This document shows, piece after piece, positions 1 through 64,000 of a stretch of DNA of 64,000 nucleotides (positions are counted from its first letter, which is position 1; every line of letters starts with the position of its first letter). Under the pieces are notes generated by a model. It saw only the letters and a list, made by a program, of their open reading frames with translations, made no database searches and was not told the DNA's origin. A program made the position numbers and the translations under genes. The DNA lies in contig JAJRSF010000007.1 of assembly GCA_024278935.1 (NCBI GenBank), forward strand, positions 1-64,000. The letters run 5' to 3'. The stretch is from Candidatus Zixiibacteriota bacterium (GTDB lineage Bacteria; Zixibacteria; MSB-5A5; GN15; FEB-12).

Positions 1-40
1 AACTGTTCGAAATAAATTTTCGTACAGATATATTTTATCA

Positions 41-70
41 GCAGGTCTCTTCGGAGACCTGCTGTTTTTA
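41..70 (+). terminator. Rho-independent terminator
   Basis: A 9-bp perfect stem, GCAGGTCTC (41-49) with GAGACCTGC (54-62), closes a UUCG tetraloop and is followed by a T-rich run. It would end a plus-strand transcript entering from before the window. Confidence 0.8.
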
Positions 71-95
71 TTATAAGCTATTAGATGCTCCCACT

Positions 96-188
96 ATGTC
101 ATTCCTCCTCCCCCAATGTCATCCCTGCTCCTCCTATGTCATCCCTGCTCCCCCTATGTCATTCCTGCTCCCCCTATGTCATCCCAGC
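96..188. repeat. 20-bp tandem repeat, about five copies
   Basis: The unit ATGTCATCCCTGCTCCCCCT starts at 96, 116, 136, 156 and 176, an exact 20-bp period with a few substitutions. The last copy runs into the hairpin at 181-200. There are no spacers, so this is not a CRISPR array. Confidence 0.85.
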
Positions 189-200
189 GAAGGCTGGGAT
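181..200. repeat. Perfect hairpin at the end of the tandem repeat
   Basis: ATCCCAGC (181-188) pairs with GCTGGGAT (193-200) around a 4-nt loop. It overlaps the left arm of the inverted repeat. The form resembles dispersed GTCATCCCAGC/GCTGGGATCC palindromic elements. Confidence 0.7.
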
Positions 201-228
201 CCAACATTGTTGTTTCAAAAATGGGTTC
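196..228. repeat. Left arm of inverted repeat flanking the RHS cassette
   Basis: This 33-nt segment (GGGATCCAACATTG...ATGGGTTC) returns as its reverse complement at 3247-3278, differing by one T in a homopolymer. The two arms bracket about 3.0 kb holding the RHS genes. Confidence 0.8.
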
Positions 229-328
229 AGTCACATATAAAACACATTCTAAAGGCTGTTTTATTAACCGTTTTTTCCCGGTAAGTAATATATGGTTAAC
301 CTCTTACAACGAAATGGCTTTGCCTTAG

Positions 329-349
329 AAAATGGCTTAAAGCCATTTT
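329..349. repeat. AAAATGGCTT hairpin
   Basis: AAAATGGCTT (329-338) pairs with AAGCCATTTT (340-349) around one base and is followed by a short T run. A degenerate relative of the same words occurs at 3071-3090, on the other side of the RHS cassette. Confidence 0.5.
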
Positions 350-417
350 TGCTCATAAAAATTGTAGACTTCTTGTGCATGCAAAAACTTCCTGTCATTC
401 TGGACTTGATTTTTGTT

Positions 418-500
418 GTGTCGGGTGCTTTCACGCTTTAGCGTGATACACCTGACACACAGTCAGTTCTCAATTCGCTAAAGCGAATAAGGAACTGACT
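418..500. repeat. Two adjacent long two-part hairpins
   Basis: The first (418-458) pairs GTGTCGGGTG with CACCTGACAC and, inside it, TCACGC with GCGTGA. The second (461-500) pairs AGTCAGTTC with GAACTGACT and, inside it, ATTCGC with GCGAAT. Both have an outer stem, a small asymmetric bulge, an inner stem and a TTTA or TAAA loop. The shared architecture suggests members of one structured repeat family. Confidence 0.6.
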
Positions 501-601
501 AAACCATTATGCATAACGGTATTTAGGCATTTGCTTTGAAAGTATATTGAAATTGAGTTGATGGTATAGAATTCACGAAATGTCATTCCCGGGCAAACGG
601 C

Positions 602-1738
602 TTGTTGAAAAAGACCAATCTATCTCATATTTATCCCCTTCGTACCGAGACAATTATCAAATACGTCCGTTCGAAAATTAGCACACAGGTACTGGCAGAA
701 TATAAAGCTTATGAGGGTACCGGACTCCTGCGGAACTTTATCTATGCGGGTTCGGATAGAATCGCTATGATTGATACCAGTGGCAATGTATATTATTACC
801 TCAAAGATCATTTAGGTTCTAATCGAGTTGTTGTGCGAGAAGATGGTGTCGTAATGAACAAATATCCGAGATACTTGGCGTTTGATGAACTTGAGAGTTC
901 AACTGTCTCTGTTGATAATGCATATACATATACAGGTAAACCTCTTGATGACGAACATGGTTTAGACCTCTTCTACTATGGTGCAAGGTATTACGACGGC
1001 GAAGGCAGATTCACACAGATAGATCCAAGTGCCGCTAAATATGTGTATCTTTCTCCTTACGTTTATGCAGCTAATAATCCATTAAAATATATTGATCCTG
1101 ATGGGCGTGATATAGCAAAAGCTATTGACTATTCAGCTGCTTTTGGTGCAAGCCATACACTCCTAATGGTTGGTAACGATAATAATGGGTGGCAAAGTAT
1201 ATCACATGAAAAAACTGGTGGCATAGTTGATATTTTTAGAGCTATAAAAGGTGAGGTTGTTCCTGGAATGGTATTAGTTTCATCAGATGTGTATAAAAGT
1301 ATTGATGGTAATATTTTAACATTGCAACAAATTATAGATAAAAAAGTTGAAGTCGCTAATGGTTACTTTATAAACGAAGCTCTTGTAGTTACGTCTTCAC
1401 AAGAAACAGATGCTATTGCTATTCAATTTGGTCGTTTATTAGGAAATTTACCATATCATCTATATGCTCAAAATTGTGATGGAATTGCTACAGCTCTTGC
1501 TAGACTTGCTGGAATTGATTTTCTTCAATCTAGTATTATACCTAGAATAGCATATAGTCAAAACTTAGAACGGATGAGTGGTTATCAAAGAATGATAAAT
1601 AAACAAGAACAAGCTAAACGAGATAAAGCAAGAATTGGTGTAGGATCATTTGGTAATCAAAATTACCAAGATAGTAGAACAGGGATTGTTACAATTACCT
1701 ATCCTTCTAAAATTCCCATAAAAGATGTTCAAAATTAG
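602..1738 (+). CDS. RHS core fragment with cysteine-hydrolase-like C-terminal domain
   Basis: Residues about 31-166 match the RHS-associated core: YYYLKDHLGSNRVV, the TYTGKPLDDE stretch, LFYYGARYYD, and the terminal YVYAANNPLKYIDPDGRD that normally marks the core/toxin boundary. The N-terminal YD-repeat shell is missing; the open frame begins from a weak TTG with no ribosome site and no upstream RHS homology, so this is a truncated or orphan copy. After PDGRD comes a private C-terminal domain with SHTLLMVGNDNNGW and, later, AQNCDGIATALARLAG. The ordered His and Asn-Cys motifs recall papain-like/NlpC-P60-type hydrolase domains found at the C-termini of polymorphic toxins; that assignment is inference. 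The next gene starts 24 nt downstream and is the natural candidate for an immunity protein. Confidence 0.7.
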   Translation: MLKKTNLSHIYPLRTETIIKYVRSKISTQVLAEYKAYEGTGLLRNFIYAGSDRIAMIDTSGNVYYYLKDHLGSNRVVVREDGVVMNKYPRYLAFDELESSTVSVDNAYTYTGKPLDDEHGLDLFYYGARYYDGEGRFTQIDPSAAKYVYLSPYVYAANNPLKYIDPDGRDIAKAIDYSAAFGASHTLLMVGNDNNGWQSISHEKTGGIVDIFRAIKGEVVPGMVLVSSDVYKSIDGNILTLQQIIDKKVEVANGYFINEALVVTSSQETDAIAIQFGRLLGNLPYHLYAQNCDGIATALARLAGIDFLQSSIIPRIAYSQNLERMSGYQRMINKQEQAKRDKARIGVGSFGNQNYQDSRTGIVTITYPSKIPIKDVQN

Positions 1739-1762
1739 TATTTAAAGAAAGAGAAATAAACA

Positions 1763-2710
1763 ATGAATATTGAAAAGAGTAGTTTTTCTAGGTTTTTTAT
1801 TACTATAGTATCTTTATTCTTCGTTCTATTAGGATGCGACTATACACCTGATAAAATAGAACATATTAATGGTAGTATTGTTTTTACAGGAACAACTCCT
1901 TCAATATATACACCGTCTGCGGGGGAAGTTGTAACATGGACTTGGAATGTTTATGCTGCTAATCCAGGATTTGAATGTAAAATAAAAAATGATACATTGA
2001 TAATTTCGTCAACATTATCACTTTTATTAGAAAATAAACCAGCAAGAAAATCTACTCGTTATTTCTATAAATTTGTTCCCAAAGAGAGATATTTAGAGCC
2101 TATAATGAGATTAAATGATGATAAATACGGATATCATTGGGGTTTAGAATACAATGCTAATTTTGAGACTTATTTGAGTGGATATTCTAGCTCTGATAAA
2201 GCTCCTGTTGATAGCTTTATAACATATAGTTATTCCTTCGAAAATTATGTAAGTAAAAATTTTTACATATCAGATAAAGTGAAAAATAAATTTTATCGTG
2301 TTGTAAATCAAGGTGTTCTATTTTCTGAAAATTGGGAGTCATATTATATTTCTGTTAATGATATGTTAGAAGAAAAAGTACCATTAAAATTCCCAGGACA
2401 AATAATTGCAATATCTAATTTTGGGAATAAACTAATTTATAAAACCGATCATGTTGAAGGTACTTATAAGGATTACTATAAAAAAATCTTATATGATTTC
2501 GATAAAAAAACACACACGGAATTAAAGATTAGTAATGAAATTGCTGATATTTGTTTTTCTCCAGATGATAAGTATCTGGCATATTCTGAAATCACGAGTA
2601 ACTTTAATCATGATATTATGCTACATATCTATGAAATTAAAACTAAATCAGATATTAATACAGGTGTAAGGCTTAACGTTGTGAGTCCTTTAGCAACTTG
2701 GGTGAATTAG
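1763..2710 (+). CDS. Predicted lipoprotein, possible immunity partner of the RHS C-terminal domain
   Basis: It starts with a basic N-terminus, a hydrophobic stretch (residues 11-24) and the lipobox LLGC at about 22-25, so it should be a lipid-anchored envelope protein of 315 aa. I recognise no family. A SPDDKYLAYSE segment near the C-terminus resembles a beta-propeller blade (WD40/TolB-like). It lies between an RHS-CT gene and a displaced RHS core, the slot where immunity genes usually sit. An envelope-anchored immunity protein would suit a toxin acting on the cell wall, but this is inference from position only. Base composition is markedly AT-rich. Confidence 0.55.
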   Translation: MNIEKSSFSRFFITIVSLFFVLLGCDYTPDKIEHINGSIVFTGTTPSIYTPSAGEVVTWTWNVYAANPGFECKIKNDTLIISSTLSLLLENKPARKSTRYFYKFVPKERYLEPIMRLNDDKYGYHWGLEYNANFETYLSGYSSSDKAPVDSFITYSYSFENYVSKNFYISDKVKNKFYRVVNQGVLFSENWESYYISVNDMLEEKVPLKFPGQIIAISNFGNKLIYKTDHVEGTYKDYYKKILYDFDKKTHTELKISNEIADICFSPDDKYLAYSEITSNFNHDIMLHIYEIKTKSDINTGVRLNVVSPLATWVN

Positions 2711-2723
2711 TATCTTTTATTAT

Positions 2724-2954
2724 TTGAATGATCATCTTGGGTCGATACGGGTAATGGTGAAATCCGATGGCACGATTCAGGATAGATATAATCGCTGCTT
2801 AGCCTTTGGTGGTGATGACGGTTCTTCGACAACTTTAAACAACGCTTACAAATATACTGGCAAACCATTCGACGATGAACATAACTTCGACTTGTTCTAC
2901 TACGGAGCTAGGTACTTCTGTGTGAGCAGATGCACTCGTTTACACCCTCTTTAA
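2724..2954 (+). pseudogene. Displaced (orphan) RHS core fragment
   Basis: The RHS-like frame opens directly after the stop of the lipoprotein gene: IFYYLNDHLGSIRVMV, then YKYTGKPFDDEHNFDLFYYGARY. It mirrors residues 60-140 of the first RHS gene, including at the DNA level in TATTATT...GATCAT. It lacks a true start (TTG) and loses homology right after GARY, giving an unrelated 11-residue tail and a stop. This is the usual appearance of an old RHS tip displaced when a new C-terminal/immunity cassette was inserted. Confidence 0.75.
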
Positions 2955-3112
2955 TTTTTCAAAAATGATACCACTTCCCCCCTCTTTCACATCACATCGC
3001 ATAGAATGAACAACTTAATATTGAGAGAGAAATTTTGTATGTACAAAAAGGCTACAAATAATATTAGTGAAAATGGGTTAAGCCATTTTTACAGGCTAAG
3101 CCATTTCCCCGT

Positions 3113-3133
3113 AACCCCCAGTGGGGGTTTTAT
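3113..3133 (+). terminator. Terminator-like hairpin after the RHS cassette
   Basis: AACCCCC (3113-3119) pairs with GGGGGTT (3123-3129) around AGT and is followed by TTTA. It would terminate plus-strand transcription leaving the RHS genes. Confidence 0.5.
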
Positions 3134-3181
3134 TTATATCGTAAAATGTAGGAAAAACAGAAGTTTTAGGTTCCCTTTATA

Positions 3182-3200
3182 TGCGAAACGAACCCATTTT
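3182..3200. repeat. 19-bp direct repeat, copy 1
   Basis: TGCGAAACGAACCCATTTT is repeated exactly at 3239-3257. The second copy merges into the right inverted-repeat arm, so part of the arm sequence exists three times in the window. Confidence 0.75.
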
Positions 3201-3238
3201 ATGAGCAGTACCGATGATAACAAAACAGGCAAAGCCTG

Positions 3239-3257
3239 TGCGAAACGAACCCATTTT
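3239..3257. repeat. 19-bp direct repeat, copy 2
   Basis: Exact second copy of the word at 3182-3200. Its last 11 nt form the start of the right arm of the inverted repeat. Confidence 0.75.
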
Positions 3258-3278
3258 GAAACAACAATGTTGGATCCC
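3247..3278. repeat. Right arm of inverted repeat flanking the RHS cassette
   Basis: Reverse complement of 196-228 with a single T deletion in the homopolymer. It is followed by a palindrome (3274-3311), just as the left arm overlaps the palindrome at 181-200. Confidence 0.8.
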
Positions 3279-3311
3279 CGATGTGCCTGCAGGCACGATC
3301 AAGTCGGGGAT
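3274..3311. repeat. GC-rich two-part palindrome
   Basis: ATCCCCGA (3274-3281) pairs with TCGGGGAT (3304-3311); inside lies GTGCCTGCAGGCAC, itself a perfect 14-bp palindrome. A second palindrome, CCCCGTG/CACGGGG (3333-3339 with 3345-3351), follows. Both resemble the common GTCATTC/GGATCC intergenic repeats. Confidence 0.6.
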
Positions 3312-3407
3312 TGTTTATTTATGAATTCTGGACCCCGTGTCAAGCACGGGGAGGTTTGAGGGAATGACAGTAGAAGTTGGGATGGCTGGTGTATTGTAAA
3401 GTAAATA

Positions 3408-3438
3408 TAAAAAAAGAGGTTCACGTTAATGAACCTCT
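3408..3438 (-). terminator. Terminator of the riboflavin/nusB operon
   Basis: On the minus strand, AGAGGTTCA pairs with TGAACCTCT (3430-3438 with 3415-3423) and is followed by a run of seven Ts. It lies 24 nt after the nusB stop codon. Confidence 0.8.
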
Positions 3439-3461
3439 AGATATTAACTATAATCGTAAAA

Positions 3462-3887
3462 TTATTCTTGGGTTGGTTGGTTTTGCTTTTTGATAAAGCT
3501 ATCTAGAATACCATTGATAAACTGCGATGATTTCTTAGTAGAAAACTCTTTGGCAAGTTCGATAGCTTCGTTTAAAACAACTTTGACAGGAACATCGATA
3601 AACATAGTAAGTTCTGTCATCGCCATTCTCATAATGTTTTTATCAATAAAAGCAATCCGTTCAATTTTCCAATTTTCAGCAAGTGCCGAAATATGTTCAT
3701 CCATCTCAATAGATTTTTCAACAACCGCATTCAATAAATCTGTAGCAAATTTTCGATGTTGCTCTTTGAGACCTTCTTTGTTAGCGATAGCATCAAAGGC
3801 ATCATCTAATTCCTGTTCGGCATGTTCAACTGCGTACAAAGTTTGCAGAACAACAATCCGAGCTAAATGTCTGGGGGCTTCTGACAT
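3462..3887 (-). CDS. nusB: Transcription antitermination protein NusB
   Basis: NusB binds boxA RNA with S10 and supports rRNA antitermination. The 141-residue all-alpha protein is the usual length: RHLARIVVLQTLYAVEH near the N-terminus, and the family signature VPVKVVLNEAIELAKEFS with INGILDSF near the C-terminus. Its ATG shares an A with the ribH stop (TAATG), so it is translationally coupled as the last gene of the riboflavin operon. The ribH-nusB pair is conserved in many bacteria. A terminator follows. Confidence 0.95.
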   Translation of the reverse strand: MSEAPRHLARIVVLQTLYAVEHAEQELDDAFDAIANKEGLKEQHRKFATDLLNAVVEKSIEMDEHISALAENWKIERIAFIDKNIMRMAMTELTMFIDVPVKVVLNEAIELAKEFSTKKSSQFINGILDSFIKKQNQPTQE

Positions 3888-4360
3888 TAGGCACCTATCG
3901 TTTCATAAAGGTTAATCATTTCAATTGCAGCAGCGGCAGCATCCCAACCCTTGTTACCTGCTTTAGTTCCTGCACGTTCGATTGCTTGTTCGATAGTATC
4001 GGTTGTGACTACACCATAGATAACAGGTTTGCCTGAATCCATTCCAATTTTAGCGATACCTTTGGCAGACTCGGCTGAGATAAAATCAAAATGAGGTGTC
4101 GCACCGCGGATAATAGCACCAAGACAGATAACAGCATCGTTATCTTTTTTCTCGGCAAGCTTTGCCGCGACATACGGAATTTCAAACGCTCCCGGCACAT
4201 AGGCAACCGATATTTGATCTTCATCGGCACCATGACGCTTGAGACAATCGATAGCACCTTCAAGCAGTTTATCTGTTAAGAAATTATTAAAACGGCTGAC
4301 TACTATGACAAACCGCTTCCCTTTGGCATCAAGATGCCCTTCTAGTTTTTTAAATGACAT
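3887..4360 (-). CDS. ribH: 6,7-dimethyl-8-ribityllumazine synthase
   Basis: RibH condenses 5-amino-6-ribitylamino-uracil with 3,4-dihydroxy-2-butanone 4-phosphate, the penultimate step of riboflavin synthesis, and forms 60-mer or pentameric shells. Motifs: [26 protein letters not shown], and [16 protein letters not shown] with the catalytic His. A longer frame exists from a TTG at 4372, but a GGAG ribosome site lies about 7 nt before the ATG at 4360 (MSFKKLEG), so I use that start (157 aa). It lies 13 nt after ribAB. Confidence 0.95.
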
Positions 4361-4373
4361 ATATAACTCCAAT

Positions 4374-5603
4374 CTATTTCAAATTAAGCAAATGACCAAG
4401 TTTATCCCGCTTCGTTTCTAAATAGGCATAGTTGGCATCGTTCGGGGGAATTTCAAGTGAGACTCTTTCGGTTACTTCAAGTCCGTATCCTTTGAGTCCT
4501 ATAATTTTTTTCGGGTTGTTCGTGATTAAACGAATCGAGGTCAAACCTAAGTCAGCAAGAATTTGAGCACCTACGCCGTAGTCACGCAAGTCGGCTTCGA
4601 AACCAAGCTCTTCGTTTGCTTCGACAGTATCTCTACCCTGTTCCTGCAGTTTGTAAGCGAGAAGTTTATTGGCAAGTCCGATTCCTCGTCCTTCTTGACG
4701 CATATACAAAACGACCCCTTCGCCGGCTTCTTCAACCATCTGCATTGATTTCTCAAGTTGTTTTCCGCAATCACATCGACAAGAACCAAAGACATCACCG
4801 GTAAGACACATTGAATGCACTCTTACAAGGACATCTTTTTTGCCTGCGATATTTCCTTTGACAAGGGCTAAATGATGATGGTCGTCAATTTCAGATTTGT
4901 AAAGATGTAGTTGGAAATCACCATTTTCAGTCGGCATGTCTACATCGGTAACTTTTTCAATCAGACATTCAGTTTCATGTCGGTATGCAATCAAATCTTT
5001 GATAGTGATAATTTTGAGTTTGTGTTGTTCAGCAAATTCAAGAAGACGTGGGACACGTTTCATAGAACCGTCATCATCCATAATCTCACACATGACACCA
5101 CTCGGTTTGAGACCTGCCAAACGAGGAAGATCCGATGATGCTTCGGTATGTCCGGCACGAGTTAAGACGCCACCTTTGACTGCTTTGATAGGGAAAATAT
5201 GCCCGGGACGAGCGAGGTCTTCTGGGACAGTGTCTGATGCTACGATAGGTTGGATTGTGATAGACCTATCCGATGCTGAGATTCCTGTTGTGGTGTCTTT
5301 GAGGGCATCGACAGAAACAGTAAACCGAGTGCCAAGGCGAGCAGTGTTGTCGTCTACCATCGGGTAAAGTTTCAGTTCTTTGATACGTTCTTCGGTTAAG
5401 CTGACACAAATAAGTCCACGCCCGTATGTCGCAAAAAAGTTAACTGATTCAGGCGTTACTTTTTCTGAAGCCATGATAAGATCGCCTTCGTTTTCACGAT
5501 CTTCATCATCGACAACAACGATAAATTCTCCCGCTTTGATTGCTTCAATCGCTTCGGGAATTGTGTTAAATAATCTATTTTCGCGTTTCATGGTTTTTAC
5601 CAT
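4374..5603 (-). CDS. ribBA: Bifunctional DHBP synthase / GTP cyclohydrolase II
   Basis: The N-terminal half (to about 205) is the RibB domain that makes the four-carbon unit from ribulose 5-phosphate: [35 protein letters not shown]. The C-terminal half is RibA, opening the GTP imidazole ring: the Zn-binding [15 protein letters not shown], then [26 protein letters not shown] and ITNNPKK. The usual HSECLTGD reads HSMCLTGD here (Glu to Met next to the first Zn cysteine), and an extra Cys precedes RCDCG. The ATG at 5603 overlaps the ribE stop by 7 nt; an internal ATG at 5591 is an alternative start. Confidence 0.95.
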
Positions 5604-6229
5604 CCGCTTTCTAAAAGTTTATCTATAGTGAGTGATTTATTTTCTTTTTGTAATGCTTTAGCTATATATTTGCCGACCATATCAAATTCTAAATTGATAA
5701 GATCGTTTTGTTTTAATTTTGATAGAGTTGTTTTCTGTTCAGTATGAGGAATAATATTTACCGATAAGTTTCCGCTTGAAATTTTATTTATAGTAAGTGA
5801 TACACCATTGATAGCGATAGAGCCTTTTTCAATTACTAAGTTATCAAAGCTTGGATCATAGGTAACATTTATTTCCAAAGAGTTCCCGACAGGCAGAATA
5901 GATTTTATTTTCCCACGACAATCAATATGCCCGGATACCATATGCCCGCCCATACGTCCGCCAAGTCTCATAGCCCGTTCCAAATTAAGGAACTGTCCTG
6001 TTTTGTATTGTGCGATGATAGTCCGTTCGGCAGTCTCGAGGGATGCTTCGACGGTGAAAATTATATTGTCATACGATGTTACTGTGAGACAGGCGCCATC
6101 AATAGCTATTGATTCGCCAAGCTCAAGTTCCGATACAGGGAATGATGATTGTATCTGGAAAACTTTGTAATCGTTTTTGGCAGAGATGCTTGGTAGTGTT
6201 CCGATAGTTTCTATAAGTCCGGTAAACAT
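5597..6229 (-). CDS. ribE: Riboflavin synthase, alpha chain
   Basis: RibE dismutates two lumazine molecules to riboflavin. The 210-aa protein has two tandem lumazine-binding barrels: MFTGLIETIG at the start with IAIDGACLTV, then MVSGHIDCRG and IAINGVSLTINKI in the second half. I use the ATG at 6229 (MFTGL, the invariant N-terminus), which overlaps the ribD stop as TAATG, rather than a frame opening 5 codons earlier. Confidence 0.95.
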   Translation of the reverse strand: MFTGLIETIGTLPSISAKNDYKVFQIQSSFPVSELELGESIAIDGACLTVTSYDNIIFTVEASLETAERTIIAQYKTGQFLNLERAMRLGGRMGGHMVSGHIDCRGKIKSILPVGNSLEINVTYDPSFDNLVIEKGSIAINGVSLTINKISSGNLSVNIIPHTEQKTTLSKLKQNDLINLEFDMVGKYIAKALQKENKSLTIDKLLESGW

Positions 6230-7326
6230 TATGCTTTCCCCCACTTTGGGTAGCCAACCAAAATAGTGTCAACACCTAAATTAAAAGTATAGTGTTTGTC
6301 GAATTCTACCATATCGGTTAGTTGATTTATTCGGAATGAACCAAAGCTCTCAATCCCTTTACCCATAATTTTTGGTACCGTAACTAAGATAATTTTATCG
6401 ACTAATTGCTGGACAATCAATGAAGATGCAAGTTTTGCTCCACCCTCACAAAGAGTAGAATTGATATTAAACTGATATGCTTTTTCAAGAAAGTCATGCA
6501 AGTCGAGTTGTCTGTTTTTTGATTTAAGCGACCATGTGATAACTTTGTTGGTTGCATGAGAAAAAGTTTTCAAAGACTTCTCTGTTGATGCGATAATGGT
6601 TTTATAGTCATCGTTGTTTTTTAGAAGATTCAATGATGAATCAATTTTCAAAGAATTCGAGAGTAAAATCCGATATGGGTTATTCCCTTTTGTAAGACGG
6701 ACTGTCAAACTTGGATTATCATGCTGGGCAGTTTGAGTACCAACAACAACAGCATCAGAGTTTGCTCGAAGTGTATGGACATATTTTAAAGACTGCTTAG
6801 ATGAAAGGTATTTTGATTCGTTTGACAGTGTCGCAATTTTACCATCTAAAGTTTGAGCAAGTTTTAACGTTACAAAAGGTCGTTTGTTTTGCTGTGAGAA
6901 AAAGTAAGTATCATTGATATAATAAGACTCATCTTTTAGAATGTTTACAGTTACTTCAATACCAGCTTTTCTAAGTTGACGGATACCTTTGCCATTGACT
7001 TTTTTATTAGGATCTTTGATTCCAACGATAACTTTTTTAATTTTACTTTTGATAAGAGCTTCTGTGCATGGTCCTGTTCGACCGGTATGACAACAAGGTT
7101 CCAAGTTGACATACAAAGTAGCCCCTGCAATTGATGAATGTGCGTTTTTAATTGCAACTATTTCGGCGTGATCTTTGCCTGCTGCTTTATGAAATCCTTC
7201 GCCAATGATTTTACTGTTTTTGACAATAATAGCACCAACTAAAGGATTCGGAAAAGTTGAACCTCTTCCTTTTTCAGCGAGTTTTAAGGCTCTTGCCATA
7301 TATGTTTTGTCTGCTATCGCAGTCAT
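6229..7326 (-). CDS. ribD: Bifunctional deaminase/reductase RibD
   Basis: RibD deaminates the pyrimidine from GTP cyclohydrolase II and then reduces the ribose side chain with NADPH. The N-terminal cytidine-deaminase-like domain shows PNPLVGAIIV, HAEIVAI and the Zn-binding EPCCHTGRTGPC. The C-terminal reductase domain (about 145-365) begins RPFVTLKLAQTLDGKIA and ends with VPKIMGKG. It is the first gene of the operon, and its ATG follows the U-run of the riboswitch terminator directly. The only SD-like GGGG lies in the terminator stem, 10 nt before the ATG. Confidence 0.95.
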   Translation of the reverse strand: MTAIADKTYMARALKLAEKGRGSTFPNPLVGAIIVKNSKIIGEGFHKAAGKDHAEIVAIKNAHSSIAGATLYVNLEPCCHTGRTGPCTEALIKSKIKKVIVGIKDPNKKVNGKGIRQLRKAGIEVTVNILKDESYYINDTYFFSQQNKRPFVTLKLAQTLDGKIATLSNESKYLSSKQSLKYVHTLRANSDAVVVGTQTAQHDNPSLTVRLTKGNNPYRILLSNSLKIDSSLNLLKNNDDYKTIIASTEKSLKTFSHATNKVITWSLKSKNRQLDLHDFLEKAYQFNINSTLCEGGAKLASSLIVQQLVDKIILVTVPKIMGKGIESFGSFRINQLTDMVEFDKHYTFNLGVDTILVGYPKWGKA

Positions 7327-7360
7327 AAAAAATACCCCAAACGGACATATTTCGGGGCAT
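7327..7360 (-). terminator. Riboswitch-controlled terminator before ribD
   Basis: On the minus strand ATGCCCC (7354-7360) pairs with GGGGTAT (7332-7338), followed by six Ts that end at the ribD ATG. The upstream arm GCCCCGAA (7351-7358) is an exact complement of TTCGGGGC in the 5' strand of the FMN aptamer (7504-7511 region), so an antiterminator and the terminator are mutually exclusive. Confidence 0.75.
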
Positions 7361-7396
7361 AGCGAAATGGTACAGATATACCACTGCTCTGATACA

Positions 7397-7512
7397 CACT
7401 TCTATCATCCGGACTATACCGTCGGCATCTGAATTTCACAGATTCAACCAATATAAAATAAGAGGTTCGCGGGCTGTCACCGCCGGTCGAGGAATTACAC
7501 CTCGCCCCGAAG
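7397..7512 (-). promoter_or_regulatory. FMN riboswitch (RFN element)
   Basis: Reading the minus strand, the conserved FMN aptamer blocks appear in order: CTTCGGGGCGAGG, then GACCGGCGGTGACAGCCCGCG, a variable stem, then CCGACGGTATAGTCCGGATG and ATAGAAG closing P1. It lies in the ribD leader and should switch the riboflavin operon off when FMN is abundant, through the terminator at 7327-7360. Confidence 0.96.
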
Positions 7513-7530
7513 CTTAATATTTTCACATGG

Positions 7531-7558
7531 AATATAGATTAAATAGTAGAAAAAGCAA
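7531..7558 (-). promoter_or_regulatory. Candidate sigma70 promoter of the rib operon
   Basis: TTGCTT (7553-7558) and TATATT (7531-7536) on the minus strand are separated by 16 nt and lie just upstream of the aptamer 5' end. Position is right; the match is moderate. Confidence 0.45.
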
Positions 7559-7566
7559 ATCTTTTT

Positions 7567-8415
7567 TTATGATGCTCTGGCGCCGACAAGTTCGATAATC
7601 ATTGCCTTTATATCTTTGAGATGGAACGGTTTAGACATGACAGTCTTAATCCCGTTTAAGGCGACTTCATCATGATTGAGCTGAGTCCCCCATCCGGTTA
7701 TCATAGCGATAGGTAAATTTGGTTTTTGCGAATGGATTTCTCCTGACAACTCAAGCCCTGACATCCCCGGCATACCCAGATCTGTGATGACTAAATCGAA
7801 TTCATTTTCGGCAAAAGCTTTTAAAGCCGAAGGTCCATCTTCACATGCAACAGTTTCATAGCCGTCAATCATAAGCATATCGGTGAGAACTTCTCTTATT
7901 TGGTCGTCATCATCGACAACTAAGATTTTTAACTGTTTGACAGTTTTAATTCTTCTTGAAATATCTGACTCATCTTCGATTGCATCAACTTTAAGAAATT
8001 CTATTTTGAAAGTAGTACCATTATCGTCAGAAGATGTCACCGAAATCTTTCCACCATGACGAGTCACTATCCCATGCACAATTGATAATCCCATACCTGC
8101 CCCATAGGATTCTTTTTTTGTAAAGAATGGATAAAAGATACGTTTGAGTTCGGACTGATTTATTTTCGATCCACTATTATGTACGGTGATTTCAAAATGG
8201 GTTTTATTTTCATCCAATATAATCATTACAGAAGAATTAGGTTGAGCATGTTCAACAGCATTTTCTACAACATTATGCAATGCGAGAGATATATCATTGT
8301 AGATGCCTTGAATAGGAGCATTATGCAATTCTGAAATAGCTTTTACTCTTATATTATTATTTTTAGTTTTTTCAAACCATTTATGATTTTTAATATCATC
8401 AAATTCTTTTATCAA
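7567..8415 (-). pseudogene. C-terminal part of a hybrid histidine kinase (HATPase + receiver)
   Basis: This fragment holds the ATP-binding domain (N box LHNVVENAVEHA; G boxes FFTKKESYGAGMGLSIV and GTTFKIEF) and a CheY-like receiver (LKILVVDDDDQ, phospho-acceptor Asp in VITDLGMPGMSG, SKPF). It is in the same frame as the GAF/HisKA part at 8470-9720; the two are separated only by a TAA at 8470-8472 and 18 sense codons. In intact relatives one protein spans both. Without readthrough the fragment has no good start and no phospho-acceptor histidine. Confidence 0.8.
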
Positions 8416-8469
8416 GGTCGCAAGATCAAGTGCTTTTGTTTTCTTATGTTTTGCACCCGAAGAAAATTC

Positions 8470-9720
8470 TTAAATTCTTCTGACAGTTTCGGCACCATCT
8501 TGTGCAATCATTTCGATTTTATCTAACTTGTCCAATGTTTCGGTGTCATCTACTTTTAACTTCAGTAATTGCACTCGTCCGACAATACCACCAATCATAT
8601 TATTAAACTCGTGTGCTACACCGGTTGTTAAGTCCGTTAGAGCGGCTAAGGTTTCAATATCAGCATGCTGGGAACTAGTTTTTTTAAGAAGTTGATTGAC
8701 CCGTTTCTCAGATTCAAGCAAGAGAGCTGCCTCTAAGATTATTGATGAGAATAAAGAAAACAGCGAGAGTAATTGCTGGTCATTATCGGTTAGAGGATTC
8801 AGCTGGTCGGATGCATAGACCAAATATGTTTTTCTCTTTTTATCTAAACAAATCGGAGAAACGAGAACAGTTTTAAAACGCGAATCAAGTTGACCGGCAT
8901 AATCTGCCCAGACACCACTAGGAAGAGTTATGTCGTTAAGTTCTGCAGAAAATTGCTCCAGCTCTTGTTCGAATTTTTCAATTGATAACTTAGAAGCATT
9001 ATCCAAATTGACTGTCTCTTTGAAATTACATTTTTTTTGATTGTCTTCAGAGAAGATCAGATAACCACCGGGAACGATTTCATATAATTTTTTTACGAGA
9101 ACTTTTACAAGTTCATCATATTTGTACTCTAAAATATCAATTTCGAAAAGTGCAATAAGATCTGACAATCTTATTGTATAATCATTTACTTTTTTATGTT
9201 CATCAATAGAATTCAAAATATTATGCAAAATATTGAAGACAGAGACAACAGTCTTTTTAAGTTTCTCCTCTTCATATGTAGGCTGCTTATACCAATATGC
9301 AATGCCCATAATTGAGACGTCATTTTTAAAATTGAACGGGAACTGATAAATGTAGTTTAAATTATTTTCTTTGGCGAAAGCGTGTGTCGAGTTATCATTT
9401 GAATCTGTAATAGACAGTAGTCCCGGAATAAGGTTTTCTACTCTATCTTTTTGCAGACAGTATTCTTTTTCAATTTTCTGAATATCGGGAGATTTTATAT
9501 TGCCACTATTATGATAGCCTACCGGAATCAGGTTTTCATTACCTTCTTTTTTATAATAGACAGCAAGAAAATCTGCCTCAAATAAATCAGAAAGTAGAGC
9601 AGCAACATGATCGACCTGGTCTACCAGTGATCTGAGATTGATACTTTTGATTGAGTGATAATATCTTTTTATAAGTCTTGTTGAATCAGACACGTTGTAG
9701 TACCCCTTTTGGTCCGTCAT
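8470..9720 (-). pseudogene. N-terminal part of a hybrid histidine kinase (GAF + HisKA)
   Basis: Residues about 20-335 form GAF-like sensor regions without transmembrane segments, then a dimerisation/phospho-acceptor domain TTGVAHEFNNMIGG with His370. The frame stops at GAETVRRI; the typical continuation in such kinases is RRIQEF, and after the stop the sequence reads EFSSGAKHKK..., so the stop stands in place of Gln (CAA to TAA). The ATG at 9720 overlaps the upstream gene by 35 nt; a GTG at 9693 preceded by GGGG is an alternative start with only an 8-nt overlap. Confidence 0.8.
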
Positions 9721-10528
9721 GAGATGTTTCTTGGCGAGTGGTATTTTGTTTCAAGCGGAATTTCACAGAGACAATTGCGTCTTTTGAAACGTCGCTTGAG
9801 ATAATAAATTTTGAAAATCTGAACATTCCTACATCATCAGCTTTAACAGAATAAATGCTAAACGGTTTTATGATGAGGTCATTGATATTGTCACTGTGTA
9901 TCAATGATTTATTAAAAGTGATTTGAATAAATTCGCTATCAAATTCTTTTTTGGCAGCCATGGTGATAGTACCGTCTTTGTTGGCATCATTTATAATTGA
10001 TATTAAGACAGGAATGACAGCATCTTCGATATCGACATACGCTATTTTGAATCCTGAATTCATTTGCGTGATATTATCCAGGCGAATTGAGATGTTTTTA
10101 TTTATATGGTTCTGATGTAAAAATCCGTCGAGGTCATTTGAAAGTTTTTTCATAATCATATTGGCATGTATCAAATTCATATTATCTTCTTCAAGAGGAA
10201 TCAAGGAACGTATGGCAGTTACAAAGCTACCGACCTGATCGGCGTTATCTTCAATCGAGAGGAAATATTTTGAAAGATTATCCAGTTCATCGTCACCTTT
10301 TTGCCTGATGATACTCTTGACATATTCTGTTTTACATAATAGCACTGTCATTTTAGAAAATATCTGATTAAAATAACCGTTACAGAGTTTACCCATCAAA
10401 TAAAGTCGTGAGCTAATAGCTCTTGCATTATTCTTTGCTTTACTTAAAGATTCCCGAAGACATAAGTTAATACTGCATTCCATATATGCATCAAGAGAAT
10501 CTTGAATAAAACGTGTATATTGAGCCAA
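9686..10528 (-). pseudogene. C-terminal part of a GAF protein with degenerate kinase-like domain
   Basis: In frame with 10547-11797 and separated from it by a TAA at 10547-10549 plus six sense codons (reading ISVG-stop-PKDKNVLAQYTRF). It continues as a long helical segment placed like a DHp domain but with no phospho-acceptor His-Glu pair, then a HATPase-like C-terminus without recognisable N and G boxes. Even if read through, the product looks like a pseudokinase or scaffold. It ends overlapping the next kinase gene. Confidence 0.65.
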
Positions 10529-10546
10529 AACATTTTTGTCTTTAGG

Positions 10547-11797
10547 TTAACCGACCGAGATAAAACAGATGTCATTGTTAGGCAATATAAACTTACATAA
10601 AAGTTCAGAGTTAACGTTTGCATTAGAGTTCGACAAAAGATTTGCATAACATTTTTCGTCGGAAGAGTCCTGAATCAGACAGTCCTCTTCTTGTAATAAT
10701 CGTTCTTTGAATTCAGTAGTCAGTTGTACGGTAGATTTTTCATTTGCGACATAAGAACTATCTATAGTAAAACCAATTTCAGATGATTGCTTCTCAGTAA
10801 AAAGCAGCAAACGGGTAACTCGTAACTGCTGATTTAAGAGAGTGAATAATTTTTCTAAAAGAGAAAACTTATTTTTATTCACCGCAGGAAGAGTCATGTT
10901 ATTTTGGTAGTAATTTAAGACAGATGTCGATTTTAAAAACTGTGATTCCGAAAGGTCACTCATAAGTTTAGCAATAATTTTTAAAAAACGTAGTACTAAA
11001 ATATCAGAATTACCAGGAAGTATGACAGAGATATAATTATTTGAGCAATTTGATTGTAAACCTCTATGAATAAAATTTAGGTCAGGTGGATTCACCATAA
11101 ACTGGATTTCTTTAGACAAACAGTCAGCCGGGAAAAGGTTCACTTCTCTTTTGATATGTTCTGCCCAAATTGATTTCATCTCATCATTTACTGTTTGTGG
11201 TATTAAGTCAAACTTAGTCAACTCCCCAACAATAAACTGTCTATACAATTCATCTTTTTCATCGGAATAATATCCGGCACTACTTCTTGGAATTTCTTTT
11301 ACTAGCAGGTTAAGAACCGACTTTGTTATCGCCTGTATTGAATCATTATTTTCAGCGAGAGTCTTGATGAAAATATTATGGCTCAGGTTGTCATTTTGAT
11401 TATCAGCTTTAAAGACTTCGAACGTTTTGATAAGGCATTTTATAGTCGGTGAATCAATACACTCAAGTTTTTGTTTTTGAGATACGAGAATAATATCTAA
11501 TTTTTGCCCGGAATAAATCGGGAACAGATAATGTGACTCACATTTTATTGGTTCAATATACTTCAAACAGTCATGCGAATTCTGCGGTACATTGTTTAAG
11601 TTTTGTTTGATAGTGTCTAGTATTTCAAGAGGTATATACAGCCAGTCTCTTTCTATCTTTGTGTGAGGAGATTTAGAGAATCTTTTAAAAACTTCCAAGA
11701 CACCAAAGGAAAGATACAGCTCAACATCATCAGGTAATTGAATCCGAGACATATCGCCGATTAAGAGGGCAGTTTCATTTTCCGATAGTAATCTCAT
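10547..11797 (-). pseudogene. N-terminal part of a GAF-type signalling protein
   Basis: 416 residues, soluble, with sequence character of GAF repeats (for example the terminal CKFILPNNDICFISVG, which looks like a final GAF beta-strand). No enzyme motif is visible. The ATG follows the stop of the upstream kinase gene by 3 nt, so it belongs to the same operon. The stop at 10547 interrupts what looks like one long protein of about 700 residues, the size of its two neighbours. Confidence 0.6.
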
Positions 11798-11800
11798 TGA

Positions 11801-13882
11801 TTATTTTCCAACCGATTCATTTTGAAAAATCTGAGACATTCTTTTTGCGGATTTATCAAGCATTGAAATATACTTATTAAATTTTGTATCATGTGCGTCA
11901 GCATCTTTTAGAAGTTCTACTGAACCGATTATGCCGGTTAACGATGATTTTAAATTGTGTAAAGGATCCAGTCTGCTTTTATCAAGATTTCTGTTTTGTT
12001 GTAGATGTTTTTTTAAACTTTGTAACTGAGCAGATTGCTGGTTAATATGTGAATGTATCGTGAGCATCGAAGCTATATCTTCAACATAACGAATCTCTCC
12101 TGCTGTCATGACAGAACTTTCATCTGATTTGCCAACTGTAATAACCCCAACTATTTTACTTTCGAAATAAAATGGAACGATAGTAATATTGGTAAGCTTA
12201 TCACCGTAAATCTGGCGAAGTTCTAGTTGCAATTCGGTAACTTCAGAATTATGAGTATCGGCATGAACAGTTTCTCTTGTCATAAGCACCTTGCGATGGT
12301 TCGGCATCAGATCAAGCATCATGGTAGCATCGTCTGGTGTTACAAAGGTATCATTTGCTGAAGTCGACATGACTTGAGAATTTAAAAACCGATTATCAGA
12401 ATCAAATAGAGATATCCGTACAATTTTTGCTTGCAGTTCAGTAGTTAAATGATCTGATATTTTTTTATATACGACCTGTGAACTTGTCTTACTAACAAAT
12501 GATTGAAGGAGTTTTTTTAATGAGGCTCTCCGAGTATAGTCGGACTTATCTTGTCTATAACGGATAGAGTTGAGAATTAGTCTTTCAAAGAGAGGGTGCA
12601 TTGATTTGAAATATTGTAAACTCACATTCGTGAAAGCATCATACTGCTTTGAGGCTCCGACGACAACTCCTACCTGACCGTTTTCCTGAGAGATTGGGAA
12701 AGCAATTATTGATTTCATATCAGATTTCAGGGCGTGGATGTCTACGATAAAATCGGTTTCTATATCTAAGTTATCAATGATGACCGGAATATTGTTTTGT
12801 AAAACATATTGTTCCAACTCATATTTATTAGAAAATTCATAATTTAGATTTTCTAAGACTAGATTATTTTCAGCAACAGTATGTTTACAAAATTTGCCTT
12901 GTAGCGGAAATGTAATAGTTAGGAACTCTACTGCAAGCATATCTTGAAGCAGAGTTTTACAAAGCAGAATTGATTCTTTTACTGTCTTTGTACTGCCAAT
13001 AGATTCATTGACTTTCTGCTGCCATTTCATTTGACAGAGCATACTATCATTTTTTATCGCGGCGGCATCTTCAATAAGTTTTGTAGATAATATTTCAAGA
13101 ATAAGTTGTAAATTCGATACCGATTGTTTTTCTATTTCGTCATCTGAATAGAAACAAAACAGCCCAAGCAATTTATCATCAATTACCATTGGCAATAATA
13201 AGTCAGGTGAATGTTTTTGTGCTGTACTGTTATAAACAAGTTCGAGATTCTTCTCTTGTAATGATTTTAAAATGGATTCATTATCAAACTGTATCTTCTG
13301 AGAATTAAATGAGCTATTATCTTTATTATCTGCCGCACCAAGAAAAGTCATCTTCTTGTTTTTTTGTGAATAGAGAAAACAACCAACTTCGTTAAAGCTA
13401 TATTGTTTGAGCATAAGTTCTATAGCTTGAAACAAGATTACATTATTTCTATTTTCAAAACGAATAAGCTGTTCGATTTTTTTAAATAATTCTAATTTGT
13501 TTATTTCAAGTCTGTTGTACTTAAGTTTTTTTCTGTAAACCGGAAGCCAACTGCTCACACCACTCATAAGTAAAGTGAATCCTGTTATCATCCCGATCCA
13601 ATACATAACTTGTATGAAGATTGAGTTGTGTTGTAACATGAATTGTGCTGATATAGTTTGCTGCACTATAACAGATGCTAAGGAACTGAGTGACAAGACC
13701 GAAAGTCCAACAGCCATATATCGGTAGCTTTGTTTATTATCACTTTCGATTATCGAACGTAAATTATATATAATTATCAAGCCTGCGAAAAACAAAATCA
13801 CTGACACAAATTCAAAGGTATACATCAAAATAGCCTCCGGCTTAAGTAACTCTTTATCTCCTCTATATATATCGGCATTCAT
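11801..13882 (-). CDS. Membrane GAF-domain sensor protein with HisKA-like terminus
   Basis: After the N-terminus come four hydrophobic segments (YTFEFVSVILFFAGLIIIYNL, YMAVGLSVLSLSSLASVIV, and a pair around WIGMITGFTLLMSGVSSWL), then at least two GAF-type domains (for example MLAVEFLTITFPL; IVPFYFESKIVGVITVGKS). It ends in a DHp-like helix, RLDPLHNLKSSLTGIIGSVELLKD, with a His but no ATPase domain. The ATP-binding part may be supplied in trans by the kinase encoded two genes downstream. A GGAGG lies 9 nt before an ATG at 13825, which is the more likely start (674 aa). First gene of the three-gene cluster. Confidence 0.75.
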   Translation of the reverse strand: MNADIYRGDKELLKPEAILMYTFEFVSVILFFAGLIIIYNLRSIIESDNKQSYRYMAVGLSVLSLSSLASVIVQQTISAQFMLQHNSIFIQVMYWIGMITGFTLLMSGVSSWLPVYRKKLKYNRLEINKLELFKKIEQLIRFENRNNVILFQAIELMLKQYSFNEVGCFLYSQKNKKMTFLGAADNKDNSSFNSQKIQFDNESILKSLQEKNLELVYNSTAQKHSPDLLLPMVIDDKLLGLFCFYSDDEIEKQSVSNLQLILEILSTKLIEDAAAIKNDSMLCQMKWQQKVNESIGSTKTVKESILLCKTLLQDMLAVEFLTITFPLQGKFCKHTVAENNLVLENLNYEFSNKYELEQYVLQNNIPVIIDNLDIETDFIVDIHALKSDMKSIIAFPISQENGQVGVVVGASKQYDAFTNVSLQYFKSMHPLFERLILNSIRYRQDKSDYTRRASLKKLLQSFVSKTSSQVVYKKISDHLTTELQAKIVRISLFDSDNRFLNSQVMSTSANDTFVTPDDATMMLDLMPNHRKVLMTRETVHADTHNSEVTELQLELRQIYGDKLTNITIVPFYFESKIVGVITVGKSDESSVMTAGEIRYVEDIASMLTIHSHINQQSAQLQSLKKHLQQNRNLDKSRLDPLHNLKSSLTGIIGSVELLKDADAHDTKFNKYISMLDKSAKRMSQIFQNESVGK

Positions 13883-14098
13883 TCTATGAATATTAGGTGA
13901 GAAATATTGTTACTTACTCTCCTACGTTGTATTGGATTCCCCCTACATTTCAACAGTTAGAAATGAATAGTGGACAAGGCACTCACCTCATAACCCATTT
14001 ATCCACTTCGTCTTACGTCGTCATCAAAAGTTCGGCATCAAGGTTGCTAAAAAGTTAATCAGAAGTATGAAACAAAAATTTAACAACACGGAGGCAAT

Positions 14099-14821
14099 AT
14101 GCCAGCTTTAAAGAGAACAACATTAGCAATAGCAATTATTATGATTCTAGCGGTCAGCTGGATAGGATGTTCAGATGATACCATTGTTAGTTATATCGAC
14201 ACCCCTACTTTAAATGACCAAGGTGCAGCTGTTGAGGTATATTTTCCTTTGAATGAAGGGTACACGACTATCTACAATGTAACTTATCTAAATGGTGGTT
14301 CGGAACAAGTGACTTTTAAAGCGAGTGATAAAGTGCGAATTGATGGAATCGATGCTGTTATATGGGTAGGTTCAAGTTCGAATTCTTTGGATACAGGATA
14401 TTTTTATGCCGCCAGTAATACTTTGTATTATTATTCATCTGTTGGAGCCGATCCTGAAAAAATACTACAGCTCCCTCTTACAAGTGGAACTAGTTGGCAG
14501 ACAAACGATATAAACTCTAACGATTTTACTGACATCATCACAAATACTGATGCCGATACTACCGGTGATCCAAATATTAATGCGAAAGATTTCCCTACTG
14601 TATCAGCAGTTAATTTTACAGTTGAACAAATTGAACCAATAGATCTAAATAGTGGAAGTCATTATAATAATGCAGTTCGAATTTCAACACCAAATGGTAC
14701 ACGCAAAAACTATTACTGGTATGTAGAAGGTATCGGTTTAGTTCGTTATGTTATTGGTTCTTCAACGACAAGTTATCCAGAAGGTGACATCGTTGGCGAG
14801 TTAATCAATTATGGTTATTAA
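14099..14821 (+). CDS. Hypothetical lipoprotein
   Basis: 240 aa with a signal peptide and lipobox SWIGC (Cys at about 24); the mature part starts SDDTIVSYIDTP. The rest is beta-rich and Ser/Thr/Tyr/Asn-rich with no family I recognise. The ordered TYR/TRP pattern NYYWYVEGIGLVRYVIG near the end is seen in secreted proteins that describe formatted 'end of element' lipoproteins in this group, but function is unknown. A GGAGG lies 4 nt before the ATG. It stands alone on the plus strand, divergent from the kinase cluster, and is followed by a strong terminator. Confidence 0.75.
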   Translation: MPALKRTTLAIAIIMILAVSWIGCSDDTIVSYIDTPTLNDQGAAVEVYFPLNEGYTTIYNVTYLNGGSEQVTFKASDKVRIDGIDAVIWVGSSSNSLDTGYFYAASNTLYYYSSVGADPEKILQLPLTSGTSWQTNDINSNDFTDIITNTDADTTGDPNINAKDFPTVSAVNFTVEQIEPIDLNSGSHYNNAVRISTPNGTRKNYYWYVEGIGLVRYVIGSSTTSYPEGDIVGELINYGY

Positions 14822-14845
14822 TAAACACCTCTGTTAATGAACCTC

Positions 14846-14877
14846 CAAAAAAAAAGCCCGCTTCGGCGGGTTTTTAA
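14846..14877. terminator. Bidirectional terminator
   Basis: CCCGC/GCGGG (14857-14861, 14866-14870) closes a TTCG-containing loop, with nine As on the left and five Ts on the right. It separates the convergent lipoprotein gene (plus) and the rnhC-like gene (minus). Confidence 0.85.
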
Positions 14878-14908
14878 TTAATTTATATAATGAACATACT
14901 TCGACAGT

Positions 14909-15559
14909 TTAAAACAAAGTCGGATTCACAATACGGTGGTAATTTTTAAAATGAAGTTTACTGACTTCTCTTAAGACTTCGATACCTTGAGAAGCAACCA
15001 GTTCTCTTCCGGCAGAGTCGACTTGTGGAGCAGCTCCACGAGGTAAAGTGAATTGTATATTTTCAGAAAGCCTGTCCATCTCACGTAAAAATCCGGCACG
15101 TGCCAGTATCGATGCTGCCGCAACTTGAATAATTGCCTCTCCCCTTACCAACTGCTTGAGATTTACATCACACTTACGTTTTCGTAATGCATTTTCAATA
15201 AGTTCTGCCTTACCAAATTTGTCACTGATAACTAAGTCAACATCTGTTTTAGCACATACAGTCTCTATCGCTTCGGCATGTCCTTCGGCTAGAAGAATAT
15301 TGAGGTTTTTAATTTTATCATACATCGTGTTATATTTTTGAGGTTCAAAAATCACGATTGCATGCTTGAAATCAGCCCGTATATTTTTATCTATTTCGAG
15401 AATTTTTTTATTGGCAATAAGTTTACCGTCACGCACGCCAAGAGCTTTGAGCAGGGACTCATCTTTTTTTTCGGCAGCAAAAGATGCAATAACCAAAGAG
15501 CCGAAACAGTCACCTTTACCGGACTCATCGACTCCAACAATCATATTTATATCAGACAT
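14909..15559 (-). CDS. rnhC: RNase HIII-like ribonuclease
   Basis: RNases HII/HIII cleave the RNA strand of RNA-DNA hybrids. The N-terminus has the HIII-style motif GVDESGKGDCFGSLVIA (catalytic Asp and Glu), a later VDLVISDKFG supplies another acidic residue, and AASILARAGFLREM matches the conserved helix. At 216 aa it lacks the N-terminal TBP-like substrate-binding domain of classical Bacillus RNase HIII, so only the catalytic domain is present. The ATG overlaps the efp stop as TAATG. Confidence 0.8.
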   Translation of the reverse strand: MSDINMIVGVDESGKGDCFGSLVIASFAAEKKDESLLKALGVRDGKLIANKKILEIDKNIRADFKHAIVIFEPQKYNTMYDKIKNLNILLAEGHAEAIETVCAKTDVDLVISDKFGKAELIENALRKRKCDVNLKQLVRGEAIIQVAAASILARAGFLREMDRLSENIQFTLPRGAAPQVDSAGRELVASQGIEVLREVSKLHFKNYHRIVNPTLF

Positions 15560-16122
15560 TATTTATTATAACGTTCCAAATAATCACCGGTTCTCGTATC
15601 AACTTTAACCCGGTCACCCTCTTTAATAAAAGGCGGCACCTTGACAGTCAGCCCGGTATTTAATTTGGCAGGTTTTGTAACGTTACTGACAGTATCGCCT
15701 TTGGCAGATGGTTCAGTTTCGACAACTTCCAAAATCACCGATGTAGGCAGATCAAGAGAAATAGCTTCGCCGTCTAAAAAGAGAACTTTGTACTCTTCAT
15801 TTTCAATGAGATACCACTTTGCATCGCCAAGTGATTCGATATTGATTTCTATCTGTTCAAAAGTTTCGATATCCATAAATGCAAAGTTACCAGTATTTTC
15901 ATAGAGGTATTGCATTTTAACATCTTGCATGTCGGGTGGTTTAAAAGAGTCGTTTGATGAAAATACTTTTTCAACAACGCCACCTGTTTTAATATGCTTT
16001 AATTTAGTACGAATATTCGCTTTACCACGACCCATTTTAAAATGCTGATATTCTACAACATAATAAGGCTGATCATCTACTAAAATACGTAAACCTTTTC
16101 TAAAATCTGATGGTGAATACAT
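15559..16122 (-). CDS. efp: Translation elongation factor P
   Basis: EF-P relieves ribosome stalling on polyproline. The 187-aa protein has the KOW-like N-terminal domain with the tip loop KMGRGKANIRTK, Lys34 being at the position modified in other species, followed by two OB domains; LTVKVPPFIKEGDRVKVDTRTGDYLER is the C-terminal signature. The loop lacks the usual Pro-Gly before Lys34. Encoded upstream of rnhC in a two-gene unit. Confidence 0.95.
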   Translation of the reverse strand: MYSPSDFRKGLRILVDDQPYYVVEYQHFKMGRGKANIRTKLKHIKTGGVVEKVFSSNDSFKPPDMQDVKMQYLYENTGNFAFMDIETFEQIEINIESLGDAKWYLIENEEYKVLFLDGEAISLDLPTSVILEVVETEPSAKGDTVSNVTKPAKLNTGLTVKVPPFIKEGDRVKVDTRTGDYLERYNK

Positions 16123-16193
16123 AAAATCTCCTTTATAAAATCATCCAAATATACTTAATTTTTGTAAGAACAAAAGGATTTTATTATGAATTT

Positions 16194-18026
16194 TTAAAGT
16201 AAAATTTTCGGCATAATTTGTGCAGAGCTTGTACTCAGAGGGAGTATGATTTTAAAAGTTGTCCCCTTGCCGATTTCTGACTCTACAATCAGATGCCCAT
16301 TATGCAGTGCGATAATTTTTTGAGCAAGCGGAAGACCTAAGCCGGTACCGGATGGGTTAGTCGAATAAAACGGAGTGAATATTTTTTCAAGATTATCATT
16401 GTCGATTCCACACCCGTTATCTGTAATAGAAATTTGACACGTTTCGTTTTCAACATTCACAACTTTGACATGAATACTTCCGTCGGCATCATCGTATGCA
16501 TTTTTACTATTTTCAATAAGGTTAGTAATTGCCTGCTTGAGTAAAAGTGTATCTATGTCAGTTTCATAATTTTTAGCTAATTGATTATCAAATTGTAAAC
16601 TGATTTTTTCAAAGTCATCACGAACCGACAAAGTTTCAATTATACTTTCAATAAAGTCAGCTATATTTTCATTCTCAGGTGAAAAGTCAAAAGGTTTAGT
16701 GAAATTTAAGAATCGTTTTATAAGATGTTCAGATTCATTTAATTCTGTCGCCATAGAATCAACTGTATGGGTATCGAGATTATTTTGCGTGAGCCTCTTC
16801 TTTACTAATTGATTATACCCAACGATTGCACCAAGTGAGTTTCGAAGCTGATGGGCAAGCCCGGCTGACATTTCGCCAAGAGCAGACATCTGGCGGTTCT
16901 TTTCTAGTTCATTTTGTAAACTCTTAATTTCTGAAATATCATTGATAAGAATCGATGCACCTATCTGATGGGTTTCATTATCACAGACAGGAGAAATTGT
17001 TATGCCTGCCTTAAGATCAATATTGGTAAAGCTATATTCTTCATAGGCGTGGAAAATATTTTTATGCAACGTTCTATCAATTTTCGCAAGTAACTTCTTT
17101 GAGAGAAACGGCAACGATGTATATGATTTATTTAAATATTCAAATGAATCGGTTTGAAATATTTTCTCGGCGGCATTGTTGAAAGTGAGAACTTTGCCAT
17201 CTTTATCAATTGTAATAATCCCGGCATTCATTGAGCCAAGCAGATATTCATTAAATTGCTCTAATGAATCAGCTCGCAAAGTTTCACCCTGGTGCAACTT
17301 GACAAGTTCTCTCTCTTTCTCTTTGAGTTCTTTTATAATAATTTGATATTCATTGAGAACTGAATCAACCTCATAATCTTCTTTTGGAATATTTCGACCT
17401 GCCGATTTTGCTTTTTCTTTTAACAGTCTAAAAGGAGGAAGTATAAACCGGTAGAGCAAAATATATATAAGAGCAATCGCAAAAAATGCAATCATTGAAA
17501 TTAGCTTAAGAGTGTTTGAGGAGTCATCAAGATAAGCTAATTTGGGTAAGTTTTTAGAAAGAACAAGAATATTATTACTCTTACCAATAATCAATGGTGC
17601 CGCAAAGGCATAATGACTTTCCACCCCTCGTGTAAGTTCATAATAGTCTGCCGAAACAATAGTTTTTATAATATTTGGCATTTGTTCAGGAGGGATTTTT
17701 GTCATGCTTTGTTGTAAGTTCTGAATATTTTCGTTTTTGCTAAAATCTTTTTGATATGATTGGATAAAAAACAAATCATCAAGATTATATTTTTTTAGAA
17801 AGAGTCGTTTATCAGAGTCTGAAACAGATGTCATTTGATTATTTTGCAAATGCCTGCTGATTGCCAGAGATGATTTATACAGCTCTCCTTCGATATCATC
17901 AACAAGGATATTTCGACCGCTATATATGACAAAGTTTGAGAAAATATTCAAACTGAGCATTATAATAACCAGCACCAAGAGTCCAAAATGGACTTCTAAC
18001 TCGTATGTCTTATTTTTTTTATACAT
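16194..18026 (-). CDS. Membrane sensor histidine kinase, NtrB/AtoS-like
   Basis: 610 aa: TM1 at about 13-35, a periplasmic region to about 170, TM2 at 174-192, a HAMP-like linker, a PAS domain at about 255-370 (SMNAGIITIDKDGKVLTFNNAAE), HisKA with EMSAGLAHQLRNSLGAIVG (His392), and HATPase with NLIENSKNAYDD, DNGCGI and GTGLGLPLAQKI. This architecture is typical of kinases that pair with NtrC-family regulators. No regulator is adjacent, but one is encoded at 28688-30037, so pairing is possible only by inference. Confidence 0.9.
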   Translation of the reverse strand: MYKKNKTYELEVHFGLLVLVIIMLSLNIFSNFVIYSGRNILVDDIEGELYKSSLAISRHLQNNQMTSVSDSDKRLFLKKYNLDDLFFIQSYQKDFSKNENIQNLQQSMTKIPPEQMPNIIKTIVSADYYELTRGVESHYAFAAPLIIGKSNNILVLSKNLPKLAYLDDSSNTLKLISMIAFFAIALIYILLYRFILPPFRLLKEKAKSAGRNIPKEDYEVDSVLNEYQIIIKELKEKERELVKLHQGETLRADSLEQFNEYLLGSMNAGIITIDKDGKVLTFNNAAEKIFQTDSFEYLNKSYTSLPFLSKKLLAKIDRTLHKNIFHAYEEYSFTNIDLKAGITISPVCDNETHQIGASILINDISEIKSLQNELEKNRQMSALGEMSAGLAHQLRNSLGAIVGYNQLVKKRLTQNNLDTHTVDSMATELNESEHLIKRFLNFTKPFDFSPENENIADFIESIIETLSVRDDFEKISLQFDNQLAKNYETDIDTLLLKQAITNLIENSKNAYDDADGSIHVKVVNVENETCQISITDNGCGIDNDNLEKIFTPFYSTNPSGTGLGLPLAQKIIALHNGHLIVESEIGKGTTFKIILPLSTSSAQIMPKILL

Positions 18027-18073
18027 AGTTTTACACTAGGTATATCGGATAGATTATGAGCGAATTAAGAAGA

Positions 18074-18859
18074 TCAGTTGTTATAAAGGAAGTTTTCTAA
18101 ATAAAAGTATATAATTTGATCACCATATGTGATTGCGATGACTGCAGCGATTGCTATAAATGGTCCAAACGGAATAACTCGTTCTTTTCTGAGTTTTTCT
18201 GAGACAGTCATAATCGCTAAAGAAATGACTAAACCGACAACCGATGAGAGCATAAATATAAGCAGGACCTTCTGCCATCCTAAAAATGCTCCGAGCATAG
18301 CTGCCATTTTTATATCTCCCCCACCCATAGAATCTTTTTTGAAAAGGAAGTCGCCCAAGATTGCGACCAGATATAAAGCACCACCTCCGACTAAGAAACC
18401 GATAACAGCTTGCCAGATTCCGATTCCATCGGGTAAAAATGATGCTGCCAATCCAAGAAGTATACCCGGGAGAGTTATGACATCGGGGATTATCTGATGG
18501 TCTAAATCTATAAAAAAGATTACTATCAGAGTTGAAATTATGAGAGCAAAAACAATAAATTCGACAGTCAGTGAGAATTTCCAAAAGAAAAAGCTATAAA
18601 ATATAGAGTTGAGCAGTTCTACCAAAGGGTACCTCATCGAGATTTTCTCTTTACAAAAGCCGCATTTCCCACCTAAGAAAAGATAGCTTAAAACAGGAAT
18701 ATTATGATACCATTTTAATTGAGTAGAACATTTCGGACATTCAGAGCGTGAGTTTTTGAACATCGTTTTTGTTGGTACTCGCAAAATAACGACATTTAAA
18801 AATGATCCGATTATAAGACCTATGACTGCTATAAAAGCTGTGATTATAATATTTTCCAT
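18074..18859 (-). CDS. pilD: Prepilin peptidase / N-methyltransferase (A24 family)
   Basis: Cleaves and methylates type IV pilin-like leaders at the inner membrane. It has the N-terminal GSFLNVVILRVP motif, the Zn-type CPKC...CGFC cysteines of the methylase loop (about 41-69), many TM helices, and the two catalytic Asp motifs FIDLDHQIIPD and GGGDIKMAAMLG. 261 aa is the normal length. No pilin or assembly genes are in the window, so its substrates are elsewhere. Confidence 0.93.
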   Translation of the reverse strand: MENIIITAFIAVIGLIIGSFLNVVILRVPTKTMFKNSRSECPKCSTQLKWYHNIPVLSYLFLGGKCGFCKEKISMRYPLVELLNSIFYSFFFWKFSLTVEFIVFALIISTLIVIFFIDLDHQIIPDVITLPGILLGLAASFLPDGIGIWQAVIGFLVGGGALYLVAILGDFLFKKDSMGGGDIKMAAMLGAFLGWQKVLLIFMLSSVVGLVISLAIMTVSEKLRKERVIPFGPFIAIAAVIAITYGDQIIYFYLENFLYNN

Positions 18860-18891
18860 CGTCTTATACCTATCGGCAGATTTCGGTAATA

Positions 18892-19638
18892 CTATATTTC
18901 TCCAAGCAGATTCATGATAATAGCTAAAATAGAGGGTGAAGCTGTTTCGGTTCGTAAGATTCTGTCACCTAATGAAATTGAAATTATATTTTTATCAGAT
19001 GCTAAGTCGAGTTCATCATCTGAGAAACCGGATTCAGGACCGACTATGATTGTTACTCTTTTTCTGTTATCTTTGAAATCAATTTCTGATAATTTTTGAG
19101 ATTGATGAGATGGATGAAAAATCAGGTTGAGCGATTCATCGTCGACTTGCTTCATTAAGTCAGCAAAAGTTGTTGGGGCTACAATTTCGGGAAGATAGGA
19201 ACGTCGGCATTGTTTCATCGCTGCCAGAGCAATTTTGTTATACCGAGTTTGCTTGGTCTTTATCCGTTTTGGGTCATCAAGTTTGACTTTCCCTTTCAGG
19301 CAGATAAGCGGGATAATTCTTTTGACACCCAGCTCGGTTGCTTTTTCAATGACAGTATCAAATTTGGAATTAGTAGAAAGCCCTGCCGCAAGAGTAACGA
19401 TTGAATCTGTCTCTCCAAAATTCCGAACCGACGAATGGATTTTCAGTTGAACCAGCTTATTTTTTTTGGCAAGAACAATCTCTCCCCTGTGAGCAGTGCC
19501 TAGCCCATCGACAGTAATAATCATATCACCGACAGAAAGACGCATGACAGAAAGAGCATGGTGCGATTCTGTTTTATTCAGTTCAACATTATCACCGACA
19601 ATAGAATTTGGGTCGACGTAAAAAATTGGATGATTCAT
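18892..19638 (-). CDS. rsmE: 16S rRNA m3U1498 methyltransferase
   Basis: SPOUT-class methyltransferase. Conserved blocks: NKTESHHALSVMRLSVGD near the N-terminus, ATELGVKRIIPL, and the knot motifs IIVGPESGFSDDE and SLGDRILRTETAS. The ATG at 19638 (MNHPIFYV) overlaps the prmA stop as ATGA and gives the normal 248 aa; a longer in-frame extension overlaps prmA more and is unlikely. Confidence 0.95.
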   Translation of the reverse strand: MNHPIFYVDPNSIVGDNVELNKTESHHALSVMRLSVGDMIITVDGLGTAHRGEIVLAKKNKLVQLKIHSSVRNFGETDSIVTLAAGLSTNSKFDTVIEKATELGVKRIIPLICLKGKVKLDDPKRIKTKQTRYNKIALAAMKQCRRSYLPEIVAPTTFADLMKQVDDESLNLIFHPSHQSQKLSEIDFKDNRKRVTIIVGPESGFSDDELDLASDKNIISISLGDRILRTETASPSILAIIMNLLGEI

Positions 19639-20516
19639 TCTGATTTCTTTCGTACGATTAGCGAACGCCATTCGTTATCTTCGATAATTTCAAAGTCATG
19701 CATGCTACACCTGAACAAAGTTTCTTCGATTTCTTCTAAGTCTTCTTCAAGAAGTCCTGAAAGAATTAAAATTCCACCCGGCTTTGTGAGCAGACATAAT
19801 TTATCAAGCATCGAGAGAATTGCATTTTTAATCATATTGGCACAGACGGAATCATATGGAACATCATTTTCACATTGTTCGATAGAACCATAAAGAGCTT
19901 CGTATGGTGTTGTAACATTATTAAGTTTAAAATTTTCAATCGTGTTTTCAACAGAAATCTGATCGTAGTCGATAGCCTTGATAGATTTCACTTTTAACTG
20001 ATCAGCTAATATCGAAAGAATCCCCGAGCCACAGCCCATATCGAGAAAAGTCATATCTGGTTTTAAAGTATGTCTTAAAATTTCAAGACAGCTTCGGGTA
20101 GTCTCATGCGAACCAGTACCAAATGCCATCTTTGGTTCGATGATTATATCATAGATTGCCGCAGAGGGTTTTTCATCCCAGGGAGGACGAACAGAAATAT
20201 CATCAGCGATTAAAACTGCTTTGACAGATTCGCGGTAAGCATCTTCCCATTCGATATCTTCAACGACTCTATCTTTCATAACAGGAATTTGCGTAAAATC
20301 ATCATGCAGTTCTTTGAGAGATTGAAAATAAAATTTCAATTTCTCATTGTAGTTTTCGTCATTGTCAGCCTGCACATAAAATTTTATGACCGCATTATTA
20401 TTGATTTCTTCAAAGACTAAACCGGTAGAAATATTTTGAGATATAAAGTCAGAAACCGCATCAACAAACTGATGCGGTAATTCGACCGATACTTCTATAA
20501 ATTCTTTATTAGGCAT
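19635..20516 (-). CDS. prmA: Ribosomal protein L11 methyltransferase
   Basis: Trimethylates L11. SAM-binding motif LDMGCGSGILSILA, the upstream EPKMAFGTGSHETTRSCL characteristic of PrmA, and NMIKNAIL in place of the usual NI.A motif. 293 aa, normal length. It lies 4 nt downstream of dnaJ, an arrangement (dnaJ-prmA-rsmE) seen in many bacteria. Confidence 0.95.
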   Translation of the reverse strand: MPNKEFIEVSVELPHQFVDAVSDFISQNISTGLVFEEINNNAVIKFYVQADNDENYNEKLKFYFQSLKELHDDFTQIPVMKDRVVEDIEWEDAYRESVKAVLIADDISVRPPWDEKPSAAIYDIIIEPKMAFGTGSHETTRSCLEILRHTLKPDMTFLDMGCGSGILSILADQLKVKSIKAIDYDQISVENTIENFKLNNVTTPYEALYGSIEQCENDVPYDSVCANMIKNAILSMLDKLCLLTKPGGILILSGLLEEDLEEIEETLFRCSMHDFEIIEDNEWRSLIVRKKSE

Positions 20517-20520
20517 TTCG

Positions 20521-21711
20521 TTACACTCCTAAAGAGTCACGTAATTTATCAAAAAATGATTTGTTCGCTTTTGGTGGAACAAAAGATTCCGACAGTTCTA
20601 ATTTTTCTAAAAGAATTTTATCATCAGATGAAAGTTTTGTAGGCACCCAAACAACAATTTGTACCAACTGATCACCTTGACCATTACGATGTAGATGCGG
20701 GATTCCTTTCCCACGCATTTTCAAAGTCTTCCCCGGTTGTGCACCGGCAGGAATTTTCAGTTTTGCGGTACCACCTAAGATAGGAACAGAAACTGAACCA
20801 CCCATAGCGGCAGTTGTAAATGAAATCGGTAGTTTACAAATAATATGGTCGCCATGTCTTTCAAAATGTTCATGTTCGACCTCTTCAAAGATAGCAATCA
20901 AGTCACCACTTTCACCACCGTTTGGAGCAGCGTTGCCCATGTTGTCGATAGTCATATAATTTCCTGCTGATACACCGGCAGGAATATTGATAGCAACTTC
21001 GGAGGAACCGCGTACGCGTCCTTCACCTCGACAAGTTTTACATGCATCGGCAATAATTTCACCGGTTCCCCGACAAGAATTACAAGTTGTCACCTGCTGA
21101 ACAGTCCCTAAGAACGTTATAGAAAGAGTACGAACCTGCCCATGCCCTTTACACTGTGGACATGTTGTCTTGGATGAGCCAGCAGCAACGCCTGAACTCG
21201 CACAAGTATTACAACCTACCTGACGATTTACTTTAACTTTCTTTTCAACACCTTCGGCGATTTCTTCAAGAGTTAGTTTAACACGGATTCGTAAATCTTC
21301 GCCACGGTTCCGACGTTGACGACCTCCGCCTCCACCACCGAACATCTCTTCAAAGACAGAACCTCCGCCTCCGCCTTGACTGCCGCCACCAAAGTCGCGC
21401 ATGAAAGACCTGAGGGCATCGCTTAAATCGAAGCCCTCAAATCCTTGTCCACCGCCAAAGCCACCAAAACCTCCGCCTGCTCCCTGACCTAGACCTGCGT
21501 GACCATACTGGTCATACATCTGTCTTTTTTGTTGGTCTTTGAGAACCTCGTACGCTTCGGTTGCTTCTTTAAATTTATCTTCGGCTGACGAATCGCCTGG
21601 GTTACGGTCAGGATGAAACTTCATAGCCTTTTTACGGTATGCAGATTTTATCTCTGAATCACCTGATCCTTTGTCTACGCCAAGGATATCATAGTAGTCT
21701 CTTTTTGACAT
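20521..21711 (-). CDS. dnaJ: Chaperone DnaJ
   Basis: Co-chaperone that stimulates DnaK ATPase. J-domain at 1-70 with HPD (KFHPDRNPGD), Gly/Phe-rich linker about 75-130, Zn-binding region with four CxxC modules (CNTC, CPQC, CNSC, CKTC; the first lacks the usual CxGxG tail), then the C-terminal beta domains. 396 aa. It starts 7 nt after the dnaK stop. Confidence 0.97.
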   Translation of the reverse strand: MSKRDYYDILGVDKGSGDSEIKSAYRKKAMKFHPDRNPGDSSAEDKFKEATEAYEVLKDQQKRQMYDQYGHAGLGQGAGGGFGGFGGGQGFEGFDLSDALRSFMRDFGGGSQGGGGGSVFEEMFGGGGGGRQRRNRGEDLRIRVKLTLEEIAEGVEKKVKVNRQVGCNTCASSGVAAGSSKTTCPQCKGHGQVRTLSITFLGTVQQVTTCNSCRGTGEIIADACKTCRGEGRVRGSSEVAINIPAGVSAGNYMTIDNMGNAAPNGGESGDLIAIFEEVEHEHFERHGDHIICKLPISFTTAAMGGSVSVPILGGTAKLKIPAGAQPGKTLKMRGKGIPHLHRNGQGDQLVQIVVWVPTKLSSDDKILLEKLELSESFVPPKANKSFFDKLRDSLGV

Positions 21712-21718
21712 AGGCTAC

Positions 21719-23671
21719 TTATTTCTTTTCTTCATCAACAACTTCAAAGTCAGCATCAACAGCACCGTCACCAGGTTGAGCTTCGCCCTGTGCGTCAGCT
21801 TGAGGTTGACCTTCGGTATTGACTTCGGGTCCTGCTCCTGCTTGGTCACCGCCTGCGGCTGCTTGCTCTTCTTGTGCTTTTTTATACATCTCTTCAGCAA
21901 TCTTGTGCGATGCTTTCATAAGTTCTTCTTTAGCAGTATTGATTGCTTCTAAAGATTCACCACCGATAACATCTTTGAGTTTAACAATAGCTTCTTCAAC
22001 TTTTGTTTTTTCATCAGCGTCGATAGAATCGGCATTATCTTTTAAAGTTTTTTCAGTTCCATAAATCAACTGGTCAGCTTCGTTACGAGCTTGAATAATA
22101 TCTGCTTTTTCTTTATCCGAATCAGCATGTTTCTCAGCATCTTTTACCATGCCATCGATTTCAGCATCAGAAAGACCAGATGATACTTCGATACGAATCG
22201 ACTGCTCTTTATTGGTAGCTTTATCTTTTGCGGACACATGGACAATACCATTTGCATCAATATCAAAAGTAACTTCGATTTGTGGCATTCCTCTTGGAGC
22301 AGGTGGAATTTCAGCTAAGTCAAATTTGCCTAGGGTTCTGTTATCAAGTGCCATTTTACGTTCACCTTGTAAAACATGAATTGACACAGCCGGTTGGTTA
22401 TCTTCGGCAGTTGAGAAAATCTGTGATTTCTTTGTAGGAATCGTTGTGTCCCGTTCAATCAACGGAGTTAACACACCACCAAGAGTTTCGATACCTAATG
22501 TGAGTGGAGAAACATCAAGAAGTACGATATCTTTCATGTCACCGGAAAGCACACCAGCCTGAACCGCAGCACCAATAGCAACTACTTCATCAGGGTTGAC
22601 ACCTTTGTGAGGTTCTTTACCAAAGAGACCTTTTACAATCTCGATAACTTTTGGCATACGAGTCATACCACCAACGAGAACCACTTCATCAATTTCAGAA
22701 AGAGAAAGTTTGGCATCACGAATAGCAGCTTTACATGGTGCAACAGTTCTTTGCACAAGAGCATCAACGAGCTGTTCGAATTTCGCACGAGTAAGAGTGA
22801 GGTCTAAATGTTTAGGACCTGAAGCATCAGCTGTTACAAACGGAAGATTGATGTTTGTTTGTACAGTAGATGAAAGTTCGATTTTTGCTTTTTCGGCAGC
22901 TTCTTTGAGACGTTGGAGTGCCATGTTATCTTTACGCAAATCAATAGCATTAGATTTCTTAAATTCTTCAGCCATCCAGTTGATAATAGCTTCATCAAAA
23001 TCATCACCACCAAGATGAGTGTCGCCATTAGTTGAACGAACTTCAAAAACACCATCACCGATCTCTAAGATAGATACATCAAAAGTACCGCCACCTAAAT
23101 CATAGACTGCGATTTTTTGAGAAATATCTTTTTGTAAACCATAAGCAAGTGAAGCTGCGGTTGGTTCGTTGATAATGCGAAGCACTTCTAGACCTGCAAT
23201 TTTACCGGCATCTTTTGTAGCCTGACGCTGGGCGTCATTGAAATATGCAGGGACAGTGATAACTGCTTGCGTGACTGTTTCGCCAAGATAACTTTCGGCA
23301 GATGCTTTAAGTGATTGCAGAATCATTGCTGAAATTTCAGGTGGTGAATATTTTTTACCTAAAGCTTCAATCATAACAGCACCTTTGTCATTTTCGGTGA
23401 CTTTATACGGAACTGTTTTTTCTTCAGAACTTACTTCGTCGTGCATTCTTCCCATGAAACGTTTCACGGAGAAGATTGTATTTTCAGGGTTTGTGACTGC
23501 TTGTCTTTTTGCGGCAGCACCTACAAGGCGTTCACCGTCTTTTGTAAACCCAACAACAGATGGTGTCGTTCTGGCACCTTCTAAATTTGGGATTACGACC
23601 GGTGCCTGACCTTCGAGAACCGATACACATGAGTTTGTAGTACCTAAGTCGATACCAATGATTTTACCCAT
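21719..23671 (-). CDS. dnaK: Chaperone DnaK (Hsp70)
   Basis: ATP-dependent chaperone: [16 protein letters not shown] at the N-terminus, [25 protein letters not shown] and [12 protein letters not shown] in the ATPase domain, then the substrate-binding domain and lid, ending in FEVVDEEKK. 650 aa, full length. Third gene of the hrcA-grpE-dnaK-dnaJ operon. Confidence 0.98.
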
Positions 23672-23715
23672 AATAAAATTCCTTTATATATATTATATTA
23701 TTATTTTTGTGCCAA

Positions 23716-24402
23716 TTATTCTTTGTTATCTTCGTTTTTATTTTCTTCTTCTTTGTTTTCTTCTTTTGGTTTTGCAACTCCGACCCGACTATGGCGAATA
23801 ACTTTTCCGCCCATTGTGTAGCCTTTGTTCATTTCGAAAGCGACTATGCCTTCTTTAAATTCATCTGACTCAACATGCATAAGTGCTTCATGGAAGTTTG
23901 GATCAAACTGCTTACCCATCGCTTCGATAGGTTTGACATCATATTTATCAATGATCGCATGCAGTTGATTATGAATCATTTTGATACCTTCGGTGAAAGA
24001 TTCAAAAGTAATATTTTCATCTTCCTGCTTCAAGGCTCTGTCAAAATTATCCACAACATCCAGTACATCGCCAATAGTTTTTTCATTGGCAAAAGCAATC
24101 ATGTCGGAATGCTGACGAGCGGTTCTTTTTTTATAATTTTCAAACTCGGCAACTTTACGCATTAATGTATCTTCAAGTTCTGTAATACGGTTCTGTTGTT
24201 TCTCTTCTGTTGAAAGTTCAGGTTCGACAGGTTTGACCTGTTCGACCGGTGCGACCGGCTCGGTAGGTTTTACTCCTTCTACTTTTGTTTCATCAGAAGT
24301 TTCTGTATCAGATGATTCAGTCGTTTCGATTTCTACTTCAACTTTTGTCTCATCTTTTTCAGATTGTTTCTCTGTTGTTACTTTTTCTTTGTTATCTGAC
24401 AC
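23716..24402 (-). CDS. grpE: Nucleotide exchange factor GrpE
   Basis: Releases ADP from DnaK. A long acidic, Thr/Glu-rich N-terminus (1-75), then the coiled-coil (ENYKKRTARQ) and the C-terminal signature GYTMGGKVIRHSRVGVAKP. 228 aa. Lies between hrcA and dnaK with short gaps. Confidence 0.95.
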   Translation of the reverse strand: MSDNKEKVTTEKQSEKDETKVEVEIETTESSDTETSDETKVEGVKPTEPVAPVEQVKPVEPELSTEEKQQNRITELEDTLMRKVAEFENYKKRTARQHSDMIAFANEKTIGDVLDVVDNFDRALKQEDENITFESFTEGIKMIHNQLHAIIDKYDVKPIEAMGKQFDPNFHEALMHVESDEFKEGIVAFEMNKGYTMGGKVIRHSRVGVAKPKEENKEEENKNEDNKE

Positions 24403-24416
24403 TATATTTTTCCTTC

Positions 24417-25457
24417 TTATTGTTTTATGCCTGAAAGCATCTCGGTAATTGTGCGGGCGGTGTAGTCGACAACCGAGACAAGTTTACTGTACGCCATTCG
24501 GGTAGGTCCCACGATACCAATAGTACCGGTCACTTTCCCAACTTTATACTGCGATGTCACCATCGAACAGTTTAAAATTTCTTTAAATTTATTTTCAGCA
24601 CCTATTGTTATAAGTAGTCCTTCGTCGTCAGCGTTGGCGATGAATTCTGACAAGACCGAACCATCTTCGATAAGCTTCATCAAATCAGATACTCGCAAAA
24701 GATCAGAAAATTCAGGCTTGACGACTAAGTTCTCAGCACCCGATACAAAAATATCTTCCGCTTTTGATTCTGTCCAAATTTTATCTTTTGAATCTATAAA
24801 GAGTTTTACCAGTTTTCCGTTACCGCTGACATCTGCCAAACGTTGCGAAATTGTTTCGCTGATTTCACCAAGAGTGAGTCCACTCAGCCGTTCGTTGAGA
24901 AGTGCTTCAACTTCTTGCAGTTCTCTTTCATTAAAGGAAACTTCAACTTCGATAACCATCGAACGAGCTAAACCAGATTTGAGAACTATGACAACCATGA
25001 CCCGTTCCGAAGTAACCGGAATAAGGTTCATCCGTTCTAAAATACCAGCCCGAAACTGCGGTGCGATTGAAACCCCTAGCTGGTTTGAAATCGATGAAAG
25101 GATTTTGCAAGTTTGTCCGAGGATTTCATTGATACCTCTGCCCTGTTGCAACATTGTATTTTTGATATGCTCTTTTTCGATTTCTGACAGCACTTCCGGT
25201 TTTAACAGATAATCCACATAAAAACGGTAGCCAACATCGGTCGGAATTCTACCCGCCGATGTATGCGGTTGCTGGACTAGCCCGAGCTCTTCTAAGTCCT
25301 GCAATGTATTCCGAATCGTAGCCGGAGAGATTCCCATGTCGAACTTATTTGCAATAACCCGTGAGCCAACCGGATCAGCATCGGCGGACGAGATATAGAA
25401 ATTGATAAGATTCGACAGAATCAGTTTTTCACGATCAGATAAATTTTCAAAAGCCAT
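24417..25457 (-). CDS. hrcA: Heat-inducible transcription repressor HrcA
   Basis: Represses class I heat-shock genes. N-terminal winged helix (SDREKLILSNLINFYISSADPVGSR-like, ATIRNTLQDLEELGLVQQPHTSAGRIPTD), then the GAF-like and dimerisation domains, ending GPTRMAYSKLVSVVDY. 346 aa. First gene of the heat-shock operon, so it is probably autoregulated, but no consensus CIRCE operator is visible upstream. Confidence 0.96.
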   Translation of the reverse strand: MAFENLSDREKLILSNLINFYISSADADPVGSRVIANKFDMGISPATIRNTLQDLEELGLVQQPHTSAGRIPTDVGYRFYVDYLLKPEVLSEIEKEHIKNTMLQQGRGINEILGQTCKILSSISNQLGVSIAPQFRAGILERMNLIPVTSERVMVVIVLKSGLARSMVIEVEVSFNERELQEVEALLNERLSGLTLGEISETISQRLADVSGNGKLVKLFIDSKDKIWTESKAEDIFVSGAENLVVKPEFSDLLRVSDLMKLIEDGSVLSEFIANADDEGLLITIGAENKFKEILNCSMVTSQYKVGKVTGTIGIVGPTRMAYSKLVSVVDYTARTITEMLSGIKQ

Positions 25458-25489
25458 TCAGAGTACCATAAACAAGGGTTTTCGCTATA

Positions 25490-25545
25490 CCTGCCATTAT
25501 GTCATCGTTACTGGCAGTACACAAGTAAGTAACAATTATTGTAAC
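25490..25545 (-). promoter_or_regulatory. Candidate operator region of the hrcA operon
   Basis: CTGCCA (25491-25496) and TGGCAG (25512-25517) form an inverted repeat with a 15-nt gap, 33-60 nt upstream of the hrcA ATG. A second near-palindrome follows at 25529-25545. Neither is the CIRCE sequence. A weak promoter reading (TTGTGT, 17 nt, CATAAT on the minus strand) overlaps the inverted repeat. Confidence 0.3.
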
Positions 25546-25703
25546 GGAAGTCAAGGTAAAAGGTTTAGTTTTAATATGATATTTTATGAAAAAAGAGAGA
25601 TTTTCTATATTTTTTGCCAATTATGTAGATTTGTAGTCTATTTTGCGATTTTTGACTGAAATATTGAAGATTTTAAGATGCCATTTAGCTGTTAAAATGG
25701 CAG

Positions 25704-25733
25704 AAAAAAGACCCGCTGAGACAGCAGGTCTTT
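25704..25733 (-). terminator. Rho-independent terminator
   Basis: On the minus strand AGACCTGCTG pairs with CAGCGGGTCT (one mismatch) and is followed by six Ts. It lies 25 nt after the stop of the Ala/Lys-rich protein gene. Confidence 0.8.
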
Positions 25734-25757
25734 TAGTAATATTATATCTAAAAAATC

Positions 25758-26072
25758 TTATTTCTTTTTCTTCTTAGCAGCTTTCTTTTTTGCAGCTGCT
25801 TTTTCTTTACGATCATCAATGCCATTGTTGTTCTTGTCGATCATCTTATCGTACTTCTTCGATGACTTTTTCAAAGCGGCTTTTTTAGCAGCAGCTTTCT
25901 TTGCGGCTGCTTTTTTCGCAGCAGCCTTTTGAGCGACAACTTTTTTCGTATCAATCTTTTTCTGCTCTGTCTTCTTGGCTGTTTTCTTTACTTTCTTTTC
26001 AACAGCCAAGAGATTACCTGTTGAGAAAACCAAGAAAGAAAGCACCAGTATGTAAGTCATTATTTTTTTCAT
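25758..26072 (-). CDS. Small secreted Ala/Lys-rich protein with a calcium-loop-like motif
   Basis: 104 aa. Signal peptide (MTYILVLSFLVFSTGNLLA), then a low-complexity basic domain with KKAAA repeats (about 47-68) resembling histone H1 tails, and a C-terminal Lys run. Between the two basic blocks lies DKNNNGIDDRKE, which has the DxNxNGxxDxxE spacing of an EF-hand/dockerin calcium loop. A signal peptide argues against a nucleoid role. Function unknown; envelope or extracellular polyanion binding is possible. A terminator follows. Confidence 0.7.
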   Translation of the reverse strand: MKKIMTYILVLSFLVFSTGNLLAVEKKVKKTAKKTEQKKIDTKKVVAQKAAAKKAAAKKAAAKKAALKKSSKKYDKMIDKNNNGIDDRKEKAAAKKKAAKKKKK

Positions 26073-26129
26073 AATTAAGTTCCTTATTAAAAAATAGCTG
26101 TTCTCACGAAAAGACGCAAGCTTTAAAAC

Positions 26130-27626
26130 CTACCGTCTTTTCTTTCCACTTTTACCACTTGAAGACTTACTCGAGGAACCTTTAGAAACTGAACCGGATG
26201 ACTTCGACTGCTTGCTAGAGCTTCCTGACTTCTTGACACTTCCACTTTTTGAACCAGAGTTACTTTTGCTTGATTTTGTACTCTGTTTCTCAACTTTAGC
26301 AGCTTTTTTCGTTGAACTGCTTTTACTGGTTCTCTTCTCTACTTTTGAGGATGAAGACTTTTTAGAACTCGTACTTTTTTTCTGATAGGTAGCTGCTTTC
26401 CGTGATGAAGTTTTCCCGGTTGACCGTTTATAGGTACCGCTTGAACCTGAAGAGCTACTAGTAGTTCTTTTGCGATCGACAGACCTTGATGAACTTTCGG
26501 AAGTACGGCTAGTCTTTTTCTCGTATGTAGTTCTTGAAGTTGTACGTTTTCTGTCAACAACAGTTTTACCGGTTGTCTCGTAGCCACGTTTAGTTTTTAC
26601 AACTTGGGTAGAACCTCTTGTGTATTTTTTCTTGGTTGTCACAACCTTAGATGACTTGTAGCCAACATCTCTTTTTGTGACAACTTTACTGCCTTTATAT
26701 TTTGGGTAGCCGCTTGTAACCGGGTTACGGTAACCAACAGTGCGAACTTCTTTATATTTTGAACGAACAGTTGATGTTGGTTTGATAACTGTTCTATTTA
26801 AGACCACAGTATTGTAACGAGTGACATGAATATCGTTTTCCCAACAATAGCCATAACGATCATAAACGGTAAAAGTGTGCCATCCGACATAGATTCGAGG
26901 GATATACAGAGGAGCGATTCCCCAGTAGATACCATTAACATAAACCGAACCACCATATGGGTAGTCAATGTACACATTACCGGCAACAGTCCAACTTGGA
27001 TATGAAGGATAGTAGACAGGGCGATAGTAGTCATCTTCCCATTCGTTAATATAAATCGATGCTCGATCAAAGGCGAATCGTTGCCCATCGTAGCGAACAA
27101 AATAACGACTGTTCAAGTAGTCCATAAACTCGTGACGGTCTTCAGCATCATCTATAAGCCCAGATGTTGGGTACCAGTCAGGAATTGGGAAACGTTCTTT
27201 GGATGCGATAATCTGAATAGTTTCGACACCCTCGGGACCCGAGACTACAAAATCGAAATCATCACGATGGTCAGGCAGACGATAGGTCTCGCCACCCTCG
27301 ATAAAGTTATTATCGTTTTGTGATGCCGGGAATAAAAGATTCACCCTCCCCCTTGAATCTACGGTATAGATCGCAACAAAAGCGTCACGGTTTGATCTAA
27401 AACTTAATACAATATTGTCACCTTCGTAGAATTCGTTATCGGTATGGTTTGTCCATACTTCAACATCCAGGTACCTGTCGATTTTTACAATCTGTGCAGG
27501 ATTATTATTATTGTTATTGTAATCGTCGTTGCTATTATAATCATACTTGCTATCGGCACTTGCAGATAGAGTTGTCATGACAGCGATGAGAGCCGTAATA
27601 CTGAATAATTTTAATGTGCGTAACAT
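26130..27626 (-). CDS. Secreted DUF4384/PEGA-like protein with Ser/Lys-rich tail
   Basis: 498 aa. Signal peptide to about 24. Residues 45-170 match the DUF4384 pattern: LDVEVWTNHTDNEFYEGDNI, FVAIYTVDSRGRVNLLFP, and a YRLP...F.V.GPEG strand. Residues about 205-270 contain a PEGA-like unit (GSVYVNGIYWGIAPLYIP...GWHTFTVYD). From about 300 the protein becomes a low-complexity Ser/Lys/Thr/Arg-rich tail ending KKRR. The gene follows the FN3 lipoprotein gene by 19 nt. Surface attachment by the basic tail is inference. Confidence 0.75.
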   Translation of the reverse strand: MLRTLKLFSITALIAVMTTLSASADSKYDYNSNDDYNNNNNNPAQIVKIDRYLDVEVWTNHTDNEFYEGDNIVLSFRSNRDAFVAIYTVDSRGRVNLLFPASQNDNNFIEGGETYRLPDHRDDFDFVVSGPEGVETIQIIASKERFPIPDWYPTSGLIDDAEDRHEFMDYLNSRYFVRYDGQRFAFDRASIYINEWEDDYYRPVYYPSYPSWTVAGNVYIDYPYGGSVYVNGIYWGIAPLYIPRIYVGWHTFTVYDRYGYCWENDIHVTRYNTVVLNRTVIKPTSTVRSKYKEVRTVGYRNPVTSGYPKYKGSKVVTKRDVGYKSSKVVTTKKKYTRGSTQVVKTKRGYETTGKTVVDRKRTTSRTTYEKKTSRTSESSSRSVDRKRTTSSSSGSSGTYKRSTGKTSSRKAATYQKKSTSSKKSSSSKVEKRTSKSSSTKKAAKVEKQSTKSSKSNSGSKSGSVKKSGSSSKQSKSSGSVSKGSSSKSSSGKSGKKRR

Positions 27627-27645
27627 AATATCACTATCCTTTCAT

Positions 27646-28512
27646 TTATTGTACGTTCGTAGTAGAACGTTTTGCGTTATAATTTATGTGTATTGGTTTT
27701 TCTGCTTCATGTTTCGGTAATACTAATTCAGGGTTATCGGCATCAAGTTGGAAAGCCCATCTGAAATTTACAGAGTTTGCTCCAAAAGATTCAACACGTA
27801 ATTTGGCAAAGAATAAATCATCATCCCAAACGACATAGGTATGACCGACAATCAGCTCAGCCCATCCATTGTTAGACCAACCATCTGTAGGTGCATAGCC
27901 AATTTCATCAAACGATGAAGTGTAACCCATATCCTGCAGATCAACTCCATCATGAGCAACATTTATATAAAATGCTTGAGCATCGGAGTCAATAAAGATA
28001 TCCGCATCAATGTCATCGTACGCAGTAATCCACAAAGTTGTATCTAAAATAAGTCCGGCAGTAAGCGAGTCAAAGAATCTATCATATAGAGTCACAATCC
28101 CTTCAGGACGAGGAGTGTCAAACACATCTTCGTATGAAAGATCTAAAGATTCACGCCCGGAAGCATCAAAAGATGCAATAGCGTAAAAATATGTTTCCCC
28201 ATTAAAAACATCGTTGTCAATATATCGATACAAATCTAAAGGCAGAGAAGCATCAACGACTTGGGTTTCAATACCGATTTGAGAATAAGGTCCAGCCAGT
28301 GCGTCAGCTCGATATACGATATAACCGGAAACATCTACTTCATGGGAACCATTCCAGTAAACGAATACTTGTTCATCACCAGTTACAGAATGGACACCCT
28401 GTGGTGGAAGTGGAAGTACATCTAGAATTAAAACATCAGCAGTATCAGATTCACACCCAACCATTAAAAAGGCTGAAAATATTAAAAGTATTGTAAAAAA
28501 TGTTGTTTTCAT
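27646..28512 (-). CDS. Lipoprotein with a fibronectin type III-like domain
   Basis: 288 aa. Signal peptide and lipobox LMVGC (Cys about 20). Residues about 32-130 look like an FN3 domain: PPQGVHSV, VFVYWNGSHEVDVSGYIVYRA, TYFYAIASFDASGRES. The C-terminal half is beta-rich and unrecognised. A strong AAAGGAG ribosome site precedes the ATG. Probably co-transcribed with the DUF4384 gene. Confidence 0.75.
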   Translation of the reverse strand: MKTTFFTILLIFSAFLMVGCESDTADVLILDVLPLPPQGVHSVTGDEQVFVYWNGSHEVDVSGYIVYRADALAGPYSQIGIETQVVDASLPLDLYRYIDNDVFNGETYFYAIASFDASGRESLDLSYEDVFDTPRPEGIVTLYDRFFDSLTAGLILDTTLWITAYDDIDADIFIDSDAQAFYINVAHDGVDLQDMGYTSSFDEIGYAPTDGWSNNGWAELIVGHTYVVWDDDLFFAKLRVESFGANSVNFRWAFQLDADNPELVLPKHEAEKPIHINYNAKRSTTNVQ

Positions 28513-28556
28513 ATTAATCTCCTTTGAGGAATTAGCTTCTATTTGTCTTTATATAT

Positions 28557-28572
28557 ATCAAACAGCATGCCA
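28557..28572 (-). promoter_or_regulatory. Weak sigma54-like site upstream of the FN3 lipoprotein gene
   Basis: TGGCAT-GCTGT-TTGAT on the minus strand has the spacing of a -24/-12 promoter, with GA instead of GC at -12. It lies 45 nt before the ATG of the lipoprotein gene, whose upstream neighbour encodes an NtrC-type activator. One substitution in the essential -12 pair makes this doubtful. Confidence 0.25.
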
Positions 28573-28687
28573 AAACCGTTAACCCGTTCTATTGCTTCAC
28601 GATAGGAGTTTTTAGAGGGTAATAACAAAGCAGAAGAGGCACATATATTGTGCGAAGAGAAGAATCGATGCCCTATAATTGTGTAAG

Positions 28688-30037
28688 TTATTGAGTTATA
28701 TCGTATTCTTTGATTTTACTCCGAAGAGTATTACGGTGAATTCCTAGAGAATCGGCTGTTTTTTGAAGTGACCAATCGAGCTTGCGTAAGGTCATTTCTA
28801 TCTGATTTTTTTCGAGATTCGCCAGAGTTTGCAATTCAAAAGCAGATTGCTTTTTACCGCTATTTTGTGAAATTCCAACCAGAGCTACTTTGTCAACATA
28901 ATCAGAACGGGTCAGAATAATTGCTCGTTCGATAATATTCTCAAGCTCTCGAACATTCCCCGGCCAGTTATACGATGTCAGCATTTCGGCAGCATCGGGA
29001 GTGAGTCCTTTGATTTCTTTACCTATTTTTTTCTTACAACTGTCTATAAATTTATTAGCAAGCAGTAAAATATCACCACCTCTTTCAGCGAGTGATGGAA
29101 GATGCAGGCGGACAACATTGAGGCGATAATAGAGATCTTCTCTAAAAGTTTTCTCCTCAATCATTTTTTCTAAATCTCTGTTGGTCGTAGCAATAATACG
29201 AATATCCAAATCAATTTCATTCACAGAACCTAATCGTTCTATTTTCTTCTCTTCTAAAACTCGTAAAAGTTTGACTTGCATAGTAAGCGGAAGTTCTCCG
29301 ATTTCATCTAAGAAAAGCGTGCCACCATCGGCAAGTTCGAACCGTCCTTGTTTTAATTTTCCCGCTCCTGTGAAGGCTCCTTTTTCATACCCAAAAAGTT
29401 CTGACTCAAGAAGGTTCTCGGGGAATGCCGCACAGTTGATAGCAACAAGTTTTTTATTGGCACGAGGTGATAAAGCATGCACCGCTCTTGCCACAAGTTC
29501 TTTACCGGTACCTGACTCTCCGGTAATCAGAAGGGTCGTATCCTGCGGAGCAACAAGGGTGATAAGTTCTTTTACTTTGTGCATCTCAGGTGACTCGCCA
29601 ATCATTTCCGATGATGGGAATATTTCTTTGATTCGCTCACTCATCACTTTGTTATCTACGACAAGTCGATTTTGATCGGCAGCTTTTTGTAGTTTTAAAA
29701 TTAGTTCTTCAAGTTCTTCAATTGGCTTGGTGAGATAATCATGTGCCCCAGCTTTCATAGCAGAGACAGCCGTTTCAACAGAGCCAAAAGCGGTCAGGAC
29801 TAAAACCTGAATAAATGGATTAATTTCTTTGAGTTTCACCAGCAGTTCAAGCCCATTCATCCCGGGCATTTTCATATCTACGATTGCAATTGGTGAGAAG
29901 ACAGAACGATACTTCTTGAGAGCATCTTCCCCGTTTTCAGCGGAGGAGACATCAAAGCCATTTTTACTTAAAAAACCACTGAGCAAATCTCGCTGGCTTT
30001 TTTCATCATCAACTATCAGTATTTTAATTTTTGTCAT
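28688..30037 (-). CDS. NtrC-family sigma54-dependent response regulator
   Basis: Receiver domain at 1-120 (ILIVDDEKSQ, phospho-acceptor in IVDMKMPGMNG), AAA+ domain with Walker A GESGTGKE, the sigma54-contacting GAFTGA and GGTLFLDEIGEL, and a Fis-type helix-turn-helix at the C-terminus (QKTADSLGIHRNTLRSKI). An extended frame begins at a TTG (30055), but the ATG at 30037 (MTKIKILIV) has GAG just upstream and gives the standard N-terminus. The partner kinase is not adjacent; the NtrB-like kinase at 16194-18026 is a candidate. Confidence 0.93.
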   Translation of the reverse strand: MTKIKILIVDDEKSQRDLLSGFLSKNGFDVSSAENGEDALKKYRSVFSPIAIVDMKMPGMNGLELLVKLKEINPFIQVLVLTAFGSVETAVSAMKAGAHDYLTKPIEELEELILKLQKAADQNRLVVDNKVMSERIKEIFPSSEMIGESPEMHKVKELITLVAPQDTTLLITGESGTGKELVARAVHALSPRANKKLVAINCAAFPENLLESELFGYEKGAFTGAGKLKQGRFELADGGTLFLDEIGELPLTMQVKLLRVLEEKKIERLGSVNEIDLDIRIIATTNRDLEKMIEEKTFREDLYYRLNVVRLHLPSLAERGGDILLLANKFIDSCKKKIGKEIKGLTPDAAEMLTSYNWPGNVRELENIIERAIILTRSDYVDKVALVGISQNSGKKQSAFELQTLANLEKNQIEMTLRKLDWSLQKTADSLGIHRNTLRSKIKEYDITQ

Positions 30038-30077
30038 ACTCTTTATAGTACTCAATTGAGTTTAAGGTGCAATAAAA

Positions 30078-30100
30078 AAACCCGCCCAATGAGCGGGTTT
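30078..30100. terminator. Bidirectional terminator
   Basis: AAACCCGC (30078-30085) pairs with GCGGGTTT (30093-30100), flanked by A and T runs. It mainly serves the beta-barrel gene that ends at 30119 on the minus strand. Confidence 0.85.
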
Positions 30101-30118
30101 TATAAAATTCAAGTCAAA

Positions 30119-30775
30119 TTATTCATCAGAACCGATTAAAACTCTAAAGCCGGCATGGAATTCCATGATTGCAGCTTTTACACCAAATGGTGCTTCATCA
30201 CGATACTGCACATCTTCAGAAGCTGTCATGCGATAATTTCCTTCAATAAAAAATCCGGAATAATCAGCTGTGTAGTAAAAAGCTCCAAGACCAATGCTGT
30301 ATGAAATAGCAGGGTCATAGGCAGCCTGACGATAGCGAGGTCCGTCAGTGTTATTTATCCAAGTAGTGAATTTAATATAATCTACGCCAAAAGTTCCTTT
30401 GACATACGGAACAAAATTGCCATCAGTCGGCAAATAGTATTTCGCATATGCATATGGGCTATACAGACGATGCGAAAGGTCAGTTGTCAGTTCGTTATCA
30501 GAATCAATACCAAAGCTTGTGTATGTAAAGCCGGCACCGGTTACAAAACTTGGAGTGAAGAAATATCCACCTTCTAAGCCCATATCTACACCGGAAGCAA
30601 CCTTTAGAGAGTCACCACCCCAATCGGAAAAATCACCAGCGGGTGAGGCAATTCCACCAAAGAATGTAAATTCGGCGTTATCTTTTTCAATTTCATCATC
30701 ATCATCTTGAGCGACTGCTGAGAGATTAAACAGAACTAACAGCATCAAAAGGGTCAAAGCCAGAGTTTTTTTCAT
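30119..30775 (-). CDS. Outer-membrane beta-barrel protein
   Basis: Signal peptide (KKTLALTLLMLLVLFNLSAVAQ), an acidic linker (DDDDEIEKD), then alternating aromatic/polar strands (FTFFGGIASPAGDFSDW, GLEGGYFFTPSFVTGAGFTY, YSPYAYAKYYLP, FFIEGNYRM) ending in FHAGFRVLIGSDE, consistent with an 8-strand OmpA/OmpW-like barrel. The ATG at 30775 is preceded by GAGG and opens the signal peptide; a longer frame starts at 30799. Function unknown. Confidence 0.8.
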   Translation of the reverse strand: MKKTLALTLLMLLVLFNLSAVAQDDDDEIEKDNAEFTFFGGIASPAGDFSDWGGDSLKVASGVDMGLEGGYFFTPSFVTGAGFTYTSFGIDSDNELTTDLSHRLYSPYAYAKYYLPTDGNFVPYVKGTFGVDYIKFTTWINNTDGPRYRQAAYDPAISYSIGLGAFYYTADYSGFFIEGNYRMTASEDVQYRDEAPFGVKAAIMEFHAGFRVLIGSDE

Positions 30776-30973
30776 TACATAATCCTCTAATATTTTCAAT
30801 AATTTATTACAAATTAAATTTTGTACTTTTAAAGGTACAATGCTCTTTTAAAAAACTGAAATAAACACTTAATTGACGCTTTGTCAACCGATTATATCCA
30901 AAGATTTATTTCAAATACTGCAAAAAATAATTACACAGATATAAATGTAAATTCGTCATAAGAAAAAAACAAG

Positions 30974-31002
30974 TTGTCTTTTGGGTCGATTTAGTGTATA
31001 AT
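30974..31002 (+). promoter_or_regulatory. Sigma70-type promoter of purD-purE
   Basis: TTGTCT (30974-30979), 17-nt spacer, TATAAT (30997-31002), 30 nt before the purD ATG. No other gene begins here on this strand. Confidence 0.8.
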
Positions 31003-31031
31003 TTCCGACTCAAATAGGAATTTAGAATAGT

Positions 31032-32306
31032 ATGAAAGTATTAGTAATAGGTTCCGGCGGTCGCGAACATGCGATAGTCTGGAAATTAAAAAAATCAAAA
31101 AAAGTTGACAAGATTTTCTGTGCCCCAGGCAATGCAGGAATCAGCAAGATTGCTAAATGTGTCAATTTAAAAGTAGAGAGTACGAAAGCTTTAGTAGAAT
31201 TTGCTCTTCGTAATAAAATCGGCTTAACAGTCGTAGGACCTGAAGTTCCTTTAGCAAAAGGAATTGTAAATGAATTTCAGAAGAAAAAACTTAAGATAGT
31301 CGGTCCGTCCAAAGAAGCCGCAAAGATTGAAAGTAGCAAAGTTTTCTCAAAGAATTTTATGAAGCAGTATCATATACCTACTGCTCCATTCAAGACATTT
31401 AAAATTTACGCCGAGGCGATTGGGTTTTGTAACTCAGCACAGTTCCCATTAGTTATCAAAGCTGATGGACTCGCTGCCGGCAAAGGTGTTATCATTGTTA
31501 AAAATATTGCCGAGGCGACCAAAGCTCTCGAAGATATCATGATGACAAAAGTTTTTGGCAACGCCGGGACTCAGGTTTTGATTGAGTCATTTATGGTTGG
31601 TCAGGAAGTAACGAGTATGGCTGTTTCGGATGGGAAAAACATTATTCCACTGCTCCCAAGTCAGGATCATACACAAGCCTACGCAGGCGACAAAGGTCCT
31701 AACACCGGTGGTATGGGAGCGTTCTGCCCTACCGATTTTGTAACCAAAGATGTCATGACGCAGATTTTCGACCACGTCCTTGCCCCGACAATCCATGGTA
31801 TGTCTCAAGAAGGAATTCCTTTCAAAGGTGTCCTCATGGCAGGCTTGATGCTCACAGATGCAGGTCCTAAAGTGCTTGAGTTTAACTGTCGATTTGGTGA
31901 CCCGGAAACACAAGCGGTCCTTCCTCTTTTAAAAACAGATTTAGCAGAACTGATGCTGACATCTGTTAACCAGACCCTTTCATCGTTTCCAAAGTTGAGT
32001 TGGCGTCAAGGCAGTTCAGCCTGTGTAACGATTGCTTCAAAAGGATACCCTGGGAAATATAACAAAGGTATTCCAATCAAAGGTCTGCATGATTTTAAAG
32101 AAGAAAATTGTTTTGCATTCCATGCCGGGACTGCCCTCAAAGAAAAAAAACTTGTTACTGCCGGCGGTCGTGTTTTAGGCATAACCGGTACAGATAAAAA
32201 TTTACAACTCGCTTTAGACCGTGCCTACCGAGGTGTTTCTAAAATTAAATTCAATGGTATCATGTTCCGAAAAGATATTGGATTTCGGGTTCTTAAAAAG
32301 AAATAA
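31032..32306 (+). CDS. purD: Phosphoribosylamine-glycine ligase
   Basis: Second step of purine synthesis, ATP-grasp fold. Starts MKVLVIGSGGREHAI, with VVGPEVPLAKGI, FPLVIKADGLAAGKGV, DHTQAYAGDKGPNTGGMGAF and LEFNCRFGDPETQ. 424 aa, normal length. First gene of a plus-strand purD-purE unit behind a clear promoter. Confidence 0.97.
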   Translation: MKVLVIGSGGREHAIVWKLKKSKKVDKIFCAPGNAGISKIAKCVNLKVESTKALVEFALRNKIGLTVVGPEVPLAKGIVNEFQKKKLKIVGPSKEAAKIESSKVFSKNFMKQYHIPTAPFKTFKIYAEAIGFCNSAQFPLVIKADGLAAGKGVIIVKNIAEATKALEDIMMTKVFGNAGTQVLIESFMVGQEVTSMAVSDGKNIIPLLPSQDHTQAYAGDKGPNTGGMGAFCPTDFVTKDVMTQIFDHVLAPTIHGMSQEGIPFKGVLMAGLMLTDAGPKVLEFNCRFGDPETQAVLPLLKTDLAELMLTSVNQTLSSFPKLSWRQGSSACVTIASKGYPGKYNKGIPIKGLHDFKEENCFAFHAGTALKEKKLVTAGGRVLGITGTDKNLQLALDRAYRGVSKIKFNGIMFRKDIGFRVLKKK

Positions 32307-32320
32307 AAGGAATAAAAAAG

Positions 32321-32767
32321 ATGGCAAAAGCATTTATTATAATAGGTTCAAAATCAGACATGGAATATGCTGAGAAGTGTATAGCCCAGCTTGAAGTTTT
32401 TGAGATCGAGTCTGATTTAAAAGTCTCATCGGCACATCGACATCCTGAACAGACCAAAAATTATATAGAACAAGCCGAAAAAGATGGCTATGAAGTAATA
32501 ATTGCGATGGCCGGATTATCGGCAGCTCTACCCGGTGTAGCCGCTGCTCATTCAAATTTACCTGTCATTGGGGTGCCTCTTCCCGCTGCCTTAGGTGGTA
32601 TGGATGCTCTCTTGTCAGTGACGCAAATGCCTCCTGGAATACCAGTTGCGGCAGTTGCAATCGGATCTCCCGGTGCCAAAAACGCGGCTGTTTTAGCTGC
32701 CAGAATGTTAGCTTTGAAATACGATAATGTCAAACAAGCTCTGGCAACACATCGTAATTCGTTATAA
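32321..32767 (+). CDS. purE: N5-CAIR mutase (PurE class I)
   Basis: Moves the carboxyl group of N5-CAIR to give CAIR. Motifs GSKSDM, SSAHRHPEQT, AMAGLSAALPGVAAAH and GVPLP. 148 aa, a little shorter than usual but complete. It follows purD by 14 nt; no purK is visible in the window. Confidence 0.95.
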   Translation: MAKAFIIIGSKSDMEYAEKCIAQLEVFEIESDLKVSSAHRHPEQTKNYIEQAEKDGYEVIIAMAGLSAALPGVAAAHSNLPVIGVPLPAALGGMDALLSVTQMPPGIPVAAVAIGSPGAKNAAVLAARMLALKYDNVKQALATHRNSL

Positions 32768-32842
32768 AAAGCTGGATCATTTTGACCGTAAATGTGTAGA
32801 AAATAACAGAAATATAATATAATTGAAAGGAACCAGATAGTT

Positions 32843-33748
32843 ATGGCTCAAACAAAAAAGCAAACAGTATCACCGTGGCTCATTATCGTTGCCGTTTTAG
32901 TTGGTCTATTTAGCTTTACTTCAAACGGTTTTGCTGACACAGAAGTTGCCAAAGAATCTTTTAATAAAGGTTTGGAACTTGAAAAAGCAAACGATACAAA
33001 ATCTGCTCTTTTAGCATACCAACTTTGTATAAAAGAAGACCCTAAATTTATTGATGCATATATCAATATGGGTACTATATACTTTAGTCAAAAGAACTAT
33101 GATAAAGCATTATCTAATTTTAAAACAGCTACTGAACAAGACAAGACAAACGTTGATGCATTTACCAATCTTGGAAAAGTACAGTACAAATTAAAAAAAT
33201 ATGCTGAAGCTGAACTTTCATTTAAGTCATCAATTGCCTTAAAAGAAGATGCCGGAACTTATAAAGAACTTGGTAAAGTTTACTATAAGAAGAACAATCA
33301 TGCCGAAGTTATTGCTGCTTTTAATAAGTGTCATGAACTAGGCGGTGGCGACCATATCACACAATATATGCTTGGAAAGAGTTATAAGAATTCAGGCAAG
33401 ATTGCTGATGCAATCAAAGCATTAAAAAAATCAGCATCTTTACGATCTGATTATTATTTAGCTCATTCGACTTTGGGGCAAATTTATTTGTCGCAGGAAA
33501 AATATTCAAGTGCTGCTTCATCTTTCAAAAAAGCGATGAAGTCCAAAACAAAGAAAAAATACAGAGCTGCTTACAACTACGCTATTGCTGTTGAGACTTC
33601 CGACCCTGAAAATTATTCTGTAAATATTGCCAACTGGCAGTCCTATATTAAAATGGCTAAAGGGAAACCAAAAGCAAAAAACATTGCGACTGCTGAACAG
33701 CATGTAAAAGATTTAAAAGAAGCTTTTGAACAATCAAAACTTCAATAG
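32843..33748 (+). CDS. Secreted or membrane-anchored TPR protein
   Basis: 301 aa with one hydrophobic N-terminal segment (WLIIVAVLVGLFSFTSNGFA), either signal peptide or anchor, followed by about six TPR units (for example IDAYINMGTIYFSQKNYDKALSNF; TNLGKVQYKLKKYAEAELSF; AHSTLGQIYLSQEKYSSAASSF). TPR domains bind partner proteins; no partner is evident. It follows purE by 75 nt and has its own ribosome site (AAAGGAACC), and a terminator comes after it. Confidence 0.8.
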   Translation: MAQTKKQTVSPWLIIVAVLVGLFSFTSNGFADTEVAKESFNKGLELEKANDTKSALLAYQLCIKEDPKFIDAYINMGTIYFSQKNYDKALSNFKTATEQDKTNVDAFTNLGKVQYKLKKYAEAELSFKSSIALKEDAGTYKELGKVYYKKNNHAEVIAAFNKCHELGGGDHITQYMLGKSYKNSGKIADAIKALKKSASLRSDYYLAHSTLGQIYLSQEKYSSAASSFKKAMKSKTKKKYRAAYNYAIAVETSDPENYSVNIANWQSYIKMAKGKPKAKNIATAEQHVKDLKEAFEQSKLQ

Positions 33749-33774
33749 TATTTTACGATAAGTATTAGATATAA

Positions 33775-33798
33775 AAAAGCCCGCATAAGCGGGCTTTT
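33775..33798. terminator. Bidirectional terminator
   Basis: AAAAGCCCGC (33775-33784) pairs with GCGGGCTTTT (33789-33798) around ATAA. It separates the convergent TPR gene (plus) and the triple-repeat gene (minus). Confidence 0.88.
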
Positions 33799-33864
33799 CT
33801 TATTACAGTCTCACTGTGTGTGGAGGGAATGAAAACAGCGAAACATTTTATTTTTGAAAAAAGT

Positions 33865-35103
33865 TTATTTAAACTCTACTCGGTCAAATTCATCCCATTC
33901 GATTTCAACTTCATCGCCATTTTTGTCAATGATAAATATCCCTTTGTTATCTTCATCAACATCGTTTGAACCTCTTAAGCGGAAGCTTTCACCATTGTGA
34001 ATAGTTACGATAGATGAACGGTATGATTTCTTTCTGATCTCTTTGATTTTCGAAAATTCGATTTGGAATTTAACGTTATGATAATTACCGTCTAACAATT
34101 CCCAACTATACTCTTCATCATTGTCCCAGCGAATAAAACCAGTATATGAATCACCATCTTCAGTATATACAGTACCTTCTAGTCGTTTACCACCGTCAAA
34201 ATCATTGTATGAGAAAGAATTAGATGGTATTTCTTCAAAGACTAGCTTATCAAACTCATCCCACTCAACAAGAATTTCACCAATCTCAAAGTTTGAGATT
34301 ACTATACCACGGTTACTATCATCAACATCGTTGGTGCCTCGAAGTACCATCTCTTTGCCACCCTCAAGAAATACTACCGCACCATTGGAGCTGTATCTTT
34401 CAATCGCTTTGATACGTTTAAACTTAATTTTTTTAGAACGATTCTTATGTTCACCGTTTAAAATATCATTAGTTAATGCTTCATCAAAATCCCAACCAAT
34501 CACTCCGGTATATTCATCTCCACGACGAGTAGTCAAGGTTCCATAGAGTCGTTCACCTAAAGCTGATTTTTCATTAGATCTTGCTGCAAAGAATTCTACA
34601 GTTTCTAAATCATCCCATTCCAGTTCAATCTCGCCTTCATGTAAATCTTCAATAATGATTTCTCTAATGTCGGTACCAATATCAGTTGAACCATTGCTCA
34701 GCTCGACCTCTTCGCCGGATTTTAGTTTAACTAAAATTTCATTATCACCAATAACTTCAAAAGATTCTATATGTCCAAAGCGGATACCTGATTGGGCACC
34801 ACCTGAAAAGTAAGTACTATTACTTCCGATTCGTACACCAAAAATTTCTATACCATCTCTTCGGGATCTATTTTTATATGATTTTGATTTTTTTCTATTT
34901 TTCCGAGGAATATCTTTTGTTCCATCTAACATATCAACCCAAGATGCTTCGTTTTTATCCCAACGAATCAGCCCTTCGAAAACATCGCCGTCAACGGTAG
35001 TAATCTTACCATAAATACGGTGAGCATTATCAGCGGCATATGATGCACCTGCTAAAAGGAAAACTATGATTGATGTAAGTAACAAAACTTTTAAATTTTT
35101 CAT
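33865..35103 (-). CDS. Secreted protein with three tandem copies of an unrecognised domain
   Basis: 412 aa: signal peptide to about 23, then three repeats at about 29-172, 185-291 and 307-412. Each begins (R)L-GT-T--GD-YTG-I-WD-DEA and ends with L-GS-DVD--N-GI-I----GE-EIEWDEFD-VEF; repeat 1 carries a basic insert (RKNRKKSKSYKNRSRR, residues 67-82). The pattern of short beta-strands with conserved Asp and Trp suggests a small beta-barrel fold, but I know no family. Single gene, with a terminator downstream at 33775-33798. Confidence 0.75.
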   Translation of the reverse strand: MKNLKVLLLTSIIVFLLAGASYAADNAHRIYGKITTVDGDVFEGLIRWDKNEASWVDMLDGTKDIPRKNRKKSKSYKNRSRRDGIEIFGVRIGSNSTYFSGGAQSGIRFGHIESFEVIGDNEILVKLKSGEEVELSNGSTDIGTDIREIIIEDLHEGEIELEWDDLETVEFFAARSNEKSALGERLYGTLTTRRGDEYTGVIGWDFDEALTNDILNGEHKNRSKKIKFKRIKAIERYSSNGAVVFLEGGKEMVLRGTNDVDDSNRGIVISNFEIGEILVEWDEFDKLVFEEIPSNSFSYNDFDGGKRLEGTVYTEDGDSYTGFIRWDNDEEYSWELLDGNYHNVKFQIEFSKIKEIRKKSYRSSIVTIHNGESFRLRGSNDVDEDNKGIFIIDKNGDEVEIEWDEFDRVEFK

Positions 35104-35193
35104 ATAAATCTCCGTTTCTTTATATTCTTTGTCTTAATTTCTCTACGGAGGTTAATGATAAAAGTTACTTTTAGGATGAAAAAAAGTCGAAAA

Positions 35194-38064
35194 TTACTTC
35201 AATAAAACCATTTTTTTGACAAAAACATGTGAATTTGCTTCAAGCCTGTAAAAATAAATCCCACTCGGAGCAATCCGACCGTCGTTGTACCGCCCATCCC
35301 AGATCACCTGATAGTTTCCGGCTGACTGAGTGAGTTGTAAGAGCAATCTTATTTTTTGACCTAAGATATTATAGACATTCAAAGCGACGTCTGAACGACT
35401 TGGTAATGAGTATGAAATTGTCGTACTGAGATTAAACGGATTTGGATAATTTTGCAATAGCTCGATTTGGTCAGGGAGTACTATATCTTCGTTTTCATTT
35501 ATGTCAGTAGCAACATCAACATCTATTGAACCTGCTCTAACTTGTGGAGCATATCGCACACTGGCAGAATCTAGTGTATAAGTTGTGATGCTGTCAGTAA
35601 TAATCGAATCAATAGTTGATGTCCCTAACAGAGACTTTGCTGTAAAATATAATTCGGCAAGGTGTGAACTTCCGATATTAAGCGATGTGTCCGCCTGACT
35701 CATTGTCAGGTTTATAAGAGCTGTGCCATTCGTATTATTGACGGTGTATGCGAGGCTTGTAATGTCCGGCGATGTGACCCCTTCGGTAATTGAATCTAAT
35801 CTGACATAGGTTGTATCAAATTGAAACGGAAGATGAATTTCGGTCAACGAGTTTGTTGCATCTAATGTGAGCGAGATAGAAACAGTTTGTTCAGTCGCAA
35901 CATTCGCAGTTGAAAAACTGAGTGTGTCTGTTGAAGTTTGGTAATAATCTAAAATAACGGGTACCTGGATTGCTTTATTGTATGAAAGTGAATCGACAAT
36001 ATCAATATACCCCGTGTACCGACCATAGGCGACAGTAGAGTCTATTAAGATTGTAATCGTGTCATCATCGCTACCGCTTGACGTATCGATAGTAAACCAG
36101 CTACTGCTTTTGGTTGCTGTCCAGTTTAATGTATCGGCACCAAAATTTGTTATAGCAATCGGTAGTGTATAGTTTGTAATCGAATCGGTATAAATAAAAA
36201 TCGAATCAGGCGTAGCAGTTATATATGGAAGGTTGTTGAGAACTTCCACATTGACAACGAGTGTATCCGGTGACCCACTTGCATCGGCTGATGTAAAGAC
36301 AAGATATTCGGTATAAGTTCCGGCGACCAAAGATGATGGTTCGGCTGTTATGATTATTGAGTCTCCTGAAAAACCTGCATAGCTTGAGGCTGTCATCCAT
36401 GTTGCCGATTCTGATGATGCCCAATTGAATGAACCGTACGAAAGATTGTTAACATAAACTACCTGAGTAGATGTGTCTATGATATTTTCAAAGAATGTAA
36501 AGGACAAAGTATCATCTGAAATTTGCATCGTCGGATTGTATACTTCCAGTCGTACTCCAATAGCAAGAGATGAATCAAAATATGTGTCATCTGAAAAACG
36601 GAGTGTCCCGGTATATAATCCAATTGTCAATGTATCGGTATTAACAGCGACTGAAACTGTGTCGGTTGTTGTTGAATTCGACGGTGTAATATCAAGCCAT
36701 TCAGCATCTGAAGTTATCGAAAACCCAAGCGGATTATAACCGAGATGATCGACAATAATCGTCTGTGCCGATGGTACCGCATCGCCTACTTGCATTGTAA
36801 ACTGTAGCGAAGTTTCCGAGACAGCTAAATTTGGATCATTATATAATTGTATCGATGCATAGATATCATAGTTTCCATTGCGACGATCGACCCATGTGAC
36901 ATATCTTTGTTTGCCGTCGATAGCAACATCGGGGCTGACTTGTGCGGAATCTCTGTCTGTGTTTGCGATAAAATTTGTATCTCTGATAACACCATCAACA
37001 TCTATCATCTGCCCAGAAATGTCCCAACTATTATAAGTTGAATCAGCCCAAACGATGGCAACATTGCCAAGTCTGTCGGCAGAAATCGATGGTTCTCTTT
37101 GGGCAGTAGCGGTCCCATCGGTATTAATATTTATTTCATCAGTAACAGGAACCATTGCAGATGTGAATTTCCGTGAATAAATATCAGGATTATCTGGGTA
37201 AGTTCCATTACGCCAATCGACCCAAACGATCGTAAAGTTACCGGCACCATCGGTGGTCACATCGGGAAACGCCTGCCTTGTTGTCGTGGCATCCTGATTG
37301 ACCCGAAGATTTGCTCCTATAGCAACTCCCAAAGAATCAAAAACCTGGGCAAAGATATCATCATTGCCAAAACGATTATCATACCATGTGACAACAAACC
37401 ATCCTTGATTTGAAACCGAGACCCTTGGGCGATGTTGTTGTGTATTTATATTATCATCATTCACTATAAAGTTTGTACCAATATTAGACCCATCTGCATC
37501 GATTAACTGTCCGAAAATATCCCAGTTTGAATTTCGATAATCTGCCCATACAACAATTGCTTTTTTGGAATCGGAAAGTGATATGTCGGGAGTCTCTCTT
37601 ATAGTAAGAGGATTTTCTATTGTTATTTGTTCGTTGGTAGTTACAGGAGAAAATGTCGAGTCATATCGTTGTGTGAATATTTCCGGGTTAAGCGGATAGC
37701 TACCGGTGCGGTAATCTTTCCATACGAGTGAGAACCTACCGGAGAGTTCAACAGCGATAGCCGGATCAAACTGGTACGATTCATTTGAGTCATCATTTAT
37801 TTTTTGATTCACTCCGATTGTGTATCCAGAATTATCATATTTTTGCAAATAAATATCACCGGTACCATCACGACGGTCGACCCATGTGATTGCAAATGAC
37901 TGGTCAATCGCCACAGCGATTCTTGGGGAGTTCTGAAGTGTTGTCGAGTTGTCATCATTGACACGGAAATCTACACGTTCGCGTGCCACGAGAGAATGCG
38001 ATACAACTACAATAAGCAGACATGATATGAGAATTATTTTTTTCACCACGATTATATATGGCAA
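35194..38064 (-). CDS. Large secreted multi-domain protein with C-terminal FlgD/T9SS-like sorting module
   Basis: 956 aa. After a signal peptide come about seven repeats of the form V-W-D-R-G--DIY-Q (about 30-400), like a beta-propeller. Residues 410-690 hold three BACON-like units (DAEWLDITPSNSTTTDTVSV; SSSWFTIDTSSGSDDD). About 700-850 resembles a cohesin-type domain (ISLTLDATNSLTEIHLPFQFD...AELYFTAKS). The end, ELLQNYPNPFNLSTTISYSLP...SGIYFYRLEA, is the FlgD-like/T9SS C-terminal module. It is probably a surface-exposed or released binding protein. A GTG start seven codons in (VKKIILIS) is also plausible. Confidence 0.8.
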   Translation of the reverse strand: MPYIIVVKKIILISCLLIVVVSHSLVARERVDFRVNDDNSTTLQNSPRIAVAIDQSFAITWVDRRDGTGDIYLQKYDNSGYTIGVNQKINDDSNESYQFDPAIAVELSGRFSLVWKDYRTGSYPLNPEIFTQRYDSTFSPVTTNEQITIENPLTIRETPDISLSDSKKAIVVWADYRNSNWDIFGQLIDADGSNIGTNFIVNDDNINTQQHRPRVSVSNQGWFVVTWYDNRFGNDDIFAQVFDSLGVAIGANLRVNQDATTTRQAFPDVTTDGAGNFTIVWVDWRNGTYPDNPDIYSRKFTSAMVPVTDEININTDGTATAQREPSISADRLGNVAIVWADSTYNSWDISGQMIDVDGVIRDTNFIANTDRDSAQVSPDVAIDGKQRYVTWVDRRNGNYDIYASIQLYNDPNLAVSETSLQFTMQVGDAVPSAQTIIVDHLGYNPLGFSITSDAEWLDITPSNSTTTDTVSVAVNTDTLTIGLYTGTLRFSDDTYFDSSLAIGVRLEVYNPTMQISDDTLSFTFFENIIDTSTQVVYVNNLSYGSFNWASSESATWMTASSYAGFSGDSIIITAEPSSLVAGTYTEYLVFTSADASGSPDTLVVNVEVLNNLPYITATPDSIFIYTDSITNYTLPIAITNFGADTLNWTATKSSSWFTIDTSSGSDDDTITILIDSTVAYGRYTGYIDIVDSLSYNKAIQVPVILDYYQTSTDTLSFSTANVATEQTVSISLTLDATNSLTEIHLPFQFDTTYVRLDSITEGVTSPDITSLAYTVNNTNGTALINLTMSQADTSLNIGSSHLAELYFTAKSLLGTSTIDSIITDSITTYTLDSASVRYAPQVRAGSIDVDVATDINENEDIVLPDQIELLQNYPNPFNLSTTISYSLPSRSDVALNVYNILGQKIRLLLQLTQSAGNYQVIWDGRYNDGRIAPSGIYFYRLEANSHVFVKKMVLLK

Positions 38065-38093
38065 AAAAAATGCCCACTAAAATTTAGTGGACA
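38063..38093 (-). terminator. Terminator of the HU/COX24-like unit
   Basis: On the minus strand TGTCCACTAA pairs with TTAGTGGGCA (one mismatch), followed by eight Ts. It lies between the COX24-like gene and the start of the 956-residue protein gene, so these are separate transcripts. Confidence 0.8.
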
Positions 38094-38240
38094 TTAAATT
38101 TAAAAAGAAATTGTAAACTACTATATCATTATAAGTTAAGAAATGATATAGAAAGCCGTCTGAAGTTTAAACTCGAAGATATTGTCTTGCAAGTGGAAAA
38201 TAATTCCGATTACGTCAGATAAAAATTCCGATATGGACGA

Positions 38241-38336
38241 CTATTTATTTTTCTTTTTATGACGATTAGCGCGTCTGCGTTTTTTCCGCTTGTGCGTCTT
38301 AATCTTATGACGTTTCTTCTTTTTTCCGCTTGGCAT
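38241..38336 (-). CDS. AURKAIP1/COX24-type small basic protein
   Basis: 31 codons: MPSGKKKKRHKIKTHKRKKR... ending KKKNK, then TAG. This matches the AURKAIP1/COX24-domain small protein, described in bacteria as a ribosome-associated Lys/Arg-rich peptide related to mitochondrial mS38; I know the family from its pattern MPSGKK-KRHK-ATHKRKK. GGAG lies 6 nt upstream of the ATG. It sits 25 nt after the HU gene. It is too short for ordinary gene finders. Confidence 0.85.
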   Translation of the reverse strand: MPSGKKKKRHKIKTHKRKKRRRANRHKKKNK

Positions 38337-38361
38337 AATTCTCCGGTTTCTTGGTTTACGT

Positions 38362-38646
38362 TTAAATCTCTAATTTTGTAATCATGTTTTTAAACTCGTT
38401 CGATGGTTTAAATACTGGAACTTTACGATCCGGTACTGTAACCACTTCACCTGTGCGAGGGTTTCTCGCTTTACGGGCTTTACGAAGTTTAACTTTGAAG
38501 GTGCCGAACCCTCGTATTTCAATATTGTGTCCAGACTCAAGTGATTTTTTCACAGTATCGAGAAAAGAATCAACAACGACAGCAACGTCGGTTCTTGTTA
38601 GTCCAGTTTTTTCGGCAACTTTTTCTACTAAATCTGCTTTAGTCAC
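38362..38646 (-). CDS. hup: HU/IHF-family DNA-binding protein
   Basis: 94 aa histone-like protein: MTKADLVEKVAEKTGL, IEIRGFGTFKVKLRKARKARNPRTGE (the DNA-grasping arm), VFKPSNEFK. The start is GTG, supported by GGGAGG 8 nt upstream. Whether it is HU or IHF cannot be told from sequence alone. Confidence 0.93.
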   Translation of the reverse strand: MTKADLVEKVAEKTGLTRTDVAVVVDSFLDTVKKSLESGHNIEIRGFGTFKVKLRKARKARNPRTGEVVTVPDRKVPVFKPSNEFKNMITKLEI

Positions 38647-38826
38647 GGGGTCCTCCCTGTGTCTAATTCATTTATTGGGTTCAACTGTTTTAATTTCACT
38701 AATATATCCTGCTACTAAGTTTTGTTTAGTTAATTCCCTAACTCTATGGGACAGGTAAAGATATACACTTTTATTTGAAAAGAAAAGGAAAAAATATCAA
38801 TATCTTTTATTTTATTGAAAATAATC

Positions 38827-39738
38827 TTATTTCTGAAACATATACATAAGCTGTGGCTCGGTAAACCGATGCTCGATTTTCGAGTTAACCATACTGCCGA
38901 AACTACCCATTAAGTCAAAGAGCGACACTTGTTTACGTTCATAAAAACGGACAACTTCCGGGTCACTTTCTAAATCAGCAAGCTCTGCTGCAATCTCAAT
39001 CGCCTCATTTAAGCCACCTAAGGTATCTACTAGCCCTAAGTTATAAGCCTGTTGGCCGGTGTAAATTGAGCCATCTGCCAGCGGATAAATTTCTTCTGGG
39101 TCTTTTCCGCGACCTTCCGCAACGACATGTATAAACTGTTCATATGAGTCCATGACCACCGACCGAAGCATAAGCTCTTCTTTTTTAGTCATTGAACGAC
39201 TTGAATTCCCGACATCTTTTAACTCACCTGATTTGATAGTCTCGGTACCGATACCAACTTTGTCCATCAAAACTTCAAATGTATTAAACTGAAAAATAAC
39301 TCCAATTGAACCTGTGATAGTTCCCGGGTTTGCCACTACCCTATCGGCAGCACAAGCGATGTAGTAACCGCCCGATGCAGCCACAGATGCCATAGAGACA
39401 ACGATTGGCTTATCGGTATTTTCACGAATACGATGCATAGTGTCATAGATCTCCTGCGAAATAGCAACACCACCGCCCGGAGAGTTTACATGCACAACGA
39501 TAGCTTTTATAGAATTATCTTCAGCCCATTCTTCAAGCTGATCAATAGCACGCCGTCCGACAGGTTCATTGATAGGACCATAGACCTCAACAATTCCGAT
39601 ATTACCACCGAGTCCTGAAATATTAAAATCTGAATCACCGCTCATGACACCAATAAACATAAGCCCCATAAAACCGAACGCCATCATAAATGATACGACA
39701 ATGATAACCCCTATAATGATGTCTCTTTTTTTAGCCAT
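38827..39738 (-). CDS. sppA: Signal peptide peptidase SppA
   Basis: Membrane serine/lysine protease that degrades cleaved signal peptides. N-terminal TM (IIIGVIIVVSFMMAFGFMGLMFIGV), then the crotonase-like domain with NSPGGGVAISQEI, the catalytic Ser in SVAASGGYYIACAAD and the catalytic Lys in IKSGELKDVG. 303 aa, the short (36-kDa) type. It follows the lytic transglycosylase gene by 12 nt. Confidence 0.93.
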   Translation of the reverse strand: MAKKRDIIIGVIIVVSFMMAFGFMGLMFIGVMSGDSDFNISGLGGNIGIVEVYGPINEPVGRRAIDQLEEWAEDNSIKAIVVHVNSPGGGVAISQEIYDTMHRIRENTDKPIVVSMASVAASGGYYIACAADRVVANPGTITGSIGVIFQFNTFEVLMDKVGIGTETIKSGELKDVGNSSRSMTKKEELMLRSVVMDSYEQFIHVVAEGRGKDPEEIYPLADGSIYTGQQAYNLGLVDTLGGLNEAIEIAAELADLESDPEVVRFYERKQVSLFDLMGSFGSMVNSKIEHRFTEPQLMYMFQK

Positions 39739-39750
39739 CTATAAACCTTT

Positions 39751-41976
39751 TTAATAAATTTTTAATTCCACACCGATTCCAAGTCTATTTGGATTATCGA
39801 TATTATTATTGGCACGAATGCGAGCAATTGAAGTTCTATATTTCCCCGCTATAGCAGAAAGAGTTTCACCTCTTCGTACTTTATGAATAACGTATTTTAC
39901 ATTTGTTGTAACTTTGAGAACACGACCCGGATAGATTCTGCTTGAACGACCGAGACCATTAATTTTTCGAAGTGCCGATGTTGTAGTTCCATATTTGCGA
40001 GCGATATCCCAAAGAGTATCACCTGAGCGAACTTTGTATGTCTTATTTTGCGACTTAGACTTCGTTGATGATTTTGTACTTTTTGTTGTCTTGGTCGAAG
40101 CATATGGTTTGGAACCGGTTGGATTGTTCTTCTTAAGTTTTTTTGCCGATGATGGTATCTTGATTTTTTGACCTACATAAATACGAGAACCACGGACAAT
40201 AGAATTTTCACGACGAAGTTTTTCTACCGATGTACCAAATGCACGAGCGATGTCCCACATCGTATCACCGGAACGAACGGCATAGACCGAGTTTTGTGCT
40301 TTTCTATTAGACGGTTTATTCACTGAACGGCTATAGCTCCTATCGAGAGGAACCGGTACAATAAGAGTTTTGCCGGCATAGATTTTAGAACGACGGCTAA
40401 GATTATTCGCTTCCATAATAGCATATTGCGACACACCATACTTTGATGCGATAGTCGAGATTGCTTCACCCCGTCTGATCTTATGCTTCACCCAGCTTGT
40501 TTCTTTTGGTGACGGCATAGCATCGTAGGCAGCTAAGAATTTCGTCTTTGAGCCAACAGGTAACTTGAGTTTATACCCTTTCATGTTCGGCGGAGTATAG
40601 CGACGAAGAAGTTCAGGGTTTAGAAATTGTAAATCTTTTAAAGAACAGCCAACTTCACGGGCGATGACTTTGAGTTCGAGACATTTATCAATTTTGACTT
40701 CATCCCAAACTACTTCCGGTTCTTTTTCAATATCAGTGAAACCATATTTTTCAGGATTTTTACAGATGATAGTTGCTGCCATGATAAGCGGCACGTAATC
40801 CATTGTTTCTCTTTTGAGACGGAGTTTCCAGAAGTCGATAGTCTTTTGTTTTTTGATTGTACGACTGACTCTACCCGGTCCGCCATTATAGGCAGCCATT
40901 GCTAAATCCCATTGACCAAATTGCTTGTATAAATGTTTGAGATATTTAGCTGCAGCTCTAGTAGACTTTTCAGGATCTTTCCGCTCATCAAACCACCATG
41001 AACGATCCAACCCATACATGCGACCGGTAGAAGAGATAAACTGCCATAGTCCCATCGCTCTTGCCCATGAATACGCATGAGCATTGTAACCTGATTCTAC
41101 AAGTGAGAGATAAATCAAATCGTCAGGCATACCCTCTTCACGGAGAATACGAAGCATCATTGGTTTATACTTATGAGAACGTTTGAGATATTTTTCGAAT
41201 GCAGATTTAGCTACTGTTTGAAAATAAACGATAGACTTTTTTACCCGGTCGTTCATGACAATCGGAATATCATAAGTTATTGTGTTTTGTTCACTTTGAT
41301 AGACAATCATCGTATCAGAACTCAAACGAGCAGATAAATCACCAAACCGTTCCAGTAGTACCGCCGACGAAACATCTTCTGTTAAATTTCCAAGTGAACG
41401 TAAAGCAATACGGTAATCAGAAATAATGTTATCTAAAATTTGAGTATATTTCGTAGCTTCAGGAGTCATTGAGGAGTCAGGTTCGATATCAAGATGTGCC
41501 ATAATCTTCAGAGATTTTTCAAAGTAATACTGGGCTTCTTCCCATGCCGCCTCACGATTTGCAACGACACCCATAGCGTGGTATTCTTCTGCAAGGTCAA
41601 ACTGACGCCAGAGGTCATCATCAACAGCAGCCGATGAATCGTTAATATCAACAGAACCATAAAAGACAGATTCAACAAGTTCACGAGTTGATTGTTCAGC
41701 TTTTTCAGGAATGTCAGCGATTTGATTTGCTTCTGAACTGTCGGTCTGTTTTTCTTTTTTGTTTGTATCTAAAACAGCATTAAGAAAATCGCTATTTTGA
41801 GCTTCTTTTTTCTTTTCAGCTTCTACATTTGCTGTTATGGTTGCCGTTGTAACCTCAGCCGATTTTTCTTTTTCAGCAGATCCGTAGGCTCTTGGCGATG
41901 AAAGCGATTGTGAGCCACCACATCCTAATGCGATGAGCAATGAGAGAGACGTTGTGAGTAAAATTATTTTTTTCAT
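39751..41976 (-). CDS. mltD: MltD-like lytic transglycosylase lipoprotein with four LysM domains
   Basis: Cleaves the glycan strands of peptidoglycan. Signal peptide and lipobox IALGC at the N-terminus; catalytic SLT domain at about 285-410 with LVESGYNAHAYS (catalytic Glu), GLWQFISSTG and AAYNGGPGRV; then four LysM modules (RRGEAISTIASKYGV, RSGDTMWDIARAFGT, RSGDTLWDIARKYGT, RRGETLSAIAGKYRT). I start at the ATG at 41976, preceded by AAAGGA, not the upstream frame extension at 41994. Confidence 0.93.
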   Translation of the reverse strand: MKKIILLTTSLSLLIALGCGGSQSLSSPRAYGSAEKEKSAEVTTATITANVEAEKKKEAQNSDFLNAVLDTNKKEKQTDSSEANQIADIPEKAEQSTRELVESVFYGSVDINDSSAAVDDDLWRQFDLAEEYHAMGVVANREAAWEEAQYYFEKSLKIMAHLDIEPDSSMTPEATKYTQILDNIISDYRIALRSLGNLTEDVSSAVLLERFGDLSARLSSDTMIVYQSEQNTITYDIPIVMNDRVKKSIVYFQTVAKSAFEKYLKRSHKYKPMMLRILREEGMPDDLIYLSLVESGYNAHAYSWARAMGLWQFISSTGRMYGLDRSWWFDERKDPEKSTRAAAKYLKHLYKQFGQWDLAMAAYNGGPGRVSRTIKKQKTIDFWKLRLKRETMDYVPLIMAATIICKNPEKYGFTDIEKEPEVVWDEVKIDKCLELKVIAREVGCSLKDLQFLNPELLRRYTPPNMKGYKLKLPVGSKTKFLAAYDAMPSPKETSWVKHKIRRGEAISTIASKYGVSQYAIMEANNLSRRSKIYAGKTLIVPVPLDRSYSRSVNKPSNRKAQNSVYAVRSGDTMWDIARAFGTSVEKLRRENSIVRGSRIYVGQKIKIPSSAKKLKKNNPTGSKPYASTKTTKSTKSSTKSKSQNKTYKVRSGDTLWDIARKYGTTTSALRKINGLGRSSRIYPGRVLKVTTNVKYVIHKVRRGETLSAIAGKYRTSIARIRANNNIDNPNRLGIGVELKIY

Positions 41977-42041
41977 AAAATCCTTTTCTATCAAACTGAT
42001 AAACCAAATATAAGTTACTATATCTTATATATATCGGTTTT

Positions 42042-43034
42042 CTACTCTCTGACTTTATCCATTTCTGAGAGGTTCTGTATATCAGATATACGCATTCCGA
42101 CCAGTTCAGTCAAGTATTTAAGTTCCGAACTAAGCTCAAAAGCTTCAATAAGTTCAGATGCGTCCTCATAAAATGTCAGATCGCTTTGTTTCCGAAACCA
42201 GGTCATCTGACGCTTAGCATATCTTCGGCTATTTTGCTTAATCATGGCAACCGCTTCTTCAAATGAAATGTCATTGTTTAACTGCTTCAACAGTTCGGCA
42301 TAGCCGATCACATTTGCTTTTTCTATCTTTTCTTTATACCCCGATGCAATTAAATCGTTTAACTCTTTCAACAAACCATCTGAAAGCATTTGGTCTACCC
42401 GATTATTGATTCGTTCATAAAGCAGTTCACGCTTAGGCGATAAACAATAATACGAGAATTTATATTTAGAGTTGCGATATTTCCCGGTGGTCAGAAGTTC
42501 CGATTTGGTATGCCCGGTCAGGTAAAATATTTCTAAGGCACGCACAATGCGAAATTTATTATTGGGATGAATTTTAGCAGACTCAAGCGGGTCGATAGCT
42601 TCAAGTTTGCGATGCATAAACTCAGTCCCTTTTTCTTCAAGCTCGGCCTCAAGCTTTTCCCGAATCGAAAAATCTTCCTGTTTGATTTCTACTACGCCGT
42701 CGGTTAAGGCTCGAAGGTACAGCCCTGTTCCACCGACAATAAGAGGAGTCTTGCCACGTTTCAAAATATTGTCGATAATTTTTTCGGCATCATCTATAAA
42801 ATTAAAGGCAGAATACCTCTCCCCCGGTTCGATAATATCTACAAGATGGAAAGTGCATTGCGTAAGCTCATGCTTGGTTGGTTTGGCAGTACCGATATTG
42901 AGATGCTTTAACATCTGACGTGAATCAGCGGAAATAATTTCGATTGGAAAGTTTTTGGCAAGTTCTAAGGCTATCGAAGTTTTCCCCGAGCCTGTTGGTC
43001 CGCAAATAATCGGGATTAGTTTATGCTCGTCCAA
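42042..43034 (-). CDS. miaA: tRNA dimethylallyltransferase
   Basis: Adds the isopentenyl group to A37 of tRNAs reading UNN codons. P-loop IICGPTGSGKTSIALELA, SADSRQMLKHLNIGTAKP, VGGTGLYLRAL and RYAKRQMTWFRKQ. 330 aa. It overlaps mutL by 14 nt; the mutS-mutL-miaA order is common. Confidence 0.95.
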   Translation of the reverse strand: MDEHKLIPIICGPTGSGKTSIALELAKNFPIEIISADSRQMLKHLNIGTAKPTKHELTQCTFHLVDIIEPGERYSAFNFIDDAEKIIDNILKRGKTPLIVGGTGLYLRALTDGVVEIKQEDFSIREKLEAELEEKGTEFMHRKLEAIDPLESAKIHPNNKFRIVRALEIFYLTGHTKSELLTTGKYRNSKYKFSYYCLSPKRELLYERINNRVDQMLSDGLLKELNDLIASGYKEKIEKANVIGYAELLKQLNNDISFEEAVAMIKQNSRRYAKRQMTWFRKQSDLTFYEDASELIEAFELSSELKYLTELVGMRISDIQNLSEMDKVRE

Positions 43035-44895
43035 ATTGCCTATCCAAATCTTGGCGGGATATTTTTATAAACGTTGGACGACCATGTGGGCAGGCATACA
43101 TATTTTTACATTCCAGCAGACGGGTCAAAAGATGAGTAGCCTCTTTGTCAGTCAGTCGGTCACCAGCCATAACAGCCGAGCGACAAGCAATAGACTGTGC
43201 CATTGCTTTTTTTAAATCATAGCCTGATTCTTTGAGCGATACGATGTCATCAAGTATTCGCATAAACATTTTCTCAGGTGATTTCTTTTTTAAGATTGCA
43301 GGAATCGCATTGATATTCACGGTAGTACCACCAAATGCGGAGACATCAAAACCCGACTTGTTCATCATCTCCTGCGACTCTTCAAACAGGACAAACTGTT
43401 GCGGGTCAAGCTCGATTTGGACAGGAAAAAGCATCGCCTGCCCCTCGATAGATGAGTTGTCTACTTTGGTCATGTTCTCTTCAAAGAGAATTCGTTCATG
43501 AGCGGTGTGTTGATCTATAATAAAAAGATCCTGCCCTGCTTGTAACAACAGATACAAATCGGAGAACCGTCCGACTAATCTAAAGCCATCTGCAAGTGAG
43601 ACAATTTCCGATGGTGGTGGTTCAAGTGCTGTTGATGGTCTGTTGGCAAGTGCTTCATCCGGCTGACTTGTTGGTGGCTCTATAATTTCACCGGTCTCTT
43701 TATTTATTTGTACATTTTCAATTTCGTTTGTGTCGGCAGGTTGCACATTGAGCGGACGGTAAAGTTCTTGTAAGAGATTCGGGTGCGCAGGTTCGTTTCT
43801 GTTTATGCCGGCGATATATCCACCTTGTTGATTTTCAAATGGTGCGTTTGGTGAACTAAATGTTGAGCTCGGGAATGAAGGAATAATGCCATCGTTGCGA
43901 AGAGTCTCTTTGATAATATGGTAGACAGCATCATGAATATCCCGCTCTTGCGAAAGACGAACTTCTGCTTTAGTGGGATGAACGTTTACATCAACTTCTT
44001 CAACATCAACTTCCAAAAGCAAAACACCAATCGGGAACCGTCCTCTCGGCATCATCTCTTTATACCCTGCAGAAAATGCATGAGCGATTGTTGGCGACTG
44101 AATGTATCTGTTATTTATAAATAGAAATTGTCCGTACCTGTTTTGCTGTGCCATATCAGGAGAACCGATATACCCTTCAAGTTTAACAGGTCCTTCTTCG
44201 CCTGAAATCTTGATAAGTTTTTTATCCTGCCCAAGTACCGCCATTGCTCTATCTTTGAGTGTCGATTCTTTTGGAAGAGAAAAAATAAGTTTATTGTTTG
44301 ACGTAAATGAAAAACCAATATCATGACGACTCAAAGACATGCCCATCGCGTTGCGAGAGATATGACGAGTCTCGGTTGATTCAGCTTTTAAGAATTTTCT
44401 ACGAGCAGGTGTATTATAAAACAGATTTTCAATTTCGATAGTCGTTCCAAAAGCAGCCGCAATCGGTTGTTTAGATTGCAAAACTCCGCCTTCGTAAATT
44501 ATCTCAATTCCAACAGCCGCATCATACGGACGACTGACCATGCGAAGACGAGAAATCGATGCTATCGACGGAAGTGCCTCACCACGGAAGCCATAAGAAT
44601 AGAGTGCATTGAGTTCATCGAAATTACGAATTTTAGATGTTGCATGTCTTGAGAATGCTATTTCGATTTGGTCTTCAGGAATACCACATCCGTTATCGAC
44701 AATCTTGATAAGTTTGGCACCTGATTTTTCGATAAAAATTTCAATATTATCAGCACCTGCATCGATTGCATTTTCAACAAGCTCTTTAACCACCGCAGCA
44801 GGACGTTCGATTACTTCACCGGCTGCAATTTTGTTGATGACTCTTTCGGGAAGTGGTTTGATAAACCGTTTATCTCTTTTTGTTAGCCTCTGCAT
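43021..44895 (-). CDS. mutL: DNA mismatch repair protein MutL
   Basis: N-terminal GHKL ATPase: ELVENAIDAGAD, VDNGCGIPED, YSYGFRGEALPSIASIS, and the transducer VNVHPTKAEVR. The C-terminal domain shows IDQHTAHERILFEE, close to the DQHAx2Ex4E endonuclease motif of MutL proteins from MutH-less bacteria, and ACPHGRPT at the end. Intact at 624 aa. Its ATG follows the mutS stop directly. Confidence 0.95.
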   Translation of the reverse strand: MQRLTKRDKRFIKPLPERVINKIAAGEVIERPAAVVKELVENAIDAGADNIEIFIEKSGAKLIKIVDNGCGIPEDQIEIAFSRHATSKIRNFDELNALYSYGFRGEALPSIASISRLRMVSRPYDAAVGIEIIYEGGVLQSKQPIAAAFGTTIEIENLFYNTPARRKFLKAESTETRHISRNAMGMSLSRHDIGFSFTSNNKLIFSLPKESTLKDRAMAVLGQDKKLIKISGEEGPVKLEGYIGSPDMAQQNRYGQFLFINNRYIQSPTIAHAFSAGYKEMMPRGRFPIGVLLLEVDVEEVDVNVHPTKAEVRLSQERDIHDAVYHIIKETLRNDGIIPSFPSSTFSSPNAPFENQQGGYIAGINRNEPAHPNLLQELYRPLNVQPADTNEIENVQINKETGEIIEPPTSQPDEALANRPSTALEPPPSEIVSLADGFRLVGRFSDLYLLLQAGQDLFIIDQHTAHERILFEENMTKVDNSSIEGQAMLFPVQIELDPQQFVLFEESQEMMNKSGFDVSAFGGTTVNINAIPAILKKKSPEKMFMRILDDIVSLKESGYDLKKAMAQSIACRSAVMAGDRLTDKEATHLLTRLLECKNMYACPHGRPTFIKISRQDLDRQFGRA

Positions 44896-46305
44896 CTATT
44901 CTAATTCTTCTTTAAATTCTTTGAGTAAGTTAAGGGCATCAAGTGGTGTCAAATTGTCTAGATCTATTTCTTTAATCTGTTTTTCGATTTCGGATTCTTT
45001 TTGGTCAAAAAGTGATGGTTGGATTTTTTCTTTATACAAGCCTTTGCCAAGTTCAGAGCTGTTAAATTTACCCGATTCAAGCAGTCGCAAAATATGATTT
45101 CCTCGAGAGATTACCGATCTTGGCACACCCGCGAGTTTGGCAACTTCGATACCATATGAGTCATCGCATCCGCCTTGAATAATCTGATGCAAAAAGATAA
45201 CTTTGTCTTCCCACTTTTTGACAGCGACTTGGAAATTATGTACATGGTCATAAATTTCTGACATTCCGGTCAGTTCATGATAATGGGTTGCAAAAATTGT
45301 CCGTGCTTTTATTTTGGCATTGATATGTTCAACTACTGCCCATGCAATTGAAAGCCCGTCAAAGGTCGAGGTTCCCCGTCCTACTTCATCAAGTAAGATC
45401 AGAGATTTTTTTGTACCATTATGTAAAATATTTGCAGTCTCAACCATCTCAACTAAGAAAGTTGACTGCCCACGAGCAAGATTATCTAAAGCACCAACAC
45501 GAGTGAAGACTCTATCGACCAGTCCAATGACTGCCGATGTTGCCGGGACAAACGAGCCGATTTGTGCAAGAATTACGATAAGTCCTATCTGGCGTAAGTA
45601 TGTTGATTTACCTGACATATTGGGGCCGGTCAAAATTTGAATCATATCGCCATCGCATGAAAGCTTTACATCGTTTGCCACAAAGGCTCCCGACGGAAGC
45701 ACCGCTTCGATTACAGGGTGACGTCCGGCAACAATATCAAGCCGTTCATCTTCATAAATTTCAGGTCGACAGTAATTGTATTGCACTGCTGATTCAGCAA
45801 GCGATGAGACAACATCTATCTCTGCGAGCAAGTCAGCACAATTTTTTATTTCACCAATATATTGATTTAAAAATTCTAACAATTCACCATAGAGCTGCTC
45901 TTCTACTTTAAAAATCTTTTCTTCGGCATTGGCAATCAACTCTTCACGGATTTTCATCTCATTGGTTATATACCGTTCCCCATTGACCAATGTCTGTTTA
46001 CGGATATAATCATCGGGAGCTTTTCCAACATGTGATTTAGAAATTTCTATGTAGTAGCCAAAAACTTTATTATAGCCAACTTTCAGATTTGGAATGCCTG
46101 TCCGTTCCCGTTCTTTCGCCTGAAGGGATGCGATAAACTGACGAGCATCTTTTATAGCATCGTTCATTCTGTCAAGTTCTTCTGAATGCCCGTACTTAAA
46201 TATTGAACCTTTATGAGAGACAAGCGGAGGATTCTCAATAAGAGCGTTCTCTATTTTATTGATAATATGCATTGAGTCAGGAATATAAGCCGAGAGGTTC
46301 ATCAA
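44896..46305 (-). pseudogene. mutS: MutS, C-terminal fragment (core, clamp and ATPase domains)
   Basis: Carries the MutS lever/clamp (KERERTGIPNLKVGYNKVFGYYIEIS) and the ABC-type ATPase with Walker A LTGPNMSGKSTYLRQIG, ALDNLARGQSTFLVEM, LILLDEVGRGTSTFDG and ATHYHEL. It is in frame with the preceding fragment (46312-47073): only a TAG at 46312-46314 and two codons separate them, reading SILKDAH-stop-PHLMNLS. Without readthrough this part has only a TTG/ATG start within a helix and cannot bind mismatches. Confidence 0.9.
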
Positions 46306-46311
46306 GTGCGG

Positions 46312-47073
46312 CTAATGAGCATCTTTGAGAATAGATTTAATCTGTGATGCAATCATTAAGCCATTGCTTATCGCTTTCATCTGCCTTGGGTTCAGTTTCC
46401 CAATACCAAGCCGACCCGATAATTTTTCTAAATCAGGAAGTGTCTTGGTTGTCTCGTATAACCGATAGGCAAGCTCACGATTTTTGACAAGTTCTGCAAC
46501 ACCAGTTAAGCGAAGTTCAATTTTAGTTTTGAGTTTAAACGGACGAATCAACGATTGCCGAAGGCGTCTTGCCCCCGAGGCAGTGTTACATTTGTTTATC
46601 ACAGAAAAAAGAGTATTCTCTTCGGTGGCATCGGAGCTGTTTTTTAAGAGTTCTAAATTCCGCACCGTGCTGTAATCAAGCTGCATAAATTCGTTATTAT
46701 CGTATTTTGAAATTTTATCAATATGTAAAAGTTTGTCACGGTAATTTTCTTTAAGATACCGAAAAATTGCTCCCGCCGCAGAAAGTGCCAGCTTATTTTT
46801 GGCTACTCCGAAACCTTCAAGAGTTGTCGTTCCAAAATGACGGTTTAAATCTGCTTCGGCATTTTTAGCATCAAAGTTCCATTCGCCAAAATCAGTTAAG
46901 CGACGTTCGATATTTCGAAGCCCTAAGCGTTCGACTAAGTCTTCTTTTTTCACGTCAGATGAAAAAAGAATTTCCGATGGTTCAAGCAGACGCATTTTTT
47001 CTAAAATTTCAAGTTGGTCTCCCTCATCACATATGAATGACCCTGTCGACAAATCAAGCGCCGCCATGCCCAT
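46312..47073 (-). pseudogene. mutS: MutS, middle fragment (connector and core domains)
   Basis: Begins [12 protein letters not shown], the normal start of the MutS connector domain, and runs through QLDYSTVRNLELLKN and TASGARRLRQSLIRPF to the core helices, stopping at a TAG at 46312. It is joined to the N-terminal fragment by a one-base frameshift in or beside the A6/GGG tract at 47069-47078: one added base restores [14 protein letters not shown]. Confidence 0.9.
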
Positions 47074-47507
47074 TTTTTATGACCATTTTCAAACATCGCC
47101 GCAAGACACATCGGAGCAGAATCTAGTTCGGGCGAGTCGATCGTTGCGGTACCGGGAGTGAGGATCTCTACAATGTCACGTTTGACAATCCCTTTGGCAG
47201 TCTTGGGGTCTTCGACTTGCTCGACAACTACAACTTTTTCACCGGCGGCAAGAAGTTTGGCGAGATATTTATCAGCCGAGTGGTAAGGCATACCCGCAAG
47301 AGGAATCGACCCTTCGGCACCAGATGACCGTGAGGTAAGCGTTATGCCTAAAATCGGTGCTGCCTTAACGGCATCATCACCGAACATTTCGTAAAAATCA
47401 CCCATACGAAAAAACAGAATCTTATCAGGGTGTTTATCTTTTACCGCATAAAATTGTTGCATAAGCGGTGTGATAGATCTTTGTTTCTTGGGTGTTGTTT
47501 CACTCAT
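47001..47507 (-). pseudogene. mutS: MutS, N-terminal fragment (mismatch-binding domain)
   Basis: Contains the mismatch-recognition domain with [15 protein letters not shown] (the Phe-x-Glu that probes mismatches, FYEMF), [10 protein letters not shown] and IPLAGMPYH. After ENGHKKW the frame shifts to AWRRLICRQ... and ends. The ATG overlaps the SPOR protein stop (ATGA), with the intact reading frame resumed at 47073. Confidence 0.9.
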
Positions 47508-48502
47508 CGAGCAATAACCTGGAAGACTTCGTTATGTTTTGATTCAAGTGTTTCTTTAAATGTGTATGCAGAATTGTATGTTTTAAAACGTCCGACAAAT
47601 ACGACATAATATTTTTTGTCTGATATTTTTTTTGATTTAATGTCAATCTTCTTGTTGTACGTTTTAAAAGATTTGGAGAATTTTTTAGCATTACTATTTG
47701 AGGAAAAGACACCTACCTGCACCGAGTAATATGTATCAGTTAATTGTTCGGCTCTGCTGTCGTTGTCGCCCGATGTCGCCATGCCGGTCATCTTATCTAT
47801 GGTCGCATCCAAGCCTACCGACGACGGGTATCCCTCACGTTGGATATTATAATAGAAAACAGCATCATCAGTTTTTTTTGTTTTTATGGCAACCGATGCT
47901 AAAGTGTAGAGAGCCATAGGAACGCCCGGACCGGATTTTTTCCGAGAGAGTGTTCGGAGAATTTTATTGGCACCTACTTTTTTATTATAACGTTGCATTA
48001 TTCGTGCTTTGTCTATCATGCCGTATTGCTGGCGGTCACCTTTGGTATATTCTAGAAGGTAGCGGTCGATTTCTCTTATCGCTGAGTTAAAGTTTTTCTT
48101 ATTCTCTTCAAAATAGATACGGAACCGAAACATGTCGGCTCGGAACTTCCCGTTTTCCCATTTCTGCAAATATTCATTTACTGTGTTTTGTAAGAGCCTG
48201 TAATCTTCTTTGATAAAATAGTATTGTGCCAATCTGTAATATATTTCCTGTTGATATGTCGCCGAGACTGATGCCCGTAAAGCAGCATTAATCAGTTGCG
48301 CCGATTTATCGGCTGACTCTTCAAGCATACTTAAAAAATAGAGATCGTTGCCATTGCGGTTGAGTGCAGATGCTCTGTTAGAAAGTGAGTCTTTTGCTTC
48401 CGCAATCTTCCCCTGCTTAATCAATGAGTAGACATTTTTGGCACAGATAGAATGTGATAATATGAGAATAGATGCAATAGTAAATAAAATGATTTTTTTC
48501 AT
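47504..48502 (-). CDS. Secreted TPR-SPOR protein
   Basis: 332 aa. Signal peptide ([18 protein letters not shown]), TPR-like helices through about 240 ([44 protein letters not shown]), and a C-terminal SPOR domain ([18 protein letters not shown]...[22 protein letters not shown]). SPOR domains bind denuded peptidoglycan glycans, so a periplasmic cell-wall role is likely. ATGA overlap with mutS at its 3' end. Confidence 0.85.
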
Positions 48503-48520
48503 CTGAAGAGTTCTAACTGA

Positions 48521-49603
48521 TTAAACTGTCTGAGATTCTGATTTTCGCGAGGCAGAATCTTTTTTATGTAGTTTTTTATCTATAGTTTTTAAAAGTTGTT
48601 CGATTTTCGTATTGTTATTTTTTTCAAGGTAAATGCGAACAAGCTCTATGACTGATTTCATATCATCAGGGTAATCATCGATAATAGATACAAGGATTTC
48701 TTCGGCGAGATCAGCATCCCCTTTTTTCTCATAAAACTCAGCCAGACACATACGTGCGGTCAGATTTTTAGGAGAATGTGATAATATATTTTCACAGATT
48801 TTATTCATCTCACCATAACGACCGAGTTCAAACAAAACTTTTTTTAATCGTTCGATTACCTGATGACCTTGATCGGGAACATTGCTTATCACTTTATTCC
48901 AGAAATTAAAAGCATCTTCAAAACGGCCTTCATCGTTATATGAATCACCGATAGCTAAATAGGCATCAACATTTAGCGGATCAAAACCGATAGCTTCTTT
49001 AAACAAAATCCGTGCTTTATGATACTCACGTTTTTTATACAGTTGTTTGCCCATATGAAACTTAAATGCTGCCAATGGTTTTTTGGATTTATTCTCTTCA
49101 ATTTTTAAAAGTCGTACAGCAGTCTCATAGGCATCATCCCATTTGCCATTCTCTTTTTGCAATTCTAAAAGCTTAATCAATCCCCATCTGTCTTTCGATT
49201 TGATGTCAACGATTTCTTTTAGGGCAGCTTCGGCAGTGTCGTACTCTTTTAAATCCATATAATCATGATAGAGTTCTTTTAAGATATTCGTTTTCAAATC
49301 AGCTCCAAGACCAGAGCGGAGAGTGAGATCTTTATGAACTTGCAAGGCTTGAGATGGTTTGTTGTTCTCTCGCAGAATTATTCCAAGACGAATATAGGCA
49401 TCGACATTAGTAGAATCTTCGGCGATAACTTCACGAAGATTGCTGAATGCTTTTTCCTGACGACCATCGAGTAAATCTTTTAACGCTTCAAGATAAAGGT
49501 CCGATGTTGTTCTTGACTTATGAGTAAAATACCGTTCGTAAAGATAGTACAACGCCATAGTAGCAAACATGAGAAATGCGAAAATGAAAATATAGTCAAT
49601 CAT
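48521..49603 (-). CDS. lapB: TPR protein LapB-like
   Basis: N-terminal membrane anchor (YIFIFAFLMFATMALYYLY), then tandem TPRs (YLEALKDLLDGRQEKAFSNL; AYIRLGIILRENNKPSQAL; ARMCLAEFYEKKGDADLAEEIL). This is LapB/YciM architecture; in E. coli LapB controls LPS synthesis through FtsH/LpxC. The C-terminal rubredoxin-like CxxC module of the classical protein is absent here (no cysteine pairs at the end). The adjacent lapA gene supports the assignment. Confidence 0.75.
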   Translation of the reverse strand: MIDYIFIFAFLMFATMALYYLYERYFTHKSRTTSDLYLEALKDLLDGRQEKAFSNLREVIAEDSTNVDAYIRLGIILRENNKPSQALQVHKDLTLRSGLGADLKTNILKELYHDYMDLKEYDTAEAALKEIVDIKSKDRWGLIKLLELQKENGKWDDAYETAVRLLKIEENKSKKPLAAFKFHMGKQLYKKREYHKARILFKEAIGFDPLNVDAYLAIGDSYNDEGRFEDAFNFWNKVISNVPDQGHQVIERLKKVLFELGRYGEMNKICENILSHSPKNLTARMCLAEFYEKKGDADLAEEILVSIIDDYPDDMKSVIELVRIYLEKNNNTKIEQLLKTIDKKLHKKDSASRKSESQTV

Positions 49604-49968
49604 GATTCATCTCCGACATCAAAGGGTGACTTTAAACTTTCATCTTTGTTCTTATCTTTTATCAGATTAACAGACTCTTCAATAGGACGGTTCCGCAAGA
49701 TTGAGACTTCGCTCTCTAAGGCAGATGCCCGTTTGTTTGAAATCCGTAGCTGAATTGTAAGTTTTATATATACTGAAATAAAGATAAAGAGCGACACCAG
49801 CATTCCGGCAACAAACGACCAGAAGACAACAGTTACCAAAGGCACGTCGACATATTTCACATAAATCAAGTCAACATCAACTTGCTGACTCGTATTAAGA
49901 TTAAACGACGCAAAGGCAATAACCGCGATAACTATAATAGCGATTAAAACTGCTCTAATGACCCACAT
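49600..49968 (-). CDS. lapA: LapA-domain (DUF1049) membrane protein
   Basis: 122 aa with two TM helices (VIRAVLIAIIVIAVIAFASFNL; VPLVTVVFWSFVAGMLVSLFIFISVYI) and the LapA pattern F-LNT--QVDVDLIYVKYVDVPL between them, then a coiled-coil tail. ATGA overlap with lapB, the same order as in proteobacteria. Confidence 0.85.
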   Translation of the reverse strand: MWVIRAVLIAIIVIAVIAFASFNLNTSQQVDVDLIYVKYVDVPLVTVVFWSFVAGMLVSLFIFISVYIKLTIQLRISNKRASALESEVSILRNRPIEESVNLIKDKNKDESLKSPFDVGDES

Positions 49969-50054
49969 ACAAACTCCAGTTCTGATTTAAACACATCCAT
50001 GTAAATTCACATATACTACAAGATATTTATTAACAACAACAAATAGCAATCACA

Positions 50055-50735
50055 TTAATTATTTAATTTCAAAGTATTAATAATACTCATAGCTTCTTCA
50101 AACACTTCTCCAAAGTAATCCCATTCTGAGATGACATGAAAGACAATCAAATTATCACCATCTTTGACGGCAACCATTCCTCCGCCAAAACCACCTTTGA
50201 CTCTTTTGCCTCCTACAGAATTTGCCGAAGTTGCTATTTCATTTGTATATTTTACTTGTCCTGTCCAAGAGTAGCCTTTTGATTTATCAAACTGCAGAGT
50301 TTTTTTCTTTCTGGTAAGTAATCTTTCAGGGACAAATCCGGTACTTGACATCATAGTGAGAATCTCAAATTCTTTGAGAACTGTTTTTTTCGCTTTTGAT
50401 TTATATGAGTCACTAATCAGAGAATCGACAAATGCTCTCGGAGCAAGCTTTGATTCAACAACAAATACTACGATTCTTGGGATTTTAGTATAATCTGGTG
50501 TATTAGCATAGTCTGACGGAATACCATATTTAACCTGAGTGAATGCAATTCGAAAATCACCTTTGTTCTTTTGGATTTTGTATTTCCAGTCGTCATTCAA
50601 ATTAAGTGAAAAATTGAATTTTTTATCGGTATAGACATAATCTTTTACTTTGCCTGCTTTATCTTTTTTGCGAGCAGCAAACACAGATGGAACGATTAAT
50701 AAAGCTATCATAATTAACAATAACGATTTACGCAC
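50055..50735 (-). CDS. Secreted hypothetical protein
   Basis: 226 aa with a signal peptide (KSLLLIMIALLIVPSVFA). The mature part begins with a KF-FSLNLNDDWKYKI pattern and ends FGEVFEEAMSIINTLKLN; the order of strands and the terminal helix resemble PsbP/DUF1795-type domains, which is only a fold impression. A glycine-rich GGKRVKGGFGGGM loop lies near the end. Stands alone, downstream of the lapA promoter region. Confidence 0.6.
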   Translation of the reverse strand: MRKSLLLIMIALLIVPSVFAARKKDKAGKVKDYVYTDKKFNFSLNLNDDWKYKIQKNKGDFRIAFTQVKYGIPSDYANTPDYTKIPRIVVFVVESKLAPRAFVDSLISDSYKSKAKKTVLKEFEILTMMSSTGFVPERLLTRKKKTLQFDKSKGYSWTGQVKYTNEIATSANSVGGKRVKGGFGGGMVAVKDGDNLIVFHVISEWDYFGEVFEEAMSIINTLKLNN

Positions 50736-50895
50736 AGTAAACTCCTCTTCTAATCACCTATCATGCTCAATACATATCTGTAACTATTATACACAGATAT
50801 GCTTGATATTCAACAACAAAATTAAATAGTTTTTTGTCTCAAACACAACAGATTTATCAGTATATCTTTATATAGATTCAATATTTATGGGTTTT

Positions 50896-51762
50896 TTATC
50901 TGAAACCGATTTTGTTTTGCTTAAAGAGTCCTAAATAGTCAGAAATAGTTGTAAATGTGAATTCCTGCAGAAGTTTTTCTACCTTATGAGTCAGAAGTTC
51001 GGATGAGCTATAAAGCCTGAAACTTTGTAGTTTTGACAATCCTTCGACTCGGGGAAGATTCGGATTTACTTCCCAAGGATGAATATAAAATATCGCCGGT
51101 TGTTTAGATTTATTAAGCGCCCGAATAACCATTTTAGAATACCAGAATGGAGAATGACGGAAATATCCGCCCCCTGCGACCGGCACATTTTTACCAAAGA
51201 GCGAATATGTAGTTGCCGGAAGTTCGATTAACTTCTTACCATTTTCAAATTGCATTTTAAAATCTCTACGGGGACCATCAGCCCATCCATAGATATCATG
51301 TTTTATCGGAAAGACCGAGCTGTCATATAAAAAGCCCAAATCGGAAAGTGCTTCAAACGCCCATGAGTTCAAATTATTTATTGACCAACTTGGTGCTCTA
51401 TACCCAAAAGGAGCATTCCCTATTGATTTTATAATTGAGTTGATTGCCATGTCGGTATCTTTTTTAAATTCATCTATTGTCAATGTATCTACCCGTCTGT
51501 GATAGAAACTATGGCAAGCTATTTCGTGACCGGCGTATGAAATCTCCTGAATTAATTCAGGATATTTCTCGGCAACCCAGCCCAAGACAAACCAAGTAGC
51601 TTTTACATTGTGTCTTTTTAGAAGTTCTAAAAGAATAAGAGAGTCATCAACGACTGTCGATTTAAGTTTTTCCCATTCTTTCTTGGTATATCTTTTAGAA
51701 AGAATTTCAACGACAAACCATTCTTCTAAATCGACAGAGAATATATTTTTAAATGAGGACAT
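50896..51762 (-). CDS. Polysaccharide deacetylase, exosortase-locus type (DUF3473 C-terminus)
   Basis: NodB-like carbohydrate esterase: SVDLEEWF (metal Asp), HEIACHSFYHR (metal His pair), FGYRAPSWSI, then a C-terminal part with PVAGGGYFRHSPFW and FYIHPWEVNPNLPR typical of the PEP-CTERM/exosortase-associated deacetylases. 288 aa, no signal peptide. Last gene of the exopolysaccharide unit; no exosortase or PEP-CTERM protein is visible here. Confidence 0.88.
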   Translation of the reverse strand: MSSFKNIFSVDLEEWFVVEILSKRYTKKEWEKLKSTVVDDSLILLELLKRHNVKATWFVLGWVAEKYPELIQEISYAGHEIACHSFYHRRVDTLTIDEFKKDTDMAINSIIKSIGNAPFGYRAPSWSINNLNSWAFEALSDLGFLYDSSVFPIKHDIYGWADGPRRDFKMQFENGKKLIELPATTYSLFGKNVPVAGGGYFRHSPFWYSKMVIRALNKSKQPAIFYIHPWEVNPNLPRVEGLSKLQSFRLYSSSELLTHKVEKLLQEFTFTTISDYLGLFKQNKIGFR

Positions 51763-51794
51763 CTCGGAGTTCCAATATCAATAAGAGTTGACTC

Positions 51795-52553
51795 TTATTT
51801 AATTTTTCGCGGTTGCATTTTATCAGGTCGGCTAATTGATTTTGCTGATTTTTTCCGATTATCTTTATATTCATATTGATAATATCCATAATCATAGTAG
51901 TATGGCAAAGAGTGATTCATATTATTAAAAGCGACACCGATTACGCTGTTCTGTCTTGGGTTAAGAATCTCGACAGCTCTTCGAACGACTTCTTTTTGGG
52001 TCGCCCCTGCTTTGACTACCAAAAGGGTTCCGTCGACTTTCGATGCAAGCAGCATCGGATCAGATACCGGCAACAACGGGGCAGCATCGATAAGAATCAA
52101 ATCATAATAAAATTTCAACTCATCAAAGAGAGTACCCATCGCATCGGCATCAAATACTTCAGACGGATTTTCGCAATATCCACCGGCAGTCAAAACATCA
52201 AGTTTATCAACCGATGTTGTCGAGATAGCATCTCGAGGATTGTAGCCCTCTACCAGAATTTCTTTGAGGCCTGCTTTGGGTTTTAATTGAAAGATTTTAT
52301 TGATAGTTGGTCTTCGAAGATCGGAGTCGATAATAAGCGTCTTCATCCCTTTTTTTAAGGCAGCTGTAATTGCCAAAAAAGAACAAATAGTTGATTTGCC
52401 TTCTGAGAGCATTGCCGATGTAAGCATGACTGTTTTAAGTTCGCCATTTGACCTGCCATCGTACATATTGTGCAGGAGCCTCCGAAACTCAGTGACATAT
52501 GGGGCTTCTATATCATAAAAATCTAAAATTGAACTATGTTTTTTAGGCGACAT
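51795..52553 (-). CDS. CpsD/CapB-type tyrosine autokinase
   Basis: BY-kinase cytoplasmic module: Walker A SAMLSEGKSTICSFLA, Walker A' LIIDSDLRRP, Walker B LILIDAAPLLPVSD. The C-terminus carries a Tyr cluster (PYYYDYGYYQYEYKDNRK) as in autophosphorylated CapB/Wzc tails. It should work with the separate Wzz/Wzc-type membrane protein at 53685-55184 to control chain length and export. 252 aa. Confidence 0.9.
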   Translation of the reverse strand: MSPKKHSSILDFYDIEAPYVTEFRRLLHNMYDGRSNGELKTVMLTSAMLSEGKSTICSFLAITAALKKGMKTLIIDSDLRRPTINKIFQLKPKAGLKEILVEGYNPRDAISTTSVDKLDVLTAGGYCENPSEVFDADAMGTLFDELKFYYDLILIDAAPLLPVSDPMLLASKVDGTLLVVKAGATQKEVVRRAVEILNPRQNSVIGVAFNNMNHSLPYYYDYGYYQYEYKDNRKKSAKSISRPDKMQPRKIK

Positions 52554-52565
52554 GCCATCAATTTC

Positions 52566-52955
52566 CTAATCTGTTATTTTCTTCATCACATGGTCAATAG
52601 CATCATAGACATGTTCTGCTTCTTTTATATGTTCTTTAATATGATCCATAGATGCGTTGATATTTAAAGTCTGTTTGTACTGCTCAATACCTTTTTGCCA
52701 ACTCATGCGTGCGTGGCTTAAATGACAACGAGCTAGTTCAGCGTAGTGGTCGACATAGGTCGGGTTTCTTTCAATTTCTTTTTCTAAAAACAAAATCCGT
52801 TCCATTACTGATTCTTCGGTAATCCAATTCGGATGCAAAACATATTTCATATAATACGCTGCAGATTTATTTCTGTTATGTTCTTTTTGAATTTCTCTTA
52901 CACGTTTCAAAAGTTGGAACGCTTCATTGATACTTTGTTCTTTCAGCACGGCCAA
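52566..52955 (-). CDS. Small TPR-like protein of the exopolysaccharide operon
   Basis: 129 aa, helical, with a single degenerate TPR unit (VDHYAELARCHLSHARMSWQKGIEQYKQTL). No signal peptide. The frame starts at a TTG overlapping the upstream stop by 13 nt (a GTG two codons on is also possible). Function unknown; its place between TPR and kinase genes suggests an adaptor. Confidence 0.6.
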   Translation of the reverse strand: MAVLKEQSINEAFQLLKRVREIQKEHNRNKSAAYYMKYVLHPNWITEESVMERILFLEKEIERNPTYVDHYAELARCHLSHARMSWQKGIEQYKQTLNINASMDHIKEHIKEAEHVYDAIDHVMKKITD

Positions 52956-53680
52956 TCCTTTTCAAAATCGGCTGTTTGGTATTCTTGATTGATAATTGCT
53001 GCTTTTGTAAAATGGTCGCGAGATTTTGTCATAAAGTCAGCAAAGAGTTCCGTCTCTTGTTTCGCAATAGCATCCATCAGAAGAGTCAGCCCGTGATGGA
53101 AGTACGCATCGCTGTAATACATATTGATATTAACAGCTCTCTTAAACTCAAGGACTGCTTTTTTGTACTGTCCGCATGAAAGGTATACTTCGCCTAAATT
53201 ATTTCGATAGTCAGCATAGTCAGGCTTTAGGTCTATAGCACTTTGAGCAGCTTGCAAGGCAGCGTCGATATTTCCTAATGAAAGTTCGACCTGCCCTAAA
53301 TAATTAAATGCTTCATGGTAGTCAGAGTTTATAACTATAGCCTGCTGCAGAAGGTTCTTTGCCTCGGAGAAAAAATGCTTGTAATAAAAAGCTAATGCGA
53401 GGTGATAAATTGTTTCCGGTTTGGCAGAGTCGAGCGTGTTTTTAATCGTACCAAGCAGAGTCTCTATTTCAATTTTTTTCTCACCATGAGTATTGTGTAC
53501 AAGTGCCATGATTTCTTCAGGCTTGATTCTTTCAGGATGTGGAAATTGTATTGAGTCTGCTAAGACACCATCTACAAATACTTCCGTAGATACAACCCCT
53601 GAACTGACATCATTTGATGTTTGGATAATATACTCTTTATGATTTTCTACAAGCTTGCTATTTAATTTGTACGTTTCCAT
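52943..53680 (-). CDS. TPR protein of the exopolysaccharide operon
   Basis: About 245 aa: an N-terminal region of unknown fold (METYKLNSKLVENHKEYIIQT), then TPRs (IYHLALAFYYKHFFSEAKNLL; AFNYLGQVELSLGNIDAALQAA; RNNLGEVYLSCGQYKKAVLEF; YFHHGLTLLMDAIA). The start at 53680 with GGTGAG upstream is preferred over a longer frame from 53710 that overlaps wzc. Many exosortase-type polysaccharide loci carry TPR proteins. Confidence 0.7.
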   Translation of the reverse strand: METYKLNSKLVENHKEYIIQTSNDVSSGVVSTEVFVDGVLADSIQFPHPERIKPEEIMALVHNTHGEKKIEIETLLGTIKNTLDSAKPETIYHLALAFYYKHFFSEAKNLLQQAIVINSDYHEAFNYLGQVELSLGNIDAALQAAQSAIDLKPDYADYRNNLGEVYLSCGQYKKAVLEFKRAVNINMYYSDAYFHHGLTLLMDAIAKQETELFADFMTKSRDHFTKAAIINQEYQTADFEKDWPC

Positions 53681-53684
53681 TATC

Positions 53685-55184
53685 TCACCGATGTAAATGA
53701 TATTTTTCAATTTTTGGTATAGTGGCTATGACCCGCACACCAAGCTCTTCTTCTATATCTTCGACTCTTTTAAATGAATTGTCTAACATTTCAAACAAAA
53801 AGACAAATCCGCCACCCAATGTAATTCCTAATACGATTCCAATAAGTATAATGTTCCGTTTGTTTGGCCAAAAAGGTACCAATGGGAGTTGGGCTGGTTC
53901 GACAACTTTATACCGTGTTCTTTCTTTTGCTCGTTCGGATAATATACCAACAGTTGTCTCTTCAGTTTTGAAAGCATCACGATATTTTCGGTAGTCTTCT
54001 ACTTGATTGACAAGTTCCTGAATCTCAGATTCTAACTTCGGAATCATATTAATACTGCTATTGATATTTCTGAGCGACTGATTTAATCTTCGTTTTTTCG
54101 AATTCAAAATATCCAACTGTTCCTGCACAATAAATTTTCTCACCAAGAGAGTTTTCTGATTCTCAGGATAGGTGCCATACTCTTTGTTAATAGAATTAGT
54201 AATCGTATTTTCTAAAAGCTGAGTATTGTCATTCAGTCGAATATTTATATTTATAATATTCTGATCATTCCATGTATATTTTTCCATCAGACTGGCATAG
54301 TTGGCAATTAAACCGTCGATTGTTGTTCGTAGCTCTATCAATGTATCTGAATATTTGAACTTAATTTTCTGGAGATTAAATTCTCTTATCTGGCTTTCTA
54401 ACCCATCTTTTTCTTTATTATAATCAGAAGTTTCCAAATCAATATTGTCTATTGTAGAAAGAATATCCAACCGATTACTTTCCGATGAGATATTTTCAGG
54501 AAGCTGCAGTTTAGACAAACGGACCCGTGCTTCATTTAACGAATCGATTGCTGATTGATAATATTGTTCCGTCTTCTCAAGTTGAATATCTGTAAAGCGT
54601 TGGTTGGCGAGAATCTTTTCCATTTCATCTTTAGTCTTTTCAGACTCAAGAATTATAGGGAGCTGTTTCGCAATATCTCTTGCGAGTAGTGCAGATTCAG
54701 ATTCAACTCGAATCTTAATTTGGTCAGAACCATGGAACGATACCGTAATCTGTTCACGTAATTTGTTAATCAATAAATCAAATTTGATTTGTTCCAGCGA
54801 AATTGTCGTGTTTGTCTCACGAAGTTTGGCTGCTTCACGAGAGATATCAGGGTCATCGTCAATATGTAAAATCTCTATCAGTTGGAACAAATAACCTTGC
54901 GAAGTTAGCTCCGCCTCGATAGCAAGGCGTCGGCTTCGTTGCTCTTCCCTGCTGACTCTTCTATTGTTACCACCTAGAATTCTCTCCATCTCAACAGAGA
55001 CATTTGATGGACGGTCTATCCATACGATAGTCGATGATTCATATTTTGGTGCGATAACATAGGTAGAACCATAGGCTATCCCGACCACAATAATCAACGG
55101 GACTATGATAAGCCATTTACGTTTTTTGAGGATTGTCAGAATTTCTCTGAGATCTAATGAATTTACCGGTTTCGGTTTTAGCAT
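53685..55184 (-). CDS. Wzz/Wzc-type chain-length determinant protein
   Basis: Inner-membrane protein with TM1 (WLIIVPLIIVVGIAYGSTYV, about 29-48) and TM2 (IILIGIVLGITLGGGFVFLFEML, about 444-466), separated by a long periplasmic coiled-coil region with a Wzz-like N-terminus (YESSTIVWID). After TM2 comes DNSFKRVEDIEEELGVRVIATIP, the usual Wzc linker, but no kinase domain; the kinase is separate at 51795-52553. 499 aa. Confidence 0.87.
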   Translation of the reverse strand: MLKPKPVNSLDLREILTILKKRKWLIIVPLIIVVGIAYGSTYVIAPKYESSTIVWIDRPSNVSVEMERILGGNNRRVSREEQRSRRLAIEAELTSQGYLFQLIEILHIDDDPDISREAAKLRETNTTISLEQIKFDLLINKLREQITVSFHGSDQIKIRVESESALLARDIAKQLPIILESEKTKDEMEKILANQRFTDIQLEKTEQYYQSAIDSLNEARVRLSKLQLPENISSESNRLDILSTIDNIDLETSDYNKEKDGLESQIREFNLQKIKFKYSDTLIELRTTIDGLIANYASLMEKYTWNDQNIININIRLNDNTQLLENTITNSINKEYGTYPENQKTLLVRKFIVQEQLDILNSKKRRLNQSLRNINSSINMIPKLESEIQELVNQVEDYRKYRDAFKTEETTVGILSERAKERTRYKVVEPAQLPLVPFWPNKRNIILIGIVLGITLGGGFVFLFEMLDNSFKRVEDIEEELGVRVIATIPKIEKYHLHR

Positions 55185-55186
55185 AA

Positions 55187-56170
55187 TTAACGATTATCCG
55201 TTGTTGTTTGGTCGTCGTTTATCTGGTTGTATACTAAAAGTGAAGATGTCAGTATACCGAGAATTGTTGCCGCTGTTCCGAGATCAACACCAAGGAATCC
55301 ACCTCGTTGTGCGACAGGCATAATAAAAGTATCTTCTTTTTTTAATATATATCTAGGGATATTTCCCGACTGGGAATACTTCTCTAAATTGATTTCCAAT
55401 GTTTGGGCATAGATACCATCTTTTGAAATGATCCGTACTTTTGTCAGATCCGCATTTTCTGTTGGACCTCCGGCAAGTGCTAAGGCATCTAAGATATCAA
55501 TATTTTTTTCAAATACTAAAGGACCCGGTGCATTCACAGCTCCGATAACATAGAATTGATTTCTGGCACCAATCTGTTGGGCAAATTCACCGGTTGGTAG
55601 GTTTGCCGATGTTCTCGGTATCTCAATTGTATCTTGTCTTCTTATTGACGGAAGTTTGTCAAGTGTACCACTTTCAATTGCTGCCGCAACATTGACAACT
55701 TCGATCTTCCCAGCATCGGCACCACCACGGATAATAGTCACTCGTGAGAGATCACCAAACTCGGTGATACCTCCACCTTCGTTGATGATTGTCCAAAGGT
55801 CAGGGATCCTTTCAAAGGTATGTTTACCCGATGTCAGTATCTGCCCTTTTAAAAAGATATGTTGATAGTTAAATTCTATCACCCGCACAACTACTTGAGA
55901 TATCCGTGCATTTAATCTAGACATCTGCCGAACGATATTGTTTTGTAGTTCGGTCGTAGTTTTTTCGGTCGCGGCAATTTCACCGATAATGTCGATAGTA
56001 ATCTGACCATTTTCGGAAACGCGCACGTTTGTATTTAAAGTCGCATCTTGCCAGAAGCGAATCTCTAAAATATCTCCTGCACCAATTTTATAATCCTGAG
56101 CATACAAAGATGCTTGAGATATAAACAAAAGAGCCAGAGCTATAAGTAAATAATTTGAAATCCTTTTCAT
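55187..56170 (-). CDS. Polysaccharide export protein, Wza-like (SLBB)
   Basis: Signal peptide (SNYLLIALALLFISQASLYAQ); Poly_export domain (YKIGAGDILEIRFWQDA...VSENGQITIDIIGEIAA), then two SLBB domains (FLKGQILTSGKHTFERI; FYVIGAVNAPGPLVFEKN). The C-terminus has a hydrophobic stretch (LGTAATILGILTSSLLVYNQI), a possible outer-membrane helix. Forms the outer-membrane channel for the polysaccharide. 3 nt upstream of the Wzz/Wzc gene. Confidence 0.9.
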   Translation of the reverse strand: MKRISNYLLIALALLFISQASLYAQDYKIGAGDILEIRFWQDATLNTNVRVSENGQITIDIIGEIAATEKTTTELQNNIVRQMSRLNARISQVVVRVIEFNYQHIFLKGQILTSGKHTFERIPDLWTIINEGGGITEFGDLSRVTIIRGGADAGKIEVVNVAAAIESGTLDKLPSIRRQDTIEIPRTSANLPTGEFAQQIGARNQFYVIGAVNAPGPLVFEKNIDILDALALAGGPTENADLTKVRIISKDGIYAQTLEINLEKYSQSGNIPRYILKKEDTFIMPVAQRGGFLGVDLGTAATILGILTSSLLVYNQINDDQTTTDNR

Positions 56171-56292
56171 AAAAACCCTTATTAGAGTAATGTTTTCCCT
56201 TATACGATTTCATACAGCTAAAATCGGCATATTTTCTTATTAAATTAATATAAACTCCCCTTTTGTACCTGTAAAGTTTAAAAAGTTGTTAT

Positions 56293-57504
56293 TTACTCGG
56301 TTTTGATAGTTTCTGTAGCTAACAAAGCCTTGTTTCTGCCTGATTCTTTTGCTCTTAAGAGAGCCATATCAGCGGCATATATCAATTTTTTGCTATTATC
56401 AGCATGATCGGGGTAAACTGCAACACCCATCGAAATAGTACACGAGATAGATTTGTTTTCTTCCTCAAGTTTAAATGAACTATTTACAATCTTATTATGC
56501 AGTCGTTCAACAAATTTCATACATGTATCTTTATCAGATTCAGGCATGATAATACAGAACTCATCACCACCGTACCGAGCGACAACATCGATAGTCCGTA
56601 TAAACTTTTTAAGCATATAACCAATCTGCCTGATAACCTCATCACCTGCCTGATGTCCATAAGTGTCATTAATATTTTTTAATTCATCAATATCAAAAAT
56701 TATAAGTGCCAGTTTTCTGCCATACCTCTCAGAGCGATTCAACTCTTCATGAAGCCGTTTATAAAAATATCTACGGTTAGACAAAGTGGTTAGATTATCG
56801 GTGAATGAAAGTTCCTCAAGCAATTCCATCTCTTCTACATTTTCAAATATATCAACAAGATATTTTCGATAGAGATTTATTCTTTGGGAGATTTCAACAG
56901 CCTCACCTTTTTGCCTCCAGGCAAGGAGACCTTTTCTTCTATTAGAAAGAGGAAATGCTGCGATTCTATTGATAGAATTATTTTTTAATTCATTAATCCA
57001 GCTGTTATTTTCATTTGATTTCTTGGTCACTTCATCAAGACGTACCACAGTTTTAAAGTGTAGCATTTCTGTGAGATTGTGTAGATCAGAATTTTTAGGT
57101 GGTGCAAGTTTTGACGGTTGCTTGCCAGTAAACAAAAGTTCGGTAGAGTCATTATCTTTATTATCGTAAATAAAAATCAGGTCCTCTATTTGCGGAATTT
57201 CCTGAAGTGAATTTACAATCTGCGGGATAATAGCATCGGTCTTTTTACATTTCATAAATTGCAGCACACGTTCAACTTGACTATCTCCCTCTGTTACAGT
57301 CGTAGATATTTTACTACCTATCAATCGTTCCTGTAATTGTTCAAATTTGGATTCATGCCATTTAATATGATAGGCCGCTGCCAGTGATTGAGCTAACTGA
57401 GCAATGACAACACGAAAAGATTCAGAGTTTGTTCTTTTATTACTTTTAATTATATAAAAGCCATAGAGGTTATCTCTCCAAAAAACAGGAAAGAATTTAT
57501 CCAT
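56293..57504 (-). pseudogene. Diguanylate cyclase, GAF/GGDEF part
   Basis: A GAF-like region (about 60-225) and a GGDEF domain (about 240-395) with LTTLSNRRYF, DIDELKNINDTYGHQAGDEV, the inhibitory RxxD (RTID) and the catalytic YGGDEFCIIMPES. The ATG at 57504 is in frame with 57550-57933; only a TAA at 57550-57552 and 15 sense codons (PLLTEKFKDKVDAFK) separate them. The C-terminal enzyme could still be made alone if the internal ATG is used. It would make c-di-GMP close to the exopolysaccharide genes. Confidence 0.8.
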
Positions 57505-57549
57505 CTTAAAAGCGTCAACCTTATCTTTAAATTTTTCTGTTAGTAATGG

Positions 57550-57933
57550 TTACAAAAGAGATATGTCACGCGGGAAGAAATTTTCTTTTAATATTTTTTT
57601 TAATCCGGAAGAGTATTCGAGTCTAAAATCATTTCTATTAAATGACTTAATACCATGATAATAATTCAGCTCAAGCATCCCTCTTTTTTTACGAATGAAA
57701 ATTATATATTCACATCGGAATGTGTTTTTTAATATATCAGAAAAGAGTCTGGCAACAGCAGAGACTGACCCATCGAGAGAATTTCTATTCATAAATTCAG
57801 TCAATTCATGATTTGATAGATTTTGTAAGATTACCTCTTGCTTCTTTTCCTCTTTAATTCTGGTATACAATAAATATGTAAGTAAAGCAACAGATAAGAG
57901 AAGCAACAGTATCAATGACAATTCGACGGTCAT
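57550..57933 (-). pseudogene. Diguanylate cyclase, N-terminal part with membrane anchor
   Basis: 127 aa: one N-terminal TM helix (LSLILLLLLSVALLTYLLYT), a short helix and the start of a GAF-like fold (FRCEYIIFIRKKRGMLELNYYHG). It ends at a TAA after DISLL; the reading continues in frame as PLLTEKFKDKVDAFKMDKFF. Read together with 56293-57504 it gives a membrane-anchored GAF-GGDEF protein of about 545 residues. Confidence 0.75.
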
Positions 57934-58011
57934 ACTTTGTTTCCTCTGAAATTGATTATAGTGCGTCTATATAAAATATAATTGAAATAATGAAACTGTC
58001 AACTAAAACGA

Positions 58012-58362
58012 TTAGTAGAATTTACGTCCGTACCTAAACCGAGACCTTCCTCTGAGCAGATTATTTCGCCTAAGAACAGAGAAGATTTTCCACCAGCTTA
58101 CATCGATTAAATCACTTGCCAAATTGATTTCATATTTAATTTCCCCGATAGATGCAAATGGATCATTCTTAACGACTTTTAGCACGGCTGATTCTAAAGA
58201 ATCATGTTCTGAAATTTTTCTATCTTCAAATGTTGTAGTTGTTTTTTGAGCTGACTGTGGTGAAGCCGAAGCAACAGTAAGGTTAGTTATGACCTTTTTT
58301 TTTACTGTTGTCAGATGAAATCGTATCACCAAAATCTTCACGGGCATCTTCAAGAGATACAT
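58012..58362 (-). pseudogene. C-terminal extension of the STAS protein, shifted frame
   Basis: Reads VITNLTVASASPQSAQ, a Ser/Thr-rich linker, then a compact basic C-terminal domain (SLESAVLKVVKNDPFASIGEIKYEINL...SVLRRNNLLRGRSRFRYGRKF) that looks like a winged helix. The ATG at 58362 lies inside the STAS gene and has no ribosome site. Removing one A from the nine-A run at 58295-58303 joins it to the STAS domain. Confidence 0.6.
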
Positions 58363-58675
58363 ACGCTTTTAAAACATTATCAAACTCAAGCAGTTCATAT
58401 ATTTCAGCGACATTTTCAATCATATTGGCAAGTTTTAGATCACCGCCATTTTCATGTATGTCTTTGATATGAGAAATGAATATACCCCATCCGGCAGAAG
58501 AGATATATTCTACACCGGCTAAGTCGACAATCATTTTAAACCTATCTCTTTTTAAAAGAGACTCAATGACTTCTTCAAGCTCAGCAGCCGTAAGAGTGTC
58601 AATAACACCATCCACCCTGATTTCGGAGATTTCTTTTGATTCGTTTTCTTTTAAAGAAATTGAAATATTATCCAT
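58283..58675 (-). CDS. STAS-domain anti-sigma-factor antagonist
   Basis: 130 aa. STAS fold with DGVIDTLTAAELEEVIESLL, MIVDLAGVEYISSAGWGIF (phospho-acceptor Ser59/Ser60) and the AEIYELLEFDNV helix. Such proteins are phosphorylated by RsbW-type kinases and dephosphorylated by SpoIIE-type phosphatases, and the next gene upstream encodes both activities in one protein. It ends after an A9 run (DNSKKKGHN); a one-base slip would extend it by about 95 residues. Confidence 0.85.
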   Translation of the reverse strand: MDNISISLKENESKEISEIRVDGVIDTLTAAELEEVIESLLKRDRFKMIVDLAGVEYISSAGWGIFISHIKDIHENGGDLKLANMIENVAEIYELLEFDNVLKAYVSLEDAREDFGDTISSDNSKKKGHN

Positions 58676-58753
58676 TATCTGTTCCAGTAAGCATTTTACA
58701 GGATAAATATTTTCTCATGTTTTGGCAAGTAAATTCTTTATAAGACGGCTTGA

Positions 58754-60787
58754 TTAAGCCTTGTCGCTATTGATTTTTCTTACGAGTAATCTATTTTCAG
58801 ATTTTTGTTTTTCAATCGGCGTAGAAGATTTTATCTGCATGCGAGCCAAAATAAAACTTATATCATCGGTCGCTTTATTAAACCCGGTGTAGTCATCAAT
58901 AAGATCGATTAACTTTTCTGAAAGTGCCGACATTCTAATCTCTGAATCAGGTGCATGTGCCACTATGAATTCTTCAAGACGTTCAATGCCGAATTGGTCT
59001 CCCTCACGATTCGGAGCTTCGGTAATGCCATCGGTAAAGATTATAAAGCAGTCATCATCACACATCACCCGCCGCTCTTCGATAATAGAATCGGCAAACT
59101 TATTTTCATCTCTTGTCGGAAGCCCTACAGGCATACCTTTAGGGTTTAGCTGTTCGATTTTCTTTGTGTCAGAATTAAAATATACCATCGGGTTGTGACC
59201 GGCTGATACAAAGACTATTTCGTTTGTCTCTACATCATATATCTGCAGAAATACAGTGACAAACATACCCGGAGGAATATTTATTTTCATATAATCATTC
59301 ACGGCAACAATAATCTCTTTCGGAGATTGCAGTTGTCGACCATAAATCTGTATTACAGTCCGAAGCATCGACATCACAAGCGATGCCGGGACACCTTTGC
59401 CCGAGACATCAGCGACAACCATACAGTATCTTTTTTCAGATACTTGGAAAATATCATAGAGGTCTCCCCCAACCAATGATGCCGCCCTATAAAATGATTC
59501 TATATCCAAATTTTGAATTTCAGGAAGTTTGTTCGGAAGAAGTGTCTTTTGAATCTCTGATGCTACTTCGATTTCTTTAGCCATTTTTTCACGAGCCGCT
59601 ATATTTTTTCTATCCTGTGATAAACGTGTTATCATTTGATTAAATGCTTTTGAAATCTCAAAAAATTCTTCGGCACCTTCAAGCGGAAGTTCTGTTTCTA
59701 AGTCTCCCGAGGTAAACCGTCTGATACGATGCGTGATTTTCAAAATTGGACTTACAAAATAATCAGACAAAAGATAAATACCGATTATACCAAACAAGAG
59801 TAATATCATTGTTAAGATAACTATCTGGGTACGAGCATCGGCAAGCTGATAATAAATTCCTTCGGTGGTATATATAATATATACTTTGCCGATGAGATGA
59901 TCCCGAAGTTCGATAGGTATAACCAAAAACTCAACATCTTCATTACCTAACTCAAAAGTTTGCGGAGTATTATAAATATAGGCATTCAAACCTTGGGGTG
60001 CTTGGTATTGTTTTCTTATAAAGAGAATATCATCAGAATGAGCTCTGATCATTTTCGTTGCATCGGTTAAGACGATAAGCCTGAGTTCAGGGTTGGCACG
60101 TTTATAACTCACAAGTAATTCATCAAACTCAACATCGGACCTATTATTTATTAAGTACCCCGATGCTTGAGCCGCGATAGTAGTACCAAGTGCCTGTACA
60201 GTTTCATGCTTATGCCTGTACATACCATCGGAGATCTCATGATCAAAATAATAAATCGAGCCACCGATAATCATTGATACGATAATAAATGTCCAGACAG
60301 AAAACTTAAACCGAAGAGTGAGCATCCATCTTAAAAATGGTCTCCCCTTTTCTTTCTCTTTATGGATCCGTTTAATCATCCGAAGTTCGTTGAAAGCAGC
60401 TGTTGAGATATACTCAACAGAATCCATAATTTTCTGGATCATGTAAAAGCCAAGCCCACCTTTACGCCCTGATTCAACTAATTTATGTAAATCGACTTTA
60501 CCCGAGTTATCTGGCTGAAATGACCGACCATAATCAATAAGAGAAAAAACGACAAGCTTTTTGTAAATAACAATCCGTACCCGCATAAGACCTTTTTCAT
60601 ACAAGTAGGCATGGCGGATAATATTTGTTGCACCCTCTTCAATAGCAAGAAGCACCGAAGTAATTTCTTTTTTGTTCATCGACGCAGCTATACAGCTTTC
60701 CCTCACCGTCCGCTGAATACTATCTAAGTATTTTTCTTCGGCTTTAAACTCTGCGTTAATTTCTTTTATCGGTCGCCTAAACATCAC
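58754..60787 (-). CDS. Membrane sensor with RsbW-type kinase and SpoIIE-type phosphatase domains
   Basis: 677 aa. An N-terminal RsbW/SpoIIAB-like HATPase (1-145; LLAIEEGATNIIRHAY with the N-box, KGGLGFYMIQKIMD glycine box), TM1 about 162-182, a periplasmic domain to about 320, TM2 about 324-346, a HAMP region (345-400), and a PP2C/SpoIIE phosphatase (about 425-645; VGGDLYDIFQVS, VVADVSGKGVPASL, FTDGITEAPN). Opposing partner-switching activities in one membrane protein imply that an external signal sets the phosphorylation state of the downstream STAS protein. Confidence 0.85.
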   Translation of the reverse strand: MMFRRPIKEINAEFKAEEKYLDSIQRTVRESCIAASMNKKEITSVLLAIEEGATNIIRHAYLYEKGLMRVRIVIYKKLVVFSLIDYGRSFQPDNSGKVDLHKLVESGRKGGLGFYMIQKIMDSVEYISTAAFNELRMIKRIHKEKEKGRPFLRWMLTLRFKFSVWTFIIVSMIIGGSIYYFDHEISDGMYRHKHETVQALGTTIAAQASGYLINNRSDVEFDELLVSYKRANPELRLIVLTDATKMIRAHSDDILFIRKQYQAPQGLNAYIYNTPQTFELGNEDVEFLVIPIELRDHLIGKVYIIYTTEGIYYQLADARTQIVILTMILLLFGIIGIYLLSDYFVSPILKITHRIRRFTSGDLETELPLEGAEEFFEISKAFNQMITRLSQDRKNIAAREKMAKEIEVASEIQKTLLPNKLPEIQNLDIESFYRAASLVGGDLYDIFQVSEKRYCMVVADVSGKGVPASLVMSMLRTVIQIYGRQLQSPKEIIVAVNDYMKINIPPGMFVTVFLQIYDVETNEIVFVSAGHNPMVYFNSDTKKIEQLNPKGMPVGLPTRDENKFADSIIEERRVMCDDDCFIIFTDGITEAPNREGDQFGIERLEEFIVAHAPDSEIRMSALSEKLIDLIDDYTGFNKATDDISFILARMQIKSSTPIEKQKSENRLLVRKINSDKA

Positions 60788-60842
60788 ATTCTCGAAGTTA
60801 TGCTTTTCGTAGGTAGATTGCTACATTTAATTTGTACCCAGA

Positions 60843-62648
60843 TCAGAGTCTGAGCTTTGCCTGTTCGATATTATTTATCGTGTTAATATTATTCGGGTAG
60901 ACTTTCAAGACTTTTTCCCAGACATCGATAGCTTTTTGATATTCATTATTCCGCATAAATTTAAGACCACTTAAATATAAGTCCCAAATTTCTTTGTTTG
61001 CCTGTAAGTCTTCAAGAGTTGTTTCTTTTAAAGAAGTAGTATTAATCTTTTTCAAATATTCAATTGCGACAGGATTATTTCTATCAACAAGCAACACAGC
61101 TTCAAATGTTTTTTTAGACGATCTGAATTTGTTGTTTTTAAATAAATCCATTCCGGTATTTAGCTGTTGGGCAATATTTATGTTTTTAGAAATATTTGCA
61201 ATTGCTTCTAGGGCTGTTTTATTTTCAGGCTCAATATCTATAATTTTATGATAAGCAATAACAGCTTCAATATTGTTGCCATTTTTTTCAGCTTCTTTAG
61301 CTTTAGTAAAATTCTCTTTCAGTTCATTGGTAATGTCTCTGTTGATTCGCTTTTTCAGATTTATTGCTTCAGTATAATTTGGCGAAATATCAAAAATCAG
61401 TAAGAGCATATCTAAAGCTGCATTGTAATATTTTTTCTCATAGAAATTTTGAGCATGTGCTAAATATGTAATTCTGGTTGCTTCAACATCCTGATGATAC
61501 AGCAGATACTCCTGCTCTGTTTTCAATTGGATTGCAATAGAATTTTCAATAGCAGCAATAAGACCGACAATATCTGCATTATGTTCATCATATGCCAAGG
61601 CACGTTGATAATAAGCTAAAGCAGAATCCAGTTTAAATTCATGATGATAACCGACAGCCTTTGATTTATAAAATTCAAATTGTTTCAGACGTTCTTCTTC
61701 AAGCAATTCGGAACCTCTTGATTCCTGCCGTTTTTCTTCTGAAAGGATTTTATCTTGCAAAGATGACCCGATTAAAAACGAGAGAGAAAAGCGATGCGAA
61801 TCATTTATATTATCCATAACTTTGTAGGCATAGTCTAGTTTGATTCTATTGAGAGTCATACCAGTTCCGAAAGAAAGATTATCTTTGTCATAGCCCGCAC
61901 GAATTGCATAAGTTCTATTAAAAAGTAATTCGCCACCCAGATGCAGTTTAGCGTCTCGGTTTTCAATTTTTTCAATTTCTATAGCAGCATTTAATGTCGA
62001 GCTGGAATGTAGAGATAGATTTTTTAAACCAAGTCCACCGGCTATAGTAATCGGTGTTGTTTCGCTAATATTTGATAACTCTAGCTCCGGCGGAAGTATA
62101 TCTCTCAGAATCAGCCCACCTGTAATATGCTCAGAAAAATTTGCCGCAAATCCTAGGTCAAAGCCTAAGCCATAATCAGACAATGAATCCAGCGACTGAT
62201 TGACAATTTTAAAACTACTTCCGAATGAAAAATTATCACCTAATGACTGCCCATACGAAAAAAGTATCTGACTTTGCGAATATCCAAAGGTACCGTTTGA
62301 TAAAAAGTTCGATGTCCCTTTGATATCATCAGTACCAATTCGATAGATTGAAATGCCTACTCCGCCAAGTTTTGAATCAGGGAATACCCAACTGGCGTAG
62401 TTATATGATGTCCCCTCGAATAATTCTATATGCATAAACGAAATTTCTTGATAGTTCAAATATGGCAACCCTGCCGGATTGTAATAAACTGCCGAGGCGT
62501 CATCGGCTATCGATGTAAAAGCACCGCCCATGCCTAAAGCTCTTGCCGAGGCACCTATTGAGAATGGTGATTCCTGCCCTGCGTCGCCTGCTAAAATTGA
62601 TGAAACGAACAGACAGAATATGATGAAAATCAGTTTAATGGTTTTCAT
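60843..62648 (-). CDS. PorV/PorQ-like outer-membrane barrel fused to TPRs
   Basis: 601 aa. Signal peptide, then the PorV/UPF0164 N-terminal pattern SARALGMGGAFTSIADDASAVYYNPAGLPYL and a beta-barrel to about 290 with alternating strands. From about 315 the protein is helical, with TPR-like units (YKSKAVGYHHEFKLDSALAYYQRAL; FTKAKEAEKNGNNIEAVIAYHKII; YLSGLKFMRNNEYQKAIDVW). PorV proteins help surface delivery of T9SS-type cargo. The TAATG overlap with the upstream surface protein supports that link. Confidence 0.8.
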   Translation of the reverse strand: MKTIKLIFIIFCLFVSSILAGDAGQESPFSIGASARALGMGGAFTSIADDASAVYYNPAGLPYLNYQEISFMHIELFEGTSYNYASWVFPDSKLGGVGISIYRIGTDDIKGTSNFLSNGTFGYSQSQILFSYGQSLGDNFSFGSSFKIVNQSLDSLSDYGLGFDLGFAANFSEHITGGLILRDILPPELELSNISETTPITIAGGLGLKNLSLHSSSTLNAAIEIEKIENRDAKLHLGGELLFNRTYAIRAGYDKDNLSFGTGMTLNRIKLDYAYKVMDNINDSHRFSLSFLIGSSLQDKILSEEKRQESRGSELLEEERLKQFEFYKSKAVGYHHEFKLDSALAYYQRALAYDEHNADIVGLIAAIENSIAIQLKTEQEYLLYHQDVEATRITYLAHAQNFYEKKYYNAALDMLLLIFDISPNYTEAINLKKRINRDITNELKENFTKAKEAEKNGNNIEAVIAYHKIIDIEPENKTALEAIANISKNINIAQQLNTGMDLFKNNKFRSSKKTFEAVLLVDRNNPVAIEYLKKINTTSLKETTLEDLQANKEIWDLYLSGLKFMRNNEYQKAIDVWEKVLKVYPNNINTINNIEQAKLRL

Positions 62649-64000
62649 TATTTCACCACCGCTACTTTGATACGGGCATACTCACCGGTTGTTTTATTTA
62701 TTATAGATGCGATATAAACTCCATTGAGCACCATATCCCCCGAATTATTACGACCATCCCATTCAATTATGTTTTCACCAAGTAAAGCACCATGTGAACC
62801 TGCCGGATAATTTGCCCGAAATACTTCCTCACCGGTCAAAGTAAACATCTGAAATTCTATTGGTGTATCTTCGGTAAGTTCATAAGCAAACTGGACAGGT
62901 TTGATAAGAGGGTTAAACGGATTGTTCTCAATGATAAAAGACTCATCCAAACTATTCCCTTTTAAAACTATTTGATAAGAAAGAATATCAGATCCACCGC
63001 TCGATGTAATCAAAACATCCTGCCCGACATTCGGACCATCAATATACTTTGCCTTAAAACTTGTCAATGGAATTTCAAGGAGAATATCTTTATAACTGGA
63101 TTCTTTAAACTCAGCTTCCATAACAATCGTTCTTGTTTCTTGTGGAGCTATAATAAAATTGTCAAACCAGAACATCAGCTCATTGCCACCTGCTGTAGTA
63201 ATAGTCAGCTTCTCTTCGTTTTCAAAAAAGGATGTATTCCCGCTAGCAATAATATCTCTCGCTTCGATGGCAATGTGTGACGATGTAAACAGTTTCAGGT
63301 CTATCAACTCAAGCTCTATTGAATTGAGAGATGAATTACTGTTGTTTGTGATAGAGATTTCAAAAAGTTCTTTTATTCGACCCGGTAAAACAAGATTAGT
63401 GCCAAGCGTCGTTGCTTCTACAATTATTTCAGCAGAACTGGAAACTGAAAGAACCGTGAATTCAAAAGATTCATTTAATATTTTTGCAGGAGCGTTATAA
63501 TTTTTATCTATTGGTAGTTCAGTCACTAAAAATGAGAACTGCATGGTAGCATCTTTTAAAGGAGCTATAAATTCAAATTCGATTGTAGAGTCAGAACAGA
63601 ACAAGCCCATAAATGTATCCGGTTGATTAGAATTTAAACCGCTTACTATAAATTGATAATTTCCATCTGCAACATCGGCAGTTCCGTTGTTTACAAAATC
63701 AAGCTGCACATGAAATTGTTCCCCTTGGCTGACAACAACACCTTCGGCATTTTCTATTCCATTAATCCGATAATTAATTGCGATCAATGCTTCATCTTCA
63801 ATGATTAAATAGGCTGAATTATTTATCGGTGCTATCATTCCAATCGAATTATCGAATACATCAACTCGAAATCCTTCCGGCAAGTCTTGAGAAACCGACG
63901 ATGCCGTCACATCAAAAAGTACCGTAACAGTATCAAATGGCGTCAGGTTATAAGCTGACAGAATCGGATTATTTATTACAGATGAACCGTCGATTGATTT
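62648..64000 (-). CDS. Secreted surface protein with FlgD-like/T9SS C-terminal module (partial, 5' end outside)
   Basis: The frame is open to the window edge: codons upstream of a GTG at 63910 still read as protein (SAYNLTPFDTVTVLFDV), so the true start lies outside. Beta-sandwich repeats fill the protein (for example VQLDFVNNGTADVADGNYQFI), and the end FIIENNPFNPLIKPVQFAYEL...LNGVYIASIINKTTGEYARIKVAVV is the FlgD-like/T9SS sorting module. Its stop overlaps the PorV-like gene start (TAATG), so the two are translationally coupled. Confidence 0.8.
   Translation of the reverse strand, partial: KSIDGSSVINNPILSAYNLTPFDTVTVLFDVTASSVSQDLPEGFRVDVFDNSIGMIAPINNSAYLIIEDEALIAINYRINGIENAEGVVVSQGEQFHVQLDFVNNGTADVADGNYQFIVSGLNSNQPDTFMGLFCSDSTIEFEFIAPLKDATMQFSFLVTELPIDKNYNAPAKILNESFEFTVLSVSSSAEIIVEATTLGTNLVLPGRIKELFEISITNNSNSSLNSIELELIDLKLFTSSHIAIEARDIIASGNTSFFENEEKLTITTAGGNELMFWFDNFIIAPQETRTIVMEAEFKESSYKDILLEIPLTSFKAKYIDGPNVGQDVLITSSGGSDILSYQIVLKGNSLDESFIIENNPFNPLIKPVQFAYELTEDTPIEFQMFTLTGEEVFRANYPAGSHGALLGENIIEWDGRNNSGDMVLNGVYIASIINKTTGEYARIKVAVVK

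Follow-up and report, generated by a model that had tools for sequence, protein, structure and literature searches.

A sigma-less partner switch beside exopolysaccharide export genes in Candidatus Zixiibacteriota and the probable formation of STAS and STAS-HTH products by transcriptional slippage

If a partner switch is encoded without a sigma factor beside it, then what does the switch control? This question is raised by a locus in the genome of a Candidatus Zixiibacteriota bacterium, located in the window (viz. the whole stretch of DNA that was analysed, 64,000 nucleotides in length), whose features are listed in Table 1. An earlier sequence-only reading of this locus had proposed that an antagonistic kinase and phosphatase are combined here in one membrane protein (referred to below as SW) and that, with no sigma factor visible in the block, the output may be the extension of the STAS protein, the neighbouring cyclase or the export apparatus. 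The answer which we consider probable is that a membrane partner switch beside exopolysaccharide export genes acts on a STAS protein which, due to slippage on a run of A's, is made both as STAS and as STAS-HTH, and that the latter form is the transcriptional output.

The presence of both opposing domains in SW is borne out, and the two retain intact catalytic residues. Among 44 orthologues, the N-box (E50, E51 and N55), G1 (D85 and G87) and G2 (G110-G113) positions of the kinase and the aspartates D442, D445, D460, D586, D641 and D642 of the phosphatase are all in columns showing at least 97% conservation. A HATPase kinase in which the N, G1 and G2 boxes are intact and a PP2C phosphatase with its metal-binding aspartates are features by which a partner switch is recognised, and judged by its sequence SW possesses them. 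The sensor of SW resembles the family sCache_3_2, with a score below the family cut-off. The third component, a STAS protein carrying a phosphorylatable serine, is likewise identified by its motif: YISSAG or YVSSAG is present in 108/108 of the STAS genes examined, the protein belongs with the anti-sigma antagonists (it scores above the TIGR00377 cut-off), and its best PDB matches are TM1442, SpoIIAA and RsbV. Based on the intact catalytic residues and the domain order, we infer that the HATPase domain of SW would phosphorylate the STAS protein and the SpoIIE domain would dephosphorylate it, with the sensor and HAMP regions controlling these opposing activities.

The genes for SW, STAS-HTH, GAF-GGDEF, Wza, Wzz-like, TPR and CapB proteins are found in the same order throughout the phylum, far beyond chance. 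The possibility that these neighbours are not conserved was checked and is contradicted, as SW orthologues are found phylum-wide with these neighbours, in an order that is retained. In family f2, the STAS-HTH gene is located apart from SW and GGDEF in three genomes, and in G031, the one of these whose genes were inspected individually, it comes after a gene for an NtrC-like regulator; in family f19 it persists beside the GGDEF gene though SW is not adjacent. The absence of a sigma factor from the block was also confirmed, with no Sigma70_r2 match in the window and the nearest match on the contig at C4:84081, and none was seen adjoining this STAS gene in the neighbourhoods examined across relatives. 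The order described earlier (STAS, GGDEF and then the export genes after SW) is correct, but the ORF then taken for the GGDEF gene is only a part of it. This gene is split by a lone TAA at 57550-57552, a stop that is present only in the window's copy. A shift of frame was also considered as the cause of the split between GAF and GGDEF, and rejected, as both parts are in the same frame.

Table 1. Positions of the features of the partner-switch locus within the window
Feature	Position	Strand	Basis or remark
SW, 677 aa: RsbW-like kinase, membrane sensor, HAMP and SpoIIE phosphatase	58754..60787	-	Pfam; orthologues across the order
HATPase_c_2 kinase domain, residues 14-139	60371..60748	-	Pfam E 1e-19; genome search
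HAMP, residues 342-390	59618..59764	-	Pfam E 2.7e-9
SpoIIE (PP2C) phosphatase, residues 451-650	58838..59437	-	Pfam E 2.3e-40; genome search
STAS, short 0-frame product of 130 aa, expected phospho-Ser60 in YISSAG	58283..58675	-	Pfam/NCBIfam
A9 run at the STAS-HTH junction	58295..58303	-	Homologous A9-A11 in f1/f4
EXT ORF, +1 out of frame, C-terminal extension of STAS	58012..58362	-	No plausible conserved separate start
HTH-like domain, last 68 residues, DPF..I.E......WW..F..LR...L..RSRFRY	58015..58218	-	AlphaFold2, Pfam, Foldseek
N-terminal GAF-GGDEF part (membrane helix and GAF start)	57550..57933	-	Uninterrupted, single ORF in nearly all relatives
Rest of GAF-GGDEF diguanylate cyclase	56293..57504	-	GGDEF E 3.2e-48
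Wza-like polysaccharide export protein	55187..56170	-	Poly_export and SLBB; position conserved
Wzz-like chain-length protein	53685..55184	-	Pfam Wzz; best NCBIfam pepcterm_ChnLen, below cut-off
TPR protein of export cluster	52943..53710	-	Pfam; position conserved
Second small TPR-like protein	52566..52955	-	Position conserved
CapB-like tyrosine autokinase	51795..52553	-	TIGR01007 above cut-off
XrtA-type polysaccharide deacetylase	50896..51762	-	TIGR03006 above cut-off

In a survey covering the phylum Zixiibacteriota, STAS-HTH is a single in-frame ORF in 45/45 readable genes outside the families f1 and f4, and on this distribution the STAS protein is ancestrally fused to an HTH-like domain of about 70 residues. 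In the window, the STAS ORF continues via the A9 run into the out-of-frame EXT ORF. That the extension is HTH-like, and that in this clade it lies behind a conserved run of A9-A11 and here out of frame with STAS, had been overlooked in the sequence-only reading. The Pfam family HTH_Tnp_Tc3_2 was detected in 15/24 tail homologues (best E 4.9e-6), with no Pfam match for the window's own tail, and in Foldseek searches many of the matches, all of them weak (best E 0.26), were winged-helix regulators. The tail is conserved and basic, and its dN/dS values, where measurable, range from 0.07 to 0.34 whether it is in frame or out of frame; by this measure EXT is under selection as a protein. Only as a single case, in the f1 genome G008, was the tail found to be lost. 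The earlier proposal of the STAS extension as a possible output is upheld in the present interpretation, in which the HTH-like tail would bind DNA.

A run of A9-A11 is present at the junction in 60/60 readable f1 and f4 genes, from genomes whose GC content ranges from 35 to 66%, and it is exactly A10 in 51/60 of them; the window gene has A9 rather than A10, and no such run was found at the junction in readable STAS-HTH genes outside f1/f4. As assigned by profile searches, the frame of the HTH relative to STAS in these 60 genes is 0 in 24, -1 in 32 and +1 in 4, the window gene being one of the latter four. On the tree, 17 or more changes in the frame of the tail are counted, and the A-run is kept through all of them, which is what is expected if slippage supplies all frames; this natural experiment agrees with the prediction of an expression device that is indifferent to frame. 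Downstream of the run, a single phase stays open over a long distance in each of the 60 genes, and the remaining two reach a stop 1-25 codons beyond the run. Stretches of at least nine A or T within the coding sequence, one of the marks of slippage genes, occur in 60/60, and the other mark, a site conserved among homologues with a shifted-frame tail that is conserved as protein, is also seen. A sequencing or assembly error behind the frame break between STAS and the tail was rejected, because dozens of genomes, including single-contig ones (e.g. G056, G058 and G060), show both the run and shifted frames. If RNA polymerase slips on A9-A11, then mRNAs with various numbers of A's will result; STAS-HTH of about 220-236 aa would be translated in one phase, and the other two, stopping a few codons past the run, would yield STAS-only products of about 126-153 aa. 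The long form would then take the place of a sigma factor as the transcriptional output, and the short form could compete for SW or act on the neighbouring GAF-GGDEF cyclase.

Runs of A10 are rare in these genomes, with 1-5 occurrences per f1/f4 genome scanned. They are found at a fixed place in coaBC (44/48) and in dnaX (30/36 in f1), and some of the coaBC and dnaX genes scored as lacking the run (e.g. coaBC of G022, G055 and G075) may carry one that the search window missed. The gene dnaX is a classic case of transcriptional slippage (PMC1088944). We tentatively propose, as an idea that may well prove wrong, that in this Zixiibacteriota clade A10 is a recoding signal in dnaX, coaBC, STAS-HTH and perhaps mnmE, and that the relative amounts of a phospho-signalling STAS and of a STAS transcription factor are determined by polymerase slippage, perhaps in response to conditions; a single gene would in this way serve both c-di-GMP signalling and transcription.

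Both products could also arise during translation, by programmed -1 frameshifting of the ribosome at A AAA AAA/G, in the manner of E. coli dnaX. The run contains a slippery heptamer in any phase and 32 of the 60 tails are in the -1 frame; however, the 24 in-frame genes are at odds with this explanation, the remaining four need +1 or -2, and ten A's are kept although seven suffice. Further, at the STAS junction there is neither downstream RNA structure (mean z -0.06) nor SD-like enrichment, no signals of ribosomal frameshifting being found there, and tRNA-Lys genes with both anticodons (TTT and CTT) are present, as they are in Thermus, where dnaX is expressed by slippage (PMC5009743). We regard ribosomal frameshifting as improbable. 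Still less probable is phase variation, in which replication slippage in the run would toggle the HTH tail on and off within the population. DNA polymerase also slips on poly-A tracts, the tail frame varies among species, and sequence alone cannot wholly exclude replicational slippage (PMC1088944). However, the length of the run is tightly held at ten and the frame differs even among the A10 genes, which indicates that it is mainly sequence outside the run that determines the tail frame; the same device is also present in dnaX and coaBC, housekeeping genes for which being switched off would probably not be tolerated.

The run would be incidental if STAS and the tail were two overlapping, translationally coupled genes, which of these alternatives appears marginally the least probable. 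The tail ORF does overlap the STAS stop in out-of-frame genomes, and in the window it has ATG and GTG codons upstream. However, for six or more of the out-of-frame genomes (G002, G003, G020, G024, G057 and G060) no ATG, GTG or TTG is available from the in-frame stop that precedes the tail up to the conserved DPF motif; this comparison relies on six clear genomes because in some others the core position was automatically set too early. No conserved start position or SD was found in the genes examined, and 24 f1/f4 genes as well as all 45 outgroup genes have the tail joined to STAS without a change of frame. A separate start for the tail was rejected due to the lack of a conserved start codon; independent initiation at a rare start codon may nevertheless occur. 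A different alternative, which we hold to be unlikely but clearly ahead of the preceding ones, accepts the products and questions the output: the STAS protein would act only on the GAF-GGDEF cyclase (like SiaC/HsbA) or the export apparatus, with the tail serving for stability or localisation. The f19 arrangement and the known STAS partners of cyclases are in accordance with it, and SW and the GGDEF protein do give matches to the models of SiaA and SiaD, though below cut-off (71.5 bits against 700, and 163 bits against 290). However, a tail that is conserved, basic and HTH-like is not what it leads one to expect, and a dual output, through both cyclase and transcription, may also apply.

If slippage with a transcriptional output is the correct interpretation, then a sigma-less partner switch reaches transcription via the DNA-binding domain of its own antagonist, and RNA polymerase slippage adds this domain to a fraction of the STAS molecules; recoding the run to AAGAAGAAG would then change the output of products. 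It will also be incorrect to annotate genes with such runs, the housekeeping gene coaBC included, as split or broken. In the open-access literature, no report was found in which slippage is linked to STAS or described for coaBC, nor one of a frameshifted anti-sigma antagonist. The earlier suggestion that the combination of genes is undescribed is not supported as regards its kind, as SiaABCD-SiaD, HsbA-HsbD, BgrV-BgrR and SypE-SypA are already known. The first three of these are partner switches controlling a diguanylate cyclase (PMC8457831), and the cyclase half of the present system is therefore a variant at most.

The closest parallels differ from the system described here in specific ways. 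In Bacillus, RsbU-RsbW-RsbV and SpoIIE-SpoIIAB-SpoIIAA similarly consist of a kinase, a phosphatase and a STAS fold with a phospho-Ser motif, but these are separate proteins with a sigma factor as output. In SiaABCD of Pseudomonas aeruginosa, the HAMP phosphatase SiaA, the kinase SiaB, the STAS-like SiaC and the cyclase SiaD form one operon controlling aggregation (PMC8457831); however, its kinase and phosphatase are separate, SiaC is a DUF1987 protein and there is no HTH tail. SypE of Vibrio fischeri resembles SW in combining opposing kinase and phosphatase in one protein that targets a STAS serine (in SypA) and controls a polysaccharide biofilm (PMC4517449), whereas SypE is a cytoplasmic response regulator and not a membrane sensor, and SypA is without a DNA-binding tail. 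With regard to the run, Shigella mxiE is similar in that slippage yields the longer regulator product despite a broken DNA frame (PMC1088944), but no STAS protein or partner switch is involved and the device is not kept over a phylum-level clade with changing frames. Lastly, Thermus thermophilus dnaX, with transcriptional slippage on A9, shares with the STAS-HTH genes a coding run of 9-10 A's, off frames that are closed soon after it and two products differing at their C-termini, whereas the STAS-HTH genes encode a signalling antagonist, and in many of them the DNA does not carry the long product in a single frame.

In the phylum-wide search, the STAS antagonist gene was matched in 109 of the 132 genomes. 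Outside the families f1 and f4, its C-terminal HTH-like extension (the tail), where found by the tail profile, is in frame with STAS in every case (45/45), and none of these 45 genes has an A-run longer than 7; the f6 STAS gene is without a tail by this profile. A run of nine to eleven A stands at the STAS-tail junction in every one of the 60 readable f1 and f4 genes (A10 in 51, A9 in 8 and A11 in 1), and behind it the tail lies in frame 0 in 24 genes, -1 in 32 and +1 in 4, a count that leaves out the unreadable loci of G008 (no detectable tail) and G089 (contig edge) as well as two divergent f4 STAS genes (viz. G083 and G084). In the f1 genome G008 (L044), STAS stops after 121 codons, without A-run or detectable tail, and the HTH part has apparently been lost. 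In G031 (f2; L195), the joined product, STAS-HTH, is encoded away from the switch protein and GGDEF genes, directly behind an NtrC-like sigma-54 response regulator.

Features of the window and run loci in related genomes
Feature	Position or loci	Strand	Description
Switch protein	58754-60787	-	677 aa; HATPase_c_2, membrane sensor, HAMP, SpoIIE (Pfam)
STAS	58283-58675	-	antagonist gene
A-run	58295-58303		A9, STAS-tail junction
Tail ORF	58012-58362		second ORF behind STAS, +1 frame
GAF-GGDEF	57550-57933 and 56293-57504	-	diguanylate cyclase gene
Lone TAA	57550-57552		divides GAF-GGDEF gene
Export genes	50896-56170		similar to XrtA/PEP-CTERM exopolysaccharide type
PorV-like/TPR gene	60843-62648		directly upstream of switch protein
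mutS	44896-47507		three ORFs
coaBC run	G000:C57:7353 (L231); L218, L220, L222, L239-L268, L299-L312
dnaX run	G000:C38:240341 (L228); L269-L298, L319-L338

Transcriptional slippage at this run is favoured over ribosomal frameshifting or phase variation, based on several sequence observations taken together with published work. When the A count was varied in silico, one phase only gave the long product and the remaining two ended 1-25 codons past the run, in 60/60 genes; all three phases result from slippage (PMC1088944). Runs of A10 are rare (1-5 sites per f1/f4 genome scanned), the GC-rich genes use the lysine codons AAG and AAA 52 versus 29 times, and in many bacteria runs of A or T are evidently selected against once they reach a length of nine (PMC1088944). 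A quick tree of 105 joined proteins indicates at least 17 frame changes within f1/f4; f1 and f4 as a single clade were not rejected by the test, which is no proof of such a clade. The tail dN/dS is 0.07-0.34 where measurable, many pairs being saturated, whether the tail is in frame or out. The signals that ribosomal frameshifting might employ, viz. RNA structure downstream of the A-run and SD-like enrichment, were not found. Further, the genome has tRNA-Lys with both anticodons (TTT and CTT), and in Thermus two lysine tRNAs have been related, in a review, to the use of transcriptional slippage (PMC5009743).

Many of the other A10 runs sit in homologous genes. Among the genes with such runs, profiles identify coaBC (TIGR00521, over cut-off), dnaX and mnmE, the latter two from partial sequences scoring below the full-length cut-offs. 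A run of A9-A10 is present at the CoaC-CoaB junction or linker in 44 of the 48 f1/f4 coaBC genes sampled; CoaB is in frame in 33 of the 48 and shifted in 15, and these sequences imply that full-length CoaBC would need slippage in the 15 out-of-frame genes. In dnaX, A9-A10 occurs in 30/36 f1 genes and 0/6 f4 genes, and the run is likely a gamma/tau slippage site. Since A9 in dnaX is seen also in f2, f3 and f10 beside f1, slippage in dnaX may be older, with coaBC and STAS-HTH having joined later. In three genomes (G056, G060 and G022; L217, L219 and L226), the 5' end of mnmE carries an A10 run directly after yidC, and the frame differs among these cases.

The window belongs to a Candidatus Zixiibacteriota genome: the closest named loci are in the majority so labelled, the remainder bearing other or older labels. 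A near-full-length orthologue of the switch protein is present in most of 41 relatives, and its kinase and phosphatase motifs are kept across 44 orthologues. Downstream of it lie STAS, GAF-GGDEF and then Wza, Wzz-like, TPR and CapB genes, an arrangement found again within the taxonomic order and, at lower similarity, in further families of the class; in f5, f9, f10, f15 and f16, the switch protein and STAS genes are set about 1.6-2 kb apart, and in G114 this spacer encodes a ParA-like ATPase. The PorV-like/TPR gene keeps its place throughout the order and in much of the class. Among the export genes, only the deacetylase passes the XrtA-model cut-off in the profile search. Two further STAS genes of the genome (contigs C23 and C64) adjoin HATPase and SpoIIE genes, as in ordinary partner switches. 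The GAF-GGDEF gene, a single ORF in nearly all relatives, is divided by a stop in the window's genome only. In mutS the reading frame shifts near 47.0 kb and meets a stop near 46.31 kb; together, the breaks in these two genes suggest errors in the consensus or recent damage to the genes.

For an in-frame homologue, AlphaFold2 (mean pLDDT 83) predicts a STAS domain matching TM1442, SpoIIAA and RsbV, followed by a low-confidence linker right behind the A-run position and then, at the C-terminus, a domain made of helices. The window's tail, modelled alone (mean pLDDT 79), gave weak matches to the winged-helix regulators MecI, FapR, LmrR and the Fur family (best E 0.26), and HTH_Tnp_Tc3_2 was matched by 15 of 24 homologues (best 4.9e-6). 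The tail likely binds DNA. We propose that the switch protein would detect an envelope signal and set the phosphorylation state of the STAS serine, which we take to be Ser60 in the window, aligned to SpoIIAA Ser58 and RsbV Ser56. STAS-HTH would bring the signal to DNA, a route that fits with the lack of any sigma factor in the switch protein/STAS/export block, and the short STAS form, always made alongside, would compete for the switch protein or regulate the cyclase.

In the open-access literature, we found no description of an optional HTH domain on a partner-switch antagonist, nor of an A-run device in a partner-switch antagonist gene or coaBC. Links between partner switches and cyclases are already known from SiaABCD, HsbA-HsbD and BgrV-BgrR, and in SypE-SypA one kinase/phosphatase protein is tied to a STAS protein and to polysaccharide.
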